This document shows, piece after piece, positions 1 through 64,000 of a stretch of DNA of 64,000 bases; the stretch's first letter is position 1; each line of letters begins with the position of its first letter. The notes below the pieces were generated by a model. The model did no database searches, was not told the origin of the DNA, and was given only the letters and a program-made list of their open reading frames with translations. This DNA is from Microbacterium luticocti DSM 19459. Lineage in GTDB: Bacteria; Actinomycetota; Actinomycetes; Actinomycetales; Microbacteriaceae. Where the stretch lies: positions 62,001 to 126,000 of the forward strand of contig NZ_AULS01000005.1 in assembly GCF_000422405.1 (NCBI RefSeq), in the 5' to 3' direction. A program made the translations under genes and the position numbers.

Positions 1-1
1 A

Positions 2-379
2 CTGTCGGGTGGGATGCGGCAGCGCGTCATGATCGCGATGGCGCTGGCCCTGCGCCCCCAGCTGATGGTGATGGATGAACCCACGACCGCGCTCGACGTG
101 CTCGTGCAGCGCGAGATCCTGCAGAAGATCTCTGAGCTGCGTCATCAGTTCGGCTTCTCCGTGATCTTCATCACCCACGACCTTCCCCTGCTGCTGGAGA
201 TCTCCGACCGCATCGCGGTCATGAAAGACGGCGCGATCGTCGAACTCGCGACCGCCGAAGATCTCTACCGCAGCCCGCAGCATCCCTACACCCGGCGCCT
301 GCTCTCGTCGTTCCCTAGCCTCACCGGGGCACGCGGAGCCTACGCCGGCCGCACCGGCTCGAGCCAGGAGAACGCATGA
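2..379 (+). CDS. Oligopeptide/oligosaccharide ABC transporter, ATP-binding subunit 1 (3' part)
   Basis: The 5' part lies outside the window; 125 residues remain. The visible piece begins inside the ABC signature (LSGG at bases 2-13), followed by a Walker B (LMVMDEPTTALD) and the switch histidine in FITHD. The tail LYRSPQHPYTRRLL is the oligopeptide-type C-terminal motif, so this is a DppD/OppD-class ATPase. It powers uptake with the second ATPase and the two permeases that follow. Its stop overlaps the next start by 4 bp (ATGA), showing translational coupling. The beta-glucosidase at the operon end suggests a sugar rather than peptide substrate, but this is inferred. Confidence 0.93.
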   Translation: MSGGMRQRVMIAMALALRPQLMVMDEPTTALDVLVQREILQKISELRHQFGFSVIFITHDLPLLLEISDRIAVMKDGAIVELATAEDLYRSPQHPYTRRLLSSFPSLTGARGAYAGRTGSSQENA

Positions 380-1176
380 CCACCCTCGAGTTCTCGCACA
401 TCACCAAGAAGTACCGCGTTCGCGGATCAGGAGAAATGCTCGCGCTCGACGACGTCAGCTTCACGCTGAGCTCCGAGCAGACCATCGCGCTGGTCGGCCA
501 GAGCGGAAGCGGCAAGTCGACGATCGCGAAGATCCTCACCCAGCTCGAACAGCCCACCAGTGGCGAGGTCCTTCTCGACGGCACGCCGATCCCGCGCCGC
601 GGCAAAGGACTGCGCCGTTACCGGCAGCAGTTGCGCATGGTCTTCCAGGATCCGTTCGCGTCCCTGAACCCCGCCCGCACCATCCGCTACCACGTCCAGC
701 GGCCGCTCGAACTCGATCGCATCGTGCCCGCGCGCGAGGTCGAAGCCGAGGTGGTGCGTCTGCTCGAGCGTGTGCAGCTCGACGCCGACGCCGTCATCGA
801 CCGACGACCGCACGAACTGTCGGGCGGCCAGCGTCAGCGCGTCGCCATCGCGCGTGCCCTCGCTTCGCGGCCCGCGCTGCTGGTCGCCGACGAGCCCGTG
901 TCGATGCTCGACGTGTCGTTGCGGCTGGGCGTGCTGACGCTGCTGGCCGATCTGCAGCGCGAGTCGGGCCTCGGTGTGCTCTACATCACCCACGACCTGG
1001 CCACGGCGCGTCACTTCAGCGACGAGATCATGGTGCTGCACCACGGCCACGTGGTCGAACGAGGACCGTCCGACGACGTGATCCTCAACCCCCGGCATCC
1101 CTACACCCGTGCGCTGCGCGACGCCTCACCCGATCCGCACGCGCTGTTCGGCGCCGCCCAGGAGGGCCGCTCATGA
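376..1176 (+). CDS. Oligopeptide/oligosaccharide ABC transporter, ATP-binding subunit 2
   Basis: A complete 266-residue DppF/OppF-class ATPase. Visible motifs in order are Walker A (GQSGSGKST), signature LSGGQRQR, Walker B (LLVADEPVSMLD), switch histidine in YITHD, and the C-terminal motif NPRHPYTRAL. It is the partner of the ATPase encoded just upstream, and together they would hydrolyse ATP on the cytoplasmic face of the permease pair. It overlaps both neighbours by 4 bp, as expected for a tightly coupled operon. A binding protein gene is not in view and presumably lies upstream of the window. Confidence 0.95.
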   Translation: MTTLEFSHITKKYRVRGSGEMLALDDVSFTLSSEQTIALVGQSGSGKSTIAKILTQLEQPTSGEVLLDGTPIPRRGKGLRRYRQQLRMVFQDPFASLNPARTIRYHVQRPLELDRIVPAREVEAEVVRLLERVQLDADAVIDRRPHELSGGQRQRVAIARALASRPALLVADEPVSMLDVSLRLGVLTLLADLQRESGLGVLYITHDLATARHFSDEIMVLHHGHVVERGPSDDVILNPRHPYTRALRDASPDPHALFGAAQEGRS

Positions 1177-2156
1177 GATTCTTCCTTCGCCGCGCGGTCT
1201 TCTACCTGTTCACGGCGTGGGCCGCCATCACGATCAACTTCTTCCTGCCGCGCATGATGAAAGGCGACCCGGTCAGCGCCTTCATCGCGTCGAACCAGGG
1301 ACGTATCAGTCCCGAGGCCATCGACTCCCTGAAGATCCTCTTCGGTCTCGACAACCACATGTCGCTCTGGCAGCAATACGTCCAGTACTGGGGGCTGCTG
1401 CTGCACGGCGACCTCGGCCGCTCGTTCTCGCGCGGCCTCGCCCCGGTGACCGACGTCATCGGCGCCGCGTTGCCGTGGACGGTCGGCCTCGTGGGGCTGG
1501 CCACGATCATCTCGTTCGTGCTGGGCACGGCGTTCGGCGCGATCATCGGGTGGCGCCGGGGCAGCAAGGCCGACCTCGCAGTTCCCTTCGCGACCTTCTT
1601 CTCGACGGTGCCGTACTTCTGGATGGGACTCATCGCGATCGCGGTGTTCTCATCGACGCTCGGATGGTTCCCGGCATCCCACGCGTACGGAAAGGGGAGC
1701 GACCCGGGGTTCACGTTCTCGTTCATCGGCGATGTCATCGCGCACGGAACGCTGCCCGCTCTCACCATCGTCATCTCGTCACTGGGCGGCTGGATCCTCG
1801 GCATGCGCAACATGATGATCACGGTGCTCGACGAAGACTTCGTCACCGTGGCGCAGGCCAAGGGGCTTCCGCGCGGGCAGGTGCTCTGGCGCTATGCCGC
1901 ACGCAACGCGATGCTGCCCCAGCTGTCGAGCTTCGCACTGTCGCTCGGGTTCATCGTGAGCGGCACGATCGTGATGGAGCTCGTGTTCTCCTACCCCGGC
2001 GTCGGGAAGCTGCTGCTGGACGCCACGACGGCCAAGGACTACCCGCTCATGCAGGGGCTCTTCCTCGTGATCACCCTCACCGTGCTCGTCGCGAACATCC
2101 TCGCCGACGTCGCGTACGCCATCCTCGATCCCCGTACCCGCCAGATGGAGGGCTGA
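1173..2156 (+). CDS. ABC transporter permease, DppB type
   Basis: A 327-residue integral membrane protein with the N-terminal segment FLRRAVFYLFTAW and the GDLGRSF stretch before the second membrane segment, both typical of DppB/OppB permeases. A long extracytoplasmic loop follows helix 1, and a coupling-helix (EAA-like) region lies around FVTVAQAKGLPRG. It forms the transmembrane channel with the next gene product. The start overlaps the preceding ATPase gene by 4 bp; the downstream permease starts 3 bp after the stop. Substrate cannot be read from the sequence. Confidence 0.94.
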   Translation: MRFFLRRAVFYLFTAWAAITINFFLPRMMKGDPVSAFIASNQGRISPEAIDSLKILFGLDNHMSLWQQYVQYWGLLLHGDLGRSFSRGLAPVTDVIGAALPWTVGLVGLATIISFVLGTAFGAIIGWRRGSKADLAVPFATFFSTVPYFWMGLIAIAVFSSTLGWFPASHAYGKGSDPGFTFSFIGDVIAHGTLPALTIVISSLGGWILGMRNMMITVLDEDFVTVAQAKGLPRGQVLWRYAARNAMLPQLSSFALSLGFIVSGTIVMELVFSYPGVGKLLLDATTAKDYPLMQGLFLVITLTVLVANILADVAYAILDPRTRQMEG

Positions 2157-2159
2157 CCC

Positions 2160-3149
2160 GTGGCACAGACACAGACGCTCACCGGCCCGGAGCGCACGAC
2201 CTTCGTGCGTCAGCTCGGCTCGTCGTTCGCGATGTTCCGCAACCCCAAGTCGCTGGTCGGTCTCGCCATCCTCGGCGTGTTTGTCCTGGTGGCGATCTTC
2301 CAGGACCTCATCGCCCCGTACGGTCCCCTCGAAAAGGACTACACCGCCCTGCGACAGGCGCCGTCGTGGCGGCACCTGTTGGGCACGACGCACATGGGCG
2401 AGGACGTGTTCAGCCAGATCATCTACGGCACCCGGGGCGTCCTGGTGGTCGGCTTCCTCGCCGGCATCATCGCGACAGCGACCGCGATCCTCATCGGTGT
2501 GCTGTCGGGATACGTGCGCGGGTGGCGCAGCGAGTCGCTCTCGGCCCTGACGAACGTGTTCCTCGTGATCCCGGGGCTGCCGCTGATCATCATCGTGGCC
2601 TCGCAGTTCGAGAATCCGCCACTGCTGCTGATCTCGGCGGTGCTCGCCGTCACCGGGTGGGCCTGGGGCGCACGTGTGCTGCGGGCGCAGACGATGTCGC
2701 TGCGCAACCGCGACTTCATCCAGGCCGCACGGGCCAACGGCGAGCCGCTGCGGCGCATCATCTTCGTCGAGATGCTGCCCAACCTGCTCGCGATCATCGC
2801 GTCGAGTTTCGTGGGCACGGTCACCGCGGCGGTACTGAGCCTGACGACCCTGGCCTTCATCGGCGTCATCCCCATCACGAACCTCAACTGGGGCACCATC
2901 CTGTTCTGGGCACAGCAGAACGGGGCGTTCCCCGACTACTGGTGGTGGTACATCCCGGCCGGTCTGTGCATCGCGCTGTTGGGGATGGCGCTCTCGCTCA
3001 TCAACTTCGGCATCGACGAGTACGTGAACCCGCGTCTGCGATCGGCGGGCGAGCGTGCCCGGGCCCTGAAGAAGCGCGGGCTCAACGTGAACTCCGCCGC
3101 CACCGCCGTCACGACATCGACCACCTCCGTGAGAGAAAGCCAGGCATGA
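2160..3149 (+). CDS. ABC transporter permease, DppC type
   Basis: A 329-residue permease starting at GTG. The N-terminal DppC helix is followed by the motif HLLGTTHMGEDVFSQIIYG, typical of DppC/OppC (LGTDxxGRD in classic members). The coupling loop is RDFIQAARANGEPLRRII. The C-terminal tail after the last helix is Ser/Thr-rich and poorly ordered. It pairs with the preceding permease, and its stop overlaps the start of the beta-glucosidase gene by 4 bp, so transporter and hydrolase are made together. GTG is preferred because it keeps operon spacing and precedes the first membrane segment. Confidence 0.93.
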   Translation: MAQTQTLTGPERTTFVRQLGSSFAMFRNPKSLVGLAILGVFVLVAIFQDLIAPYGPLEKDYTALRQAPSWRHLLGTTHMGEDVFSQIIYGTRGVLVVGFLAGIIATATAILIGVLSGYVRGWRSESLSALTNVFLVIPGLPLIIIVASQFENPPLLLISAVLAVTGWAWGARVLRAQTMSLRNRDFIQAARANGEPLRRIIFVEMLPNLLAIIASSFVGTVTAAVLSLTTLAFIGVIPITNLNWGTILFWAQQNGAFPDYWWWYIPAGLCIALLGMALSLINFGIDEYVNPRLRSAGERARALKKRGLNVNSAATAVTTSTTSVRESQA

Positions 3150-5395
3150 CCAGCGACCTTGTATCCACCACGCTCCCGTACCGCGATCCGACGCGCACGA
3201 CCGCCGAGCGCGTCACCGACCTGCTGGGGCGGATGACCCTCGAGGAGAAGGTCGGACAGATGCTGCAGCTGGACGCCCGCGGCGACCTGGACGACATCGT
3301 GCTGCACCGGCACGCGGGTTCGATCCTGCACACCTCACCGGAGAGGATCCTGCAGGCGAACGCGCTCACGGCCCGCACCCGACTGGGCATCCCGCTGCTG
3401 GTGGCGGAGGATTGCATCCACGGCCACTCGTTCTGGCCGGGCGCGACGATCTTCCCCACCCAGCTGGGGCTGGCCGCGAGCTGGGACGCCGACCTGCTCG
3501 AGCGGGTCGCGCGCATCACCGCCGTGGAGGTGGCGGCCACCGGCATCCATTGGACCTTCTCCCCGGTGCTGTGCATCGCCCGGGATCTGCGTTGGGGCCG
3601 TGTCGACGAGACGTTCGGCGAAGACCCGTTCCTCATCGGCGAGCTGGCCTCGGCCATGGTCCGCGGTTATCAGGGCGCGGGGCTGGGCGACTCGACGGCC
3701 ATCCTGGCGACGGCGAAGCACTTCGCCGGCTACTCCGAGACGCAGGGCGGCCGGGATGCCAGTGAGGCGGACATCTCGCGTCGCAAGCTGCGCAGCTGGT
3801 TCCTGCCCCCGTTCGAGAGGGTGGCGCGGGAAGGATGCCGCACCTTCATGCTCGGCTACCAGAGCACCGACGGTGTGCCGATCACCGTCAACGACTGGCT
3901 GCTGGGCGATGTGCTCAGGGGGGAGTGGGGCTACACCGGCACCCTCGTCACCGACTGGGACAACGTGGGTCGCATGGTGTGGGAGCAGCATGTGCAGCCC
4001 GATGTCGCCCACGCGGCGGCGGCCGCGACCCGCGCCGGCAATGATGTGATCATGACGACCCCCCGCTTCTTCGAGGGCGCATTGCAGGCCGTGGGCAGCG
4101 GGATGCTGTCACCGGACGCCTTCGACGATGCCGTGGCGCGCATCCTGACTCTGAAGTTCGATCTGGGTCTCTTCGAGGATCCGCGCCTGCCGCTTCCCGG
4201 TCTGGAGCGCATCGTGGGCTCGGACGAGCACGCTGCCGTGAACCTCGAGGCCGCGCGGCGGTCCATCGTGCTTCTGGAGAACGACGGCACTCTGCCGCTG
4301 GCGCCGCGTGCGGCGTCCATCGCCGTTGTCGGTCCTCTCGCCGACGACGCGCAATATCAGCTCGGCGACTGGGCCGGCGGATCCGGGCAGGCCGGCTGGC
4401 TCGACGGGCAGCCGCGCGAGATGATCACGACCGTGCTCGACGGCATCCGCGAGCTCGCGCCCGAGGGCTCGACCGTGTCGTACGCGCGCGGCGCCGAGAT
4501 CCTGACCATGCAGCCCGACCCGGCGGGGGCCACGTTCCCCGACGGGCAGCCGCGGCCGCCGATCGTGCATGCGTGTCCGCCCGACGAGGCCATGATCGCC
4601 GACGCGGTGCAGGCGGCGTCGCACGCCGACCTCGTCGTGGCGGTGGTCGGCGATCACATCGAACTCGTCGGCGAGGGCCGCTCCACAGCGACGCTGGAAC
4701 TGATCGGTGGGCAGAATGCGCTGCTCGACGCCGTGATCGCCACCGGCACGCCGGTGGTCGTGGTGCTGCTGGCCTCCAAACCGCTCGTGCTGCCGGCCAG
4801 CGTGCAGCGCGCGGCTGCGGTGCTGTGGATCGCCAACCCCGGCATGCAGGGCGGCCGGGCGCTCGCCGAGGTGCTCACCGGGCGCATCCAGCCGTCGGGC
4901 CGCCTGCCGATCTCGTTCGCGCGGCACGCCGGGCAGTTGCCGATCTACTACAACCAGGTCCGCGGGCAGCACGGCGACCGCTATGCCGACCTGACGCAGG
5001 CTCCCGCCTGGGCGTTCGGTCACGGCCTGTCGTACACGACGGTCGAGTACGCCGACCTGACGCTTGGGGCCACCGAACTGAGCACGGCAGACACGCTCGT
5101 GGCCGAGGTCACGGTGCACAACACGGGGGAGCGGCCCGCGCGCGAGACCGTGCAACTGTACATCCGTGACGAGGTGACCTCGGTCAGCTGGGCCGACAAA
5201 GAGCTCAAGGCCTTCCAACAGGTCGAGGTCGCGCCCGGACAGTCGCAGCGGGTGCGCGTCGAGTTGCCGGTGGCGGATTGCACGATCGTGGATGCCGCCG
5301 GCCGCCGCATCGTGGAGGCCGGCCGCTTTCAAGCGCTGGTGGGATCGTCGTCGCGCGACGAGGACCTGTTGGCCGCGGAGTTCATCGTCCGCTGA
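3146..5395 (+). CDS. Glycoside hydrolase family 3 beta-glucosidase, cytoplasmic
   Basis: A 749-residue GH3 enzyme: an N-terminal TIM-barrel domain (opening near MTLEEKVGQM, with KHFAGYSETQGGRD substrate-binding region), a second alpha/beta domain and a C-terminal fibronectin type III-like domain (VTVHNTGERPARETVQLY). The nucleophile is predicted to be Asp270 in TLVTDWDNVG. No signal peptide is seen, so it probably acts inside the cell on imported oligosaccharides. The ATG at 3146 overlaps the permease stop and fits the family N-terminus; a longer reading frame upstream is only a shadow. Beta-glucosidase is most likely; beta-xylosidase specificity is possible. Confidence 0.93.
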   Translation: MTSDLVSTTLPYRDPTRTTAERVTDLLGRMTLEEKVGQMLQLDARGDLDDIVLHRHAGSILHTSPERILQANALTARTRLGIPLLVAEDCIHGHSFWPGATIFPTQLGLAASWDADLLERVARITAVEVAATGIHWTFSPVLCIARDLRWGRVDETFGEDPFLIGELASAMVRGYQGAGLGDSTAILATAKHFAGYSETQGGRDASEADISRRKLRSWFLPPFERVAREGCRTFMLGYQSTDGVPITVNDWLLGDVLRGEWGYTGTLVTDWDNVGRMVWEQHVQPDVAHAAAAATRAGNDVIMTTPRFFEGALQAVGSGMLSPDAFDDAVARILTLKFDLGLFEDPRLPLPGLERIVGSDEHAAVNLEAARRSIVLLENDGTLPLAPRAASIAVVGPLADDAQYQLGDWAGGSGQAGWLDGQPREMITTVLDGIRELAPEGSTVSYARGAEILTMQPDPAGATFPDGQPRPPIVHACPPDEAMIADAVQAASHADLVVAVVGDHIELVGEGRSTATLELIGGQNALLDAVIATGTPVVVVLLASKPLVLPASVQRAAAVLWIANPGMQGGRALAEVLTGRIQPSGRLPISFARHAGQLPIYYNQVRGQHGDRYADLTQAPAWAFGHGLSYTTVEYADLTLGATELSTADTLVAEVTVHNTGERPARETVQLYIRDEVTSVSWADKELKAFQQVEVAPGQSQRVRVELPVADCTIVDAAGRRIVEAGRFQALVGSSSRDEDLLAAEFIVR

Positions 5396-5480
5396 GCACG
5401 GCGGCGGTGGCGGTGGCCGTCCAGGGCCGGGCGCGGTGACCTGCCGCGGCATCCGGCATGCCCGCGGCGTCCGGCACCGG

Positions 5481-5495
5481 CGCACACAGTGTGCG
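5481..5495. promoter_or_regulatory. 15-bp perfect palindrome in the 5.4-5.64 kb intergenic region
   Basis: CGCACAC-A-GTGTGCG is a perfect odd-centred dyad about 65 bp upstream of the -35 box of the next gene. It lacks a T-run, so it looks more like a protein site than a terminator. No regulator can be named. The rest of the 244-base gap (5396-5639) holds only the promoter described separately. Confidence 0.35.
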
Positions 5496-5559
5496 TATGG
5501 GCGCGCTTTCATCATTGGTGGAAAAGTCCCTGGTCAGAAGGGACGTATCGGTTCAATCA

Positions 5560-5589
5560 TTGATCGGACGCCGTTCTCGGGCGTAGACT
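5560..5589 (+). promoter_or_regulatory. Sigma-70-type promoter of the small zinc-ribbon gene
   Basis: A -35 box TTGATC at 5560-5565 and a -10 box TAGACT at 5584-5589 are separated by 18 bp. The predicted start of transcription near 5596 leaves a 5' UTR of about 44 nt that contains a purine-rich ribosome-binding stretch before the ATG at 5640. Confidence 0.55.
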
Positions 5590-5639
5590 CGCGAGCCCGG
5601 CGCACCGAGGGTTGCGCGACACAAGAGAAAGAAGCGAGC

Positions 5640-5783
5640 ATGGCCAAAGGCCACCAGTGTCCCAACTGCGGCAAGCACACGCTTCAGCCCTACACGACCA
5701 ATCAGCTCCGCTGTTCGAACTGTGGCACCGTGGTGAAGAAGGATCGACTGACCGTCGCCGCAGGCGCGGGCGCAATGCGCTGA
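5640..5783 (+). CDS. Small zinc-ribbon protein (47 aa)
   Basis: A 47-residue basic protein with two CxxC knuckles, CPNCGKH and CSNCGTVV, forming a four-cysteine zinc ribbon like those of ribosomal L36/L37-type and transcription-factor ribbons. The start at ATG 5640 follows a GA-rich Shine-Dalgarno stretch, and the gene has its own promoter. It stands alone, convergent with the lactonase-like gene. No function is known to me; nucleic-acid or ribosome binding is a guess from fold and charge. Confidence 0.8.
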   Translation: MAKGHQCPNCGKHTLQPYTTNQLRCSNCGTVVKKDRLTVAAGAGAMR

Positions 5784-5950
5784 GGCACCCCGACTCGGGA
5801 GGGGTTGCGGCACTGTTCGATGTCAGTGGGCACGCCTTGGATGCGGTGCTGTCATCTGCACCGACACCCCACCCCTGTCGCGCACGGCGCTCGGCACGGG
5901 TGATCCCCATCCGCCGGCGCTTGGCGCGCGAGCGGCCGCGGGGGCGGGGA

Positions 5951-6571
5951 TCACCGCGCGGGGCGCCACGGTTCGCGCTGGTGCGACATCCAGACCAGCC
6001 CAGGCTCGAGCGCACGAATCAGGCGCTGTCCCTCGGTCTGCGGATCATCGAGCTCGCCGGCGAAGACCGCGGTGTCGCCGGCGATGACGATCGGGCCGTG
6101 ATCCGTCTCGATGACCACGATCTGCGACCCTCTGGTGTGGCCGGGGGCAGGAACCAGCCGCACACCGGGCAACAGGGTGAACTCGCCGTCGACCGGTACG
6201 TACGCCGCCGTGGCACCCGGCGGATCGACCCACTCGCGGATGGTGTAGTCGTCTTGCTGACGCGCGTCGTCGAGTTCCTGCCGCTGCACGTAGATCGGCG
6301 TGCCTGAGAACAGATGGTTGCCGCCGCAGTGGTCGAAGTGCAGGTGGGTGTTGACGACCATGTCGACGCTCGCAAGATCGAGGTCCTGCTCGCTGAGCGG
6401 GTGCAGTTGCGGATCGAGGTCGGCGACTGCCGGATGACGTTCGGTCAGCCCCGTGTCGACCAGCACGCGCCCGGCGGGATGATCGATGAGATGAACGTAG
6501 ATCGGCAGGTCGACCCCGGCCAGGTCGCCGACGTGCACGGGTGTGACGGTGATGCCGGCGGAATGAATCAT
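5951..6571 (-). CDS. MBL-fold metallo-hydrolase, N-acyl homoserine lactonase-like
   Basis: A 206-residue metallo-beta-lactamase-fold protein. The metal-binding motif HLHFDHCGG (HxHxDH) is followed by a later His in APGHTRGS and Asp in IAGDTAVF, giving a full dinuclear site. Overall length and motif order match the AHL lactonase (AiiA/AttM) group, which opens lactone rings of quorum signals, but other MBL hydrolases look similar. The start at 6571 has a clear GAGAGGA ribosome-binding site; a longer frame would run into the upstream dyad. It lies downstream of the isochorismatase gene with a 64-bp inverted repeat between. Confidence 0.85.
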   Translation of the reverse strand: MIHSAGITVTPVHVGDLAGVDLPIYVHLIDHPAGRVLVDTGLTERHPAVADLDPQLHPLSEQDLDLASVDMVVNTHLHFDHCGGNHLFSGTPIYVQRQELDDARQQDDYTIREWVDPPGATAAYVPVDGEFTLLPGVRLVPAPGHTRGSQIVVIETDHGPIVIAGDTAVFAGELDDPQTEGQRLIRALEPGLVWMSHQREPWRPAR

Positions 6572-6626
6572 CGCGGCTGTCCTCTCCGATGGGATGATGC
6601 GGGGCCTCACCTGTGCGGGCGAGGGA

Positions 6627-6690
6627 AGGAGAATCGGGTCAGGGCAGGAGTCTGAATCGATCAGATCTCCTGCTCTCGGCCGATTCTCCT
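6627..6690. repeat. 64-bp imperfect dyad between the hydrolase and lactonase-like genes
   Basis: The two halves mirror about ATCGAT (6656-6661). Outer arms AGGAGAATCGG (6627-6637) and CCGATTCTCCT (6680-6690) are perfect complements, and inner arms around GCAGGAG (6644-6650) and CTCCTGC (6667-6673) also pair. There is no T-tract on either strand, so it is either an operator or an RNA structure 56 nt before the start of the lactonase-like gene. Confidence 0.75.
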
Positions 6691-6751
6691 GCACTCACCG
6701 CAAGAGCCGGCCTGCTCGGCGTGGACGACCACACGGCCCGGGCCACCCGGA

Positions 6752-7303
6752 TCACCCGACCAGGGCGGCGGTGTCGGTGAGGGTGATCTGCGGCTCGTAC
6801 AGGCTCATCACCTGTACGGCGGCGTCATGGTTCGCCTGCGTCGAGCCCGCGCACGCATCGGTGACCACGGTCACATAGGCTCCGGCATCCGCCGCCGCCA
6901 GTGCGGTCGAGATCACGCAACAGTCGGTCGACACCCCGCACAGCACCAGCCGCGGCGCGTGGCCGGTCACGGCGAGCAGCTCGGGGCTGAACTTGCCGAA
7001 CGAGGGACGGTCGATCGTCGGCCGCGACGTCAGACCGCCGGCGGCGGGCACGAGCGCGAACAGCGGATCGGTCTCGGGCTTGTCGGCGAACGGCCACGCC
7101 TGGAAGTACGCGCCCCACGACGTCGCCCGGTCGGCGGTGGGCACCCATCGCGTCACCAGCACCCGGTCACGGTGCGTCGCCGCCAGCCGCTGGATGCGCT
7201 CCATCGCGTCGTCGAAGAACGGTGATCCCCACGGCGATGCCGGGTCGGCGAACACATGCTGCGGGTCGATCACGACCAGCCAGGCCGAGGCATCCACGCT
7301 CAT
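6752..7303 (-). CDS. Cysteine hydrolase, isochorismatase family
   Basis: A 183-residue isochorismatase-like hydrolase. The catalytic triad is readable: Asp in WLVVIDPQHVF, Lys in PSFGKFSPEL, and Cys in CGVSTDCCVISTA, with the conserved cis-peptide region before it. Such enzymes cleave amides such as nicotinamide, N-carbamoyl compounds or ureidoacrylate. Its ATG at 7303 overlaps the stop of the upstream NCS1 permease by 4 bp, so the hydrolase probably acts on the nitrogen compound that permease imports. The exact substrate cannot be assigned. Confidence 0.9.
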   Translation of the reverse strand: MSVDASAWLVVIDPQHVFADPASPWGSPFFDDAMERIQRLAATHRDRVLVTRWVPTADRATSWGAYFQAWPFADKPETDPLFALVPAAGGLTSRPTIDRPSFGKFSPELLAVTGHAPRLVLCGVSTDCCVISTALAAADAGAYVTVVTDACAGSTQANHDAAVQVMSLYEPQITLTDTAALVG

Positions 7304-8748
7304 GCCGCCTCTTGACGGCGGATCTTGCCGCCCCGCGCGAACCAGGCCACCAGGAACGACAGCACCAGCGCGAAGAACACGCCGAGGTTCGCGTACGCCC
7401 ACACGCCGTCATGGCCGCCGACCAGGAACAGCAGGTACCCCTGCCAGTTGTTCCACGGCGCATCCTCGGCGAACCCGTTCACGACGAATCCCCAGCCGAT
7501 GACGGATGCCACCACCATGGTGCCGATCGAGACCCAGTCCCACGAACCGTAGCGGCCCTTCGGATCGAACAGGGCGTTCTCGTCGTAGTCGGCACGTCGA
7601 CGCAGGATGTCGGCGATGAGGATCCCCGCCCACGACGCCAGCGGCACGCCCAGGGTGATCAAGAAGCTCTGGAACGGGCCGAGGAACCCCTGTGCGAAGA
7701 ACACCACCCAGATGGTGCCCGCGGTGAGGATCACCCCGTCGATCGCTGCCGCAGACGGCCGCGGGATGCGGATGCCCAGGCTCAGCAGGGTCAGCCCCGA
7801 CGAGTAGATGCCGAGCACCGCCCCCGAGACCAGGGCGAGGATCGCGGTGATCAGAAACGGCACCAGCACCCACACCGGAAGGATCTGCGCCAGCGCGCCG
7901 ACCGGGTCGTTCTGCACCGCCTCGAACAGCTTCTGATCCGACCCGGCCAGCAGCAGACCGAAGATCACCAGGACCACCGGCGCGACCGAGCCGCCGAACG
8001 TGTTCCAGCCGACGATCGCGCCGTCCGATGCGGTGCGCTTCTGGTAGCGCGACCAGTCGGCGGCGATGTTGATCCACCCGAGCCCGAACCCGGTCATCAC
8101 CATCACCAGGGCACCGACGACTTGGCCGACGTTGCCACTGGGCAGGGCCATCACCGCCCCCAGATCGATGTGCGGGATCGCCAGCACGATGTACAGGATC
8201 GTGACGATGCCGGTCACCCAGGTGAGCACCGACTGCAGCTTCATGATGGTGTGGTAGCCGAGCACGGATGCCGTCACGATGAGCGCCGCGACGATCACGG
8301 TCGCGATCAGCTTGACGGCCACCCCGCCATCACCGCCCAGCTGGGTGATGATCGTCGCCGTGGCCAGCACAGCGGTGATGGCCAGGAACGTCTCCCAGCC
8401 GATGGAGGTGAGCCACGACACGATGCCGGGCACCTTCTGGCCGTGCACGCCGAACGCGGCACGCGAGAGCACCATGGTCGGCGCCGAGCCGCGCTTGCCG
8501 GCGATCGCAATGAGCCCGCACAGCAAGAACGAGACGACGATGCCGATCACCGCCACCAGCGTCGCCTGCCAGAACGAGATGCCGAAGCCGAGCACGAACG
8601 AGCCGTACGACATGCCGAACACCGACACGTTCGCGGCGAACCACGGCCAGAACAGGTCGCGGGGCTTCGCGGTGCGCTCTGACTCGGGGATGATCTCGAT
8701 GCCGGTGCGCTCGATGAGCGGGGACTCGGAACGGGCGGGTGCGGACAC
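7300..8748 (-). CDS. NCS1-family purine/pyrimidine-type permease
   Basis: A 482-residue polytopic membrane protein with about 12 hydrophobic segments. The opening RDLFWPWFAANVSVFGMSYG and the GKRGSAPTMVLSRAAFG stretch are hallmarks of the nucleobase:cation symporter-1 family (cytosine, purines, hydantoin, allantoin, thiamine precursors). The GTG at 8748 is chosen because AGGAG lies six bases upstream; a longer frame adds an Arg/Pro-rich segment that does not look real. It is the first gene of the leftward pair with the cysteine hydrolase, pointing to uptake and breakdown of a cyclic amide or nucleobase. Confidence 0.9.
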   Translation of the reverse strand: MSAPARSESPLIERTGIEIIPESERTAKPRDLFWPWFAANVSVFGMSYGSFVLGFGISFWQATLVAVIGIVVSFLLCGLIAIAGKRGSAPTMVLSRAAFGVHGQKVPGIVSWLTSIGWETFLAITAVLATATIITQLGGDGGVAVKLIATVIVAALIVTASVLGYHTIMKLQSVLTWVTGIVTILYIVLAIPHIDLGAVMALPSGNVGQVVGALVMVMTGFGLGWINIAADWSRYQKRTASDGAIVGWNTFGGSVAPVVLVIFGLLLAGSDQKLFEAVQNDPVGALAQILPVWVLVPFLITAILALVSGAVLGIYSSGLTLLSLGIRIPRPSAAAIDGVILTAGTIWVVFFAQGFLGPFQSFLITLGVPLASWAGILIADILRRRADYDENALFDPKGRYGSWDWVSIGTMVVASVIGWGFVVNGFAEDAPWNNWQGYLLFLVGGHDGVWAYANLGVFFALVLSFLVAWFARGGKIRRQEAA

Positions 8749-8864
8749 GGCGGCTCCTGCGGGTCGGTTGCCCCCATCCTGGCATCGGCGTGGCCGCCGC
8801 GCCAGGACCGCCGCGGGCTTGCGGTCGGGCCGGGCACGGCGCACCCTGGTGGAGGGGGTGCGAG

Positions 8865-9980
8865 ATGACACCGACACGCCCGTGGCCGGCCATGGCGGCG
8901 ATCGCTGTGGTGGTGTGCGCGGCGCTCGCCGGCTGCACCGGGGCACCGCCGGGCCCGACCCCGACCGTACCGCCCATCTCGACGGCTCCGGCCCCCGGAC
9001 CTTCTGCCGCCGGCGTCGTGACCACGGTCGCCACCGACCTGGTCTCGCCCTGGTCGCTCGTGCCGCTACCCGACGGCGGCGCGCTGGTGTCGCAGCGCGA
9101 CGACGGGGCGATCGTCGAGATCGGCGCCGACGGCGTCACCCGCCGGGTCGGCACGGTGCCCGGCGTGGTGCCCGGCGGCGAGGCGGGGCTGAACGGCATC
9201 GCGCTGTGGCACGGCGACGGCGGCACCTGGCTGTACGCGTACCACGCGGCATCCGACGACAACCGGGTGGTGCGGATGCCGCTGCTCGGCGCACCCGGCA
9301 CGTACCGACTGGGCGCGGCCGAGACGGTGCTGCGCGGCATCCGCAAGGCGCAGTTCCACAATGGCGGACGGCTGGCCTTCGGGCCGGACGGGATGCTGTA
9401 CGTGACGACCGGCGATGCCGGCGACCCCGCCGACGCGCAGGACCGGCACAGCCTGAACGGCAAGATCCTGCGGCTCACCCCCGAGGGTGATCCGGCGCCG
9501 GGCAATCCGTTCGGCACCGCCGTGTACAGCTATGGGCACCGCAATGTGCAGGGAATCGCCTGGACCCCGGACGGCACGATGTGGGCCAGCGAGTTCGGGC
9601 AGAACACCTGGGACGAGCTCAACGTGATCGTCCCCGGCGGCGACTACGGCTGGCCGGTGGTCGAGGGCATCGCGCACGACTCCCGCTTTCGCGACCCGGT
9701 GCTGCAGTGGCCGACCGACCAGGCGAGTCCGAGCGGGCTGGCGGCGCGGGGGAACGACCTGTACCTGGCGTGCCTGCGCGGCGAACGCCTGTGGCAGGTC
9801 ACCACCGACGGGGACCGGGTCGTGGGTGGGCCGGTGTCGCTGCTGGCGGACAACGGGCGGCTCCGGGATGTCGCGGTCGCGAACGATTGGTCACTGTGGG
9901 TGCTGACCGACAACACCGACGGCCGGGGCAGTCCGCGTCCCGGTGACGACCGGGTGCTGCGCGTGGCGGCACCGGGGTGA
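8865..9980 (+). CDS. Glucose/sorbosone dehydrogenase-family lipoprotein
   Basis: A 371-residue exported protein. The N-terminus has a hydrophobic signal ending in a lipobox (LAGC), then a Pro/Thr-rich linker and a six-bladed beta-propeller of the soluble PQQ-glucose dehydrogenase/HHIP type. Diagnostic strings are GRLAFGPDGMLYVTTGD and YSYGHRNVQGIAW. It is probably tethered to the outer face of the membrane and oxidises a sugar, with PQQ as likely cofactor. The ATG at 8865 follows GGAGGGGG. It is divergent from the permease gene and convergent with the DUF805 gene. Confidence 0.88.
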   Translation: MTPTRPWPAMAAIAVVVCAALAGCTGAPPGPTPTVPPISTAPAPGPSAAGVVTTVATDLVSPWSLVPLPDGGALVSQRDDGAIVEIGADGVTRRVGTVPGVVPGGEAGLNGIALWHGDGGTWLYAYHAASDDNRVVRMPLLGAPGTYRLGAAETVLRGIRKAQFHNGGRLAFGPDGMLYVTTGDAGDPADAQDRHSLNGKILRLTPEGDPAPGNPFGTAVYSYGHRNVQGIAWTPDGTMWASEFGQNTWDELNVIVPGGDYGWPVVEGIAHDSRFRDPVLQWPTDQASPSGLAARGNDLYLACLRGERLWQVTTDGDRVVGGPVSLLADNGRLRDVAVANDWSLWVLTDNTDGRGSPRPGDDRVLRVAAPG

Positions 9981-10003
9981 GCGTCCGGGTCGCAGCATCC
10001 GGG

Positions 10004-10765
10004 TCACGCGTACTTGCTGGGCATGCAGCACATCACGATGACCGCGATGCCGCCGAACGGAAGCAGGCTGAGGAAGATGAGCCCCCAATGGAACCCCGCG
10101 TCGCGCAACCGGCGCACCGTCACCGCCAGCCAGGGTACGAACACCGTGATCCACCAAGCCAGCATCAGCAGGCCGACGAGCGACATCACGACCCCGGCCA
10201 TACCGCCGGAGGAGCGGTAGGAGGCGGTGTTGGCGATCACCACGAAGACCGTCACCGCGACGTACCAGGCGCAGGCGATGAGGCCATTGAACAGCGTCCA
10301 GTACCAGAACTCGGGGCGCCCGGCACGGCCTGCGAACGTCGCGTACTTGGCGAACACGGTGCGCACCGCGCCGCCGAGGCCGGTCACGACGGGCCGGTCG
10401 TCGGCGGGGGAGCGCCATATCCCGATCGGCGGTGCGTACGCGGCATAGCCGGGGTATGCGCCCGCGCCGGGGTAGGTGCCCGCGGCCGCGCCGGGGTAGG
10501 TGCCGCCGGTCGCACCCGGGTACGAGGATGCGGTGACGCCCGGGTGCTGTGTACCGGCGGCTCCGGGCGAGGTGCCTGCGGCGGCGCCGGGGGAGGTCTG
10601 CGGCCACGTCGGCTGCGCGGCGGTCGGTGCCGCGGTTCCCGCAGTCACCGGCGCGGCCGGACGCGTCTGGGTCGACCAGCCGACGCCGTTCCACCACCGT
10701 TCCTGCCCGGAATCCTGCGGGTCGGGGTACCAGCCGGCCGGCGGCTGTGGGGTGTTCGTCGTCAC
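10004..10765 (-). CDS. DUF2510/DUF805 membrane protein
   Basis: A 253-residue protein. Residues about 8-40 form a DUF2510 module (PAGWYPDPQDSGQERWW), then comes a low-complexity Tyr-Pro-Gly-Ala linker with repeated GTYPGA units, and the C-terminal half is a DUF805 domain with four hydrophobic helices (FAGRAGRPEFWYWTLF opening). Both domains are common in actinobacterial membrane proteins of unknown role. The GTG at 10765 has GGAGG five bases upstream. The repeated linker is encoded by near-identical 18-24 bp units and could vary in length. Confidence 0.88.
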   Translation of the reverse strand: MTTNTPQPPAGWYPDPQDSGQERWWNGVGWSTQTRPAAPVTAGTAAPTAAQPTWPQTSPGAAAGTSPGAAGTQHPGVTASSYPGATGGTYPGAAAGTYPGAGAYPGYAAYAPPIGIWRSPADDRPVVTGLGGAVRTVFAKYATFAGRAGRPEFWYWTLFNGLIACAWYVAVTVFVVIANTASYRSSGGMAGVVMSLVGLLMLAWWITVFVPWLAVTVRRLRDAGFHWGLIFLSLLPFGGIAVIVMCCMPSKYA

Positions 10766-10810
10766 ACTGCCCTCCAGATGAGATCGGGTCTTCCACGGTA
10801 CCGGCAGCCG

Positions 10811-10822
10811 TAGGCTGTTCGC
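10811..10822 (+). promoter_or_regulatory. -10 box of a leaderless promoter
   Basis: TAGGCT at 10811-10816 lies exactly six bases before the GTG at 10823, so transcription should start at or beside the start codon. No convincing -35 box is seen. Confidence 0.55.
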
Positions 10823-12060
10823 GTGAAGCATGCGCGTCTGCTGTCGGCGGGTGCCCTCGCCCTGGCGCTCGCGATGCCCGCGCTCACCGGCGCGGCGGCG
10901 CCTGCGACATCCACCCCCGGTCCGACGGCGACCGGCGCGTCGTCTTCGGTCGCCGACCCGGACGGCGCCGATCAGCAGCCGGTCACGGTGCGGCCGGCGA
11001 CCGCCACCGAGATCACCGATGAGGCCGTCGCCCGCGTCGAGGCGATGAGCCTGCGTGAGCGGGCCGCGTCGGTGGTGATGGGACACATCCCCACCACCGA
11101 CACGTCCCGGCTGGCCGAGTACATGGCCGACACCGGTGTCGGCGGCTTCATCCTGATGGGCGCGAACATCCCCGACGACGAAGCCGCCCTGCGCCGGGTC
11201 ACCACCGCACTCATCCCTGACGCCGACGTCCCCCGCTGATCGCGGTCGACGAGGAGGGGGGAGATGTCACCCGCCTGCCGTGGGACCGATTCCCGGCCGC
11301 ACGCGCGCTGCGAGACGCACCCGCCGCGCAGGCGCAGACCGCGTTCGCGGCACGGGCAGCACTCGTGCAGCGCGCGGGCATCGGCGTGAACTTCGGCATC
11401 ATCGCCGACGTCACCGCCGACCCTCGCTCGTTCATCTACGATCGGGTGCTCGGCACCACCCCGCGCGCGTCGGCCGACCGCGTCGTCGCCGCCCTGCGCG
11501 GCGAAGACGGCGAGGTCGTCTCGACCCTCAAGCACTTTCCGGGCCACGGCGCGGTCGAGGGTAATTCGCATGTGATGATCCCGGCGACACCTCTGCCCCG
11601 CGCGCAGTGGCAGGCGACGGATGCGGTGCCGTTCCGCACCGGCATTCAGCAGGGCACCCCGGTGCTGATGTTCGGCCATCTCGTGTACAGCGCGGTCGAT
11701 TCCGCCCCGGCGTCGCTGTCGCGCACCTGGCACGACATCGCCCGCACCGAGCTCGGTTTCGACGGTGTCGCGATCACCGACGATCTCGGCATGCTGCAGG
11801 CATCCGGCCTGGCACGGTATCGCGACCCGGTGGCCAACGCGGTGCAGGCACTGCGCGCCGGCAACGACATGGTGCTTGCCGTCATGTTCTCCACCCCGTC
11901 TTCAGCCGCGCAGATCACCGACGGGATCGTCGCGGCGGTGCAGGACGGCACCCTGCCGACCGAGCGACTCACCGACGCGGCGGTGCGGGTGATGGCACTG
12001 CGGCTGCAGGTCGGCGCCGGCGGGCTCGTCCCGTGCCCGGCATGCGACCCGGTCGGATGA
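10823..12060 (+). pseudogene. Secreted GH3 beta-N-acetylhexosaminidase, frameshifted
   Basis: Two frames together encode a GH3 hexosaminidase of about 412 residues. The first frame carries a signal peptide (LLSAGALALALAMPALTGAA) and the barrel start, and stops at 11237-11239 after IPDADVPR. The second frame continues at once with LIAVDEEGGDVTRLPW, then NagZ-type KHFPGHG and the nucleophile motif AITDDLGM. The break falls in a run of five Cs (11230-11234); six Cs would restore a single frame. All catalytic motifs are intact, so this is a very recent mutation, a phase-variable tract or a sequencing error. It would trim cell-wall or chitin-derived N-acetylglucosaminides outside the cell. Confidence 0.85.
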
Positions 12061-12930
12061 TCAGGCGTCGAGAACCGCGAGCAGGCTCGTGCGCAGCGTG
12101 CCGGCCCGCTCGGAGAAGCCGCGCTGCCGGCGCACATACTCAGCCTTGCCCTCGGCGGTCTCGATCCGCACCGGGTCGCCCGCCCAGGGGCGCACGTCGT
12201 ACGGCGAGGCCTGCATGTCGAGGTGACGGATGTCGCGGGCCAGTTCGAACGCGTCCAACAGCACCTCGCCGGGCACCAGCGGCCCGAGTTTGACCGCCCA
12301 CTTGTAGAGGTCCATGTTGGCGTGCAGGCACCCCGGCTGCTCGGTCGCGACGCGGTCGTCGCGGGTGAGCGCGCGGGAGTTGCGCGGTGACGCCTCGGGG
12401 GTGAAGAAGCGGAACGCATCGAAATGGGTGCACCGCAGCTCGTGCGCCTCGACGACCGCGTCGGTGCCGTCCTGGCCGAGCCGCAGCGGAGCGGGATGCC
12501 GGTGCTCGCGCTGCCGGTACACCATCGCCCACTCGTGCAGACCGAAGCAGCCGAACCGCCCCGGGTTCTCGGCGGTGATGCGCAGGATGCGGCCGACCGC
12601 CTCGAGCAGCGGCGCCTTCGCGGCGCGGAAGGCCGCCGCATCCACCATCGCGCTCTGCGGGGCATCGCCGGGCCGATACCAGCGCCACGCGGCGCGGTCG
12701 GCGGCGTCTTCGAGCCCGACGCCTGCTCCGGGATGCCAGCGCCGCAGCAGTGCCGGCTTGTACGAGTAATAGGTGAACAGGAAGTCTTCGACCGGATGCT
12801 TCTCACCGCGCCGGGCGCGCCGTCGATGCCCGGCGGTGAGCGCGTCGGCGCGGGCGGCATGCGCGGCCGCGCGGGCACGCCAGTCGGCCGCATCGAGCAC
12901 GGTCGCGGGGGTGGTGGTGACGGCGGGCAT
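12061..12930 (-). CDS. Conserved actinobacterial protein, often labelled 3-methyladenine DNA glycosylase
   Basis: A 289-residue soluble protein with the conserved stretch GEKHPVEDFLFTYYS near residue 42 and CLHANMDLYKWAVKLGP towards the C-terminus. I recognise this as a family common in Microbacteriaceae and relatives and often named 3-methyladenine DNA glycosylase, but I see no helix-hairpin-helix or AlkA/Tag motif, so that name is weakly founded. It lies next to the HMCES/YedK gene in the same direction with 14 bp between, which fits a DNA-repair context. The first ATG is used. Confidence 0.7.
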   Translation of the reverse strand: MPAVTTTPATVLDAADWRARAAAHAARADALTAGHRRRARRGEKHPVEDFLFTYYSYKPALLRRWHPGAGVGLEDAADRAAWRWYRPGDAPQSAMVDAAAFRAAKAPLLEAVGRILRITAENPGRFGCFGLHEWAMVYRQREHRHPAPLRLGQDGTDAVVEAHELRCTHFDAFRFFTPEASPRNSRALTRDDRVATEQPGCLHANMDLYKWAVKLGPLVPGEVLLDAFELARDIRHLDMQASPYDVRPWAGDPVRIETAEGKAEYVRRQRGFSERAGTLRTSLLAVLDA

Positions 12931-12944
12931 CGCTCGAGGGTGTC

Positions 12945-13655
12945 TCAGTCGACCGGTTCGATCAGTTCGGGACCGTTGTTGCGCACGTTGCCGACCGCGC
13001 GCGAGACGACGTGGTCGTCGAGGGTGGCGGCGACGTCGGGTGCAGCATCGACGGCCGCATCGAGGATGTCGCCGACGTTCTCGGTGGTCGGGTCGAGCCA
13101 GGCGTCGGCGAAGTCGGGGTCGAGGAACAGGGGCATCCGATCGTGGATCGAGCCGAGGCGGCCGATCGCGTCACGGGTGAGGATCGTGAAGCTCAGCACC
13201 CACTTCGCGGGGTCGTCTTCGGCGGCCGACGGGTTCTTCCACCACTCATACAAGCCGGCGAACAACAGCGGCCCGTCGTCGGCGGGGTGGATGTAGTGCG
13301 GCACCTTCTGGTCGTCCACGAGCTTCCACTCGTAATAGCCGGATGCCGGGATGACCGCGCGTCGCTTGATCAGGGCGTTGCGGAACATCGGCTTGTCTTC
13401 GACCTCTTCGGCTCGCGCGTTGATGGCGCGGGCGCCGACCGAAAGGTCTTTCGCCCACGACGGCACCAGGCCCCAGCGGGCGGCCTCGAGCCGGCGGGTG
13501 GGTGGTTCGGTCTTGGTCGAGTCGAGCACGATCGCCGCCATGTCGGTGGGCGCGACGTTGTAGGAGGGTGCCGGCAGGTCGTCGGCGATCAGATCGACCC
13601 GCAGCACTCCGACCAGTTCGGATCCGGCATCGGCCACCACGAAACGTCCGCACAT
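12945..13655 (-). CDS. Abasic-site processing protein, HMCES/YedK (SRAP) family
   Basis: A 236-residue SRAP-domain protein. The start at 13655 places Cys at position 2 (MCGRFVV), the residue that forms a thiazolidine crosslink with abasic sites in single-stranded DNA after Met removal. Other active-site parts are Asn in YNVAPTD, Glu in PASGYYEW and His in SIHDRMPLFL. An in-frame ATG further upstream would bury Cys2 and is rejected. A TAGGCT -10 box at 13663-13668 leaves only seven bases before the ATG. The neighbouring putative glycosylase gene may be co-transcribed. Confidence 0.93.
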   Translation of the reverse strand: MCGRFVVADAGSELVGVLRVDLIADDLPAPSYNVAPTDMAAIVLDSTKTEPPTRRLEAARWGLVPSWAKDLSVGARAINARAEEVEDKPMFRNALIKRRAVIPASGYYEWKLVDDQKVPHYIHPADDGPLLFAGLYEWWKNPSAAEDDPAKWVLSFTILTRDAIGRLGSIHDRMPLFLDPDFADAWLDPTTENVGDILDAAVDAAPDVAATLDDHVVSRAVGNVRNNGPELIEPVD

Positions 13656-13759
13656 GCCCGCCAGCCTACGCGGGGCGGCCGACACCGGCGTCGTCGGGGG
13701 AGCGCCGCGATCCGGTCATCTTCGTGTCGGATGCGGAGGCTGACCCCCGCGACCGGGGA

Positions 13760-14791
13760 TCAGGCGCCGATCACACCGGCCTCTTTGAGGCGTTCCAGGA
13801 GGGCGGCGCCGTCGCCCCCGGTCACCCAGGGCACCTGCGATGCGGAGTGGTCGTCGACGGTGGTGCGGCCTCCGGCGAACATCGCCTCGGTGGACGAGAG
13901 CCGGCGGATCGCCACCCCGGCCACGTTGTGCGGGTGGGCACCGGCGAACTCGGTGTAGATCGCGTCATCGTGCTGGCCGTCGTCGCCGACGAGCAGCCAG
14001 CGCACCTGGGGGAACTCTTCGACCAGGCGAGCCAGGTTCGAGGTCTTGTGCTCGGTGCCGCTGCGGAACCAGCGGTCGTGGGTCGGTCCCCAGTCGGTGA
14101 GCAACAGCGCGCCCGGCGGAAACAGGTGCCGGCCGAGGAACCGCAACAGGGTCGGCCCGACGTTCCAGGCACCGGTGGACAGGTACACGATGGGCGAGCC
14201 GGGGCTCTCGCGCACCAGCCGCTCGAGCAGCACCGACATGCCCGGCACCGGCTGGCGGGCATGCTCGTCGACGACGAACGAGTTCCACGCCGCCACGAAC
14301 GGCCGCGGCAGCGTGGTGACCATCACGGTGTCGTCGATGTCGCAGACCACCCCGAACCGCACGTCGGAGCCCACGACGAACACGCGCGAGTCGACGGGCG
14401 CCCCGTCTTCGACCGACATCGAGATGCTGTGCCAGCCGGCGGTCAGGGATGCCGGCAGCACGGTGTCGACGACGCCACCCCGGTCGGCCACGACGTCGTG
14501 CGCGATACCGTCGACGGTGACCGTGACCTGCGCGAACCCGATCGGCACCGACACGAAGCTGCGCCACCCTCGCACCGACGCGTACTCGCCGTCTTCGCGT
14601 TTGCGGGCCGGCGGTGTGATGAGCACCCGGCCGAGCACGCGCACCCAGTTCTGGGACCCGTAGCCGGGGAAGGTCGCCACCGTCGGCACCAGTCCCTTGC
14701 GGCGTGCGCGACGCTCGCGCCAGGCGTGGAAGCGGTACTCCAGGCGCGCCGGCCAGCGGGCACCGCGCGGAGCGGAGGTGTTGTCGGGCAT
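13760..14791 (-). CDS. App1-type phosphatidate phosphatase domain protein (DUF2183)
   Basis: A 343-residue protein with an N-terminal beta-rich region (about residues 30-150) and a C-terminal HAD-like App1 catalytic domain. The phosphatase motif is VVCDIDDTVMVT, followed by YLSTGAWN and LLVGDDGQHD. In fungi App1 dephosphorylates phosphatidate at membranes; the bacterial role is unsettled. No membrane helix or signal peptide is seen. It is read leftwards, 5 bp after the DedA gene, so both are probably on one transcript, which fits a lipid-related role. Confidence 0.85.
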   Translation of the reverse strand: MPDNTSAPRGARWPARLEYRFHAWRERRARRKGLVPTVATFPGYGSQNWVRVLGRVLITPPARKREDGEYASVRGWRSFVSVPIGFAQVTVTVDGIAHDVVADRGGVVDTVLPASLTAGWHSISMSVEDGAPVDSRVFVVGSDVRFGVVCDIDDTVMVTTLPRPFVAAWNSFVVDEHARQPVPGMSVLLERLVRESPGSPIVYLSTGAWNVGPTLLRFLGRHLFPPGALLLTDWGPTHDRWFRSGTEHKTSNLARLVEEFPQVRWLLVGDDGQHDDAIYTEFAGAHPHNVAGVAIRRLSSTEAMFAGGRTTVDDHSASQVPWVTGGDGAALLERLKEAGVIGA

Positions 14792-14796
14792 CCGGG

Positions 14797-15552
14797 TCAG
14801 TCTCCCACGCCCGGTGCCGCGTCCGCACCGTGCCGGTGCGCCCGGATGCCGGGGGAGTCGGATGCGGCCGGATCGGTCGCGTCGCCGCGGGCCGAGGCAT
14901 CCGTCGCCGGCACAGCCTCGCCCAGGTGTCGGCGCTCGATGTGCTGGATCATCTTCTTGGCGACGATCACCGCCACCAGGAACAGCACCATCACACCGAT
15001 GAAGATGTAGCCGGCGAAGTGCAACTGGTCGGCCAGATCGCGGTACGTGCCCGCGGCCAGACTCGACACCGTCACATACAACACCGCCCACAGCGTGCAG
15101 GCCGGGGCCGTCCACGCGATGAACCGCCGGTACCGGAACCCGCTCATGCCGACCGTCATCGGCACCAGCGAATGCAGCACCGGCAGAAACCGCGACACGA
15201 AAACGGCGATGCCGCCGCGGCGCTCGAGGTAGCGTTCCGCGCGTTGCCAGTGCGTCTCGCCGATCCAGCGACCCAGGCGTGAGTGCCGGATGCGGGGGCC
15301 GAGCACGCGTCCCAGCCAGAACCCGACGCTCTCGCCGGCGAGCGATCCGGCGATCACCGCCAGTACCAGCCACACGCCCTGCCACAGGTCGGTGACCGCA
15401 GTGGCCGCGACGATCACGATCGTGTCGCCGGGCACGAACAGCCCCAGCAGGATGCTGGTCTCGAAGAACATGGCGGCGCCGGCGATGAGCACGCGGAGCA
15501 CCGGATCGACGCTCTGCACGGCATCGAGGATCCCGGTGAGCACCTCGTTCAC
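14797..15552 (-). CDS. DedA-family membrane protein
   Basis: A 251-residue DedA/VTT-domain protein with about five hydrophobic segments. Typical strings are FFETSILLGLFVPGDT, AGSLAGESVGFWLGR and the amphipathic SRFLPVLHSLVPMTVG. DedA proteins act in lipid carrier recycling and membrane homeostasis. The tail after the last helix is charged and variable. GTG 15552 is taken as start; GTG 15543 has a better-spaced GGAG and is a real alternative that would shorten it by three residues. The gene is divergent from pabB. Confidence 0.88.
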   Translation of the reverse strand: MNEVLTGILDAVQSVDPVLRVLIAGAAMFFETSILLGLFVPGDTIVIVAATAVTDLWQGVWLVLAVIAGSLAGESVGFWLGRVLGPRIRHSRLGRWIGETHWQRAERYLERRGGIAVFVSRFLPVLHSLVPMTVGMSGFRYRRFIAWTAPACTLWAVLYVTVSSLAAGTYRDLADQLHFAGYIFIGVMVLFLVAVIVAKKMIQHIERRHLGEAVPATDASARGDATDPAASDSPGIRAHRHGADAAPGVGD

Positions 15553-15582
15553 TCCGTCGAGCTTACGGACGTCCGGTCGCTC

Positions 15583-15594
15583 TAGCCTGGGAAG
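15583..15594 (+). promoter_or_regulatory. -10 box of a leaderless promoter for pabB
   Basis: TAGCCT at 15583-15588 is six bases upstream of the GTG at 15595, the spacing expected when the mRNA begins at the start codon. Confidence 0.55.
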
Positions 15595-16860
15595 GTGCTT
15601 CGGACCCTGCCGACCCGCGCCGCGCCCTGGCGCGGGCCGGACGACCTCTTCCGCGCCCTCGCCGCGCGGCACCGTGACGTGTTCTGGCTCGATGCCGGGC
15701 CGCACGCCGCCTTCGGGCTCAGCGCGATCGGGTGGGGGAGGCCCGACGACCCGTTCCGGGTGCGGGCCGTGCGCTGCGGGGCGGATGCCGGTGGCACCGG
15801 CGACCGCGTCGACCCGGCCGGCTGGGTCGGCTGGGTCGGTTACGAGACCGGGGCACAAGCCGCAGGTGCCCCGGCGGCCACCGACCACGCGGATGTTCCC
15901 GCTGAGCTGTGGCTGCGGGTGCAGGGCATCGCGGTGTTCGATCATGCACGCCGCACGATGCGCATCGGTGGCGAGATCGACCCGGCCGACCCGGCGCCGG
16001 CGTTGCCGGCGGCCCCGCCGGCGCGCACCGCGACCGGGCGGCACACGCCGGACGAGTACGCGGCGCTCATCGGGCGGTGCCGTGACGCGATCCGCGCCGG
16101 TGACGCGTACCAGCTGTGCCTGACCACCCGGTTCGAGGTGCCGGGTCAGGTCGACGCGGTGGCCGCATACCTGGCGCTGCGCGCGGCATCCGGCGCCCAC
16201 CACGGCGGGTTCGTGCGCAGCGGACCGGTGGCGCTGCTGAGCGCCAGCCCGGAGCGGTTCCTGCAGGTGGAGTCGGGCACGGTGCGCACCCAGCCGATCA
16301 AAGGCACCCGACCACGGGGGCGGGATGCCGCGGCCGACGCGGCGCTCGCGGCCGAGCTCGCCGCCGACCCCAAGGAGCAGGCCGAGAACGTCATGATCGT
16401 CGACCTGATGCGCAACGACCTGTCCCGGGTGTGCCGGTCGGGCTCGGTGCACGTGGAGAGCCTGCTGCAGGTGGAGACCTACCCGACCGTGCACCAGCTG
16501 GTGAGCACCGTCGCCGGACGGCTGCGGGACGACGTCACAGTGGGCGATCTGCTGGCGGCGGCGTTCCCGGCCGGCAGCATGACCGGCGCGCCGAAGCTGT
16601 CGGCGATGACGAACCTGCACCGGCTCGAGGGCGGGCCGCGGGGCGTGTACTCGGGGTGCTTCGGCTGGGTGGACGTCGGCGGCGATCTCGACCTGGCGAT
16701 GGTGATCCGCTCGATCGTCGTGCACCCGCACGGCGCGTACGTCGGCGCCGGGGGAGGGATCACCTGGCGCTCGGTCGCCGCTGCCGAGGTCGCCGAGGTG
16801 GGCGTCAAGGCGCGGGCGCCCCTGGCGGCGCTCGGTGCCGCGGTGCCCGACGGGTGGTGA
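15595..16860 (+). CDS. pabB: Aminodeoxychorismate synthase component I
   Basis: A 421-residue chorismate-binding enzyme that adds an amino group to chorismate on the way to 4-aminobenzoate and folate. The key discriminator is PIKGTRPRG: Lys236 marks PabB, whereas anthranilate synthase has Ala there. Other motifs are [30 protein letters not shown] and [10 protein letters not shown], all in the expected order. The N-terminal domain is short and diverged. No glutamine amidotransferase (pabA) gene is beside it, so the partner must be elsewhere. It stands before leuS with 119 bp between. Confidence 0.9.
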
Positions 16861-16979
16861 CGCCCGGCACTCGCTGGGACGGCTCAGGCTCGGGCGCTCG
16901 GGGTGATGCCGGGGCGTCGGGTACCCTGAAAGGTGCGGGTTTTCCGCGGCATCCCGACTTCTTGCGATTGGCTCCCTTC

Positions 16980-19502
16980 GTGTCACAGACCACCTCCATC
17001 GAGACCGCCGCCCCGGACGAGGGCGGCTACGATCCGCACGCGATCCAGGCGAAGTGGCAGCGGCTCTGGGAGGAGCGCGACCCGTTCCGCGCGCACGACG
17101 ACGACACCCGACCGCGCAAGTACGTGCTGGCGATGTTCCCCTACCCCTCGGGCGATCTGCACATGGGGCACGCCGAGAACTACCTCTACTCCGACATCGT
17201 CGCCCGCTACTGGCGGCACCGCGGCCACAACGTGCTCAACCCCATCGGATGGGACTCGTTCGGCCTGCCCGCCGAGAACGCGGCGATCCTGCGCGGCGCC
17301 GACCCGCGGGAGTGGACGTACGCGAACATCGACCAGCAGAAGGCCGGCTTCCGGCAGTACGGCGTCTCGTTCGACTGGAGCCGGGTGCTGCACACCTCCG
17401 ACCCCGAGTACTACCGCTGGAACCAGTGGCTGTTCCAGCGGCTCTATGAGCGCGGGCTCGCCTACCGCAAATCCAGCCCCGTGAACTGGTGCCCGAACGA
17501 CCAGACCGTGCTCGCCAATGAGCAGGTCGTCGACGGGCACTGCGAGCGGTGCGGCGCCGAGGTCGTGAAGAAGAAGCTCACGCAGTGGTACTTCCGCATC
17601 ACGGACTACGCCGACCGGCTGCTCGACGATCTCGACACCCTCGAGGGGCACTGGCCGAGCAAGGTGCTGCAGATGCAGCGCAACTGGATCGGCCGGTCCA
17701 CCGGCGCCGACATCGACTTTCAGATCGAGGGCCGCGCCGAGAAGGTGACCGTGTTCTCGACCCGGCCCGACACCCTGTACGGCGCGACCTTCTTCGTCGT
17801 GGCGCCCGACTCCGACCTGGCCGCGGAACTGGTCACCGAAGCCCCCGCCGACGTGCGTATGCAGTTTGAGGCATATCTCGATCAGGTGCAGAAGCAGACC
17901 GACATTCAGCGGCAGAGCACCGACCGGCCGAAGACGGGTGTGTTCCTGGGGCGTTACGCGATCAACCCGGTCAACGGCGAGCGACTGCCGATCTGGGCGG
18001 CGGACTACGTGCTGGCCGACTACGGTCACGGCGCGGTGATGGCGGTGCCCGCGCACGACCAGCGCGACCTGGATTTCGCCCGGGCATTCGGTCTGCCGAT
18101 CAGGGTCGTGGTCGACACGACGGCGGACGATGAGGCATCCCTCGACGACCTCGACCCGGCGGTCACCGGCGTCGCGTTGGCCGGCGAGGGACGCATGGTC
18201 AACTCCGGCAGCCTGGACGGGCTGGGCAAGAAGGATGCCATCGCCGGCATGATCGCCGAGCTCGAGCGCCGCGGCACCGGCCGCGCCGCCACGACGTTCC
18301 GGCTGCGCGACTGGCTGATCTCGCGGCAGCGGTTCTGGGGCACGCCGATCCCGATGATCCACACCGACGACGGCCGCATCGTGCCGGTGCCCGAAGACCA
18401 GCTGCCGGTGCGCCTGCCCGAGGTGACCGGGCTCGACTTGAAGCCGAAGGGATCGTCGCCGCTGGGCGCCGCCACCGAATGGGTGACGACCGTCGACCCC
18501 GCCACAGGTGGGCCCGCCCGGCGCGACCCCGACACCATGGACACGTTCGTCGACAGCTCGTGGTACTTCCTGCGGTTCCTCTCGCCGGGGTCGGCACTCG
18601 AGGCGTTCCCGCCTGCACAGGCGGCGAAGTGGGCACCCGTCGACTTCTACATCGGCGGTGTCGAGCACGCGATCCTGCATCTGCTGTACGCCCGGTTCAT
18701 CACCAAGGTGCTGCACGACATGGGGCTGGTCGAGTTCGAGGAACCGTTCTCGAGCCTGATCAACCAAGGAATGGTGATCCTCGACGGCGCCAAGATGTCG
18801 AAGTCGAAGGGCAACCTGGTGCTGTTCCAAGAGGAGCTGGACGCGCACGGCGCCGACGCACTGCGCGTGGCGCTGGCGTTCGCCGGCCCGGTGGAGGACG
18901 ACAAGGACTGGAACGACGTCTCGACGACGGGCGCCACGAAGTTCCTCGCCCGCGCCCTGCGGCTCGCGCACGACGTGACCGCTCCTGCGGGGGTCGATTC
19001 CGCGCGAGGCGATGCGGCGCTGCGCAGGGTCACCCACCGATTGTTGGCGGATGCTCCGGGGCTGATCGAGCAGACGAAGTTCAACGTCGTCGTCGCCCGG
19101 CTGATGGAGCTGGTGAACGCGACGCGCAAGGCGATCGACACCGGTGCCGGTGGTGCCGACCCCGCGGTGCGTGAGGCGGCTGAGGTCGTCGCCCAGGTGC
19201 TCGACATGATCGCCCCGCACACCGCCGAGGAGATGTGGGCGGTGCTCGGACACGAACCGTTCGTCGGGCTGGCGGTATGGCCCGATGCCGACACCGCGCT
19301 GCTGGTCGAGCAGACCGTGACCGCGATCGTGCAGATCGACGGCAAGGTGCGCGCCACCCTCGAGGTGCCCGCAGACATCGACGGCGACGCACTCGAGGCG
19401 CTGGCCCGGGCGGACGAGCGGGTGCTGCGATCGCTGGACGGCCGCGCCATCACCCGCGCGATCGTACGGGCGCCAAAGGTCGTCAGCTTCAGCACCAAGT
19501 AG
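16980..19502 (+). CDS. leuS: Leucyl-tRNA synthetase
   Basis: An 840-residue class I synthetase that charges tRNA-Leu. The HIGH signature appears as HMGH in [14 protein letters not shown], and the KMSKS loop as [11 protein letters not shown] zinc knuckle (CPNDQ...CERCG), the editing domain with [11 protein letters not shown], and the C-terminal anticodon-binding region are all present, so it is full length. The GTG at 16980 is used because the frame extends far upstream over pabB without coding logic. A -10 like TACCCT at 16922-16927 suggests a 5' UTR near 50 nt. Confidence 0.96.
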
Positions 19503-19519
19503 CGTCCGGACCGGACCTG

Positions 19520-19549
19520 CGCCCGTTCCTGCACAGCCGGGGACGGGCG
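19520..19549. terminator. Hairpin after leuS
   Basis: Arms CGCCCGT and ACGGGCG pair around a GC-rich loop 18 bp after the leuS stop. There is no T-tract, as is usual in this genome, so termination strength is uncertain. Confidence 0.4.
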
Positions 19550-19602
19550 GTCGGTTCTCCACTGATCGGGCTCCCGGCCGCCGGCGGGGCACCGGCCGCG
19601 CA

Positions 19603-19614
19603 TAGCGTGGTGCG
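19603..19614 (+). promoter_or_regulatory. -10 box of a leaderless promoter for comEA
   Basis: TAGCGT at 19603-19608 is six bases before the GTG at 19615. Confidence 0.5.
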
Positions 19615-20238
19615 GTGCCGCCTGCCGACCTCGAACCGCGGGCGTCCGCACGACACCGGCTCGGTGCGGGCGCCGTGGTGGTCGTCGTCCTGGCGGCGCT
19701 GGCGGTCACCGTGCTGATCGGCATCCTGCGCGGCACCGGAAGCGGCAGCACCCAGACGGTGCCGAGCACACCCACCGCGTCGGCCACGCTGGCTCCCGGA
19801 CGGGTCTATGTGCACGTCTCGGGGGCGGTGCGGCAACCGGGACTGTACGTGCTCCCCACCGGATCGCGGGTGATGGACGCCGTCGCCGCCGCGGGCGGTT
19901 TCGCCGACGGCGCTGCGCGCGACGGGGTGAACCTCGCCCAAGTGCTCGACGACGGCGAGCAGCTGTCGGTGCCCACCGAAGAAGAGCAGAAGGCCGCGGC
20001 CGCGACCGGAGCGGGCACGGCCACGGGCGGAACGTCGTCGCCCGGCGGAAAGGTCGACCTGAACACCGCCGACCAGGCCGCGCTCGACACCCTGCCGCGC
20101 ATCGGCCCGGCGCTCGCGCAGCGGATCATCGCCTGGCGAGACCAGAACGGCCGGTTCACCAGCGTCGAAGACCTGCTGGCGGTGCCGGGCATCGGCGAGA
20201 AGATGCTCGAATCGCTGCGCGACCTGGTGACGGTGTGA
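19615..20238 (+). CDS. comEA: ComEA-type DNA-binding protein
   Basis: A 207-residue membrane-anchored protein. One helix near residues 18-40 anchors it; a SLBB-like domain follows (VYVHVSGAVRQPGLYVLPTG); a Ser/Thr/Gly linker leads to a C-terminal pair of helix-hairpin-helix motifs (VDLNTADQAALDTLPRIGPA and VPGIGEKMLESL). In transformable bacteria ComEA binds incoming double-stranded DNA outside the membrane and hands it to ComEC, encoded one base downstream. Late-competence genes alone do not prove the strain is naturally transformable. Confidence 0.93.
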   Translation: MPPADLEPRASARHRLGAGAVVVVVLAALAVTVLIGILRGTGSGSTQTVPSTPTASATLAPGRVYVHVSGAVRQPGLYVLPTGSRVMDAVAAAGGFADGAARDGVNLAQVLDDGEQLSVPTEEEQKAAAATGAGTATGGTSSPGGKVDLNTADQAALDTLPRIGPALAQRIIAWRDQNGRFTSVEDLLAVPGIGEKMLESLRDLVTV

Positions 20239-20239
20239 G

Positions 20240-22573
20240 ATGCGCGTGCGCGACCTGCGGCTGGTGCCCGTCGCGGCCGCGGCGTGGGCGGCCTGCGCCG
20301 CCGCCGTGTACCTGCCGGCCGCGGCCGGTCCCATCGCCCTCGCGCTGTGGGCGACGGTCGGGGTGCTGGTGCTCGTGCTCGCCGTCGGGGCCGGGCGGCG
20401 GTGGCACACACTGTGGGCCATCGCGGCCGTCGCCTTCGCACTGGCGGCGGCCGCGGCATCCCACGTCGCCCTCACCATGCCGGCGCGCGAGGCCGCCGCA
20501 CACCTCGCCGTCGGCGGCGGACGGGCGATCGTGGTGCACGCGACGGTGCAGGGCAAGGCCGAGCGCACCGCGCGTGGCGACATCGCGTTCGACGCCGTCG
20601 CCGACGAGATCGACATCGGCACGCAACGCCACCGCGTCGACGTGCCCGTCTCGATCCGCGTCGACGACACCCGGCCCGACGTGGGCGCGCGGGTGGTCGT
20701 GGCCGGCACCGCGATGCGCACCGATCCGGGCAGGCGCGCGGTGCTGGTCGTTCGCGCATCGGGCGAGATCACCGTCGTCGCGCAGCCACAGGGACCGGCC
20801 GCGGTCGCGGCGGGCATGCGGCACGCGCTGGCGCGCGCCACCGAGGGGCTGCCCGAGCCGGCCGCGGGGCTGATCCCGGGGCTGGCGGTGGGCGACACCG
20901 GCGGGGTGAGCGTCGAACTGGATGCCGCGATGAAGGCGAGCTCGCTGTCGCATCTGACCGCGGTCTCGGGCGCCAATTGCGCCATCGTGGTCGGTCTCGC
21001 GTTCGGTGCGGCGGCACTGTGCGGCGCGCGCCGAGCGATCCGCGTGCTGGCGGGGCTGCTCGCCCTGGCCGGATTCGTGCTGCTGGTCACGCCGGAGCCG
21101 AGCGTCGTGCGCGCGGCCGCGATGGCGGCCATCGCCATGCTCGGGGTGCTGCTGGGGCGTCGCGGCACCGGCGTGGCGCTGCTGTGCGCGGCGGTCACCG
21201 GCTCGCTGCTGCTGGACCCGTGGCTGAGCGGCTCGCTCGGTTTCGCCCTGTCGGTGGCCGCCACCGCCGCCCTGCTCGTGCTCGCCGCGCCGCTGGCGGC
21301 CGGAATGGGCCGCGTCCTGCCGCGAGCGATCGCGCTCGGCCTGGCGGTGCCACTGGCCGCGCAACTCGCCTGCGGGCCATGGCTCGTGCTCATCAACCCC
21401 ACGGTGCCGCTCTACGGCGTCGCCGCCAACCTGCTCGCCGCCCCCGCCGCACCGATCGCCACCGTGCTCGGGCTGGCCGCGTGTGTGGCCGCGCCCGTGC
21501 TCGCGCCGCTGGGATCCGGGCTGGTCGCGCTCACCTGGCTTCCGGCGGCCTGGATCAGCGCCACCGCGTTCACGGCGACCGAGCTGCCGGCCGCGGCGGT
21601 GCCCTGGCCCGAGGGTGTCGCCGGGGCGATCGCGCTGACAGTGATGGGTGCGGCGGTCACGGTGCTGCTGCTGCCGCCGGGTGCGGGCAGGTTCGCGCGG
21701 CTGTTGCGGCGCGTGTCGGCGGCGGGCGTCGCCGTGGTCATCGGCGTGTGCACAGGGACTGCCGCCACCCGCACGGTCGCCGGGCCGCTGACCCTGCCCG
21801 CGAACTGGGCGATCGCCGCCTGTGACATCGGGCAGGGCGATGCCCTGCTCGTCAGGTCGGCCGGTGCGATCGCGCTCATCGACACCGGACCCGACCCGGC
21901 GCTGCTGAAGGCCTGCCTCGACCGCTTCGGCATCGGCCGCATCGACCTGCTCGTGCTCACCCATTACGACCTCGACCACATCGGCGGGTTGGAGGCGGCG
22001 GCACCACTGGCCGTACGGGTGTTGCACGGGCCGCCCGACGGGGCCTCCGACCGGCGCCGCCTCGCCGAGGCGGCATCCGGTGGGGCCGAGGTGGTCGATG
22101 CCAGTGCCGGGATGACGGGTGTGCTCGGCGGCGCGACCTGGACGGTGCTGTGGCCGCGGGCAGGCGACCGCGCGTTCGGGCCGGGCAACCAGTCCAGCGT
22201 CACCGTCGACATCCGCGGCGGCGGCGTGCCGCCGGCCGTCTTCCTCGGGGATCTGGACGCCACCGCGCAGCGCGCGCTGGCCGCCAGCGGAGTGCTGCGG
22301 CCGCCGTACGCGGTGGTGAAGGTCGCCCACCACGGCAGTGCCGACCAGTCTCCGGATCTGTACCGCCTGCTGGCCGGCACAGTGGCGGTCATCTCGGTCG
22401 GCGCGCACAACGACTACGGGCATCCACGGGCACCGACACTGCAGTTCCTGCACGCCGACGGCTACGTCGTGGCGCGCACCGACCAGGACGGTGTCGTGAC
22501 CGTCGGTGTCGACGGCGACCGGCTTCAGGTGTGGCGGGAACGGGCGCCGCCGGCTGTCGCAGGCCGCGGATAG
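20240..22573 (+). CDS. comEC: ComEC/Rec2 DNA-uptake channel
   Basis: A 777-residue protein with an N-terminal DUF4131-like region, a central competence domain with many membrane helices (HLTAVSGANCAIVVGL) and a C-terminal MBL-fold domain (CDIGQGDALLV, LTHYDLDHIGG). It is expected to conduct single-stranded DNA across the cytoplasmic membrane, with the MBL domain possibly degrading the other strand. It starts one base after the comEA stop. Its stop codon is part of the -10 box for holA. Confidence 0.93.
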   Translation: MRVRDLRLVPVAAAAWAACAAAVYLPAAAGPIALALWATVGVLVLVLAVGAGRRWHTLWAIAAVAFALAAAAASHVALTMPAREAAAHLAVGGGRAIVVHATVQGKAERTARGDIAFDAVADEIDIGTQRHRVDVPVSIRVDDTRPDVGARVVVAGTAMRTDPGRRAVLVVRASGEITVVAQPQGPAAVAAGMRHALARATEGLPEPAAGLIPGLAVGDTGGVSVELDAAMKASSLSHLTAVSGANCAIVVGLAFGAAALCGARRAIRVLAGLLALAGFVLLVTPEPSVVRAAAMAAIAMLGVLLGRRGTGVALLCAAVTGSLLLDPWLSGSLGFALSVAATAALLVLAAPLAAGMGRVLPRAIALGLAVPLAAQLACGPWLVLINPTVPLYGVAANLLAAPAAPIATVLGLAACVAAPVLAPLGSGLVALTWLPAAWISATAFTATELPAAAVPWPEGVAGAIALTVMGAAVTVLLLPPGAGRFARLLRRVSAAGVAVVIGVCTGTAATRTVAGPLTLPANWAIAACDIGQGDALLVRSAGAIALIDTGPDPALLKACLDRFGIGRIDLLVLTHYDLDHIGGLEAAAPLAVRVLHGPPDGASDRRRLAEAASGGAEVVDASAGMTGVLGGATWTVLWPRAGDRAFGPGNQSSVTVDIRGGGVPPAVFLGDLDATAQRALAASGVLRPPYAVVKVAHHGSADQSPDLYRLLAGTVAVISVGAHNDYGHPRAPTLQFLHADGYVVARTDQDGVVTVGVDGDRLQVWRERAPPAVAGRG

Positions 22574-22582
22574 GCTGGACGC
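22571..22582 (+). promoter_or_regulatory. -10 box of a leaderless promoter for holA
   Basis: TAGGCT at 22571-22576 includes the comEC stop codon and lies six bases before the ATG at 22583, so holA can be transcribed independently of the competence genes. Confidence 0.5.
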
Positions 22583-23623
22583 ATGCCACCGCGCCGCACG
22601 TCCACACGCTCTCAAGGATCGGCGCGCGCGGCCATTCCGCAGCTGGACTGGCGCAGCCCGCAGCCGGCGCCGATCGTGCTGGTGTCGGGGCCGGAGGACG
22701 TGTGCGCTGAGCGGGCGATCGCAGCGGTGCGCGACTACCTGCGCGCCGAAGACCCGAGCCTCGAGGTGTCGGACCTGCGTGCCGACGACTACGAGGCCGG
22801 CACGCTCATGGCGCTGACCTCGCCGTCGCTGTTCGGCGAGCCGCGCCTGGTGCGGGTCACCGGCGTCGAGAAGGCGAGCGACGCGTTCCTCACCGAGGCG
22901 CTCGCCTATCTCGACCACCCGCAGGACGGAGCCACCGTCGTGCTGCGTCACACCGGTGCGAGCGTGCGCGGCAAGAAGCTTCTGGATGCCATCCGGTCGG
23001 GCACCGGCGGGGGAGTGGAGGTGCCGTGCGCTGCGGTGAAACGTGACGCCGACCGGCATGACTTCGCGGCTGGAGAGTTCCAGGCCGCGCACAAGCGGAT
23101 CGCCGCCCCCGCGCTGCGCGCACTGGTCTCGGCGTTCGCCGACGACCTCACCGAGCTGGCCGCCGCCTGCCAGCAGCTGATCGCCGACGTGCCGGGTGAC
23201 GTCACCGTCGAGGTCGTCGAGCGTTACTACGGTGGTCGGGTCGAGACATCCGCCTTCACCGTCGCCGACACGGCCATCGCGGGGCGTTACGGCGACGCGT
23301 TGATCGCGCTGCGGCACGCGCTGGCATCCGGCGCTGATCCGGTGCCGTTGGTGGCGGCGGTCGCGATGAAGCTGCGCACCATGGCGCGGGTCGCCGGGCG
23401 ACGCGGCCCGTCGGCGCAGATCGCCGCCGCGGTCGGCATGAAGGACTGGCAGGTCGACCGGGCGCGGCGTGACCTTTCGGGGTGGAACGAAGAGAGCCTC
23501 GGCCGCGCCATCCAGGCCACGGCACGGGCGGATGCCGAGGTCAAAGGCGCCTCGCGGGACCCGGTGTTCGCGCTGGAACGCATGATCACCGTGATCGCCA
23601 CCCGCGCGCCGTTCGGCGGCTGA
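22583..23623 (+). CDS. holA: DNA polymerase III subunit delta
   Basis: A 346-residue clamp-loader subunit that opens the beta clamp and loads it on DNA. The N-terminal region IVLVSGPEDVCAERAI is the usual opening of the HolA domain (phosphate loop degenerate, as in the family), and the C-terminal third (VPLVAAVAMKLRTMARVAGRRG) is the collar domain. The first 20 residues are basic and poorly conserved. It follows comEC with 9 bp between, an order common in actinobacteria and Firmicutes. Confidence 0.93.
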   Translation: MPPRRTSTRSQGSARAAIPQLDWRSPQPAPIVLVSGPEDVCAERAIAAVRDYLRAEDPSLEVSDLRADDYEAGTLMALTSPSLFGEPRLVRVTGVEKASDAFLTEALAYLDHPQDGATVVLRHTGASVRGKKLLDAIRSGTGGGVEVPCAAVKRDADRHDFAAGEFQAAHKRIAAPALRALVSAFADDLTELAAACQQLIADVPGDVTVEVVERYYGGRVETSAFTVADTAIAGRYGDALIALRHALASGADPVPLVAAVAMKLRTMARVAGRRGPSAQIAAAVGMKDWQVDRARRDLSGWNEESLGRAIQATARADAEVKGASRDPVFALERMITVIATRAPFGG

Positions 23624-23694
23624 ACCGCCGGCTTCACGCCGGCCCCGTCACCACCCGCACGGCGGCCCGACCGGAACGGCTCGGCCGGTGACCA

Positions 23695-23727
23695 CGAAGC
23701 CCGCCCCCGACAAGGGGACGGGCTTCG
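23695..23727. terminator. Strong hairpin between holA and rpsT
   Basis: Arms CGAAGCCCG and CGGGCTTCG pair perfectly, extended across one mismatch by CCCC/GGGG, with a five-base loop. It lies between two convergent genes and can serve both. No T-run follows on either strand. Confidence 0.7.
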
Positions 23728-23747
23728 GACGACTCGGCGTCACGCGC

Positions 23748-24008
23748 TCAGAGCGAGGCGACCTGCTTGGCCATCGCCGACTTGCGGTTCGCGGCCTGGT
23801 TGCGGTGGATGACACCCTTGCTCACGGCCTTGTCGAGCTTGCGCGACGCGTGGGCCAACGCCTTCTCGGCGGTGGCCTTGTCGCCGGCGGCGACGGCCTC
23901 GCGGGTGCGGCGTACCAGCGTCTTCAGCTCGCTCTTGACGGCCTTGTTGCGCTCGCGCGCCTTCTCGTTGGTCTTGTTGCGCTTGATCTGCGACTTGATG
24001 TTTGCCAC
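23748..24008 (-). CDS. rpsT: 30S ribosomal protein S20
   Basis: An 86-residue, very basic protein with the diagnostic N-terminus [20 protein letters not shown] and the C-terminal [19 protein letters not shown]20 binds 16S rRNA early in small-subunit assembly. It is transcribed alone, convergent with holA. Its upstream region (24009-24120) has a -10-like TAGACT on the minus strand at 24112-24117 and a leader hairpin, listed separately. Confidence 0.97.
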
Positions 24009-24073
24009 GTGTGGACGTTCTTTCGTTCAGGTGATCGGTTGAGTGCCGTCCGGCACGAGAGGGGCGCCGTTCG

Positions 24074-24098
24074 GCGTGTGCGGGAAAAACCCACACGC
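24074..24098 (-). promoter_or_regulatory. Stem-loop in the rpsT leader
   Basis: On the minus strand GCGTGTGGG, a TTTTT loop and CCCGCACACGC form a nine-pair stem with one bulged base, 66 nt before the rpsT start and inside the predicted transcript. Leader autoregulation by S20 is known in other bacteria; whether this hairpin takes part is inferred only. Confidence 0.4.
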
Positions 24099-24245
24099 AA
24101 GCCAATCAGCGAGTCTACCAGCAAACGCCTGCGCGCCCGTGCGCCAGGCGGCCGTGCACCGGTACCGCGCGCCGAGTGGCGGGCCGCGTCGGCGTGCACC
24201 ATGATCGAGACATCCGCACTCGCACAACGCTGTCCGAGGAGAACG

Positions 24246-25637
24246 ATGCCCCCCATCGCAGATCCGATCGCGCTCGCCCGCCGATTTCCGGCCGGCTTCC
24301 GCTGGTCGACCGCCACCGCCGCCTTCCAGATCGAAGGCGCCCGCCATGCCGACGGCCGCGGCCGCAGCATCTGGGACGTCCAGGTCGAGGTCCCCGGCTG
24401 GGTCGCCGACGGCAGCACCGCCGAGCCCGGGCCCGACAGCTACCACCGGTGGGCCGATGACGTCGCCCTGCTGCAGCGGCTGGGTGTGGACCGGTACCGG
24501 TTCTCACTGTCGTGGGTGCGCATCCAGCCCGACGGGCGCGGCGCGGCGAACCCGCTCGGTCTCGACCACTACGACCGGTGCGTCGACGCGCTGCTGGACG
24601 CCGGCATCACACCGTTCCCCACGCTCTACCACTGGGATCACCCGCAGCAGCTCGAGGATGCCGGTGGCTGGATGTCGCGCGACATGGTCGAGCGGTTCGC
24701 CGACTACGCCGAGATCGTCGCCGCCCGACTCGGTGACCGGGTACGGCAGTGGTACACGATCAACGAGCCCGCATCGATGACGCTGCAGGGCTATGGCATC
24801 GGCACCCTGGCCCCCGCCAAACACCTGCTGTTCGACGCCCTGCCGACGGTGCACCACCAGCTGCTCGCCCACGCCCGTGCCGCGGCGCTGCTGCGCGGGC
24901 ACGGCGCCGACCAGATCGGGCTGCCCAACAACCACACCCTGGTGCGGCCCCGGCACGACACCCCCGCCGACCACGCGGCGGCGGCGACGTACGACCTGCT
25001 GCACAACAGGCTGTTCGCCGATCCGCTGCTGTCGGGCACGTACCCCGACGTCGCCGAGTTCGGGCTGCCGCCGATGCCCGTGCACGACGGCGACCTCGAG
25101 GCGATCGCGTCGTCGATCGACGTCTATGCGGTGAACTTCTACAACCCCACGACCGTGACCGCCGCGACCGAGCCCGGCCCGCTGCCGTTCGAGATCGTGC
25201 CCACGCCCGGCGTGCCGGTCACCGGGTTCGGCCCGGAATGGCCGATCGACCCGCCCGCGCTGCGTGACCTGCTCCTCGACCTGCGCGAACGCTACGGCGC
25301 GCAGCTGCCGCCGGTGGTGATCGCCGAGAACGGGGCGTCGTTCCCCGAGCCCGACGGGGCCGTCCGTGTCGACGACGCCGACCGCATCGACTACCTCGCC
25401 GGCCACATCGCCGCCGTCGCCGACGCGATCGACGCGGGTGTGGCCGTGCAGGAGTACACGGTCTGGTCGCTGCTGGACAACTTCGAGTGGGCTGACGGCT
25501 TCACGCAACGATTCGGCCTGGTGCACGTGGACCAGACCAGCTCACAGCGCACCCCGAAGGCATCCTTCGACTGGTACCGCACGCTGATCGCGCAGGCCGG
25601 GACCGCGCGGGCCGAGACCGCGCAGGCCGACGCATGA
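24246..25637 (+). CDS. Glycoside hydrolase family 1 beta-glucosidase
   Basis: A 463-residue GH1 barrel enzyme. The acid/base Glu174 is in TINEPAS and the nucleophile Glu361 in VIAENGAS; the N-terminal signature FRWSTATAAFQIEGA and the late WSLLDNFEWADGF are also present. It splits terminal beta-glucosides or cellobiose in the cytoplasm. ATG 24246 is preferred to an upstream in-frame ATG because GAGGAG sits at the right distance. It overlaps the next MFS gene by 4 bp, forming an uptake-and-cleavage pair. Confidence 0.95.
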   Translation: MPPIADPIALARRFPAGFRWSTATAAFQIEGARHADGRGRSIWDVQVEVPGWVADGSTAEPGPDSYHRWADDVALLQRLGVDRYRFSLSWVRIQPDGRGAANPLGLDHYDRCVDALLDAGITPFPTLYHWDHPQQLEDAGGWMSRDMVERFADYAEIVAARLGDRVRQWYTINEPASMTLQGYGIGTLAPAKHLLFDALPTVHHQLLAHARAAALLRGHGADQIGLPNNHTLVRPRHDTPADHAAAATYDLLHNRLFADPLLSGTYPDVAEFGLPPMPVHDGDLEAIASSIDVYAVNFYNPTTVTAATEPGPLPFEIVPTPGVPVTGFGPEWPIDPPALRDLLLDLRERYGAQLPPVVIAENGASFPEPDGAVRVDDADRIDYLAGHIAAVADAIDAGVAVQEYTVWSLLDNFEWADGFTQRFGLVHVDQTSSQRTPKASFDWYRTLIAQAGTARAETAQADA

Positions 25638-26890
25638 ACACCACCGGTGCGAAGGTCGGCAGAGCCTGGTTCGTGCTGTTCACCCTCGCCTGGCTGGCGA
25701 TCTGGACCGTGCAGCTCACCCCGGTGCAGCTGCTGCTGCCTGACCAGCTCGACACCCCCGGGGGCGCCGGCACCTGGGTGTACGGGGTCGTCTACTCGGG
25801 CATCGTGCTCGGGGTCGGCGGGCTGGCCGGTGTCATCGCCGGGCCGTTGTCGGGCGCGCTCTCGGACCGCACCCGCTCGCGCTGGGGCCGCCGCCGCCCC
25901 TGGGCGGTCGGGGCGAGCTGGCTGGCCGCCGCCTGCCTGGTGCTCACCGGACTCGCCGAGGGGCCGTGGCCGATCGGCCTGGCGTGGACCGGGGTGTCGA
26001 TCGGCATCGCCGTGGCATCCGCCGCGTTCACCGCGCTGATCGCCGACCAGTTGCCCGAGTCGCAGCGCGGCGGCGCCTCGGCGGCGGCGAGCTCGTCGCA
26101 GGCGGTGGGCATCGTGCTGGGCGTGGGGGCCGTGGTGCTGCTCGGTCTCACCGTGCTGGCCGGCTATCTCACCCTCGCTGTGTTCATCGCCGTGGTCGGC
26201 ACGGTCACAGCCGCGGCCCTACCCGACCCGCAACCGGATGCCGTGCAACGGCCCGCACGCGAACGTCGGGGTGTGCCGTGGGAATCACTGCGCGACCGTG
26301 ATTTCGCCTGGGTGGTGGCGGGGCGCTTCGTCACGAACGTCGGCAATGCGCTGCCGACGACCTTGTTCCTGTTCTTCTTGATGTACGGACTGGGCGAGAA
26401 GAAGGCACAGGCCGAAGACGACCTGCTGCTGGTGATCGTGGTCTACACCGTGTTCGTCGTGCTCGCCTCGGTGCTCGCCGGGTGGCGGTCCGACCGCACC
26501 GGAGCACGGCGCGGCCTGACCGTGCTGTCGGCACTCGTACAGGCGCTCGCGGCGATCGTGATCCTCGTCGCCCCGTCGCTGACCACGACCATGGTCGCCG
26601 CAGCGGTGCTCGGCGTCGGCTACGGCGCGTTCTCGACCGTCGGCCTCGCGTTCGCCGCCGACCGGCTGCCGCATCCCGACGACCACGCGCGCGACCTGGG
26701 TCTGGTCAACACGTCCGCCGCGCTCGGCCAGCTGGTCGGCCCACTGGTCGGTGCCGGGCTGGTCGCCCTGGTGGGCGGGTTCTGGCTGCTGCTGATCGTC
26801 AGCACCGTGCTGTCGGCGGCCGGCGGACTCATCTCGGGGCTCGCGCGCGAGTCTCGATCGTCGCGACGGCCAGATCCAGCACGGCGTTGA
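25634..26890 (+). CDS. MFS transporter, probable sugar uptake
   Basis: A 418-residue protein with about 12 hydrophobic segments. The loop SDRTRSRWGRRRPW between helices 2 and 3 matches the conserved motif of the major facilitator and GPH sugar symporter groups. Translational coupling to the GH1 gene suggests it brings in a beta-glucoside. The last 62 bp overlap the convergent alpha/beta-hydrolase gene on the other strand, an unusually long antisense overlap. Confidence 0.88.
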   Translation: MNTTGAKVGRAWFVLFTLAWLAIWTVQLTPVQLLLPDQLDTPGGAGTWVYGVVYSGIVLGVGGLAGVIAGPLSGALSDRTRSRWGRRRPWAVGASWLAAACLVLTGLAEGPWPIGLAWTGVSIGIAVASAAFTALIADQLPESQRGGASAAASSSQAVGIVLGVGAVVLLGLTVLAGYLTLAVFIAVVGTVTAAALPDPQPDAVQRPARERRGVPWESLRDRDFAWVVAGRFVTNVGNALPTTLFLFFLMYGLGEKKAQAEDDLLLVIVVYTVFVVLASVLAGWRSDRTGARRGLTVLSALVQALAAIVILVAPSLTTTMVAAAVLGVGYGAFSTVGLAFAADRLPHPDDHARDLGLVNTSAALGQLVGPLVGAGLVALVGGFWLLLIVSTVLSAAGGLISGLARESRSSRRPDPARR

Positions 26891-27563
26891 ACACGCGCGG
26901 ACGCATTGCGGTCACCAGGTGTGTGGTGCGCGGCACCACGATCAGCTCGGCATGGGGCACCAGAGAGGTGAACAGCCGCTCGTTGACGCGCAACTGGTCG
27001 TACTGGCCGTTCACGAACCACATCGGGATGCGGATGCGCCGCAGCGCCGCCACCAGGTCGAGCACCGAGAGGCTTTTCAGCGCCACGTCCTGCGCGGCGA
27101 ACGCGTAGCCGCCGGCACCGAAGTCCCGCCGGGTCTGTTCGGGCAGCGTCAGCTGCAACACCCGGTCGGCCAGCCACTGGCCGTGGTCGGGCAGACCGTC
27201 CATGCTGCGGGCCAGCCAGCGGTAGGCGGCCAGCCCCGCACCGCGGGGGATCGCCGTGCACGAGGCGGCGATGTACGCGGCCACCGGCGGCGGATGCTCG
27301 GCGCCGACGTACGCGGTGCACAACAGCCCGCCCATGGAATGGCCCACCAGCAGCACCGGGCCCCGGCCGGCGGCATCCTGCACCGCCTGATCGATCGTCG
27401 CGAACGCCGCATCGAGCGTGAACGGCTCGGTCATGCGTGTGCCGTGCGCCGGCAGGTCCACCGCCGTGGCCGGGATGCCCGCGGCGTGCAGGTGCTCGAC
27501 CTGGGCGCGCCACATCGTCGCGGAGGTGCGGATGCCGTGCACCAGCACCACCTGCACCGTCAT
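26829..27563 (-). CDS. Alpha/beta hydrolase
   Basis: A 244-residue alpha/beta-hydrolase-fold enzyme. The oxyanion region is VLVHGIRTSATMW, the nucleophile elbow GHSMGG carries Ser, the acid is probably in NGQYDQLRV and the His in PRTTHLVTAM. No signal peptide is seen. The substrate (ester, lactone or amide) is unknown. ATG 27563 fits the first beta strand and has TAGCCT at 27571-27576 seven bases upstream; the longer frame would overlap lepA's promoter. Its 3' end overlaps the MFS gene. Confidence 0.88.
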   Translation of the reverse strand: MTVQVVLVHGIRTSATMWRAQVEHLHAAGIPATAVDLPAHGTRMTEPFTLDAAFATIDQAVQDAAGRGPVLLVGHSMGGLLCTAYVGAEHPPPVAAYIAASCTAIPRGAGLAAYRWLARSMDGLPDHGQWLADRVLQLTLPEQTRRDFGAGGYAFAAQDVALKSLSVLDLVAALRRIRIPMWFVNGQYDQLRVNERLFTSLVPHAELIVVPRTTHLVTAMRPRVFNAVLDLAVATIETRARAPR

Positions 27564-27612
27564 GCCGTCCAGGCTACGACGGTCCCGGGCCGGATCCGGG
27601 CAGCCGCCCCCG

Positions 27613-27618
27613 TAGAAT
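27613..27618 (+). promoter_or_regulatory. -10 box for lepA
   Basis: TAGAAT lies nine bases before the lepA ATG at 27628, predicting a 5' UTR of only a few nucleotides. Confidence 0.45.
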
Positions 27619-27627
27619 CGACGGGAC

Positions 27628-29478
<1,851 letters not shown>

Positions 29479-29492
29479 CGGGGGCGGACCCA

Positions 29493-29612
29493 CGGCATCC
29501 GTCGCCGTCACACGACTGCGCCTGTAATCAGCGACTGCGCCGAAAATCGGTGGCGCAGTCGCAGCGAACAGGCGCGGTCGTGTGGACTGCGGGTTCAGGA
29601 TGCCGCGGCCCG
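29493..29612. repeat. REP-like nested palindrome, copy 1
   Basis: Inner arms GCGACTGCGCC (29531-29541) and GGCGCAGTCGC (29552-29562) are perfect complements. Outer arms (29509-29524 and 29569-29584) pair over 16 bases with one mismatch. The whole block recurs in the same orientation at 32440-32594. It lies just after lepA and may also act as its terminator. Confidence 0.85.
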
Positions 29613-29656
29613 GCCGCCCGGCACGCTCACGCGCCGCGCGGCCCGCGCCGCGACGT

Positions 29657-30373
29657 TCACGCGACGCCGGGCACGGCCTCCCGTTCCGTCCCAGCGGACG
29701 CCGGGATGACCGCGACGCCGAGCCACTGCGCCGGAGCGCACCGGGCGATCCGCACCGCGATCCAAGTGCACGCCGCGAACAGCAGCACGTCGGCCGCGAG
29801 CGTGGCCGCCATCGTCCCCACGACGGCGTTGACCGCGATGCCGACCACGACGATCGGCAGCACCCACACGCTCACCAGCCGCGCCCGAACCAGCCCGAGG
29901 ATCACGAGCAGCATGCCGAGCTGGGCGAGGATCTCGAGCACGAACCCGACCGTGCCCATCGTGGCCAGCGCCCCGTCGCCGCTGATCGCCATCGCGGTGC
30001 GGAACGCGGCATCCTGATCCGGCTGCTGCGCCAGCGCCACGATCGCGAGCCCCGTCGCGTTCGAGATCGCGAAGCCGGCGATCCCCGGTACCGCGAGCGC
30101 CGCGCCGATCGTGCCGAGCACCCCGCCGCGGGTGCGCAGCGCCCCGGCCGCCCCTGCCAGCGACGCGAGCACCAGCACGAACCCCACTGTCTCGAGCACA
30201 TCCTGCGCGAGCACCGTCGTCGCGTGCGCCCCCATGCTCGCGAACTGCGCGCGCATGTCGTCCCCGTCCACGCCGAGCCCGATCGCCACCGACACCGCCG
30301 CCAGCAGCGGACCGACGACCAGACCGACCACGACGATCCACCGCCGTGCGGCGTCCGTGCGTGTCCATCCCAT
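29657..30373 (-). CDS. Conserved multi-pass membrane protein of unknown function
   Basis: A 238-residue protein with about six or seven hydrophobic segments, Ala/Val/Gly-rich, and short loops. I do not recognise a family with certainty; the layout resembles DUF4386-type membrane proteins. ATG 30373 has GGGAGG five bases upstream. It is divergent from the histidine kinase gene, with 166 bp shared upstream, and lies inside the segment bounded by the two REP-like repeats, so it could be a target or partner of that two-component system. Confidence 0.75.
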   Translation of the reverse strand: MGWTRTDAARRWIVVVGLVVGPLLAAVSVAIGLGVDGDDMRAQFASMGAHATTVLAQDVLETVGFVLVLASLAGAAGALRTRGGVLGTIGAALAVPGIAGFAISNATGLAIVALAQQPDQDAAFRTAMAISGDGALATMGTVGFVLEILAQLGMLLVILGLVRARLVSVWVLPIVVVGIAVNAVVGTMAATLAADVLLFAACTWIAVRIARCAPAQWLGVAVIPASAGTEREAVPGVA

Positions 30374-30465
30374 GATTGCCTCCCATCGCCCGGCCCGCTC
30401 GGCCGGGGCACGCCCACGGTAGGCGGCGGCATCCGACCGGCGCGTCCGCCGCACGGCCGCAACGT

Positions 30466-30509
30466 GTCTGTCCCGAGACGGATGCGGGTCTGTCGCAGGA
30501 CGGACGCGC
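30466..30509. promoter_or_regulatory. Two 22-bp direct repeats upstream of the kinase operon
   Basis: Units 30466-30487 and 30488-30509 agree at 17 of 22 positions and both begin GTCTGTC. They lie just upstream of where a -35 box should be, a usual place for a response-regulator site. Together with the -10 box they are the only structure seen in this divergent 166-bp gap. Confidence 0.45.
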
Positions 30510-30527
30510 CCGTCGCCGCCCAGGCAG

Positions 30528-30539
30528 TACCGTGAACGC
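30528..30539 (+). promoter_or_regulatory. -10 box of a leaderless promoter for the kinase gene
   Basis: TACCGT at 30528-30533 lies six bases before the ATG at 30540. Confidence 0.45.
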
Positions 30540-31739
30540 ATGGACGGCGAGCGCCGAGGCTGGTGGGCGCGGCACGGGCGGGACGTCGTGTACGACGTGG
30601 CGCCGCCGGCGGTGCTGCTCGCGCTGGGGCTGCTCGACGTCTTCACCGGCGCGTTCGCCATCCCGGTGGGCGACGCCCCGACGGTGACCGCGTTGATCCC
30701 GGGTGCGCTCTGCTGTGCGGCGCTGCTGTTGCGGCGGCGGTGGCCGCTGGCCGTGCTCGTCGCGATCCTGCTGTTGGTGTTCGTGCCGCCGCTGGTGTGG
30801 CCGACCTCGCTGACCTACTGGGACGAGTTCGCGGTGTGGCTGATCGCGACGTACTCGTGCGCGCGGCACCTGCGGCTGCGGTGGGCGCTGATCGGCCTGG
30901 CGCTGAGCGCGGCGGGCATGGTGGTGCTGCCGTGGGAGTTCGCCGAGCTGCGCGACGCCGGCGACGTCGTCTACAACTCGTTCCTGGTCGCGGCCGCGTT
31001 CGCGCTCGGGCTGCTGACCCGCAGCTGGGCGGCGTACCGGCTGCGCGCCGTGCAGGAGGCGGCCGAACGGGCGGTCGCCGAGGACCGGGCGCGCCGCCGC
31101 GAGCGCACTCGCATCGCCCGCGAGCTGCACGACGTGATCTCGCACACCATCACGGTGATCGTGCTGCAGGCCGGCGGCGCGAGGCTCGCCGCCGCGCACG
31201 ATCCGCAGGCCGCGGTCGAGGCGCTCGGCCGCATCGAACGGCTCGGGCAGGACTCGCTCGGCGAGCTGCGCACGCTGCTCGCGGTGCTCGACGACGCGGG
31301 CGCCGATGATCGGGCGGGCGAGGGGACGGATGCCGCGGCCGCCGCGCCGCAGCCGGTCCTCGCCGATCTGCCTGGGCTCGTGCAGCGGATGCGGGGGCTC
31401 GGCCTTCCGGTGCGGCTGCATGTCGACGCCGGGCTCGGGCAGGTTGCCGCCGGGGTGCAGCTGGCGGGCTACCGGGTCGTGCAGGAGGGGCTCACGAACG
31501 TGCTCAAGCACGCCGGAGCGGTCGAGACCGACGTGAGCGTGCGGCGCGAGCTCTCGGGCGGGCTGTGCGTGCAGGTGTCCAGCGCGCCGGGGCGGGCCGC
31601 GGCATCCGTCCCCGGCGGAAACCGGGGACTGGCCGGCCTGCGCGAGCGGGTGGCGGCGCTCGGCGGCACGCTCGAGGCGCGGCCGCGCCCGGACGGCGGC
31701 TTCGTCATCACGGCGGGGCTCCCGGAGCGGCCGGCATGA
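30540..31739 (+). CDS. Two-component sensor histidine kinase, NarL-partner type
   Basis: A 399-residue kinase. The first 160 residues hold about five hydrophobic segments forming a membrane sensor without a large outside domain. The HisKA_3 box RTRIARELHDVISHTITVIV contains the phospho-accepting His, and the ATPase part shows YRVVQEGLTNVLKHA and NRGLAGLRERVAALGG. It would phosphorylate the LuxR-type regulator that overlaps it by 4 bp. The signal is unknown; kinases of this build often sense envelope stress or antibiotics. Confidence 0.93.
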   Translation: MDGERRGWWARHGRDVVYDVAPPAVLLALGLLDVFTGAFAIPVGDAPTVTALIPGALCCAALLLRRRWPLAVLVAILLLVFVPPLVWPTSLTYWDEFAVWLIATYSCARHLRLRWALIGLALSAAGMVVLPWEFAELRDAGDVVYNSFLVAAAFALGLLTRSWAAYRLRAVQEAAERAVAEDRARRRERTRIARELHDVISHTITVIVLQAGGARLAAAHDPQAAVEALGRIERLGQDSLGELRTLLAVLDDAGADDRAGEGTDAAAAAPQPVLADLPGLVQRMRGLGLPVRLHVDAGLGQVAAGVQLAGYRVVQEGLTNVLKHAGAVETDVSVRRELSGGLCVQVSSAPGRAAASVPGGNRGLAGLRERVAALGGTLEARPRPDGGFVITAGLPERPA

Positions 31740-32404
31740 TCTCGGTCGCGATCGTCGACGATCAGCCCCTCATCCGAGCGGGGCTGCGCATGGCGGTGGA
31801 GTCGCAGCCCGACCTGCGCCTGGCCGGCGAGGGTGCGGACGGCGCCGAGGCGATCGCGCTGGCCCGCGCGCACCGGCCCGACGTGATGCTGCTGGACGTC
31901 CGGATGCCGGGCGTCGACGGCATCCGCGCCGTCCCCGGCATCCTCGCGGCCGCCCCCGCGACCCGGGTGGTGATGCTCACCACGTTCGACCTGGACGAGT
32001 ACGTGTACGCCGCGCTGCGCGCGGGGGCGAGCGCGTTCCTGCTGAAGGACGCCGGCCCCGAGCAGATCATCGCCGCGATCCGGCAGGTCGCGGGCGGCGA
32101 CCTGCTGCTGGCGCCGGCGCTGACCCGTCGCCTGGTCGAGGAGTACGTGGCGCGTGCGCCGCACGCGACCGACGACGGGCGGCTCGCCGCGCTCACCGAG
32201 CGGGAAAGGGACGTGCTGGCCGCGCTCGCGCAGGGGCTGAGCAACGTCGAGATCGGGGCGCGGCTGCACGTGTCGGAAGGCACCGTGAAGACGCACGTCA
32301 GCCGCATCCTGTCCAAGCTCGGGCTGCGCGACCGGGTGCAGGCGGTGATCGCCGCCTACGAGCTCGGGCTCGTGGTGCCCGGCGGTGGTCACCCGCCCAG
32401 GTGA
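31736..32404 (+). CDS. Two-component response regulator, NarL/LuxR family
   Basis: A 222-residue regulator. The receiver domain has the acidic pocket VDDQPLIR, the phospho-Asp in VMLLDVRMPGVDG and Lys in FLLKDAGPE. The output domain is a LuxR helix-turn-helix (LTERERDVLAALAQGLSNVE, then VKTHVSRILSKLGLRDR). Its start overlaps the kinase gene by 4 bp, so they are a cognate pair. The direct repeats at 30466-30509 are candidate binding sites for autoregulation. Confidence 0.95.
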   Translation: MISVAIVDDQPLIRAGLRMAVESQPDLRLAGEGADGAEAIALARAHRPDVMLLDVRMPGVDGIRAVPGILAAAPATRVVMLTTFDLDEYVYAALRAGASAFLLKDAGPEQIIAAIRQVAGGDLLLAPALTRRLVEEYVARAPHATDDGRLAALTERERDVLAALAQGLSNVEIGARLHVSEGTVKTHVSRILSKLGLRDRVQAVIAAYELGLVVPGGGHPPR

Positions 32405-32439
32405 CGCAGGTGCGGGTCCGCGTGCAGGGCGCCGGGCCG

Positions 32440-32594
32440 CGGCATCCGTCGACGTCACACGACTGCGCCTGATATCGGCGACTGCGCCGTCGATCGGTGG
32501 CGCAGTCGCAGCGAACAGGCGCAGATGTGTGAACGGGGCGCAGCGAAGAGGCGCGGTCGTGTGAACGGCACCGGGTTCAGGATGCCACGGCCCG
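32440..32594. repeat. REP-like nested palindrome, copy 2
   Basis: It matches copy 1 (29493-29612) over almost its full length and orientation, including the perfect inner arms GCGACTGCGCC and GGCGCAGTCGC. It carries an extra internal tandem duplication with a period of 32 bp (units 32508-32539 and from 32540). It sits between the response-regulator gene and the DUF1990 gene. Confidence 0.85.
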
Positions 32595-32638
32595 CGCGTG
32601 CACGCGGCTCTCAGCGTCGCCTCGCTAGGCTGAACCCC

Positions 32639-33289
32639 ATGCGTCGAGGGACCTTCCGTGATGAGACGGTGGACTACGCAGCCGTCGGAGCGACGCAGGC
32701 GCCCGATCTCATGCAGTACCCGCCGGAGCGCAGTCGCCCCGCGCAGGAGTCCTGGCGCATCGGCAGCGGCGAAGAGCGCTTTCGCACCGCGTCGGACGCC
32801 CTGCTGTCGTGGCGCGCCCAACGCGACGGCGGACTCTCGGTCTCGGATGTGCGGCCGGCGGCCGGACCGATGTACTCGGGGGTGAGCTTCGACGCCGAGG
32901 GGCACCCGATCGCGCCCAGCAAGCTCGAGGCCGACCAGCGCTTCGACGCCGACGGCACGCCGTGGGTCGGCTCGGGCACCACGATCCGCCTGCACGGCCG
33001 CGTCGCCGGCCTGCGGGCCGACGCCGAGCTGCGGGTCATCTTCGCGATCGAAGAGCCGCGCCGCGTCGGGTTCGCGCTCGGCACCGTCGGCGACTCGGTC
33101 GTCAGCGGCGAAGAGTCGTTCATGGTCGACTGGTACGAGAACGACGAGGTCTGGTTCACGGTGCGTGCGTTCGACGCGCCGCGCGCCGTGCTGTACAAGG
33201 TGCTGCCGCCCCTGATCACCCGCCGTCGCAAGGCCCTGTTCCAGCGGTACCTGCGCGCGATCTCGCCGCTGTACGCCACGCCGGCCTGA
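32639..33289 (+). CDS. DUF1990 family protein
   Basis: A 216-residue soluble protein of the DUF1990 family: VDYAAVGATQAPDLMQYPP near the start, RIGSGEERFRTASDALLSWR, then VIFAIEEPRRVGFALGTV and SGEESFMVDW. The fold is thought to resemble lipid/START-like barrels but no reaction is known. A TAGGCT -10 box at 32626-32631 leaves seven bases before the ATG. The stop shares one base with the hemW start (TGATG), so the two are coupled. Confidence 0.85.
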   Translation: MRRGTFRDETVDYAAVGATQAPDLMQYPPERSRPAQESWRIGSGEERFRTASDALLSWRAQRDGGLSVSDVRPAAGPMYSGVSFDAEGHPIAPSKLEADQRFDADGTPWVGSGTTIRLHGRVAGLRADAELRVIFAIEEPRRVGFALGTVGDSVVSGEESFMVDWYENDEVWFTVRAFDAPRAVLYKVLPPLITRRRKALFQRYLRAISPLYATPA

Positions 33290-34506
33290 TGGGCTCCGCG
33301 CTTCCGCTCGGCGATCCGGCCCCCGCCGACGGCGCCCTGCCCGCCGACCTGCCGATCGACGTACACGCGCCCTTCGGCGCGTACCTGCACGTGCCGTTCT
33401 GCCGGGTGCGCTGCGGCTACTGCGACTTCAACACCTACACCGCCACCGAGCTGCGCGGCGCCCGCCAGGACCAGTACGCCGACACCCTGTTGCGCGAGGT
33501 CGACCTGGCCCGGCGCGTACTGGCCGACGCCGACGCGCTGCGCCCGGCATCCACCGTCTTTCTCGGCGGCGGCACGCCGACGCTGTTGCCGCCGGGCGAC
33601 CTGGCCCGCATGCTCGACGGTGTGCGCGACGCGTTCGGGCTCGCGCCCGACGCCGAGGTCACGGTCGAAGCCAACCCCGACACGGTGACGGATGCCACGG
33701 CCACCGCGCTCGCAGACGCCGGGGTCACCCGGCTCTCGATCGGCATGCAGTCCGCCGTACCGCACGTGCTGGCGGCCCTGGACCGCACCCACGACCCGGC
33801 GAACGTGAGCACCGCCGTGGCCGCCGCCCGTGCCGCCGGGCTCGACGTCAGTTGCGACCTGATCTACGGCGCTCCGGGCGAGACGCTCGACGACTGGCGC
33901 GTTTCGCTCGAGACCGCGATCGCCCTGGCGCCCGACCACGTCTCGGCGTACGCGCTCATCGTCGAGGACGGCACCAAGCTGGCCCGGCAGATCCGCCGCG
34001 GCGAGGCGCCCGCGCCCGACGACGACCTGCAGGCCGACATGTACGAGCTGGCCGACCGGATGCTGGATGCCGCGGGCTTCGCCTGGTACGAGGTGTCGAA
34101 CTGGGCGCGCGGCGACGCGCACCGCTCCCGCCACAACCTCGCCTACTGGCGCGGGCACGACTGGTGGGGCTTCGGGCCGGGCGCCCACAGCCACGTCGCG
34201 GGCCTGCGCTGGTGGAACGTGAAGCACCCGGCCGCCTACGCGCAGCGGCTGACGGCCGGTGACTCCCCGGCCGCGGGGCGGGAGCGGCCGGATGCGCACG
34301 CCCGCCGACTCGAGCAGGTGCTGCTACGCACCCGCATCCGGGAGGGGATGCCGGTCGCCGAGCTCGCCGACGACCGGCGGCAGGCCGTGGCATCCCTCAT
34401 CGCCGTCGGCCTCGTCGACGGCGCCGCCGCCGTCCGGGGGCGGATCGTGCCGACGCTGAAGGGCCGGCTGCTGGCGGATGCCGTCGTCCGGGCGCTCACG
34501 GACTGA
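33289..34506 (+). CDS. hemW: Radical SAM heme chaperone HemW
   Basis: A 405-residue radical SAM protein. The [4Fe-4S]/SAM motif is CRVRCGYCDFNTY (CxxxCxxC), followed by FLGGGTPTLL and SIGMQSAVPHVL. The C-terminal HemN-like domain is complete (VEDGTKLARQI, YEVSNWARG, FGPGAHSHV). HemW proteins act as heme chaperones rather than coproporphyrinogen dehydrogenases, since they lack the extra N-terminal motif of HemN. It precedes hrcA-dnaJ, a frequent actinobacterial and Firmicute order. Confidence 0.93.
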   Translation: MGSALPLGDPAPADGALPADLPIDVHAPFGAYLHVPFCRVRCGYCDFNTYTATELRGARQDQYADTLLREVDLARRVLADADALRPASTVFLGGGTPTLLPPGDLARMLDGVRDAFGLAPDAEVTVEANPDTVTDATATALADAGVTRLSIGMQSAVPHVLAALDRTHDPANVSTAVAAARAAGLDVSCDLIYGAPGETLDDWRVSLETAIALAPDHVSAYALIVEDGTKLARQIRRGEAPAPDDDLQADMYELADRMLDAAGFAWYEVSNWARGDAHRSRHNLAYWRGHDWWGFGPGAHSHVAGLRWWNVKHPAAYAQRLTAGDSPAAGRERPDAHARRLEQVLLRTRIREGMPVAELADDRRQAVASLIAVGLVDGAAAVRGRIVPTLKGRLLADAVVRALTD

Positions 34507-34621
34507 TCCGACCGACGCGACCGACCTAACGAGCCCAGGGACCGGGGTGAGTCGGCCGGGCTGCGCCGGCCGAGCAGACGCAGCCGCCTGCGCGCTTCAG
34601 CGAGTGCACCGCCGCACTCGG

Positions 34622-34653
34622 TAGAATTGGCAGTCAGAACGGGTGAGTGCCAG
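34622..34653 (+). promoter_or_regulatory. CIRCE operator overlapping the hrcA promoter
   Basis: TTGGCAGTC (34627-34635), a nine-base spacer, and GAGTGCCAG (34645-34653) match the CIRCE inverted repeat bound by HrcA. The -10 box TAGAAT (34622-34627) touches the left arm, so bound repressor would cover the transcription start. Just upstream, CGAGTGC and GCACTCG (34601-34620) form a further 7-bp dyad made of CIRCE-like half sites in reversed order. Confidence 0.85.
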
Positions 34654-34671
34654 CAGAGCGGAGGGAGCGCC

Positions 34672-35706
34672 ATGGTCAGCGAACGCGGACTGCAGGTCCT
34701 CCAGGCCATCGTGCAGGACTACGTGGAGACGCGCGAACCGGTCGCCAGCAAGAGCATCGTCGACCGGCATGCCTTCGGCGTGTCGGCGGCGACGATCCGC
34801 AACGACATGGCGCTGCTCGAGGACGAACAGCTCATCGCCGCCCCGCACACCTCGTCGGGCCGCGTGCCCACCGACAAGGGCTACCGGGTGTTCGTCGATC
34901 ACCTCGCGCGCATCCGCCCGCTCACGTCCGCCCAGCAGACGGCGATCACCACCTTCCTGGACGGTTCGGCAGACCTCGACGATGTGCTCGCCCGCACGGT
35001 GCGGGCCCTCACCCGGCTGACCGGGCAGGTCGCGATCGTGCAGTACCCGTCGTTCGCGCAGGCGAACGTCTCGCACGTCGAGATCGTCGATCTGGGCGGG
35101 CGGCTTCTGGTGATCGTCGTCACCGACACCGGGCGGGTCTCGCAGCGGATCATCCCGCTGCCCGACGGGCTCGATGAGGGCGACATCGCCCAGCTGCGGG
35201 CCCGTGTCTCGGTTGTGGTCACCGGCCGCAGCGTGCGCGACGGCGCGCAGACGGTCGCGGCCACCCTGGCCGAGCCCGCGTCGCCCACCCGGCTGGGCGG
35301 AGCGCTCGAGGCCGTGCTGCGCGTGGTCGGCGAAGAACTCGAGGAGTTCCGCCAGGACCGGCTCATCATGGGCGGCACGGCGAACCTCGCCCGCAGCGAA
35401 GCCGACTTCCGCGGCAGCATCTACCCGCTGCTCGAGGCGATCGAAGAGCAGGTCACGCTGCTGCGGTTGATGAGCGAGATGGTCGCCGACCATGAGGGCC
35501 TGGCCGCGTCGATCGGACGCGAGAACGAACCGTTCGGACTGGCCGAGGCATCCATCGTCACCGGAGACTACGACGCCACCGGCTCCCGCGCCCGCGTGGG
35601 CGTGCTGGGGCCCACGCGCATGGACTACCCGACCAATCTCGCGGCGGTGCGAGCCGTCGCGCATTATCTGAGCCGTTTGCTCGAGGACGACGACGCCTCG
35701 CACTGA
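34672..35706 (+). CDS. hrcA: Heat-inducible transcription repressor HrcA
   Basis: A 344-residue repressor of heat-shock genes. The N-terminal winged helix includes SKSIVDRHAFGVSAATIRND and the wing HTSSGRVPTDKGYRVFVD; the GAF-like dimerisation domain follows. It binds CIRCE, and one lies directly in its own promoter, so it represses itself and the following dnaJ. The ATG at 34672 is preferred over a start at 34627, which would lie inside the operator. It precedes dnaJ by 78 bp. Confidence 0.95.
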   Translation: MVSERGLQVLQAIVQDYVETREPVASKSIVDRHAFGVSAATIRNDMALLEDEQLIAAPHTSSGRVPTDKGYRVFVDHLARIRPLTSAQQTAITTFLDGSADLDDVLARTVRALTRLTGQVAIVQYPSFAQANVSHVEIVDLGGRLLVIVVTDTGRVSQRIIPLPDGLDEGDIAQLRARVSVVVTGRSVRDGAQTVAATLAEPASPTRLGGALEAVLRVVGEELEEFRQDRLIMGGTANLARSEADFRGSIYPLLEAIEEQVTLLRLMSEMVADHEGLAASIGRENEPFGLAEASIVTGDYDATGSRARVGVLGPTRMDYPTNLAAVRAVAHYLSRLLEDDDASH

Positions 35707-35784
35707 GCGGACGTCGAACGGACCGTGAGCGGACGGTGACCCCACCTATGAGACCGGGCGGCGAACCCGGGCAGGAAGGCGATT

Positions 35785-36900
35785 GTGGCTGATCAGGACC
35801 ACTACGAGGTTCTCGGCGTGTCGCGCGACGCGTCGCCGGACGAGATCAAGAAGGCGTACCGGCGCCTGGCGCGCGAACTGCACCCCGACGTGAACCCGGG
35901 GCCGGGCGCCGAAGAGAAGTTCAAGCTCGTCACGCACGCCTACGACGTGCTCAGCGACCCCGAGCAGCGCCGCCGCTATGACATGGGCGGCGACTCGCCG
36001 TTCGGTCAGGCCGGCGGATTCGGCGGCTTCGGCGACATCTTCGAGACGTTCTTCGGCGCCGCCGGCGGCGGGCGCGGTGCCCGGCCCCGGTCGCGCCGCG
36101 AGCGCGGCCAGGACGCCCTGGTGCGGGTGACGCTCGAACTGGGGGACGTCGTCTTCGGCACCCACCGTGAGATCGAGGTCGACACCGCGGTGTTGTGTGA
36201 GACCTGTGACGGCTCGTGCTGCCAGCCGGGCACGTCGCCGGTGACCTGTGAGATCTGCCACGGCACCGGCCACGTGCAGCGCACCGTGCGCAGCCTGCTC
36301 GGCAACGTGGTCACCAGCGCCCCGTGCACCGTCTGCCAGGGCTACGGCACCACCATCCCGTACCCGTGCGCCACCTGCCAGGGCCAAGGGCGGGTGCGCG
36401 CGCGTCGCACGGTCGCGGTCGACATCCCCGCCGGGGTCGAGACCGGGCTGCGGCTGCAGCTGCCCGGCTCGGGCGAGGTGGGACCGGCGGGCGGCCCGAA
36501 CGGCGACCTGTATATCGAGGTGAACGTCGCGGTGCACGAGGTGTTCAGCCGCGAGGGCGACGACCTGCTGGCCACCCTCGACGTCTCGATGCCCGACGCG
36601 ATCCTCGGCACCACGACGACGATCGAGTCCCTCGACGGCCCGGTCGACCTCGAGATCCGTCCGGGAGTGCAAAGCGGCGACGTGCTCACGATCAAGGGCC
36701 GCGGTATCACGCCGCTGCGCGGCTCACAGCGCGGCGATCTGCGGGTGGGTGTGCACGTGGTCACCCCGACTCGGCTCGACGCCAAGGAACGGGCCCTCAT
36801 CGAGGACTTCAAGCAGAAGACCAAGGCCCCCGCGCCCAAGCTCGCCGAGTTCCAGCAGGGACTGTTCGCCCGGCTGCGCGATCGGTTCCGGAACAGCTGA
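35785..36900 (+). CDS. dnaJ: Chaperone DnaJ
   Basis: A 371-residue type I Hsp40. The J domain has HPD in ELHPDVNPG, a short Gly/Phe-rich stretch follows, then four zinc-binding repeats ([32 protein letters not shown]) and the substrate-binding C-terminal domains. The first repeat ends in Cys instead of Gly, a slight departure from CxxCxGxG. It hands unfolded proteins to DnaK. GTG 35785 follows GGAAGG. Located directly after hrcA, this is the DnaJ2-type copy typical of actinobacteria. Confidence 0.95.
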
Positions 36901-36903
36901 GCG

Positions 36904-37641
36904 ATGGCCCTGCACTTCGTGACGACGGATGCCACGGCCGCGGCCGTCGGCGATGTGGTCACGCTCACCGGGGCCGAGGCGCACCATGCCAGTGCGGTGC
37001 GCCGGGTGCGTGCCGGTGAGCAGGTCACCCTCGGCGACGGGCACGGGGTGTGGCTGACCGGTCGGTGCACGAAGGCGGACCCGAAGCAGGTCGAGGTGCA
37101 GGTCACCGGCCGCCGGCAGGTGCCGGCCGCCTCACCGCGGATCGTGCTCGTGCAGGCCCTGGCCAAGGGTGACCGCGACGAAATGGCCGTGCAGGCGGCC
37201 ACCGAGCTCGGCGTCGACGGCATCGTGCCGTGGCAGGCGGCGCGCAGCGTGTCGCGGTGGGACGCCGCCAAGGCCGCCAAAGGTCGGGCTCGGTGGCAGA
37301 CGATCGTGCGCGAGGCCGCCAAGCAGGCCCACCGGGCGTGGATCCCCGAGGTGGCCGAGGTCGCCACGACCCGTCAGATCGCGGCTTCGGCTGCGGCATC
37401 CCGTGTGCTCGTGCTCGAACCGACCGGCCGGGTGCGCCTGTCGACGCTGGAGTGGGAACCCGGCGACACCCGCGACATCGTGCTCGTGGTCGGGCCCGAA
37501 GGCGGCATCGCCGACGACGAGCTCGCCGTGCTGGCCGACGCCGGAGCCGCGCCCGTCGTGCTCGGCGACACCGTGCTGCGCACCTCGACCGCGGGCCCGG
37601 CCGCCCTGGCCGTGCTCAACGCCCGCCTGGGCCGCTGGTGA
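36904..37641 (+). CDS. rsmE: 16S rRNA (uracil1498-N3)-methyltransferase
   Basis: A 245-residue SPOUT methyltransferase that methylates U1498 of 16S rRNA. The N-terminal PUA-like part has LTGAEAHHASAVRRVRAGE; the trefoil-knot SAM site is VVGPEGGIADDEL and LGDTVLRTSTAGPAAL. It starts 3 bp after the dnaJ stop, part of the conserved dnaJ-rsmE order. Confidence 0.94.
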   Translation: MALHFVTTDATAAAVGDVVTLTGAEAHHASAVRRVRAGEQVTLGDGHGVWLTGRCTKADPKQVEVQVTGRRQVPAASPRIVLVQALAKGDRDEMAVQAATELGVDGIVPWQAARSVSRWDAAKAAKGRARWQTIVREAAKQAHRAWIPEVAEVATTRQIAASAAASRVLVLEPTGRVRLSTLEWEPGDTRDIVLVVGPEGGIADDELAVLADAGAAPVVLGDTVLRTSTAGPAALAVLNARLGRW

Positions 37642-37680
37642 GGCCCGCCCGCCGGTGACGTGGCTCATAGACTGGAGGGC

Positions 37681-38031
37681 ATGAGCGAGCCCTCGATCTT
37701 CACGCGCATCCTGAACGGCGAGATCCCCTCCGAGATCATCGCCGAGACGGACACGCTGTTCGCGATCCGTGACATCGCGCCGAAGGCTCCGGTGCACCTG
37801 CTGGTGATCCCCAAGAACGCGACGTACCGCGACGTCACCGAGTTGGCCGCCGGCGACCCCGGCCTGCTCGCCGAGATGATCGCGCTGGCCAAGAAGCTCG
37901 CCGCCGAGCACGGCGACGGCGACTTCCGTCTCATCTTCAACACCGGTGCCGGTGCCGGGCAGACCGTGTTCCACGTCCACGCGCATGTGCTGGCCGGGGG
38001 CCTCGACGAGAAGAGCATGAATGCCGGATGA
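37681..38031 (+). CDS. HIT family nucleotide-binding protein
   Basis: A 116-residue histidine-triad protein: FTRILNGEIPSEIIAETDT at the start and the catalytic triad HVHAHVLAG near the end. HIT/HinT proteins hydrolyse adenosine 5'-phosphoramidates. ATG 37681 is used; TAGACT (37668-37673) lies seven bases upstream and so may give an almost leaderless transcript. Its end overlaps the phoH start by 11 bp. Confidence 0.93.
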   Translation: MSEPSIFTRILNGEIPSEIIAETDTLFAIRDIAPKAPVHLLVIPKNATYRDVTELAAGDPGLLAEMIALAKKLAAEHGDGDFRLIFNTGAGAGQTVFHVHAHVLAGGLDEKSMNAG

Positions 38032-39100
38032 CGCACCCGCCGTCGAGCGGATCTACGCCGACGGCGTCGCCATGGTGCAACTGCTCGGTCCGCAGGACCG
38101 GCTGCTGCGGGTGGTGGAGCGCGAGCATCCCGACGTGGACGTGCACGTGCGTGGGAACGAGATCACCCTCACCGGGGCATCCGGCGCGGTCGCCGCCGCG
38201 CGCGAGCTCGTGCAGGAGCTGCTGGCCATGGCCCGGTCCGGGCAGGGGCTCGATCCCGTCGACGTGGTCTCGTCCAACCGCATCCTGCAGTCCGAGAGCG
38301 GGATGCGGCCCTCCGAGGTGCTCGGCGAGGTGATCATCACCTCCCGGGGCAAGGTGATCCGCCCCAAGACCGCCGGCCAGAAGGCGTACGTCGACGCGAT
38401 CGACGAGAACACCATCGTGTTCGGGATCGGACCGGCCGGCACCGGAAAGACCTACCTGGCGATGGCCAAGGCGGTGCAGGCGCTGCAGCGCAAAGAGGTC
38501 AGCCGCATCATCCTGTCGCGGCCGGCGATCGAGGCCGGGGAGCGGCTCGGGTTTCTGCCCGGCACCCTGACCGACAAGATCGACCCGTACCTGCGGCCCC
38601 TGTACGACGCGCTGAACGAGATGATGGACCCCGAACTGGTGCCCAAGCTCATCGCCACGGGGACCATCGAGGTGGCCCCACTGGCGTACATGCGGGGGCG
38701 CACCCTGAACGATTCGTTCGTCGTGCTCGACGAGGCGCAGAACACCACGCCCGAGCAGATGAAGATGTTCCTGACCCGGCTCGGGTTCGGCACCAAGATG
38801 GTCGTCACCGGCGACATCACCCAGATCGACCTGCCGCAGGGAGCGTCCGGGCTGCGCCTGGTCACCCGGGTGCTCGGCGACATCGACGACATCCACTTCT
38901 CGACGCTCACCAGCGACGACGTGGTGCGGCACACCCTGGTCGGCAAGATCGTCGACGCGTACACCGCGTACGACGAGAAGCGCCTGGCCTCCCGCCGGGA
39001 ACGCGACGAGGCCGCGGAATTCGCCAACCGTGCCGAACGGCGCCGCGCACAGCCCTCGCGCGGCCCGCACGACCATCTGCCCAAGCGAGGACGACCATGA
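38021..39100 (+). CDS. PhoH family ATPase
   Basis: A 359-residue PhoH-like protein. Residues about 20-70 form a small KH/PhoH-N module ([12 protein letters not shown]); the P-loop ATPase follows with Walker [14 protein letters not shown] and Walker [12 protein letters not shown]. It is thought to act in RNA metabolism, consistent with ybeY immediately downstream (4-bp overlap). The start at 38021 overlaps the HIT gene. Confidence 0.93.
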
Positions 39101-39567
39101 CCATCGAGATCTCGAACGAATCCGGCGTCGACGTCGACGAGACCGTGCTGCTGCGGCTCATGGAGCACGACCTCGCCGAGCTGCACGTCAGCCCCGACGC
39201 CGACGTGGCGATCCTGCTGGTCGACGAAGGCGCCATGGAGGCGCTGCACGTGCAATGGATGGACGAGCCCGGGCCCACCGATGTGCTCAGCTTTCCGATG
39301 GACGAGCTGCGTCCGGGCACCGCCGAGACGCCGACCCCGCCGGGCCTCCTCGGCGACATCGTGCTGTGCCCGCAGGTCGCCGAGACCCAGGCCGCGTCGG
39401 CCGGGCACTCCACACTCGACGAACTGTTGCTGCTGACCACGCACGGCCTGCTGCACCTGCTCGGATTCGACCACGCCGAACCCGACGAGGAGCGCGAGAT
39501 GTTCGGCCTGCAGCGTGACCTGCTGTTGGGCTTCCACGCCGCCGAACGACGGCGCCGCCGCGCATGA
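39097..39567 (+). CDS. ybeY: rRNA maturation endoribonuclease YbeY
   Basis: A 156-residue metal-dependent RNase for 16S rRNA 3'-end maturation and ribosome quality control. The zinc motif is [11 protein letters not shown] (HxxxHxxxxxH), and [10 protein letters not shown] is the conserved strand before it. It overlaps phoH and the CNNM-type gene by 4 bp each, within the classic phoH-ybeY-corC-era run. Confidence 0.95.
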
Positions 39568-40847
39568 CACCGATCCTGCTGCTGGTCGCGGCCGTGCTGC
39601 TGGTCGCCTTCGGCGGCCTCATGGCCGCTCTCGACGCCGCCATGGGCGTGACCGGGCGGCAGGACCTGCTCGAGCTCGCCGACGAGGGCGGGCGCGGCGC
39701 CGGTCAGCTGCGGCGCATCGCCGCCGACCCCGACGCGCACCTGCACGCGATCGTGTTCATCCGCGTGCTCGCCGAGACGGCCGCCGCGGTGCTGGTCACC
39801 GTCGCGTTTACCCTGCTGTTCGCCAACATCTGGTGGGCGATGCTCGCGGCCGTCGTGCTGATGACCGGCATCTCGTTCGTGCTCGTCGGCGCCAGCCCCC
39901 GCTCGGTCGGCCGTCGGCACGCGCAGGGGCTGCTGCGCGGGTGCGCGCGCATCGTCCGCGGCATCCGCATCATCCTCGGCCCGCTGGTGCAGGGGCTGAT
40001 GGCGCTCGGCGACAGGGTGACACCCGGCGGCGCCCGCGGCGCCTCGTTCGACAGCGAAGAGCAGCTGCTGAGCATGGTCGACGAGGCCGCCTCGCACGAC
40101 CTCATCGAGGCCGACGACCGTGACCTCATCCACTCCGTGTTCGATTTCACCGACACCGTGGTGCGGCAGGTGTGCGTGCCGCGCACCGACATGGTCACGG
40201 TCGCCGCCGACAGCACCGCCCGCGAGGCGATGAGCGTGTTCCTCGACCGTGGCGTCTCACGCATGCCGGTGGTCGACGACGACGCCGACGACGTGGTCGG
40301 CGTGCTGTATCTGAAGGATCTCGTGCTGGTCAGCTTCCGCGACGAGGCCGGCTGGGGGGATGCCCCGGTCAGCCGGATCGCCCGGCCCCCGGTGTTCGTG
40401 CCCGAGTCGATGCGGGCCGAGACGCTGCTGCAGCAGATGAAACGGGATGCCGTGCACGTGTGCCTGGTCGTCGACGAGTACGGCGCCGTGTCGGGGCTGG
40501 TGACCCTCGAGGACCTGATCGAAGAACTCGTCGGCGAGATCGCCGACGAATACGACCCGCGTGCCGCCGAGGTGGTGGAGCTGGATCCGGGCCGGTTCCG
40601 GGTGAGCTCGCGGCTGCCCGTCGACGAGGTCGGGGAGCTGTTCGGGCTCGACCTCGACGACGAGGACGTCGACTCCATCGGCGGTCTGCTCGGCAAGGCG
40701 CTCGGCCGGGTACCGCAACCAGGCGCCACCGCCGTGTACGAGGGCCTGCGCATGACCGGCGGTGCCTCGCGGGGACGCGGCCGGGGGATCGCCACGGTGT
40801 TCGTGGAGCGCGCGGCCGCGCCGCGGCAGGAGGAGGACGAGAGATGA
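39564..40847 (+). CDS. CNNM/CorC-type membrane protein with CBS domains
   Basis: A 427-residue protein: an N-terminal DUF21 (CNNM) domain with about four hydrophobic segments, two CBS domains ([40 protein letters not shown]) and a C-terminal CorC_HlyC domain. Such proteins are linked to Mg2+/Co2+ transport, and old annotations call them hemolysins. The gene is coupled to ybeY and era by 4-bp overlaps. Confidence 0.92.
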
Positions 40848-41737
40848 CCGACACCCGATGCGGGTTTGTGACGTTCGTGGGACGCCCGAACGTGGGCAAG
40901 TCCACGCTGACCAACGCCCTGGTGGGCGAGAAGGTCGCGATCACCAGTGAGAAGCCGCAGACGACCCGGCGCGCGATCCGCGGCATCGTGAACCGGCCCG
41001 CCGGGCAGCTGATCATCGTCGACACCCCCGGCATCCACCGGCCCCGCACGCTGCTCGGGCAGCGCCTGAACGACCTGGTCGAGCAGGTGCTCGGCGACGT
41101 CGACGTCATCGCATTCTGCGCGCCCGCCACCGAGAAGGTCGGACCCGGGGACCGGCGCATCGCCGCGTCGCTGGACGGCTACCCGAACGCCAAGAAGGTG
41201 GCGATCGTCACCAAGACCGACGCGGCCGGCCGGGAGCAGATCACCGAACGGCTGATCGAAGTCGACGCGCTGCGCGAGGACTGGGCCGCCGTCATCCCGC
41301 TGTCGGCGCTCACCCGTGACCAGCTCGACGTGCTCACCGACGAGCTGCTGCACCTCATGCCCGCCGGGCCGGCGCTGTACCCCGACGACGTCGTCACCGA
41401 CGAGAGGCTCGACGACCGGGTCGCCGAGATCATCCGTGAGGCCGCGCTCGAGGGCGTGCGCGACGAACTGCCGCACTCGATCGCGGTGGTGGTGCAAGAC
41501 ATGGCGCCGCGCGAGGGCAGCGACCTCACCGACATGTACGCCGACATCGTCGTCGAGCGCGACAGCCAGAAGGCCATCATCATCGGGCACAAGGGCAGCC
41601 GGCTGCGGGACGTCGGGGCCCGCGCCCGCGCCGGCATCGAACCCCTGGTCGGCGGGCGCGTCTACCTGTCGCTGCACGTGCGGGTCGCCAAGGAATGGCA
41701 GCGCGACCCGAAGCAGCTCGGCCGGTTGGGGTTCTGA
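40844..41737 (+). CDS. era: GTPase Era
   Basis: A 297-residue GTPase needed for 30S maturation. G1 is GRPNVGKST, G3 DTPGIHRP, G4 TKTD, and the C-terminal KH domain has IVERDSQKAIIIGHKGSRL. It binds the 3' end of 16S rRNA, the same target as YbeY, encoded two genes upstream. It closes the hrcA-to-era gene run. Confidence 0.96.
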   Translation: MTDTRCGFVTFVGRPNVGKSTLTNALVGEKVAITSEKPQTTRRAIRGIVNRPAGQLIIVDTPGIHRPRTLLGQRLNDLVEQVLGDVDVIAFCAPATEKVGPGDRRIAASLDGYPNAKKVAIVTKTDAAGREQITERLIEVDALREDWAAVIPLSALTRDQLDVLTDELLHLMPAGPALYPDDVVTDERLDDRVAEIIREAALEGVRDELPHSIAVVVQDMAPREGSDLTDMYADIVVERDSQKAIIIGHKGSRLRDVGARARAGIEPLVGGRVYLSLHVRVAKEWQRDPKQLGRLGF

Positions 41738-41746
41738 TTCACGGAT

Positions 41747-41798
41747 GCCGGTGGCCTCCCGCCGCGGACGCGTTCCGGCGCCGGGCGCTGCCACCGGC
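41747..41798 (+). terminator. Possible terminator hairpin after era
   Basis: GCCGGTGGC (41747-41755) and GCCACCGGC (41790-41798) are perfect complements, enclosing a GC-rich loop that contains CCGGCGCCGG, itself palindromic. No T-run follows. Confidence 0.4.
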
Positions 41799-41855
41799 GC
41801 GACCGCTCGGACGGGATGGCGACGTCACATGATCGGGGCGATCGGCGCGTGGGTG

Positions 41856-41867
41856 TACGCTGTGTCC
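41856..41867 (+). promoter_or_regulatory. -10 box of the leader-peptide promoter
   Basis: TACGCT at 41856-41861 is six bases before the ATG of the leader peptide, so the attenuator transcript seems to begin at the start codon itself. Confidence 0.5.
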
Positions 41868-43750
<1,883 letters not shown>

Positions 43751-43754
43751 CGTT

Positions 43755-43810
43755 CTGCCTCTCGGGTTCCACCTCGAGGGCGCGCTCTGAGGTGGAACCC
43801 GAGCCGGCAG
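43755..43810. terminator. Bidirectional terminator between leuA and the TRIC-like gene
   Basis: CTCGGGTTCCACCTC (43761-43775) and GAGGTGGAACCCGAG (43789-43803) are perfect 15-base complements. CTGCC and GGCAG extend the stem outside a small bulge. The hairpin lies within the 65 bp separating two convergent genes. Confidence 0.88.
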
Positions 43811-43815
43811 AGGCG

Positions 43816-44508
43816 TCATGCGTCGGGCCGGATGACCGGGATCGCAGTGGTCTCCACGGCGACCTTGCGCCGGTGCAGCATGCGCTGCTCGGGCAAGGAC
43901 ACGTCGAAGATCACCGCCAGCAGCCGGATCACCGCGGTCAGCACGATCCCGACCACCGCGGCGGGGACCAACGCGACGCCCAGGCCGTGCAGGCCGGCCA
44001 GGGCCACGCATCCCGCACCGGCCGCGACGGCGTACAGCGACCCGACGTGCATGATCGCGACGGGGAGGCCCACCAGCACGTCGCGCAGCACGCCGCCGCC
44101 CACCGCGGCGCACACTCCCACGAACACGGCCGGCACCACCGGCAGGCCGACGGCCAGCGCCTTGCTCGTACCGAATGCGCCGAACAGCGCGATGACCACG
44201 GCATCCAGCCCGACGATCACGCCGTTGAGCCTGGTCAGGGGCCCGGCCAGCAGCATCCCGACCAACGAGGCGCCGGTCGCCGTCAGCAGGTACCAGTTGC
44301 TCTGCAGGGTCGCCGGTGTGGCGTTCAGCAGCAGATCGCGGATGAGGCCGCCGCCCATCCCGACCATGATGCCGATGATCGCCACCCCCAGAAAGTCCAG
44401 GCGGCGCTGCCCGCGGAATCCGGCGGCGAACACGGCGCCCTGGATGCCGCCGAGTCCCACGGCGAGAAGGTCGGCCCACAACGGAATCACGAAGACGGAG
44501 TCGGTCAC
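43816..44508 (-). CDS. Trimeric intracellular cation (TRIC) channel-like membrane protein
   Basis: A 230-residue protein with seven hydrophobic segments and two internally similar halves ([17 protein letters not shown] and [16 protein letters not shown]), the hallmark of the UPF0126/TRIC family. Bacterial TRIC proteins form monovalent cation channels, though others have been tied to glycine uptake. The GTG at 44508 is used; GACAAT on the minus strand lies six bases upstream. It is divergent from recO with only 36 bp between. Confidence 0.88.
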
Positions 44509-44544
44509 GCATCCATTGTCGTCGTGTGCCGGGATAATGAACGG
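44509..44544. promoter_or_regulatory. Compact divergent promoter of two leaderless genes
   Basis: The 36-bp gap carries a minus-strand -10 GACAAT (44515-44520) six bases from the GTG at 44508 and a plus-strand -10 GATAAT (44533-44538) six bases from the GTG at 44545. Each -35 region must lie over or beyond the other gene's -10 box, so the two promoters are likely to compete. Confidence 0.6.
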
Positions 44545-45297
44545 GTGCCCACCTACCGTGACGAAGTCGTGGTCCTGCGCACCCACAAGCTGGGTGAGGC
44601 GGACCGCATCGTCACGCTGCTGAGCCGACGCCACGGCAAGATCCGTGCCGTCGCCAAGGGGGTGCGGCGCACCTCGTCGCGCTTCGGTGCCCGGCTCGAA
44701 CCGTTCATGGTCGCCGACGTGCAGCTGTATCAGGGACGCAGCCTCGACATCGTGCAACAGGCCGAGTCGCTGGGGGCGTACGGCGCCGAGATCGCCACGC
44801 ATTACGAGCGCTACACCGCCGCCAGCGCCATGGTCGAGACCGCCGACCGGCTGAACGAGGCCGAAGCGACCCCGCAGCAGTACCTGTTGCTGGTGGGCGG
44901 GCTGCGCTCGCTGGCCCGCGGCGACCACGCCGCGCGCAGCATCCTGGACTCGTACCTGCTGCGGGCGATGGCGATGTCGGGGTGGGCGCCCGGGCTCGAC
45001 GACTGCGCCCGGTGCGGCCTGCCCGGGCCGCACGACGCGTTCGTCGCGCAGCTGGGCGGCATGGTGTGCGGCGACTGCGCCCCGGTCGGGTCGGTGCGCG
45101 TCGATCTGGGCACGACCCGGCTGCTGCAGTCGCTCATCGCGGGGGAGTGGGACCGGGTGGATGCCGCGACCGAGGCTGCGACCGCGGCCGCATCCGGTCT
45201 CGTGGCCGCATATGCGCAATGGCATCTGGAACGCGGCATCCGTTCACTTCAGCATGTGCGCACCGAGCCGGCCCCACCACAGGACGTGCGCCTGTGA
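44545..45297 (+). CDS. recO: DNA repair protein RecO
   Basis: A 250-residue recombination mediator that loads RecA with RecR in the RecFOR pathway. The N-terminal OB fold starts [20 protein letters not shown] and includes [18 protein letters not shown]. Four cysteines (CARCG and CGDC) form the zinc site in the C-terminal domain. The GTG is predicted to be the first codon of a leaderless mRNA. Its stop overlaps uppS (GTGA). Confidence 0.94.
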
Positions 45298-46097
45298 CAC
45301 CCAAGCCCTACACCCACCGCGACGCGGTGCCGTACCGACCGCTCGACTGGACCGGCCAGTACCCGCCCGCCTACCCGAAACAGGCGGTGCCACACCACGT
45401 CGCGATCGTCATGGACGGCAACGGCCGATGGGCCAACCGGCGCGGACTCACCCGCATCGAGGGGCACCGTGCGGGCGAGGCGGCATTGCTGGACGTGGTG
45501 GCCGGGGCGATCCAGGCCGGCGTGAAGCACCTGTCGGTGTACGCGTTCTCGACCGAGAACTGGGCCCGGTCGCCCGACGAGGTGCGCTTTCTGATGGGGT
45601 TCAACCGCGAGGTGCTGCACCGCCGGCGCGACCAGCTGAACGAGTGGGGCGTGCGCGTGCGGTGGGCCGGGCGCAGGCCGCGGCTGTGGGGCTCGGTGAT
45701 CAAAGAGCTGCAGTACGCCGAGCGGCTCACCGCCGACAACGACGTGTTGACCCTGACCATGTGCGTGAACTACGGCGGCCGGGTCGAACTCGTCGACGCG
45801 ATGCGATCGATCGCCGACGACGTCGCAGCCGGGCGGCTGAAGCCCTCGGCCGTCACCGAGAAGCTGGTGCGTCGACGCCTGTACATCCCCGACATGCCCG
45901 ACGTCGACCTGTTCGTGCGCTCGTCGGGCGAGCAGCGCACCTCGAACTTCCTGCTCTGGGAGTCGGCGTACGCCGAGTTCGTGTTCCTCGACACGCTGTG
46001 GCCGGACTTCACCCGCCAGGACCTCTGGCACGCGATCGATCTGTACCTCGACCGTGACCGCCGGTTCGGCGGCGCCGTGGACACGCCCGCGCTGTGA
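45294..46097 (+). CDS. uppS: Isoprenyl transferase (undecaprenyl diphosphate synthase family)
   Basis: A 267-residue cis-prenyltransferase making the polyprenyl diphosphate carrier for cell-wall synthesis. Motifs are [16 protein letters not shown] (catalytic Asp), [11 protein letters not shown] and [15 protein letters not shown]. The basic/aromatic 30-residue N-terminal extension is common in actinobacterial enzymes. Start GTG 45294 overlaps recO by 4 bp. Product chain length cannot be told from sequence. Confidence 0.94.
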
Positions 46098-46181
46098 CGG
46101 AACACGAGAAGCGAACACGAGAAGCGACCGAACACGCGATGCGGCGGAATACGTGAAGCCGTTCGCCGGGTTGCACCAGAT

Positions 46182-46871
46182 GTGACTCCACCCATCACCA
46201 TCGACGTCTGGTCCGACATCGCCTGCCCCTGGTGCTACATCGGCAAGCGCAACCTCGAGAAGGGGCTGGCTGCGGCATCCGCCACGGGCGATGCGCCCGA
46301 GGTCGAGGTGGTGTTCCATTCGTTCGAGCTCTCGCCCGACACCCCCGTCGACTTCGACGGCGACGAGATCGACTTCCTCGCCGGGCACAAGGGCATGCCG
46401 CGCGAGCAGGTGCAGCAGATGCTCGAGCGCGTCACCGGGGTCGCCGCCGATGCGGGGCTCGACTACCGGTTCGATCTGCTCAAACACACCAACACCGTCA
46501 AGGCGCACGAGCTGCTGCACTTCGCGAAACAGCAGGGTCGCCAGCACGAGATGGCCGAACGCCTCATGGCCGCCTACTTCACCGAGGGCCGGCACGTCGG
46601 CCGCGTCGACGACCTGGTCGCCCTCGCCGAAGAGGCGGGGCTGGATGCCGCAGCCGCGCGCGAGGCCCTGGAATCGGGACGCCACCTCGACGCGGTGCGT
46701 GCCGACCAGGCGCAGGCGGCCGCGTACGGCATCAACGGGGTGCCGTTCTTCGTCATCGACGGAAAGTACGGCGTCAGCGGCGCCCAGCCGCCCGAGGCGT
46801 TCACCCAGATCGTCCGCCAGATCTGGGACGAGCACCGCGCGGAACCCGCCGACCGGTCGGCCGCCGACTGA
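46182..46871 (+). CDS. DsbA-family oxidoreductase, FrnE type
   Basis: A 229-residue cytoplasmic thioredoxin-fold protein. The opening ITIDVWSDIACPWCYIGKR carries the CPWC active site, and VPFFVIDGKYGVSGAQ has the cis-Pro loop. FrnE-like proteins act as disulfide isomerases or in polyketide pathways. No signal peptide is present. The 84 bp before it contain a 13-bp tandem repeat (46100-46125) and no clear promoter. Confidence 0.9.
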   Translation: MTPPITIDVWSDIACPWCYIGKRNLEKGLAAASATGDAPEVEVVFHSFELSPDTPVDFDGDEIDFLAGHKGMPREQVQQMLERVTGVAADAGLDYRFDLLKHTNTVKAHELLHFAKQQGRQHEMAERLMAAYFTEGRHVGRVDDLVALAEEAGLDAAAAREALESGRHLDAVRADQAQAAAYGINGVPFFVIDGKYGVSGAQPPEAFTQIVRQIWDEHRAEPADRSAAD

Positions 46872-46958
46872 CGCGCCAGCCGGCCTGCCGCTGACCGGCC
46901 GGCCGCCGACTGACGGCGTGCGTCGCGGAGCCGGCGTGTCTGAAGAACCCGCGACCGC

Positions 46959-47462
46959 TCAGCGCGGCAGGCTCCCCTCGATCACGCGCACCACGGCCGG
47001 GTCGTCGGGCTTGGTCTGCGGGCGAAAGCGGTGCACGGTGCCGTCGGGCGTCAGCACGAACTTCTCGAAGTTCCACATGATCGGACCGCGCTTGCCCTCG
47101 GCATCCTTCGCCTTCTTGAGCGCCTTGTACAGCGGCGCCGCGTTCTTGCCGTTGACCTTGATCTTCTCGAACACCGGAAAGGTCACCCCGTACGTGGTGG
47201 AGCAGAAGTCGAGGATCTGCTCCATCGAACCGGGCTCCTGTCCCATGAACTGGTTGCACGGAAAGCCCAGCACGGTGAAGCCGCGGTCGCCGTACGTGCG
47301 CTGCAACTGCTCGAGCTGCTCGTACTGCGGCGTCAGCCCGCACTTGGAGGCGACGTTGACGATCAGCAGCACCTTGCCGTCGAAATCGGCCAGCGTCGCG
47401 GTGCCGCCGTCGGCGGTGGTGAACGGGATGTCTCGGAGCGTCGCGGCGGTCGTGTCGGTCAT
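46959..47462 (-). CDS. Glutathione peroxidase-family thiol peroxidase
   Basis: A 167-residue peroxidase. The catalytic site is Cys in VASKCGLTPQY, Gln in GFPCNQF and Trp-Asn in MWNFEKF; a second Cys in GFPCNQF suggests thioredoxin-dependent turnover. It has Cys, not selenocysteine, and actinobacteria lack glutathione, so mycothiol or thioredoxin is the likely reductant (family knowledge). TAGGCT on the minus strand at 47470-47475 lies seven bases before the ATG. Confidence 0.93.
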   Translation of the reverse strand: MTDTTAATLRDIPFTTADGGTATLADFDGKVLLIVNVASKCGLTPQYEQLEQLQRTYGDRGFTVLGFPCNQFMGQEPGSMEQILDFCSTTYGVTFPVFEKIKVNGKNAAPLYKALKKAKDAEGKRGPIMWNFEKFVLTPDGTVHRFRPQTKPDDPAVVRVIEGSLPR

Positions 47463-47507
47463 GATCCACAGCCTAAGCGGGTCGCGTCGCGGCGGCGCCG
47501 GTTCTGG

Positions 47508-47519
47508 GAGAATGGACGG
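47508..47519 (+). promoter_or_regulatory. -10 box of a leaderless promoter for dusB
   Basis: GAGAAT at 47508-47513 is six bases before the GTG at 47520. The first base departs from the consensus. Confidence 0.4.
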
Positions 47520-48683
47520 GTGACCGCCACCGCCGCCCCCGCACGCACGCTGCGTATCGGACCGATCGAGCTCGACGCGCCCGTCGTGCTGGCGCCGATG
47601 GCGGGCATCACCAACACGGCATTCCGCCGGCTGTGCCGTGAGTACGGCGCGGGCCTGTACGTGAGCGAGATGATCACCACCCGCGCGCTGGTCGAGCGCA
47701 ACGCCACCACGATGCGGCTGATCACCCACCACGAGTCCGAGACGCCCCGATCGATCCAGCTGTACGGCGTCGACCCGCACACCGTGGGCGAGGCGACCCG
47801 GATGCTCGTGGCCGAGGACCGCGCCGACCACATCGACATGAACTTCGGGTGCCCGGTGCCCAAAGTCACCCGCAAAGGCGGGGGATCGGCGCTGCCGTGG
47901 AAGCTCGACCTGTTCCGCGACATCGTCACCGCCGCGGTGCGGGCGGCGGGCCCGGTGCCGGTCACGGTCAAGATGCGCAAGGGCATCGATGACGAGCACC
48001 TCACATATCTCGACGCGGCCCGGATCGCCGAGGACGCCGGCGTGGCGGCGATCGCGCTGCACGCGCGCACCGCGAGCCAGTTCTACTCCGGTCACGCCGA
48101 CTGGTCGGCCATCGCGACGCTGAAAGAGGCCGTCACGAGCGTGCCCGTGCTCGGCAACGGCGACATCTGGTCGGCCGACGACGCCCAGCGCATGATGGAT
48201 GCGACCGGCTGCGACGGCGTCGTGGTGGGCCGTGGATGCCTCGGCCGCCCGTGGCTGTTCGGCGATCTCGCCCGCGCCCTGGGCGGGCCGGGGACCGCGG
48301 CCGGCGAACCGGTCGACGCCACCCTCGGGTTCGTTGCCCGTGCGTTCCGCCGGCACGCCGAGCTGCTGGTCGAGTTCTTCGACGACGAGGGGCGCGGATG
48401 CCGCGACATCCGCAAGCACGTCGCCTGGTACTTCAAGGGGTATCCGGTGGGCGGCGACCTGCGCGCGCGGCTGGCGACCTCCTCGAGCCTCGCCGAGATC
48501 GACGAGCTGCTCGGCGAGCTGGACCTCGACGCGCCCTACCCGGGTGAGGCGGCGGAGGGCCAGCGCGGCCGGGCCGGGTCACCCAAACGCACCGTGCTGC
48601 CGGAAGGCTGGCTCGACTCCCGCGAGATCGGCCGACACGCGGCATCCCTCACCGAGTCCGAGGCGGACACGAGTGGCGGATGA
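47520..48683 (+). CDS. dusB: tRNA dihydrouridine synthase DusB
   Basis: A 387-residue FMN enzyme that reduces uridine in tRNA. VLAPMAGITNTAFRRLC binds flavin, catalytic Cys is in DMNFGCPVPKVTRKGGG, and HARTASQFYSG and VLGNGDIWSADDA complete the barrel. The C-terminal helical domain is present. Its end overlaps the dgt start by 11 bp, giving the dusB-dgt-dnaG operon typical of Microbacteriaceae. Confidence 0.94.
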   Translation: MTATAAPARTLRIGPIELDAPVVLAPMAGITNTAFRRLCREYGAGLYVSEMITTRALVERNATTMRLITHHESETPRSIQLYGVDPHTVGEATRMLVAEDRADHIDMNFGCPVPKVTRKGGGSALPWKLDLFRDIVTAAVRAAGPVPVTVKMRKGIDDEHLTYLDAARIAEDAGVAAIALHARTASQFYSGHADWSAIATLKEAVTSVPVLGNGDIWSADDAQRMMDATGCDGVVVGRGCLGRPWLFGDLARALGGPGTAAGEPVDATLGFVARAFRRHAELLVEFFDDEGRGCRDIRKHVAWYFKGYPVGGDLRARLATSSSLAEIDELLGELDLDAPYPGEAAEGQRGRAGSPKRTVLPEGWLDSREIGRHAASLTESEADTSGG

Positions 48684-50010
48684 GGGCGCGGTCGGGGTCT
48701 GGTCCGGCCGGCCCAGCGGGTACGACGAGGCGGATGCCGCGCGCTTCGTCGCCGAACGGCACCGGTCACAGCGTGACGACTTCGCGCGTGACCGGGCGCG
48801 CGTGCTCCACTCGGCGGCGCTGCGGCGGTTGGCGGCCAAGACGCAGGTGCTCAGTCCTGCCTCGCCCGCCGATTTCGCCCGCAACCGGCTGACGCACTCG
48901 CTCGAGGTCGCACAGGTGGGCCGTGAGCTGGCCACCGCACTGCGGCTGTCGCCCGACGTGGTCGACACCGCCTGCCTGAACCACGACCTCGGGCATCCGC
49001 CGTTCGGTCACAACGGGGAGCGCGCCCTGAACGACTGGGCCGAGGGCATCGGCGGCTTCGAGGGCAACGCGCAGACCCTGCGCATCGTCACCCGGCTCGA
49101 GCCGAAGGTGCTCGGCCCCGACGGCACGACGTACGGCCTGAACCTCACCCGCGCGAGCCTGGACGCGACGTGCAAGTACCCGTGGACCGCGGACCGGCCG
49201 CTGCCCGACGCCGGCGGCCGCATGAAGTTCGGGGTGTACGCCGACGACGAGCCGGTCTTCGACTGGATGCGCGACGGCGCGCCCGGCCGGGTGCGCTGCA
49301 TCGAGGCCGAGGTGATGGACCTCTCCGACGACATCGCGTACTCGGTGCACGACTTCGAAGACGCGATCGTCAACGGCTACCTCGACCCGGCCCGGCTGAC
49401 CGCGCCCGGTGAGCACGAGGCACTGCTGGACGCCATCCAGTCGTGGGTCGGGTACGGGTTCCGCCGAGACGAACTCGAAGATGCGCTGTACCGGCTCACC
49501 GCACTCGACGACTGGCTCACCGGGTTCGACGGCTCGCGCCGGTCGCTGGCACGGTTGAAGAACCTCACCAGCGACCTCATCGGCCGGTTCGCACGCGCCG
49601 CCACGGCGGCCACCCGCGACGCGTACGACACCCCGGTGCTCACCCGCTACCGCGCGCACGTCGTGGTGCCGCGGGTGATCGAGGTCGAGATGGCGGTGCT
49701 CAAGGGCGTCATCGGCGCGTTCGTCGTGTCGATCGAGGGTCGCAAGGCGCTGTACAAGGAGCAGCGGCGCGTACTCAAGCGTCTCGCGGACGCCCTGTGG
49801 CACAGTCCCGATCGACTCGATCCGGTGTTCGCCGGCGATTTCGCGGCGGCGACGACGGATGCCGCGGCCCGCCGCGTGATCGTCGACCAGGTCGCGAGCC
49901 TCACCGACCAACTGGCGTTGGCGTGGCACACCCGCCTGGTCGGCCCGGTCGACGCCGCCTCGCTCGGGGTGTGGATGCCCGCGGCGCACGCCTTCGCGGG
50001 GGCGCACTGA
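48673..50010 (+). CDS. dgt: Deoxyguanosinetriphosphate triphosphohydrolase-like protein
   Basis: A 445-residue HD-domain hydrolase that splits dNTPs into nucleoside and triphosphate. The HD metal residues are in RLTHSLEVAQVG, NHDLGHPPFGHNGE and DLSDDIAYSVHDFED. GTG 48673 is the first sensible start and overlaps dusB. Its stop shares a base with the dnaG start (TGATG), linking dNTP pool control to primer synthesis. Confidence 0.93.
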   Translation: MADEGAVGVWSGRPSGYDEADAARFVAERHRSQRDDFARDRARVLHSAALRRLAAKTQVLSPASPADFARNRLTHSLEVAQVGRELATALRLSPDVVDTACLNHDLGHPPFGHNGERALNDWAEGIGGFEGNAQTLRIVTRLEPKVLGPDGTTYGLNLTRASLDATCKYPWTADRPLPDAGGRMKFGVYADDEPVFDWMRDGAPGRVRCIEAEVMDLSDDIAYSVHDFEDAIVNGYLDPARLTAPGEHEALLDAIQSWVGYGFRRDELEDALYRLTALDDWLTGFDGSRRSLARLKNLTSDLIGRFARAATAATRDAYDTPVLTRYRAHVVVPRVIEVEMAVLKGVIGAFVVSIEGRKALYKEQRRVLKRLADALWHSPDRLDPVFAGDFAAATTDAAARRVIVDQVASLTDQLALAWHTRLVGPVDAASLGVWMPAAHAFAGAH

Positions 50011-51884
50011 TGCCCCGCATCGCGCAGGCCGACATCGACGAGGTCAAGGCCCGGGTGAACATCGCCGACGTGATCGGCGAACGGGTGGCGCTCAAGTCGG
50101 CCGGCATCGGATCGCTGAAGGGGCTGTGCCCGTTCCACGACGAGAAGAGCCCGAGCTTCAACGTGCGCCCGCAGGTGGGGTTCTACCACTGCTTCGGCTG
50201 CGGCGAGTCGGGCGACGTCTACACGTTCCTGCGCCAGATGGACCACCTCACCTTCACCGAGGCGGTGGAGCGGCTGGCGGCCCGGATCGGATACACCCTG
50301 CACTACGAAGAGGGCGGGCCCGCCCCCGAGACATCCGGCCGGTCCCGCCTGTACGCGGCGAACGCGGCCGCGGCGGAATGGTTCCGCACCCGGCTGATGA
50401 CCCCTGAGGCCGAGACCGCCCGGCGGTTCCTCGGCGAGCGCGGGTTCGACGCCGGCGCGGCCGCGCACTTCGGCGTCGGCTACGCGCCCAAGGGATGGTC
50501 GGGCATGCTCGATGCACTGACCGCCCAGGGGTTCACCCGCGACGAGCTGCTGGCGGCGGGCCTGGTCTCGCAGGGCCAGCGCGGCGTGTACGACCGGTTC
50601 CGCGGCCGGGTGCTGTGGCCGATCCGCGACATCACCGGGCAGACGCTCGGGTTCGGCGCGCGCAAGCTGTACGACGACGACAACGGCCCGAAGTACCTGA
50701 ACACCCCCGAGACGGTGCTCTACAAGAAGACGCAGGTGCTCTACGGCCTCGACCTCGCCAAGCGCGACATCTCGCGCGGCGACCCGCGTCGGGTGGTGGT
50801 CGTCGAGGGGTACACCGACGTGATGGCGTGTCACCTCGCCGGGGTGACCACCGCGGTCGCCACCTGCGGTACGGCGTTCGGCGCCGACCACATGGGCATC
50901 CTGCGCCGCATCATCGGCGACGATGCGGCCGCCGAGGTGGTGTTCACGTTCGACCCGGACGCGGCCGGTCAGAAGGCCGCCGTGCGGGCGTTCGCGTCCA
51001 CGCGCGGGCTGAACGCGCAGAGCTTCGTCGCGGTGGGTCCCGCCGGGCTCGACCCGTGCGATCTGCGGCTGCAGCGGGGGGACGCCGCGGTCCGGGCGCT
51101 CATGGACACCAAGGTGCCGATGTTCGAGTTCGTCATCGACCAGCGACTGAGCGGGTTCGACCTGGGCACGGTCGAAGGGCGCGTCGGCGGGCTGCGCGCG
51201 GCTGCGCCGGTGGTGGCCGAGCTGCGCGACCCCATGGTGCGCCGCGAGTACGAGAACCGCGTGCTGGCCAGACGCCTCGGCATGGACACCGGCGAGGTGC
51301 ATCGCGAGGTCGAGCGGGTGCGGCGGGCCGAGAAGACGGATGCCGCGCCCGCGCGTCGCGCCGACCCCGCGCCCGCGCCGCCCGACGGGTCGCCGGTCGC
51401 CCCGCCCGAGGTGCGGGTCACGCTGGCGTCGCTGCCGCGTGCGGCCGAGGTGATGCTCGAGCGCGATGCGCTGATGGGGTTCCTGCAGTACGGGCACCGC
51501 ATCGATCCGGATCTGCTGCGCCGGGCGGCGTCGCTGCCGATGCGGCATCCCGCGCTCGAGGCGGTGCGGCGCAGCGTCGCCGCGGTGTCCGACCTCTCGC
51601 GTCCGGGATGGTCGGTCGAGGCGGTGTCGGCCGTGCGCGAGCCGTATCGGTCGCTCGCGGCGGAGCTGCTGACCGGGGAGTTCCCGGCCCGGGACGACGA
51701 TCACGCGGCGCTCTCGGCGCAGGACCTCGCCCGCCGGCTGATCACCCGCGACCTCGACGCGCGCAAGCGCGAGCTGCTGGGTGAGATCCAGCGGGTGCCG
51801 GCCGACTCGGACGAGGGACGGGCGGTGCGGCTGCGGCTGCGCGAGCTCGACGCCGAGCGTCAGCGCCTGGTCGCCGAGGCCTGA
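50010..51884 (+). CDS. dnaG: DNA primase
   Basis: A 624-residue primase. The N-terminal zinc domain has CPFHDEKSPSF and CFGCGESGDV (Cys-His-Cys-Cys); the TOPRIM core has VVVEGYTDVMA and FTFDPDAAGQKA; the C-terminal DnaB-helicase-binding domain is helical and follows a Pro/Ala linker at about residues 445-465. It lays down RNA primers at the replication fork. Start ATG 50010 overlaps dgt by one base. Confidence 0.96.
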   Translation: MPRIAQADIDEVKARVNIADVIGERVALKSAGIGSLKGLCPFHDEKSPSFNVRPQVGFYHCFGCGESGDVYTFLRQMDHLTFTEAVERLAARIGYTLHYEEGGPAPETSGRSRLYAANAAAAEWFRTRLMTPEAETARRFLGERGFDAGAAAHFGVGYAPKGWSGMLDALTAQGFTRDELLAAGLVSQGQRGVYDRFRGRVLWPIRDITGQTLGFGARKLYDDDNGPKYLNTPETVLYKKTQVLYGLDLAKRDISRGDPRRVVVVEGYTDVMACHLAGVTTAVATCGTAFGADHMGILRRIIGDDAAAEVVFTFDPDAAGQKAAVRAFASTRGLNAQSFVAVGPAGLDPCDLRLQRGDAAVRALMDTKVPMFEFVIDQRLSGFDLGTVEGRVGGLRAAAPVVAELRDPMVRREYENRVLARRLGMDTGEVHREVERVRRAEKTDAAPARRADPAPAPPDGSPVAPPEVRVTLASLPRAAEVMLERDALMGFLQYGHRIDPDLLRRAASLPMRHPALEAVRRSVAAVSDLSRPGWSVEAVSAVREPYRSLAAELLTGEFPARDDDHAALSAQDLARRLITRDLDARKRELLGEIQRVPADSDEGRAVRLRLRELDAERQRLVAEA

Positions 51885-52028
51885 TCCGCCGGTCTGATCC
51901 ACCAGAGCGCGAGGCGTCCCGCCTCGCCGGTTCGCGACGGGAGCCCGGAACGCGGGGAGGACGACTCGACAGGACGACCGGACGCGGGGCGGCTGGCGCG
52001 GCGCGCACCGACGCGGCAGGATGAGGGC

Positions 52029-52820
52029 ATGGTCCGCCGACGCGACGCCGATGTCGCCATCCGCTGCAGCGATCTGTCCATCGCCCGCGCATCCGGCCGG
52101 GGTGCGGCATCGGTCCGCGTCGTCGACGGGCTCGACGCGACGCTCCCGCACGGTGCGACGCTGGCCGTTCTCGGCCCGACCGGGGCCGGCAAGTCGAGTC
52201 TTGCCGCCGTGCTGGCCGGAGCGGACGAGACCGGGCTCGCGGTGGTGGGCGGCGACGCCTGGGTCGAAGGCATCCCGGTACGCCACCCCGGCAGGGCTCA
52301 CCGCACGCTGACGTATGTGACGGGCCATCTCGCGCAGGGGGCGGGTGCACGATTGGCGCCGCGACTGACCGTCGAAGAGACCATCGCGTCGCCGGTGACC
52401 AGCCGCGACCGTCGGGTGAACCGCCGGGCGCTGTCGATCCGCGTCGCGGCGCTGCTCGACGAGCTGCAGCTGCCGTTGGGCACGAGCGAGAAATACCCGT
52501 ACGAGCTGAGCGCCGGCATGCGTCAACGGGTGGCGTTCGCGCGTGCGGTGATGCTCGACCCGCGTGTGCTGATCGCCGACGAGCTGTTCGCCAACCTCGA
52601 CGTGCACGCACGTGACGCGGTCACCGCGGCGGTGCGGCGGCGGCGCGACGAGTACGGCATGGCGACGCTGCTGGTGGGCAACGACCGCGAGGGCGCACAG
52701 GCCCTGGACGCGCGGGTGATCGTGCTGCGCGGCGGTCATGTGGTCGCCGTCGGCGAGGGTGTCGACGACGTCGTGTGGACCCCCGGGGTGGTCGCCGACC
52801 CGCGCCTGCTCGCGTCGTGA
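52029..52820 (+). CDS. Orphan ABC-type ATPase
   Basis: A 263-residue ATP-binding protein with Walker A GPTGAGKSS, signature LSAGMRQR and Walker B RVLIADELFANLD. The usual switch-loop His is missing: the strand reads LLVGNDREGA where family members have a His-Asp pair. No permease or binding-protein gene is next to it. It may energise a membrane partner encoded elsewhere or act as a regulatory ATPase. It sits alone between dnaG and tRNA-Asn, after 144 bp with no visible feature. Confidence 0.82.
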   Translation: MVRRRDADVAIRCSDLSIARASGRGAASVRVVDGLDATLPHGATLAVLGPTGAGKSSLAAVLAGADETGLAVVGGDAWVEGIPVRHPGRAHRTLTYVTGHLAQGAGARLAPRLTVEETIASPVTSRDRRVNRRALSIRVAALLDELQLPLGTSEKYPYELSAGMRQRVAFARAVMLDPRVLIADELFANLDVHARDAVTAAVRRRRDEYGMATLLVGNDREGAQALDARVIVLRGGHVVAVGEGVDDVVWTPGVVADPRLLAS

Positions 52821-52876
52821 GCACCCCGCGAAGTTTGCTAAGCTTGTCGGGCTGCTCGCGGTGACGCGGTGCACAT

Positions 52877-52949
52877 TCCTCCATAGCTCAATTGGCAGAG
52901 CAATCGGCTGTTAACCGATAGGTTCTTGGTTCGAGTCCAAGTGGGGGAG
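52877..52949 (+). tRNA. tRNA-Asn (GTT)
   Basis: A 73-nt cloverleaf. Acceptor arms TCCTCCA (52877-52883) and TGGGGGA (52942-52948) pair with one G-T. The anticodon arm ATCGG-CTGTTAA-CCGAT places GTT in the loop, and the T arm has GGTTCGAGTCC. The CCA end is not encoded. A rho-independent terminator follows 7 bp later. Confidence 0.96.
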
Positions 52950-52955
52950 CGTAGG

Positions 52956-52985
52956 CCCCGAGGCTCCACCCTCGGGGTCTTCTTC
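52956..52985 (+). terminator. Terminator after tRNA-Asn
   Basis: CCCCGAGG (52956-52963), a six-base loop and CCTCGGGG (52970-52977) are followed by TCTTCTTCGT, giving a classic intrinsic terminator. Confidence 0.88.
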
Positions 52986-53039
52986 GTCTGCGGGGCGCTC
53001 TGCCCGACCGCAGCCGGGGTGCTGAGGATCGCCGGCCGG

Positions 53040-53375
53040 TCAGCCCGACACGGCCAGGGCCACCACGACGGTCGCCGCGGTGAGGGCGAGCACCACACCC
53101 GTGACGGCGAGGTAGCCATGCTCGCGGTGACGTGCGAACGCGCCCGCCAGGATCAGCAGCCGCCCCACCGGCAGCAGCACCAGCACCGCGATGCCGGCGA
53201 TCACCCCTGCCTGGCCGATCCGGGCGAGTATGCCCGGCGCGACGGTGCACACCCAGCCGAGCACCAGCAGCACGGTGGCCGTCGCGACGCCGACGCGCAG
53301 CCACACGGCGAGCACCCGCTCGATGCGCGCGGTCCCGTGCGGGCGGCGGCCAGCGGCATCCCGGCGGCCGGTCAC
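53040..53375 (-). CDS. DUF1634 membrane protein
   Basis: A 111-residue protein with three hydrophobic segments (RVGVATATVLLVLGWV near residue 28 onwards). DUF1634 proteins are usually encoded beside TauE/SafE exporters, as here, and probably assist them. GTG 53375 overlaps the TauE/SafE stop by 4 bp. Confidence 0.78.
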   Translation of the reverse strand: MTGRRDAAGRRPHGTARIERVLAVWLRVGVATATVLLVLGWVCTVAPGILARIGQAGVIAGIAVLVLLPVGRLLILAGAFARHREHGYLAVTGVVLALTAATVVVALAVSG

Positions 53376-54208
53376 CGCATGCCGCCCAGTGCGGCGGCCA
53401 CCATCAGCACCGCGACGGCGACCAGCATCACCGCGACCGTGACCCGCAGCACCGCCACCGGCACGCGCAGCAGAACCCGGGCGCCCAGCGCCGAGCCGGC
53501 GACGGATGCCACGGCCACGGGTGCCACCAGATCCAACGCCGCGCCCGAGCCGTGCAGCAGTGCTGCGGCGGCCGTGCCGCAGGCGGTGACGCCGATCATG
53601 AGGTTCGCGGTGGCCGACGACACCTTCAACGGCAGCCGCAAGGCGGCATCGAGCGCCGGCACCTTCAGCACGCCCGACCCGATGCCGAGCATCGACGACA
53701 AGGCCCCCGCACCGAACATCAGCGAGAGCCCCGCCGGCACGCTCCCCACCCGGTACGGCACCGACGCGCCCGCACGCGTGCGGTATGCGGCATCCAGCCC
53801 CAGCCGGGAACCCCACGTGCCCGCTGCGGCCGCCCGCGGCCTGCGGGGGCGCAACACCTGCGCGGCCGATGCCGCCAGCACCGTCACGAACACGCCGTAC
53901 AGCACACCCACCGGCAGCACACCGGCCAGAACCACCCCGAGCAGGGCTCCGGCGACGGTGGCGACCTCGAGCACGACCGCCAGGCGCAGGTTCACCAGGC
54001 CGCGCCGCAGCGCCGCCGGCGCCGCCGCGCTCGACGAGGCGACCACCGAGACCAGGCTCACCGCCACCGCCGCCTCCCACGGCACCCGGAAGACCACGGT
54101 GAGGGCGGGCACGATGAACACGCCGCCGGCCATGCCGACCGCCGCCCCGAGCACGGCGGCCACGAGCACCACCGCGAACACCGCGGCCTGCATGCCGAGG
54201 CCGGTCAC
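53372..54208 (-). CDS. TauE/SafE family exporter
   Basis: A 278-residue membrane protein with about eight hydrophobic segments and the internal repeat typical of TauE/SafE (VGMAGGVFIVPAL and LGIGSGVLKVPAL). The family moves sulfite, sulfonate breakdown products or organic acids outward. Its start overlaps the GntR regulator stop by 4 bp and its stop overlaps the DUF1634 gene, so the three form one leftward operon. Confidence 0.9.
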   Translation of the reverse strand: MTGLGMQAAVFAVVLVAAVLGAAVGMAGGVFIVPALTVVFRVPWEAAVAVSLVSVVASSSAAAPAALRRGLVNLRLAVVLEVATVAGALLGVVLAGVLPVGVLYGVFVTVLAASAAQVLRPRRPRAAAAGTWGSRLGLDAAYRTRAGASVPYRVGSVPAGLSLMFGAGALSSMLGIGSGVLKVPALDAALRLPLKVSSATANLMIGVTACGTAAAALLHGSGAALDLVAPVAVASVAGSALGARVLLRVPVAVLRVTVAVMLVAVAVLMVAAALGGMR

Positions 54209-54918
54209 GCGGGACGGTCCAGCCGCGTGGTGAACGTGACCGCGTCGCCACGGTAGTGCAGCAGTTCGTAGTCCACCGGCCGACCGTCGTCGGTGTACGA
54301 GGTGCGCGTGATGTGGAACAGCGGCGCGCCGGGCGCACAGTCCAGTGCGGCGGCGACCTCGGCGTCGGCGGCGGTCGCGCGCAGCTCGTAGTCGGCGTGG
54401 CGCAGGGGCACGCCGTACCGCTGCTCGAGCAGCGCGAAGATCGGCTCGTGGGTGAGGTCGTCGCCCTGCAGCGGCCGCCCGAGCTCGGCGGGCAGGTAGG
54501 TGATGTCGAACGAGACCGGGCGGCGCTGCGCCATCCGGGTGCGTTCGATGCGCACGACCGCGGCACCGGGAGGCAGCGCCAGCGCGTCGGCCACGTGCCG
54601 GGGAGCGGCGATCTCGGTGAACGAGACCAGCTCGGCCGTGGCATCCAACCCGATGGCGGTCATGTCTTCGACGAAGCCGGTCAGGGCCACCAACGGCTGG
54701 CGGATCGCCGGCTGCGCGGCGAACGCGCCCTTGCCCTGCACCACCCGCACCAGCCCGCGCGCCGAGAGATTCGCCATCGCGCGCCGCACCGTGATGCGAC
54801 TGACTTCGAACTGGTCGCTGAGCTGTTGCTCGGTGGGCAGCCGGTCGCCCGGGTGCATCTGGTCGGTGATCCGGGCGGCGAGGGCCTGCTCGACCATGTC
54901 GTACAACGGCTGCGGCAT
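54205..54918 (-). CDS. GntR/HutC-type transcriptional regulator with UTRA domain
   Basis: A 237-residue repressor. The winged helix spans about residues 5-70 (GDRLPTEQQLSDQFEVSRIT, then VRRAMANLSARGLVRVVQGKG); the C-terminal UTRA effector domain ends with SYTDDGRPVDYELLHYRG. It leads the operon with TauE/SafE and DUF1634 and so probably controls export of its own effector. Its mRNA should start at the ATG, because TATAAT on the minus strand (54925-54930) is six bases upstream and inside a palindrome. Confidence 0.92.
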   Translation of the reverse strand: MPQPLYDMVEQALAARITDQMHPGDRLPTEQQLSDQFEVSRITVRRAMANLSARGLVRVVQGKGAFAAQPAIRQPLVALTGFVEDMTAIGLDATAELVSFTEIAAPRHVADALALPPGAAVVRIERTRMAQRRPVSFDITYLPAELGRPLQGDDLTHEPIFALLEQRYGVPLRHADYELRATAADAEVAAALDCAPGAPLFHITRTSYTDDGRPVDYELLHYRGDAVTFTTRLDRPA

Positions 54919-54923
54919 GTATT

Positions 54924-54941
54924 CATTATAACAACATAATG
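54924..54941. promoter_or_regulatory. AT-rich palindromic operator over the gntR promoter
   Basis: CATTAT-AACAAC-ATAATG has perfect six-base arms. It contains the minus-strand -10 box TATAAT (54925-54930). Such an A/T block is rare in this GC-rich DNA, and its place points to autorepression by the GntR protein. Confidence 0.7.
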
Positions 54942-55029
54942 GTTGACGGGATGACCGCGGGTTCGACTGTGCAAGACTCGATTCCGGTGAGTCGCCCGGT
55001 GCTGCCGGGACCGGAGTCAGGAGGCGGAG

Positions 55030-55572
55030 ATCGACAGCTACACGGTTGCGACCGACGGCGCGTGCTCGGGGAATCCCGGGCCCACCGGATGGGCCTGGGT
55101 CGGCGAAGACGGGCAGTGGGCGGCCGGATCGCTGCCGCAGGGGACGAACAACATCGGTGAGCTGCTGGCCCTGCTCAACGCGCTGCGCGACCACCGGGAC
55201 GTGGCGAACCTGACCGTGCAGGCCGACTCGAAGTACGTGATCGACACGTACTCGTCGTGGATGGACGCACACGCCCGCCGCGGCTGGAAGACCAGCACGG
55301 GATCACGCACCAAGAACGTCGACATCCTCGAACAGCTCATCGCCGAGCGCGACGCGCGCCGTGCGCACGGCCTGCCCGACGTGGTGCTCGAGCACGTGCG
55401 CGGGCATGCCGGGCACCGTCTGAACAGCTGGGCCGACGAGCGCGCGGTGCGCGCGGCATCGCACGGCGCCAAGGGCACTCAGGGTCGCTGGTCGTCGCTG
55501 GACGGTCAGGCGCCGATCGATGTGGACGTCGACCCGCCCCGCTCGGCGCAGGACAAGCCGCGCGCCCGATGA
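55030..55572 (+). CDS. rnhA: Ribonuclease HI, apparently starting at ATC
   Basis: The frame encodes a full RNase HI that cuts RNA in RNA-DNA hybrids: Asp in VATDGACSGNPGP, Glu in NNIGELLALL, Asp in QADSKYVID and Asp in WADERAV, then a 30-residue polar tail. Between an in-frame stop at 54988 and the GTG at 55201 there is no ATG, GTG or TTG, yet the GTG would lose two catalytic residues. AGGAGG at 55019-55024 sits five bases before ATC 55030, giving 180 residues. An ATC start or a base error at this codon are the two options. Confidence 0.82.
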   Translation: MDSYTVATDGACSGNPGPTGWAWVGEDGQWAAGSLPQGTNNIGELLALLNALRDHRDVANLTVQADSKYVIDTYSSWMDAHARRGWKTSTGSRTKNVDILEQLIAERDARRAHGLPDVVLEHVRGHAGHRLNSWADERAVRAASHGAKGTQGRWSSLDGQAPIDVDVDPPRSAQDKPRAR

Positions 55573-55576
55573 GAGC

Positions 55577-56143
55577 TCAGGCGTCGATGTCGTCGACGCC
55601 GGGCGTCCAGGACTGACCCGGCCGGCCCCAGCCGCGTTTGCGGGCGATCTTCTGCGTCGTCTTCCAGTCCGCGTCGTCGAGCCGGTCGATGTAGAGGATG
55701 CCGTCGAGGTGATCGAACTCGTGCTGCATGATGCGGGCCCGCCAGCCGTCGACCTCGATGCGCACCGGTGCCCCGTCCAGGTCGATGCCGGTGACCAGCA
55801 CCTCGTCCGAGCGGCGCAGCGGAAACCTCTCACCCGGGAACGACAGGCAGCCCTCGGACTCTTCGTCCGGATCGGGCGACCCGGGCGCCGGCGGCGTCAT
55901 CCACAGCACCGGGTTGATCACCACGCCGCGCCACGGCGCGCCGTCGTCGTCCTGATACGTGTACACGTAGATGCGCAGCGGCACCCCCACCTGCGGGGCG
56001 GCCAGCCCCACTCCGGGTGCGGCATCCATCGTCTCGAACATGTCGGCGACGAGCGTGCGGACCTCGTCGGTGATCTCATCCACCACGGCGGCGGGGGAGT
56101 GCAGGACGGGATCGCCCATGATGCGGATCGGCAGAATGGCCAC
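55577..56143 (-). CDS. def: Peptide deformylase
   Basis: A 188-residue metalloenzyme removing the formyl group from new proteins. Motif 1 GVGLAAPQVG, motif 2 EGCLSFPG and motif 3 QHEFDHLDG are intact, giving the Cys-His-His metal site. The GTG at 56143 has TAGGCT on the minus strand (56150-56155) six bases upstream. It is convergent with rnhA, 4 bp apart, and divergent from the DMT gene. Confidence 0.95.
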   Translation of the reverse strand: MAILPIRIMGDPVLHSPAAVVDEITDEVRTLVADMFETMDAAPGVGLAAPQVGVPLRIYVYTYQDDDGAPWRGVVINPVLWMTPPAPGSPDPDEESEGCLSFPGERFPLRRSDEVLVTGIDLDGAPVRIEVDGWRARIMQHEFDHLDGILYIDRLDDADWKTTQKIARKRGWGRPGQSWTPGVDDIDA

Positions 56144-56185
56144 GTCTTCAGCCTACCGACCGGGCCGCGCCGCTAATGTCGAAGG
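56144..56185. promoter_or_regulatory. Divergent leaderless promoters of def and the DMT gene
   Basis: TAGGCT on the minus strand (56150-56155) serves def, and TAATGT on the plus strand (56174-56179) serves the transporter. Each is exactly six bases from its GTG. Confidence 0.55.
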
Positions 56186-57178
56186 GTGCTCGTGACGGAT
56201 CTGCCGCTGGACGATGTCACCGACCATCTGGTCGGCGTGTTCCGTGACCCCGCGATCCTCATCGGCATTCCGCTGGCTCTGCTGGGCGCGCTGTTCATGT
56301 CGTTCGGCGCGCAGTACCAGCACCGTGGCGTCACCAAGGTCGAGCGGCTGACCGGAACCAGCGGCAGCGAGGGACTGAATCTGCGGCAGATGGCAGGTCT
56401 GCTGCGCCGGCCGTCGTGGGTGGCCGGAACCCTGATGCTGGGGTTGGCGATCGTGTGCCAGCTGTCGGCGCTCGCGTTCGCGCCGCTGATCCTCGTGCAG
56501 CCGCTGGGCGCGATCTCGCTGGTGATCACCACACTGCTCAACGCCCGGGTGTCGGGCCACAAACCGACCCGGCAGTCGATCACCTCGATCGTCGCGTGCG
56601 TGGGTGGCATCTTCGTGTTCGTGACGATCGCCGCATTCGTGGCGACCGAGACCCCGCTCACCCACGGCCAGCTGCTGACCGTGCTGATCATGCTCGCCAT
56701 CGTGCTGGTGCTGGCCTGCGCGGCCTGGCTGCTGTTCCGCAAGCGCGCCCACCCGCTGTTCTACATCGTGGCCTCGGGCGTGCTGTACGGGTTCGTGGCG
56801 ACGGTGGCCAAGATCGTCATCAAGCGCATCCAGACCGGTCAGTTCGACTGGATGACGGTGATCTGTGTCGTGGGCCTGTTGGCCGCCGCGGGGCTCGGTG
56901 CCTACTTCGTGCAGACCGCCTACTCGGTCGGTCCGCCCGACCTGGTGATCGCCGGACTGACGGTGGTCGACCCGATGGTGGCGGTGATCATCGGTCTCAC
57001 CGTGCTCAAAGAGGCCGAGACCGCCGGCGCGTGGGCGCTGGTCGGATTCGGGATCGCCGGGGCGATCGCGGTGTACGGCGTCTTCTCACTGGCCCGCAAC
57101 CACCCCCAGGTGGTCAGCGAGAGCCAGGAGCTGCCCATCCGGCGCGGCAGTCACGGCGACGGCGGGCCGCGGCGCTGA
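56186..57178 (+). CDS. DMT-superfamily transporter (EamA/NIPA-like)
   Basis: A 330-residue membrane protein with about nine or ten hydrophobic segments and a duplicated layout. The first half has LALLGALFMSFGAQYQHRG and LVQPLGAISLVITTLLNARV; the second ends VVDPMVAVIIGLTVLKE, typical of EamA-type transporters. Substrate is unknown. The polar tail after the last helix is cytoplasmic. It has its own leaderless promoter. Confidence 0.85.
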   Translation: MLVTDLPLDDVTDHLVGVFRDPAILIGIPLALLGALFMSFGAQYQHRGVTKVERLTGTSGSEGLNLRQMAGLLRRPSWVAGTLMLGLAIVCQLSALAFAPLILVQPLGAISLVITTLLNARVSGHKPTRQSITSIVACVGGIFVFVTIAAFVATETPLTHGQLLTVLIMLAIVLVLACAAWLLFRKRAHPLFYIVASGVLYGFVATVAKIVIKRIQTGQFDWMTVICVVGLLAAAGLGAYFVQTAYSVGPPDLVIAGLTVVDPMVAVIIGLTVLKEAETAGAWALVGFGIAGAIAVYGVFSLARNHPQVVSESQELPIRRGSHGDGGPRR

Positions 57179-57257
57179 TCCTCAGCGCGGCGCGCGGATG
57201 ATGCTCCGCTCATCGCACGCACGCCGCTATGGGACTCACCCTGGGGCCGCGGTGCAC

Positions 57258-57331
57258 AACTCCTCCACATTCGCGCGATCGGGCCCCGAAGGAGGCCGAT
57301 TCGGGCGCTGTGGTGACGAAGTGGAGGAGTT
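57258..57331. repeat. Inverted repeat in the gap before the tRNA
   Basis: AACTCCTCCAC (57258-57268) and GTGGAGGAGTT (57321-57331) are perfect complements 52 bp apart. This is the only structure seen in the 243-base gap 57179-57421; no gene or clear promoter is visible there. Confidence 0.55.
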
Positions 57332-57421
57332 TTGTCCGCTCGGACGTGCGAACCCGTCGCCGGTGGGCACCTCCCGGCTGCGGCGGGAACATCGTGCGAG
57401 CGCGGTAGGCTCGGAGGCCGA

Positions 57422-57495
57422 GGGGCGGTGGCCAAGCTGGTGAAGGCAGCGGGCTCATAACCCGACGATCGTGGGTTCAAGTCCCACCCGCCCCA
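57422..57495 (+). tRNA. tRNA-Met (CAT), attachment site of the integrative element
   Basis: A 74-nt cloverleaf with acceptor arms GGGGCGG and CCGCCCC, anticodon loop CTCATAA (CAT at 57456-57458) and T arm GTGGG/CCCAC. The G1-C72 pair argues against an initiator tRNA, although the GGG/CCC anticodon stem is initiator-like; a lysidine-modified Ile tRNA is also possible. Its 3' 20 bases are duplicated at 60722-60741, marking element insertion without damage to the gene. Confidence 0.9.
57474..57493. other. attL-like core (tRNA 3' end)
   Basis: This 20-bp stretch of the T arm and acceptor stem is repeated exactly at 60722-60741 in the same orientation. Confidence 0.85.
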
Positions 57496-57500
57496 CATAT

Positions 57501-57541
57501 GCCCCCGGACCGGTTCATCCCTGGTCAGGGGGCCTTTTTTG
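57501..57541 (+). terminator. Terminator after tRNA-Met
   Basis: GCCCCC-G-GACC (57501-57511) pairs with GGTC-A-GGGGGC and is followed by CTTTTTTG, a strong intrinsic terminator just inside the element. Confidence 0.85.
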
Positions 57542-57547
57542 TTCACC

Positions 57548-58732
57548 TCAGGCGGTGCGAATTCCGGCGTTTGCCCACACTTTGCCCACATCTGCGGGAG
57601 AGACGCGCTCGTTCAGGCGGGTGGCGACGGCGTCGAGGTCGTCGTCGAACAGGTCGGCGTAGATGTCGAGGGTCAGCGCTGCGGACTTGTGGCCGAGCAT
57701 CCGTTGCACAGCCTTCACGTTGGCGCCCGATGAGATCGCCAGCGATGCTGCGGTGTGCCGCAGGTCGTGCGGGGTGAGCCGCTCGATCCCCGCGGCCGCG
57801 AGACCGGCGAGGAACCAGCTGCGAGCGACGTGCGGCTGGCGGATGTGGAAGCCGCCCTCCTCGACGAACAGGTGATCGTCGGGTCCGTGACCGGCCATCA
57901 GATGCTCGAGCGCGGGCGCAAGGAACTCGGGGTAGGGGACGGTGCGCCGCTCCCAGCTCTTCGGCTCGCCCTCGTGGAAGATCCCATCGAGTTCGACGAG
58001 CGGTCGTCGCACGTGCAGGCGCCGGCGCAGCGGGTTCACGTCGCGCACCCGAAGTCCGATCGCTTCGGACCAACGCAGGCCGGTGTAGGCGAGCACGAGC
58101 ACGAGGACGGAGCGGACCGGGTCGGCGATCGCCGCGGCGAACCGCAGCACCTCGGCGTCGGTGAGGTAGCGGCGGGTCTTCTTTGTCTCTTTCTTCGGCA
58201 GGTTCTCGGCTCCGCGGGCCGGGTTCGTACGGATGCGGCCGGCGCGCTGCGCGTCGTCGAGAATGCCGGCGAGTACGCCGACGGCGCGCATCACGCTGGT
58301 AGCGCTGAGCGGCTTCGGGTCGGGGATCTTCTTCGCGTTGCCGAGTTTGCGGGCGCGCGGTGCGGTGCCCTTCTTGAGCTTCGTGATCCACGCTTCGACG
58401 TCATCGGCGTCAATGCCGCTGACCGGGCCATCGCTTCACCGGGGCTGAACGTACACGCGCCAGGCGATCTCCAGCGGCCGGTAGGACGAGGGCTTCAGGG
58501 TGCTCTTCTTCTCGAGCCACGCGGGCGCCAGCGTGCCGACGGTGACCTTGCCCGCGGCGGGGTCGACGTACTCGCCGCGCGCCTTCGACACGGTCACCGA
58601 TGCGAGGAACAGCTCGGCGTCGCGTTTCGTCTTGAAGCCGCGCTTGTCGGTCTGGGACTTGTCGGGCTTGCGGTAGCGGACTCGGTAGCGTTTGCCCGCG
58701 GCCGTGGCGCAGGGGGTGATCGTGCCGGCCAT
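57548..58732 (-). pseudogene. int: Tyrosine recombinase/integrase with an in-frame TGA
   Basis: Read through one stop, this is a 394-residue phage-type integrase: an N-terminal arm-binding region (YRVRYRKPDKSQTDKRGF), a core-binding domain, and a catalytic domain with Arg in TGLRWSEAIGL, His/Arg in PHDLRHTAAS, His in LGHKSAAL and Tyr in DIYADLF. TGA at 58436-58438 is codon 99, where the context (WRVYVQPR, stop, SDGPVSGIDADD) suggests an original TGG Trp; the frame is otherwise unbroken. The enzyme is probably inactive unless readthrough occurs. It starts 2 bp after the HIRAN-like gene and may share its transcript. Confidence 0.88.
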
Positions 58733-58734
58733 GG

Positions 58735-60030
58735 TCAGTCACCCCACATCGGCTCGGGCCGGGGCGCGTCTCCATGCAGGGAGGGGATCGTCTGCGGGGC
58801 CTTGAACCAGGCTTCGGGGATTTCGTGCGCTTTCGCTGCCTGCACGGTCACTTGAACGGATATCTGGCTGCCCTTCACGCGCAGCCATGCGGCGGCCGCC
58901 ATGCCCTGCATCTCGAGGTGCCGGATTGTGGGGATGAAGTGCTCACTCGATGCTGTGGATAGCTTGCCGACGACTTGCCCGTCGATGCTGGCCTCGACGC
59001 TGTCCTTCGCGCCGGCGCGCGCTGCGTGAGCGATCGTGAGGGTACCGAGCGCGTACCCGTCGCCCTCGTGGTTGACATAGTCGGTGAGCACGTCGAGATG
59101 GTTCTCCTCGCCGGTCAGCTGCAGGGCGCGCCCGGTGGGGAGGATGCTGTACGGTGCGGCCGGGGGGTCGTTCAGCGGCAGGAGTAGGTGCGGGGCGTCG
59201 AGCGCAACGCGCACGTTCGCGTGGATCTTGAGTTTGCGGCGGTCCTCCCACTGCTCGCGGGCGACGACCCAGAGGCGAGCGTTGACCTCGGGCGCGAAGC
59301 CCGCTTCGACGATGGGCGTGAGTACGGGCTGGTAGACGGCGGCGTCGTCACGGCCGAGGTATCCGACGTGCTGGCTGTTGATGACGACCATAACCGCGTT
59401 CGCGTCGTACCTGTTGCTCGGCTCGGGGATCAGATACGCGGCGACGTCCTCGAGGATGATCTCTTCATCACGCTTGGGGCGACGTCCGATGGCCTTCACG
59501 ATCGCGTCGGTGCGTGCGAACTCGCCCTCGACCTCCGTGCTCGGATAGGTGCCACCGAGCAGCCGGTACGGCTTCAGTGCGGGCTTGGCGGCACGCGGAG
59601 GGGCGGGTTGCGCGGCCGGGGGAGCGGGAGGTGCGCCGACGACGGGTTGCGGGGGCGCGGCTGACGGAGCGGGCGCGGCTGACGGAGCGGGTGCGGCTGA
59701 CGGAGCGGGTGCTGACGGAGCGGGTACGGCTGACGGAGCGGGTGCGGCTGACGAAGCGGGCGACGTCGTCGCCGCGGGCTGTGCGCCATACGGTTCCCCG
59801 TAGAGCATGGCGGACCGCTGGTCGGCGGCGCTGCGCGCCGAGCGCTTGACGGCTCCGCTCTTGGCCGCGCGCACTGCAACCGTGATCCACAGCACGATGG
59901 TTGCCACAATGCACAGCAGGCCCAACGCGGAGACCCCGCCGCCCTCGACTCCACCGATTCCGCCGCCGCCGAAGAAGAGCACGATGCCTGCCCCCAGCGT
60001 GATCCATGCCCACAGTCGGAGCTTGTCCAT
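58735..60030 (-). CDS. Membrane-anchored HIRAN-like protein with a repeat linker
   Basis: A 431-residue protein. Two hydrophobic helices (about residues 7-25 and 34-53) anchor it, then an Ala/Pro/Ser linker of APAPSA hexapeptides (about 90-130). The C-terminal 280 residues include a HIRAN-like motif (PEPSNRYDANAVMVVI, then HVGYLGRDDAAVY), a fold that binds DNA ends in helicases such as HLTF. No helicase or nuclease domain is attached, which is unusual. ATG 60030 follows AAAGGGG. It is the largest gene of the element and its likely cargo; function unknown. Confidence 0.8.
   Translation of the reverse strand: MDKLRLWAWITLGAGIVLFFGGGGIGGVEGGGVSALGLLCIVATIVLWITVAVRAAKSGAVKRSARSAADQRSAMLYGEPYGAQPAATTSPASSAAPAPSAVPAPSAPAPSAAPAPSAAPAPSAAPPQPVVGAPPAPPAAQPAPPRAAKPALKPYRLLGGTYPSTEVEGEFARTDAIVKAIGRRPKRDEEIILEDVAAYLIPEPSNRYDANAVMVVINSQHVGYLGRDDAAVYQPVLTPIVEAGFAPEVNARLWVVAREQWEDRRKLKIHANVRVALDAPHLLLPLNDPPAAPYSILPTGRALQLTGEENHLDVLTDYVNHEGDGYALGTLTIAHAARAGAKDSVEASIDGQVVGKLSTASSEHFIPTIRHLEMQGMAAAAWLRVKGSQISVQVTVQAAKAHEIPEAWFKAPQTIPSLHGDAPRPEPMWGD
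59658..59760. repeat. 18-bp tandem repeats in the HIRAN-like gene
   Basis: About five and a half copies of an 18-bp unit built on GGCTGACGGAGCGGGTGC, one shortened by one third, encode the APAPSA linker on the minus strand. Unit length is a multiple of three, so copy-number change keeps the frame. Confidence 0.85.
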
Positions 60031-60136
60031 CTTGTGATTCCCCTTTCCCCAGGTGTTCAGTTAGCCGCGTCGGAGACGCGAACAGTCATGCGACTTCAAC
60101 GCGCGCCCGCCATTGGCCGGCGCCCATCCGCCCCAA

Positions 60137-60148
60137 TAGGCTGGCCCC
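60137..60148 (+). promoter_or_regulatory. -10 box of a leaderless promoter inside the element
   Basis: TAGGCT at 60137-60142 lies six bases before the GTG at 60149, the same design as host genes. Confidence 0.5.
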
Positions 60149-60362
60149 GTGGGCTTTGAACAGATCAGAGCCGACGAGGGAGAACGGGCGCTCGCCTGGC
60201 TCGACACACACTGGAAGGGCCCTAAGATCTGCCCGATCTGTGGCGAATCTAGCTGGGAGATCGGCACAGTCAGTGAACTGCGAGCGTTTCAAGGCCCCGG
60301 GTTCCACGCTGGCCGCAGACATGGACACGATCATAGACGTCCGCGAACTCCTCGATGCCTGA
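60149..60362 (+). pseudogene. Small zinc-knuckle protein gene, probably frameshifted
   Basis: The first 48 codons look real: DEGERALAWLDTHWKGPKIC leads to a CPICG knuckle and SWEIGTVSELRAF. After that the frame becomes Arg/His/Ser-rich and would run through the terminator at 60388-60429 to 60481. The neighbouring frame instead gives TLAADMDTIIDVRELLDA and stops at 60362, 25 bp before the terminator, so a one-base change near 60285-60300 best explains the pattern. The intact product would be about 70 residues. Only one CxxC knuckle is seen. Confidence 0.6.
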
Positions 60363-60387
60363 GCTCACCGGCTAACTGTTCCAGCAG

Positions 60388-60429
60388 AAAGCCCCCGCAC
60401 ACCCTCGCTCGAGGTCGTGCGGGGGCTTT
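60388..60429. terminator. Bidirectional terminator inside the element
   Basis: AAAGCCCCCGCAC and GTGCGGGGGCTTT are perfect 13-base complements with a 16-base loop, and T/A stretches on both sides. It separates the zinc-knuckle gene from the convergent small gene. Confidence 0.9.
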
Positions 60430-60441
60430 TCGTCGTGGATG

Positions 60442-60540
60442 TCAGCACGGCTCGTCTGCGAGCTGCTCGTGCTCCTCGTAGCCCCTTTCTTCGTACTCCG
60501 CGGCATCTGCCTCGGCCGCGAGTTCTGAAAGTCGACTCAT
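60442..60540 (-). CDS. Acidic 32-residue small protein
   Basis: The product begins MSRLSELAAEADAAEYEERG and ends HEQLADEPC. More than a third of residues are Asp or Glu, and it is predicted to be one helix. An unusually strong ribosome-binding site (GAGAGGAGG, six bases before ATG) and a terminator just past its stop make it a convincing gene despite its size. It resembles no family I know. Within a mobile element, an inhibitor, anti-defence or antitoxin role is possible but only a guess. Confidence 0.65.
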   Translation of the reverse strand: MSRLSELAAEADAAEYEERGYEEHEQLADEPC

Positions 60541-60721
60541 CGGGTTACCTCCTCTCTTCAGTTATGCCCAGGAACCAGTGCATCCGGGGGAGGGAAGCAT
60601 ATCCCCTCCTGCCCACATTTGCCCGCACTCGACCGTTGGCGAGCGCTCTCGACGCCACCCCATCCCCACCCCAGCCGTCGCGAGATTATGCGGCAGAGCG
60701 CCGTTTCCGCAGGTCAGGATA

Positions 60722-60741
60722 GGTTCAAGTCCCACCCGCCC
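60722..60741. other. attR-like core
   Basis: It repeats the 20 bases at 57474-57493 exactly. The rest of the tRNA gene is not duplicated here. The flanks 60543-60721 and 60742-60830 show no gene or other feature. Confidence 0.85.
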
Positions 60742-60830
60742 TACCAGCCGAGCCACGGCGTCGAGGTCACACGCGGCATCGATCGCGCCGCACGGGTGCG
60801 CGGTGCGTCGCCGTAGCGCGTGGCACGACG

Positions 60831-62849
60831 CTACATCGCCGCGCCCAGGTACGAGTACTTCACGAACACCTCGTGTGCGACGCCCGCCTGCTCGAGCACA
60901 CCCTGCACGGCCGCGAGCATGTACTTCGAGTCCCAGCCCATGTAGAGGAAGGTCGAGCCGTCCAGTTCGTCCCACTGGCCGTTCCACGCCTTCTCGGGAA
61001 AGAGCGGCCCGCCCCGCCGCGCACTGTACGCCACCACGTCGTCACGGGCGTCGGCCCACAGCCGCCGGAACACCCGGTTGAACAGGTACTTGACGTCGTG
61101 CACCTCCCAGTGCTCGCCGCGGTACTCGACGTACTCGAACTCCCGCTCCCAGCCCCGCGGCCAGCCGCGGCGGCGCTTCGCGTCGAGCACCGGGGTCAGT
61201 CCGTCGTCGTCGATGAGCGTAGTCGCCGGCCGTCGCCAGATCTGCAGCAGTCGCTCGGTCAGCGCGACCGTTCGCGCCGCGATCGCCGCGGTGCCCCAGG
61301 CATCCGCCTCGGCCAGCTCGCGCGTGATGCCGACGGCGCTGGCTGCGTACGCCGCCCGCTTGTCGGGGAACGACGCGCCGAACGTGCGCTCGGCCAGCGG
61401 CTGCTCGAGCAGTGTCATGTTGCCCAGCGACTGGGCGAGCGCGCGGTGGCTGTTCTGCTCGTCGTCCGACAGGTCGGCGAAACGACGGATGCCGTCGCCG
61501 CTCCACTCGTCGCCGGGCGCCAGCGGGAACACGTGCTCGACGTCCAACCCGGCGGGAGAGGCGACCCCGGCGATCCGGCCCAGCACGTAGGCCGCGTACG
61601 GCAGATCGCCGTACTTCAGAGCGACGCGGATGCGTTCGTCGGAGGGCGTGATGCGTGAGATCGCGTGGATCAGCGCATCCTGACCCTGCTCGCGCGCCCG
61701 GCACAGCCGGGCGACCAGCCGGTCGTTGCCGAGCCCGACGATCTGCCGGCGCAGCAGCAGCGCCTGCACGTGCTCGAGCAGGTCGATCAGTCCCGCCCGG
61801 TCGAGCAGTCCGGCGCGATGGTCGTGGTAGGCGCGCAGCACGAGCGGGTACATGCCCCGTCCGAACGTGTTCACGTAGGCGAGCTGTCGCGAGATGTCGG
61901 GGTCGGGTTCCCGGGACGGGTCGAGCAGGACGGCGTACGCCTCGGCGAACGTGCGCCACCCGGTCGCGAGCGTGCGCAGCGTGTCGACGTCCACGCGCGG
62001 CACCTGGGCGCGGAACGCGTCGTAGACGCCGCGCTCCCCGGCGACGGTGACCTCACGTCCGGTGGTCATGATCAGGTAGTGCCGCCAGAACCCGGCGATC
62101 TGGTCGCCGGTGGCGCGTTCGATGGGCAGCCAGAACTCGTCCTCGATGCGGGTCTGCTGCTCGTGGCTCAGCCCCATCAGGATGTAGTTGTGGATGAGCT
62201 CGTGGTCGCGCAGTGGCTCGCCGGTCGAGTTGAGGCTCTCGAAGATCTGCTGTGCGTTCGCGCCGGCGCCGAGCGTGATCGACACGTGCTCGAGCTTGCG
62301 GATGCCGCGCCAGATGCGCGGTGCCTCGTCGGGGGAGACCTGGCTGCGGAAGAACGCGTAGTTGTCGTCGAACCGCGACTCGGGCCGCGGCGTGTCGTGG
62401 CGGTCGAGCACGACGTCCTCGAACAGGTCGGCCCACTCCCGGTGCGGCCGCAGCTTGGTGCGGTCGGGTGCGTCCTGACGCACCAGCACGCGGGCGAGCT
62501 CGGCGGCCAGGTCGGGGTCGGTGCCGCGGATGCTGTGGTGCAGCGCGGCGATCAGCAGCATGAGCGTGGTGATCCGCTGCTGCCCGTCGATGAGCACCAG
62601 GTCCTGCGAGTCGGGGTCGGACGCCGCGGCCGACAGGATCGATCCGATGAAGTGCATGGTCGTCGGCTCGGCATCGGCGACCGCCCGCACGTCGGCCAAC
62701 AGCTGCTCGCACCCGCCGATGTCCCAGCGGTACTGCCGCTGGTAGACCGGCACGACGATGGTCGTGGCCGGCTGCGAGAGCCACTCGATGGTGTTCACCG
62801 CGGTGGCGTCGACGTTGGTGGCACTGCCCGGGACCTGACTCACGTTCAC
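60831..62849 (-). CDS. DUF262/DUF1524 protein, GmrSD-like defence candidate
   Basis: A 672-residue protein. The N-terminal DUF262 domain has VPVYQRQYRW and IDGQQRITTL, a ParB/Srx-like nucleotide-binding module; the middle DUF1524 HNH-type nuclease region has LDVEHVFPLAPGDEW and SLGNMTLLEQPL. GmrSD enzymes with this layout cut phage DNA bearing modified bases. A C-terminal 130 residues (from about HWEVHDVKYLFNRVFRRLW) is not part of the standard pair and I cannot name it. GTG 62849 is used; GTG 62843 has better ribosome-site spacing. It lies 90 bp outside attR. Confidence 0.85.
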   Translation of the reverse strand: MNVSQVPGSATNVDATAVNTIEWLSQPATTIVVPVYQRQYRWDIGGCEQLLADVRAVADAEPTTMHFIGSILSAAASDPDSQDLVLIDGQQRITTLMLLIAALHHSIRGTDPDLAAELARVLVRQDAPDRTKLRPHREWADLFEDVVLDRHDTPRPESRFDDNYAFFRSQVSPDEAPRIWRGIRKLEHVSITLGAGANAQQIFESLNSTGEPLRDHELIHNYILMGLSHEQQTRIEDEFWLPIERATGDQIAGFWRHYLIMTTGREVTVAGERGVYDAFRAQVPRVDVDTLRTLATGWRTFAEAYAVLLDPSREPDPDISRQLAYVNTFGRGMYPLVLRAYHDHRAGLLDRAGLIDLLEHVQALLLRRQIVGLGNDRLVARLCRAREQGQDALIHAISRITPSDERIRVALKYGDLPYAAYVLGRIAGVASPAGLDVEHVFPLAPGDEWSGDGIRRFADLSDDEQNSHRALAQSLGNMTLLEQPLAERTFGASFPDKRAAYAASAVGITRELAEADAWGTAAIAARTVALTERLLQIWRRPATTLIDDDGLTPVLDAKRRRGWPRGWEREFEYVEYRGEHWEVHDVKYLFNRVFRRLWADARDDVVAYSARRGGPLFPEKAWNGQWDELDGSTFLYMGWDSKYMLAAVQGVLEQAGVAHEVFVKYSYLGAAM

Positions 62850-62922
62850 CCTTCCCCTCGCGCCGCGAACGGGCGCCCGATCTACTCTAGGCGCGCTCTG
62901 CGGTCCGCCCGGAGCACCGATG

Positions 62923-62934
62923 TAGGCTTGCCTA
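62923..62934. promoter_or_regulatory. 12-bp palindrome in the divergent 62.85-62.99 kb gap
   Basis: TAGGC-TT-GCCTA is a perfect dyad between the DUF262 gene and the oxygenase-like gene. Its right half resembles an IdeR/DtxR iron box but the left half does not, so an iron link is weak. Confidence 0.3.
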
Positions 62935-62986
62935 AGTCGGGCCTGTTGAAACGTGCTGGCCCCCTACGAAAGGTGATGATCCGCAC

Positions 62987-63760
62987 ATGGGATACATCAA
63001 GTGCGAAGCTCTCGAAGAGACGGGTTACGTCGTCCTCGACAGCTACAACCAGGAGCTGGACCCCAAGGAGTGGCTGGACGTCGAATACGTCGACTGGAAG
63101 TCCTCCGGAGACACCCGGTTCGCGCCGCTGGCCAGCGCGAAGGGCGAGATCGAGTGCAACGGCTTCTGGAACCACAAGCCGCCGCGCACCGACAAGGACG
63201 GCGTCTGGATCCCGTCGCAGGTCGAGAAGGCGCCGATCCTCACCCGCCGTGCCCAGGAGCCGGGCGCGAACGTCGGCCGCTGCCGCATCATCGAGCTGCA
63301 GCCGACGCCCTACGGCGACTGCCTCTACAACCTGCACCAGGACGACAACAACCGCCTCAACCCGGACGGCACCGGCTGGGTGGTGCGCGGGTTCTTCAAC
63401 CTCACCGACGACAAGGACAGCTTCTTCGTGCTGCGCGAGAACCGCACCGACCCGCAGGGTGAGGTGCGCATCGCGCTGCCGGCCGGAGCGCAGCTGATCA
63501 TCGACACCCAGCGGCTGTGGCACGCCACCACGCACCTGGGCAGCGAGCCGCGGTACAACCTGATCACGTCGTGGACCAGCGGCCCCGAGCTCGACGCGTA
63601 CATCGAGAAGTACCACGGGCGCAACCACGTCGAGAGCGTGCCGGTCGACCAGGACATCCTCGACGCCGGCTACGCCGAGCAGGCCCGCAAGGACGCCGCC
63701 CGCGCCGCATACTACGCGGCGAAGGGTCAGGCCGAGGTGCGCGCCATGAGCGAGGCGTGA
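62987..63760 (+). CDS. 2OG-Fe(II) oxygenase-like double-stranded beta-helix protein
   Basis: A 257-residue soluble protein. The string NLHQDDNNRLNPDGTGWVVRG followed about 60 residues later by DTQRLWHATTHLG gives an HxD...H facial triad, and an Arg in EPRYNLITSW could hold 2-oxoglutarate. I do not recognise the exact family; it may hydroxylate a small molecule or amino acid. The C-terminal 40 residues are Ala/Glu-rich helix. It has its own upstream region and ends in a strong terminator. Confidence 0.7.
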   Translation: MGYIKCEALEETGYVVLDSYNQELDPKEWLDVEYVDWKSSGDTRFAPLASAKGEIECNGFWNHKPPRTDKDGVWIPSQVEKAPILTRRAQEPGANVGRCRIIELQPTPYGDCLYNLHQDDNNRLNPDGTGWVVRGFFNLTDDKDSFFVLRENRTDPQGEVRIALPAGAQLIIDTQRLWHATTHLGSEPRYNLITSWTSGPELDAYIEKYHGRNHVESVPVDQDILDAGYAEQARKDAARAAYYAAKGQAEVRAMSEA

Positions 63761-63780
63761 TCGCCCGCTGAGGCGCCCGT

Positions 63781-63814
63781 CACGGCCCCGGTTCCGTCAG
63801 GAGCCGGGGCCGTG
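63781..63814 (+). terminator. Terminator after the oxygenase-like gene
   Basis: CACGGCCCCGG (63781-63791) and CCGGGGCCGTG (63804-63814) are perfect 11-base complements with a 12-base loop. No T-run follows. Confidence 0.7.
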
Positions 63815-63893
63815 TGCATGACCAGGGTCGTGTGCATGGCCGGGGCCGTGCGCATGGCCGGGGCCGTGCGCATGTCCAGGGTCCTCTGCATGG
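63813..63893. repeat. 18-bp tandem repeat array
   Basis: Four full units and half a fifth, starting at 63813, 63831, 63849, 63867 and 63885, follow a pattern like TGTGCATGGCCGGGGCCG. The right arm of the terminator is continued by the same sequence, so the array may have grown out of it. Confidence 0.85.
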
Positions 63894-63916
63894 GATGCTG
63901 CCGCCCGCGCCGACAC

Positions 63917-63957
63917 GGAATGACAGGCTTGTCATTCCCTGGGGTTCGGGCGATAAT
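63917..63957 (+). promoter_or_regulatory. Palindrome-controlled promoter at the right edge
   Basis: GGAATGACA-GGCT-TGTCATTCC (63917-63938) is a perfect nine-base dyad. It overlaps a -35 box TTGTCA (63929-63934), which is 17 bp from a -10 box GATAAT (63952-63957). The layout suggests a repressor-controlled gene beginning beyond 64000. Confidence 0.7.
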
Positions 63958-64000
63958 GAGGCCAGACAACCGAACAGCCCGGAGCCGGTGGCATCCCGGT

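Follow-up and report, generated by a model that had tools for sequence, protein, structure and literature searches.

A tRNA-linked 3.27-kb unit in Microbacterium luticocti: a probable prophage relic with an intact HIRAN-domain gene

The window, a 64-kb stretch of the genome of Microbacterium luticocti DSM 19459, contains a unit of 3,268 bp bounded by the 3' end of a tRNA-Met(CAT) gene and an exact 20-bp copy of that end. The features of the locus are as follows.

57422..57496, plus strand: tRNA-Met (anticodon CAT), the restored target gene, by ARAGORN and Rfam RF00005, with the left attachment copy at its 3' end
57474..57493, plus strand: attL core, 20 bp, from repeat comparison
57548..58732, minus strand: tyrosine integrase pseudogene with Pfam matches and one in-frame TGA, at codon 99
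57572..57590, plus strand: arm-type-like repeat pair TGCCCACA at the left end, from sequence comparison
58735..60030, minus strand: gene of a 431-aa HIRAN-domain protein, from reading frame, Pfam and alignment
60086..60130, minus strand: last 14 codons (RMGAGQWRARVEVA) and stop of an immA/irrE-like gene, matching the gene directly before the integrase gene in related phages
60130..60150, no strand: putative junction of an internal prophage deletion, placed from the immA-like remnant
60149..60313, plus strand: 5' part of a frame that seems truncated and by eye resembles a zinc ribbon (Pfam E 0.066, below cut-off)
60388..60429, no strand: terminator-like inverted repeat, by eye, with 86% self-match
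60442..60540, minus strand: possible acidic frame of 32 aa, preceded by GGAGG; its best relative found elsewhere is at E 0.087
60610..60627, plus strand: arm-type-like pair TGCCCACA / TGCCCGCA at the right end, from sequence comparison
60722..60741, plus strand: attR core, exact 20-bp copy, from repeat comparison

The direct repeat spans 57474-57496 and 60722-60744, where 22 of 23 positions are identical and the first 20 match exactly. When the 3.3 kb downstream was shuffled 300 times by mononucleotides (not dinucleotides), the 20-mer of the tRNA 3' end was matched at 15/20 positions at best, and the second copy is the sole other match of the tRNA region in the own genome at E ≤ 1e-3. The exact copy and the shuffles bear out the proposal of the initial annotation that a site-specifically integrated unit is present here with both its ends. 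Integrase-arm-like repeats are paired inside both ends. The window holds four exact occurrences of TGCCCACA; all lie in the unit, and that at 60007 falls within the HIRAN gene. Such repeats also adjoin the integrase gene at other loci, as pairs in L430 and L431 and singly in L439.

Occupancy of the site varies among relatives, as judged from collections with one genome per species. The tRNA region matched in 97 of 99 genomes, and 95 loci were analysed with the own genome and G044 omitted. The uninterrupted single-copy site that had been anticipated in a relative is present in the Microbacterium isolate WOFB01 (L036), where the tRNA lies 12 bp from a GmrSD gene. Three closer congeners (L004; L200, from G091; L208, from G098) have no second copy and carry other genes in the interval. 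The GmrSD gene was rejected as a member of the unit: it occurs near a CAT tRNA in 23 of 80 loci, nearly all of them without kin of the integrase. Across 366 genomes of the genus the 3.3-kb unit was not found a second time. Its nearest kin is the decayed locus of another species (G094), which has the same cargo, an integrase remnant and the HIRAN-integrase adjacency seen in the window. This locus lacks the second repeat copy and in part matches the situation named at the outset as speaking against a bounded element, the same genes without the second repeat; its missing copy is read as further decay.

The integrase beside the tRNA retains clear homology (Phage_integrase, E 1.1e-23; Arm-DNA-bind_4, E 1.1e-5), and the blocks with the catalytic motifs remain 3' of the stop. 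Its two pieces lie in one frame and are split by a single TGA, which indicates an interrupted gene and rules out a frameshift. The earlier description of an integrase next to the tRNA thus holds for the homology, and the gene itself is stopped at codon 99. The pairwise dN/dS of this integrase against that of L321 is 0.30, and three intact pairs range from 0.05 to 0.45, in a codon comparison that did not include L431. Because the integrase carries a single stop and its amino-acid changes are not in excess, inactivation looks recent, and the unit may therefore have moved as a small element at an earlier time. The second integrase of the genome, located at the tmRNA, was rejected as a helper, its N-terminal half being missing.

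Excerpts of the Islander work (PMC4383910) describe tDNA islands of more than 2 kb in which an integrase lies between a tRNA gene and a 3' fragment in the same orientation. The unit shares this layout, including the orientation of the displaced fragment, and differs in that the integrase, intact in such islands, is interrupted by the stop at codon 99.

We searched the genus for related integrases, and 148 of the 366 genomes matched at E ≤ 1e-30. Genomic context was fetched for 12 better-scoring places, and the counts of occupied sites are therefore lower bounds. The nearest integrase belongs to a phage locus (L114/L321, 78%), and among 716 matches to phage records 714 are below 60% identity. 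Integrases of the same family lie at the same tRNA beside a NIPA transporter gene, as in the window, in viral contigs (L115/L116, 73% identity), and two genomes, G355 and G359, have open integrase genes of this family in the same setting. In G359 a right-hand core copy (19/20) lies about 49.6 kb from the left one, and the intervening genes were read by eye as phage genes. Integrase and attachment site are common to the unit and to prophages.

A sister locus clarifies how a short unit can appear at this site. Another Microbacterium, G059, carries a unit of about 2.3 kb there, and its integrase also contains a stop. This unit matches the left end of the G359 prophage at 86% over 1,379 bp, and stretches of 240 bp and 196 bp match the right end at 76% and 71%, respectively; since both its ends match prophage ends, we regard it as an internally deleted prophage. 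The window unit seems to be of similar make. In five of six phage loci (L119, L120, L157, L319, L320) the frame before the integrase gene ends at most 12 nt from the integrase start or overlaps it, and it is Peptidase_M78 by Pfam in both loci tested (L119 and L319); L321, the phage with the nearest integrase, has a different gene in this place, without an ImmA match, which counts against such an origin of the unit. The 14-codon immA-like remnant in the window, upstream of the HIRAN gene, matches at E 6.6e-4, a short match from a small search, and the DNA there matches phages over 44 bp at 80%. Comparable matches cover 17 codons in G094 (E 0.001) and 51 in G059 (E 1.4e-17).

These observations suggest that the unit is probably a grounded prophage relic, of which two ends are left, the interior is lost, the integrase is dead and the HIRAN cargo is intact. 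The history would begin with the integration of a temperate phage whose family attaches at the 3' end of tRNA-Met(CAT). Its lineage, as the comparison with related phages suggests, would by then have gained a gene for a HIRAN membrane protein between immA and int. We found no complete prophage with HIRAN in this position. The interior, beginning within immA and reaching to some 0.6 kb before the right end, would then have been lost, as the immA remnant and the sister relic in G059 suggest. For the 0.6-kb right end of the window unit no homologue was found besides the att core, so an internal deletion here is what we infer. The integrase would also have acquired its stop codon. The two attachment sites would then be left together with the dead integrase and the cargo gene, which is intact and is probably kept because of its help to the cell. 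Such a history would make the unit a close counterpart of the cryptic or 'grounded' prophages described in excerpts of PMC6379469, which likewise have a broken recombinase and are left with attachment sites and a cargo gene; the present unit differs in spanning only 3.27 kb, with the interior nearly gone and yet with exact cores and arm-like sites kept. The unit is ordinary in kind. An apparent minimal integrative element can thus arise from a tRNA prophage when internal sequence is lost and the two attachment sites stay in place, and the sister relic and the larger phages with the same integrase family provide comparison material for this case of prophage shrinkage.

The minimal satellite proposed by the initial annotation would instead be a compact integrative element, an int-HIRAN cassette with attachment sites of its own, moving as a 3.3-kb unit that helper phages of the same attachment specificity excise or package, the stop being a very recent accident or a sequence error. 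Both cores and the arm-like sites are intact, the integrase is conserved apart from the stop, G094 also has the HIRAN-integrase adjacency, and there are helper-like prophages that share the site. We nevertheless consider this improbable: the integrase is stopped and its family occupies this tRNA in prophages, the immA-like remnant suggests the loss of neighbouring phage genes, the comparable 2.3-kb unit consists of prophage ends, and the 3.3-kb unit has no further copy in the 366 genomes. In agreement with the initial annotation, which saw no replication or transfer genes, none for replication, excision, packaging or transfer was recognised by Pfam and PHROGs among the four frames of the unit that were compared, and for a satellite this too is unfavourable. 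The minimal phage satellites known as PICMIs (excerpts of PMC10803314) are likewise very small and integrated, with a phage-type integrase, but they encode AlpA and a primase besides, neither of which had a match among the four frames tested.

A composite origin appears highly unlikely. In it the left end would come from one phage, an earlier insertion at this tRNA would have supplied the right end or the second copy, and no single element would ever have lain between the two copies. The phages that match the left end offer no homologue of the right 0.6 kb, and tiny scars of such insertions are seen at the same tRNA in other species, as this origin would predict; the arm-like repeats of the right end, however, are some 0.1 kb away from the core, and the right ends of the G059 unit and of the G359 prophage (one exact copy and one variant) likewise have such repeats. 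A search for relatives of the truncated zinc-ribbon-like frame found none.

The HIRAN protein dominates the unit, as had been noted when one unusual protein was named as its main content. Its stop codon lies 2 nt from the integrase ATG. Hydrophobic stretches at about residues 10-28 and 33-56 precede a Pro/Ala linker, a HIRAN match covers residues 199-239, a second HIRAN-like stretch lies at about 343-385, and the C terminus reads EPMW. The hydrophobic N-terminus was computed for the window protein and recognised by eye in G094, G128 and L370. The HIRAN profile (PF08797) is barely passed, at 24.8 bits against a curated cut-off of 24.7, and is matched by six of six aligned family members at E ≤ 0.1; two AlphaFold runs gave low confidence, with mean pLDDT values of 41.8 and 38.4. 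The cargo appears to be a membrane-type protein with one HIRAN domain, perhaps two. The frame is open in G000 and also in a second species, G094, whose integrase is nearly gone, with a dN/dS of 0.20 (core 0.14) beside 0.21 for the neighbouring NIPA gene. By these values the cargo looks to be under purifying selection. The locus points to a rare HIRAN family with a membrane-type N-terminus that outlives its phage. The bacterium may profit from the surviving gene, and the selection may also date from its time on phages; in line with the earlier suggestion that the cargo may benefit the host, the protein shows signs of being kept.

In excerpts of PMC11706625, binding to DNA and to damaged DNA is predicted for HIRAN domains. 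The protein can tentatively be taken for a membrane-tethered, DNA-binding-type product of lysogenic conversion, of the superinfection-exclusion or defence sort. That the protein serves the phage or genome maintenance, by repairing DNA or protecting forks at the membrane, and not the exclusion of other phages, is somewhat less likely. The predicted binding to damaged DNA would fit it, as would the position of the gene among genes read by eye as host genes in two congeners (L364, L367), whereas the hydrophobic N-terminus, the rarity and the prophage linkage would better suit lysogenic conversion. It is very improbable that HIRAN, int and att formed a compact and until recently mobile cassette parasitising tRNA-Met phages, with a new membrane-tethered double-HIRAN class that recognises and stops incoming phage DNA at the membrane, and that the host fixed this cassette by integrase loss. 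HIRAN proteins of actinobacterial islands, in the same excerpts, are similarly tied to mobile elements; the present protein differs in its hydrophobic N-terminus, perhaps two HIRAN-like repeats and its place next to int, and no HipA or diDNase neighbour was seen.

A literature search retrieved no description of the unit or of such a HIRAN protein, which does not prove that none exists. The protein had no match in plasmids, no relative in 47 stretches of genome contigs and no useful relative in viral contigs with a single-sequence query; in phages it matched two records, both of one phage, at 28% over part of the protein. Relatives occur in 7 of the 366 genus genomes, own included (E ≤ 3.6e-11), where 78 genomes gave matches at E ≤ 1e-3 and the short fragments beyond the seven were taken as chance, and in 2 of 398 genomes across the family, own included (E ≤ 1e-8). 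An alignment query of viral contigs yielded 30 loci, of which L370 is a good relative and the remaining 29 match over shorter stretches. A viral contig of 38.8 kb carries a HIRAN relative (51%) some 0.3 kb before its end.

The 3,268-bp unit is bounded by attachment copies at tRNA-Met(CAT), carries a stopped integrase and an intact cargo gene, and shares its site with prophages of the same integrase family. The initial annotation, which proposed exact 20-bp tRNA copies around the segment 57474-60741, is borne out by the repeat of the tRNA 3' end, identical at 22 of 23 positions with the first 20 exact. This repeat is not due to chance, since the best match of the 20-mer in 300 shuffles was 15/20.

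57422-57496, tRNA-Met(CAT) gene; its 3' end is the left copy
57548-58732, leftward, integrase
57572 and 57583, TGCCC(A/G)CA repeat pair of the left end, ~0.1 kb from the core
58735-60030, leftward, HIRAN protein of 431 aa (the cargo)
60610 and 60620, TGCCC(A/G)CA repeat pair of the right end, ~0.1 kb from the core
60722-60744, repeat of the tRNA 3' end

Exact TGCCCACA occurs four times in the 64-kb window, always within the unit and once (60007) inside the HIRAN gene. The left repeat pair also adjoins the integrase in two other loci (L430 and L431), and a single copy does so in a third (L439). The TGCCC(A/G)CA repeats are taken as putative arm sites of the integrase. The displaced right copy (60742-60747) reads CTACCA and the restored tRNA (57494-57500) reads CACATA; the insertion may have swapped a CCA-encoding tRNA end for one without CCA.

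The integrase beside the tRNA is in two pieces of one frame, separated by a single in-frame TGA at codon 99, with the catalytic-motif blocks downstream of the stop. Compared pairwise with the intact integrase of phage locus L321, it gives a dN/dS of 0.30; three intact pairs span 0.05-0.45, and the lesion therefore looks recent. Alternatively, the TGA may be a sequencing error.

An uninterrupted site with one core copy, looked for in relatives, was found in Microbacterium isolate WOFB01, where 12 bp separate the tRNA from GmrSD. L004, G091 and G098, the nearest by flank of the relatives free of the unit, have neither the insertion nor the second copy, and carry other genes between the tRNA and GmrSD. 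Among 95 tRNA loci of congeneric species, integrase kin occupy the site in two (L211 of G059 and L204 of G094), and three (L203, L211 and L235) have a second copy of at least 17/20. In L016, L203 (G010) and L235 (G019) the second copies (18-19/20) lie only ~125-135 bp from the tRNA and resemble scars left by prophages of this integrase family that have been lost. In part of the genus the tRNA-Met seems to be inverted at its locus with respect to NIPA, and to GmrSD where present (L041, L072, L081, L196-L198, L203, L209, L210, L212 and L218). The GmrSD-type gene of the window (60831-62849) has both GmrSD Pfam domains and is related to type IV restriction enzymes; its relatives lie near a CAT tRNA in 23 of the 80 loci kept. 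The host is a Microbacterium relative: its GmrSD neighbour shares 83% identity with the GmrSD of Microbacterium sp. SYP-A9085. The assembly measures 3.1 Mb in 27 contigs, and the window comes from contig C5.

Among viral contigs the nearest relatives of the integrase are L114 (78%), which has the core sequence, and L115 and L116 (both 73%), which sit, like the window integrase, at a tRNA-Met(CAT) adjoining a NIPA-type gene. Integrase-like matches (E ≤ 1e-30) occur in 148 of 366 genus genomes. Context was fetched for 12 of these places, three of which lie at this tRNA-Met beside NIPA: the integrase is open in G355 and G359, where the genes after it were taken by eye for phage genes, and G114 retains a C-terminal integrase part only. 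The right copy in G359 (19/20) is ~49.6 kb from the tRNA.

The ~2.3-kb unit of G059, similar in look to that of the window, has a stop in its integrase, which also lacks the nucleophile, the tyrosine of the motif. Over its first 1,377 bp this unit aligns with the left end of the G359 prophage at 86%, and its right part aligns with the opposite end of that prophage (76% over 240 bp, 71% over 196 bp). As both prophage ends are matched, the G059 unit is a prophage that has lost its interior.

The window unit probably shares this history of internal deletion. In five of six related phage loci (L119, L120, L157, L319 and L320) the frame preceding the integrase ends at most 12 nt from its start or overlaps it, and the two such frames tested are Peptidase_M78 of ImmA/IrrE type (E 3.9e-9 and 2.9e-9). 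The sixth locus, L321, which has the nearest integrase, carries a different gene there. A match to the end of immA extends over 14 codons in the window, where it lies upstream of the HIRAN gene (E 6.6e-4, small search; 44 bp at 80% in DNA), over 17 in G094 and over 51 in G059. The HIRAN gene would accordingly have entered between immA and the integrase, and the deletion would run out of immA, removing the prophage interior. Homologues are lacking for the rightmost 0.6 kb of the window unit apart from its core and arm-like repeats, and this is the weakest link of the internal-deletion reading.

The unit most likely belongs to a known kind, the grounded prophage, with a little-studied cargo, because it matches that idea as sketched in PMC6379469; it has the tRNA plus fragment of Islander tDNA islands and lacks the intact integrase that the rules quoted from PMC4383910 also demand, and neither the primase nor the AlpA that PICMI satellites have (PMC10803314) is recognisable.

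The cargo scores 24.8 bits for PF08797 (HIRAN; cut-off 24.7) and has two hydrophobic stretches close to its N-terminus. Residues ~343-385 resemble the first HIRAN (hhalign P 9e-5, probability 59% from few sequences, 0.7% in global mode), so the protein may contain two HIRAN-like repeats. Predicted structures had low confidence. Beyond the gene lie ~0.7 kb with a zinc-ribbon-like frame called by eye (Pfam E 0.066, under the cut-off), along with a hairpin resembling a terminator and a possible frame of 32 aa. By our own cut, 7 of 366 genus genomes, this one included, have cargo relatives; a C-terminal EPMW motif is kept in five of six aligned members, and DUF2510 replaces the hydrophobic N-terminus in three. 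For HIRAN domains, PMC11706625 describes a predicted binding to DNA and to damaged DNA. The cargo may be located in the membrane and might exclude or sense phage DNA.

Between the window and G094 the HIRAN gene has a dN/dS of 0.20 (dS 0.51; core 0.14, dS 0.43), against 0.21 (dS 0.60) for the neighbouring NIPA gene. G094 keeps this gene open and retains an N-terminal integrase remnant only, with no second copy left; the tRNA-adjoining sequences of the two genomes differ. These observations are consistent with selection on the cargo, which may predate the losses and have acted on phages.

The HIRAN family recurs near attachment-type sites, and in a viral contig one cargo relative sits ~0.3 kb from the contig end. 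In G321 (L366, 7375-9913) a HIRAN-family gene stands just past a related integrase (47%), on its 3' side, and in G186 (L368, 8586-9380) a truncated one follows a tRNA-Ser by ~0.2 kb. The window genome itself holds a second relic of the integrase family (G000:C1:287348-287916; L002, L369), adjoining the tmRNA gene, with its N-terminal half gone and TGCCCACAC-type repeats alongside.
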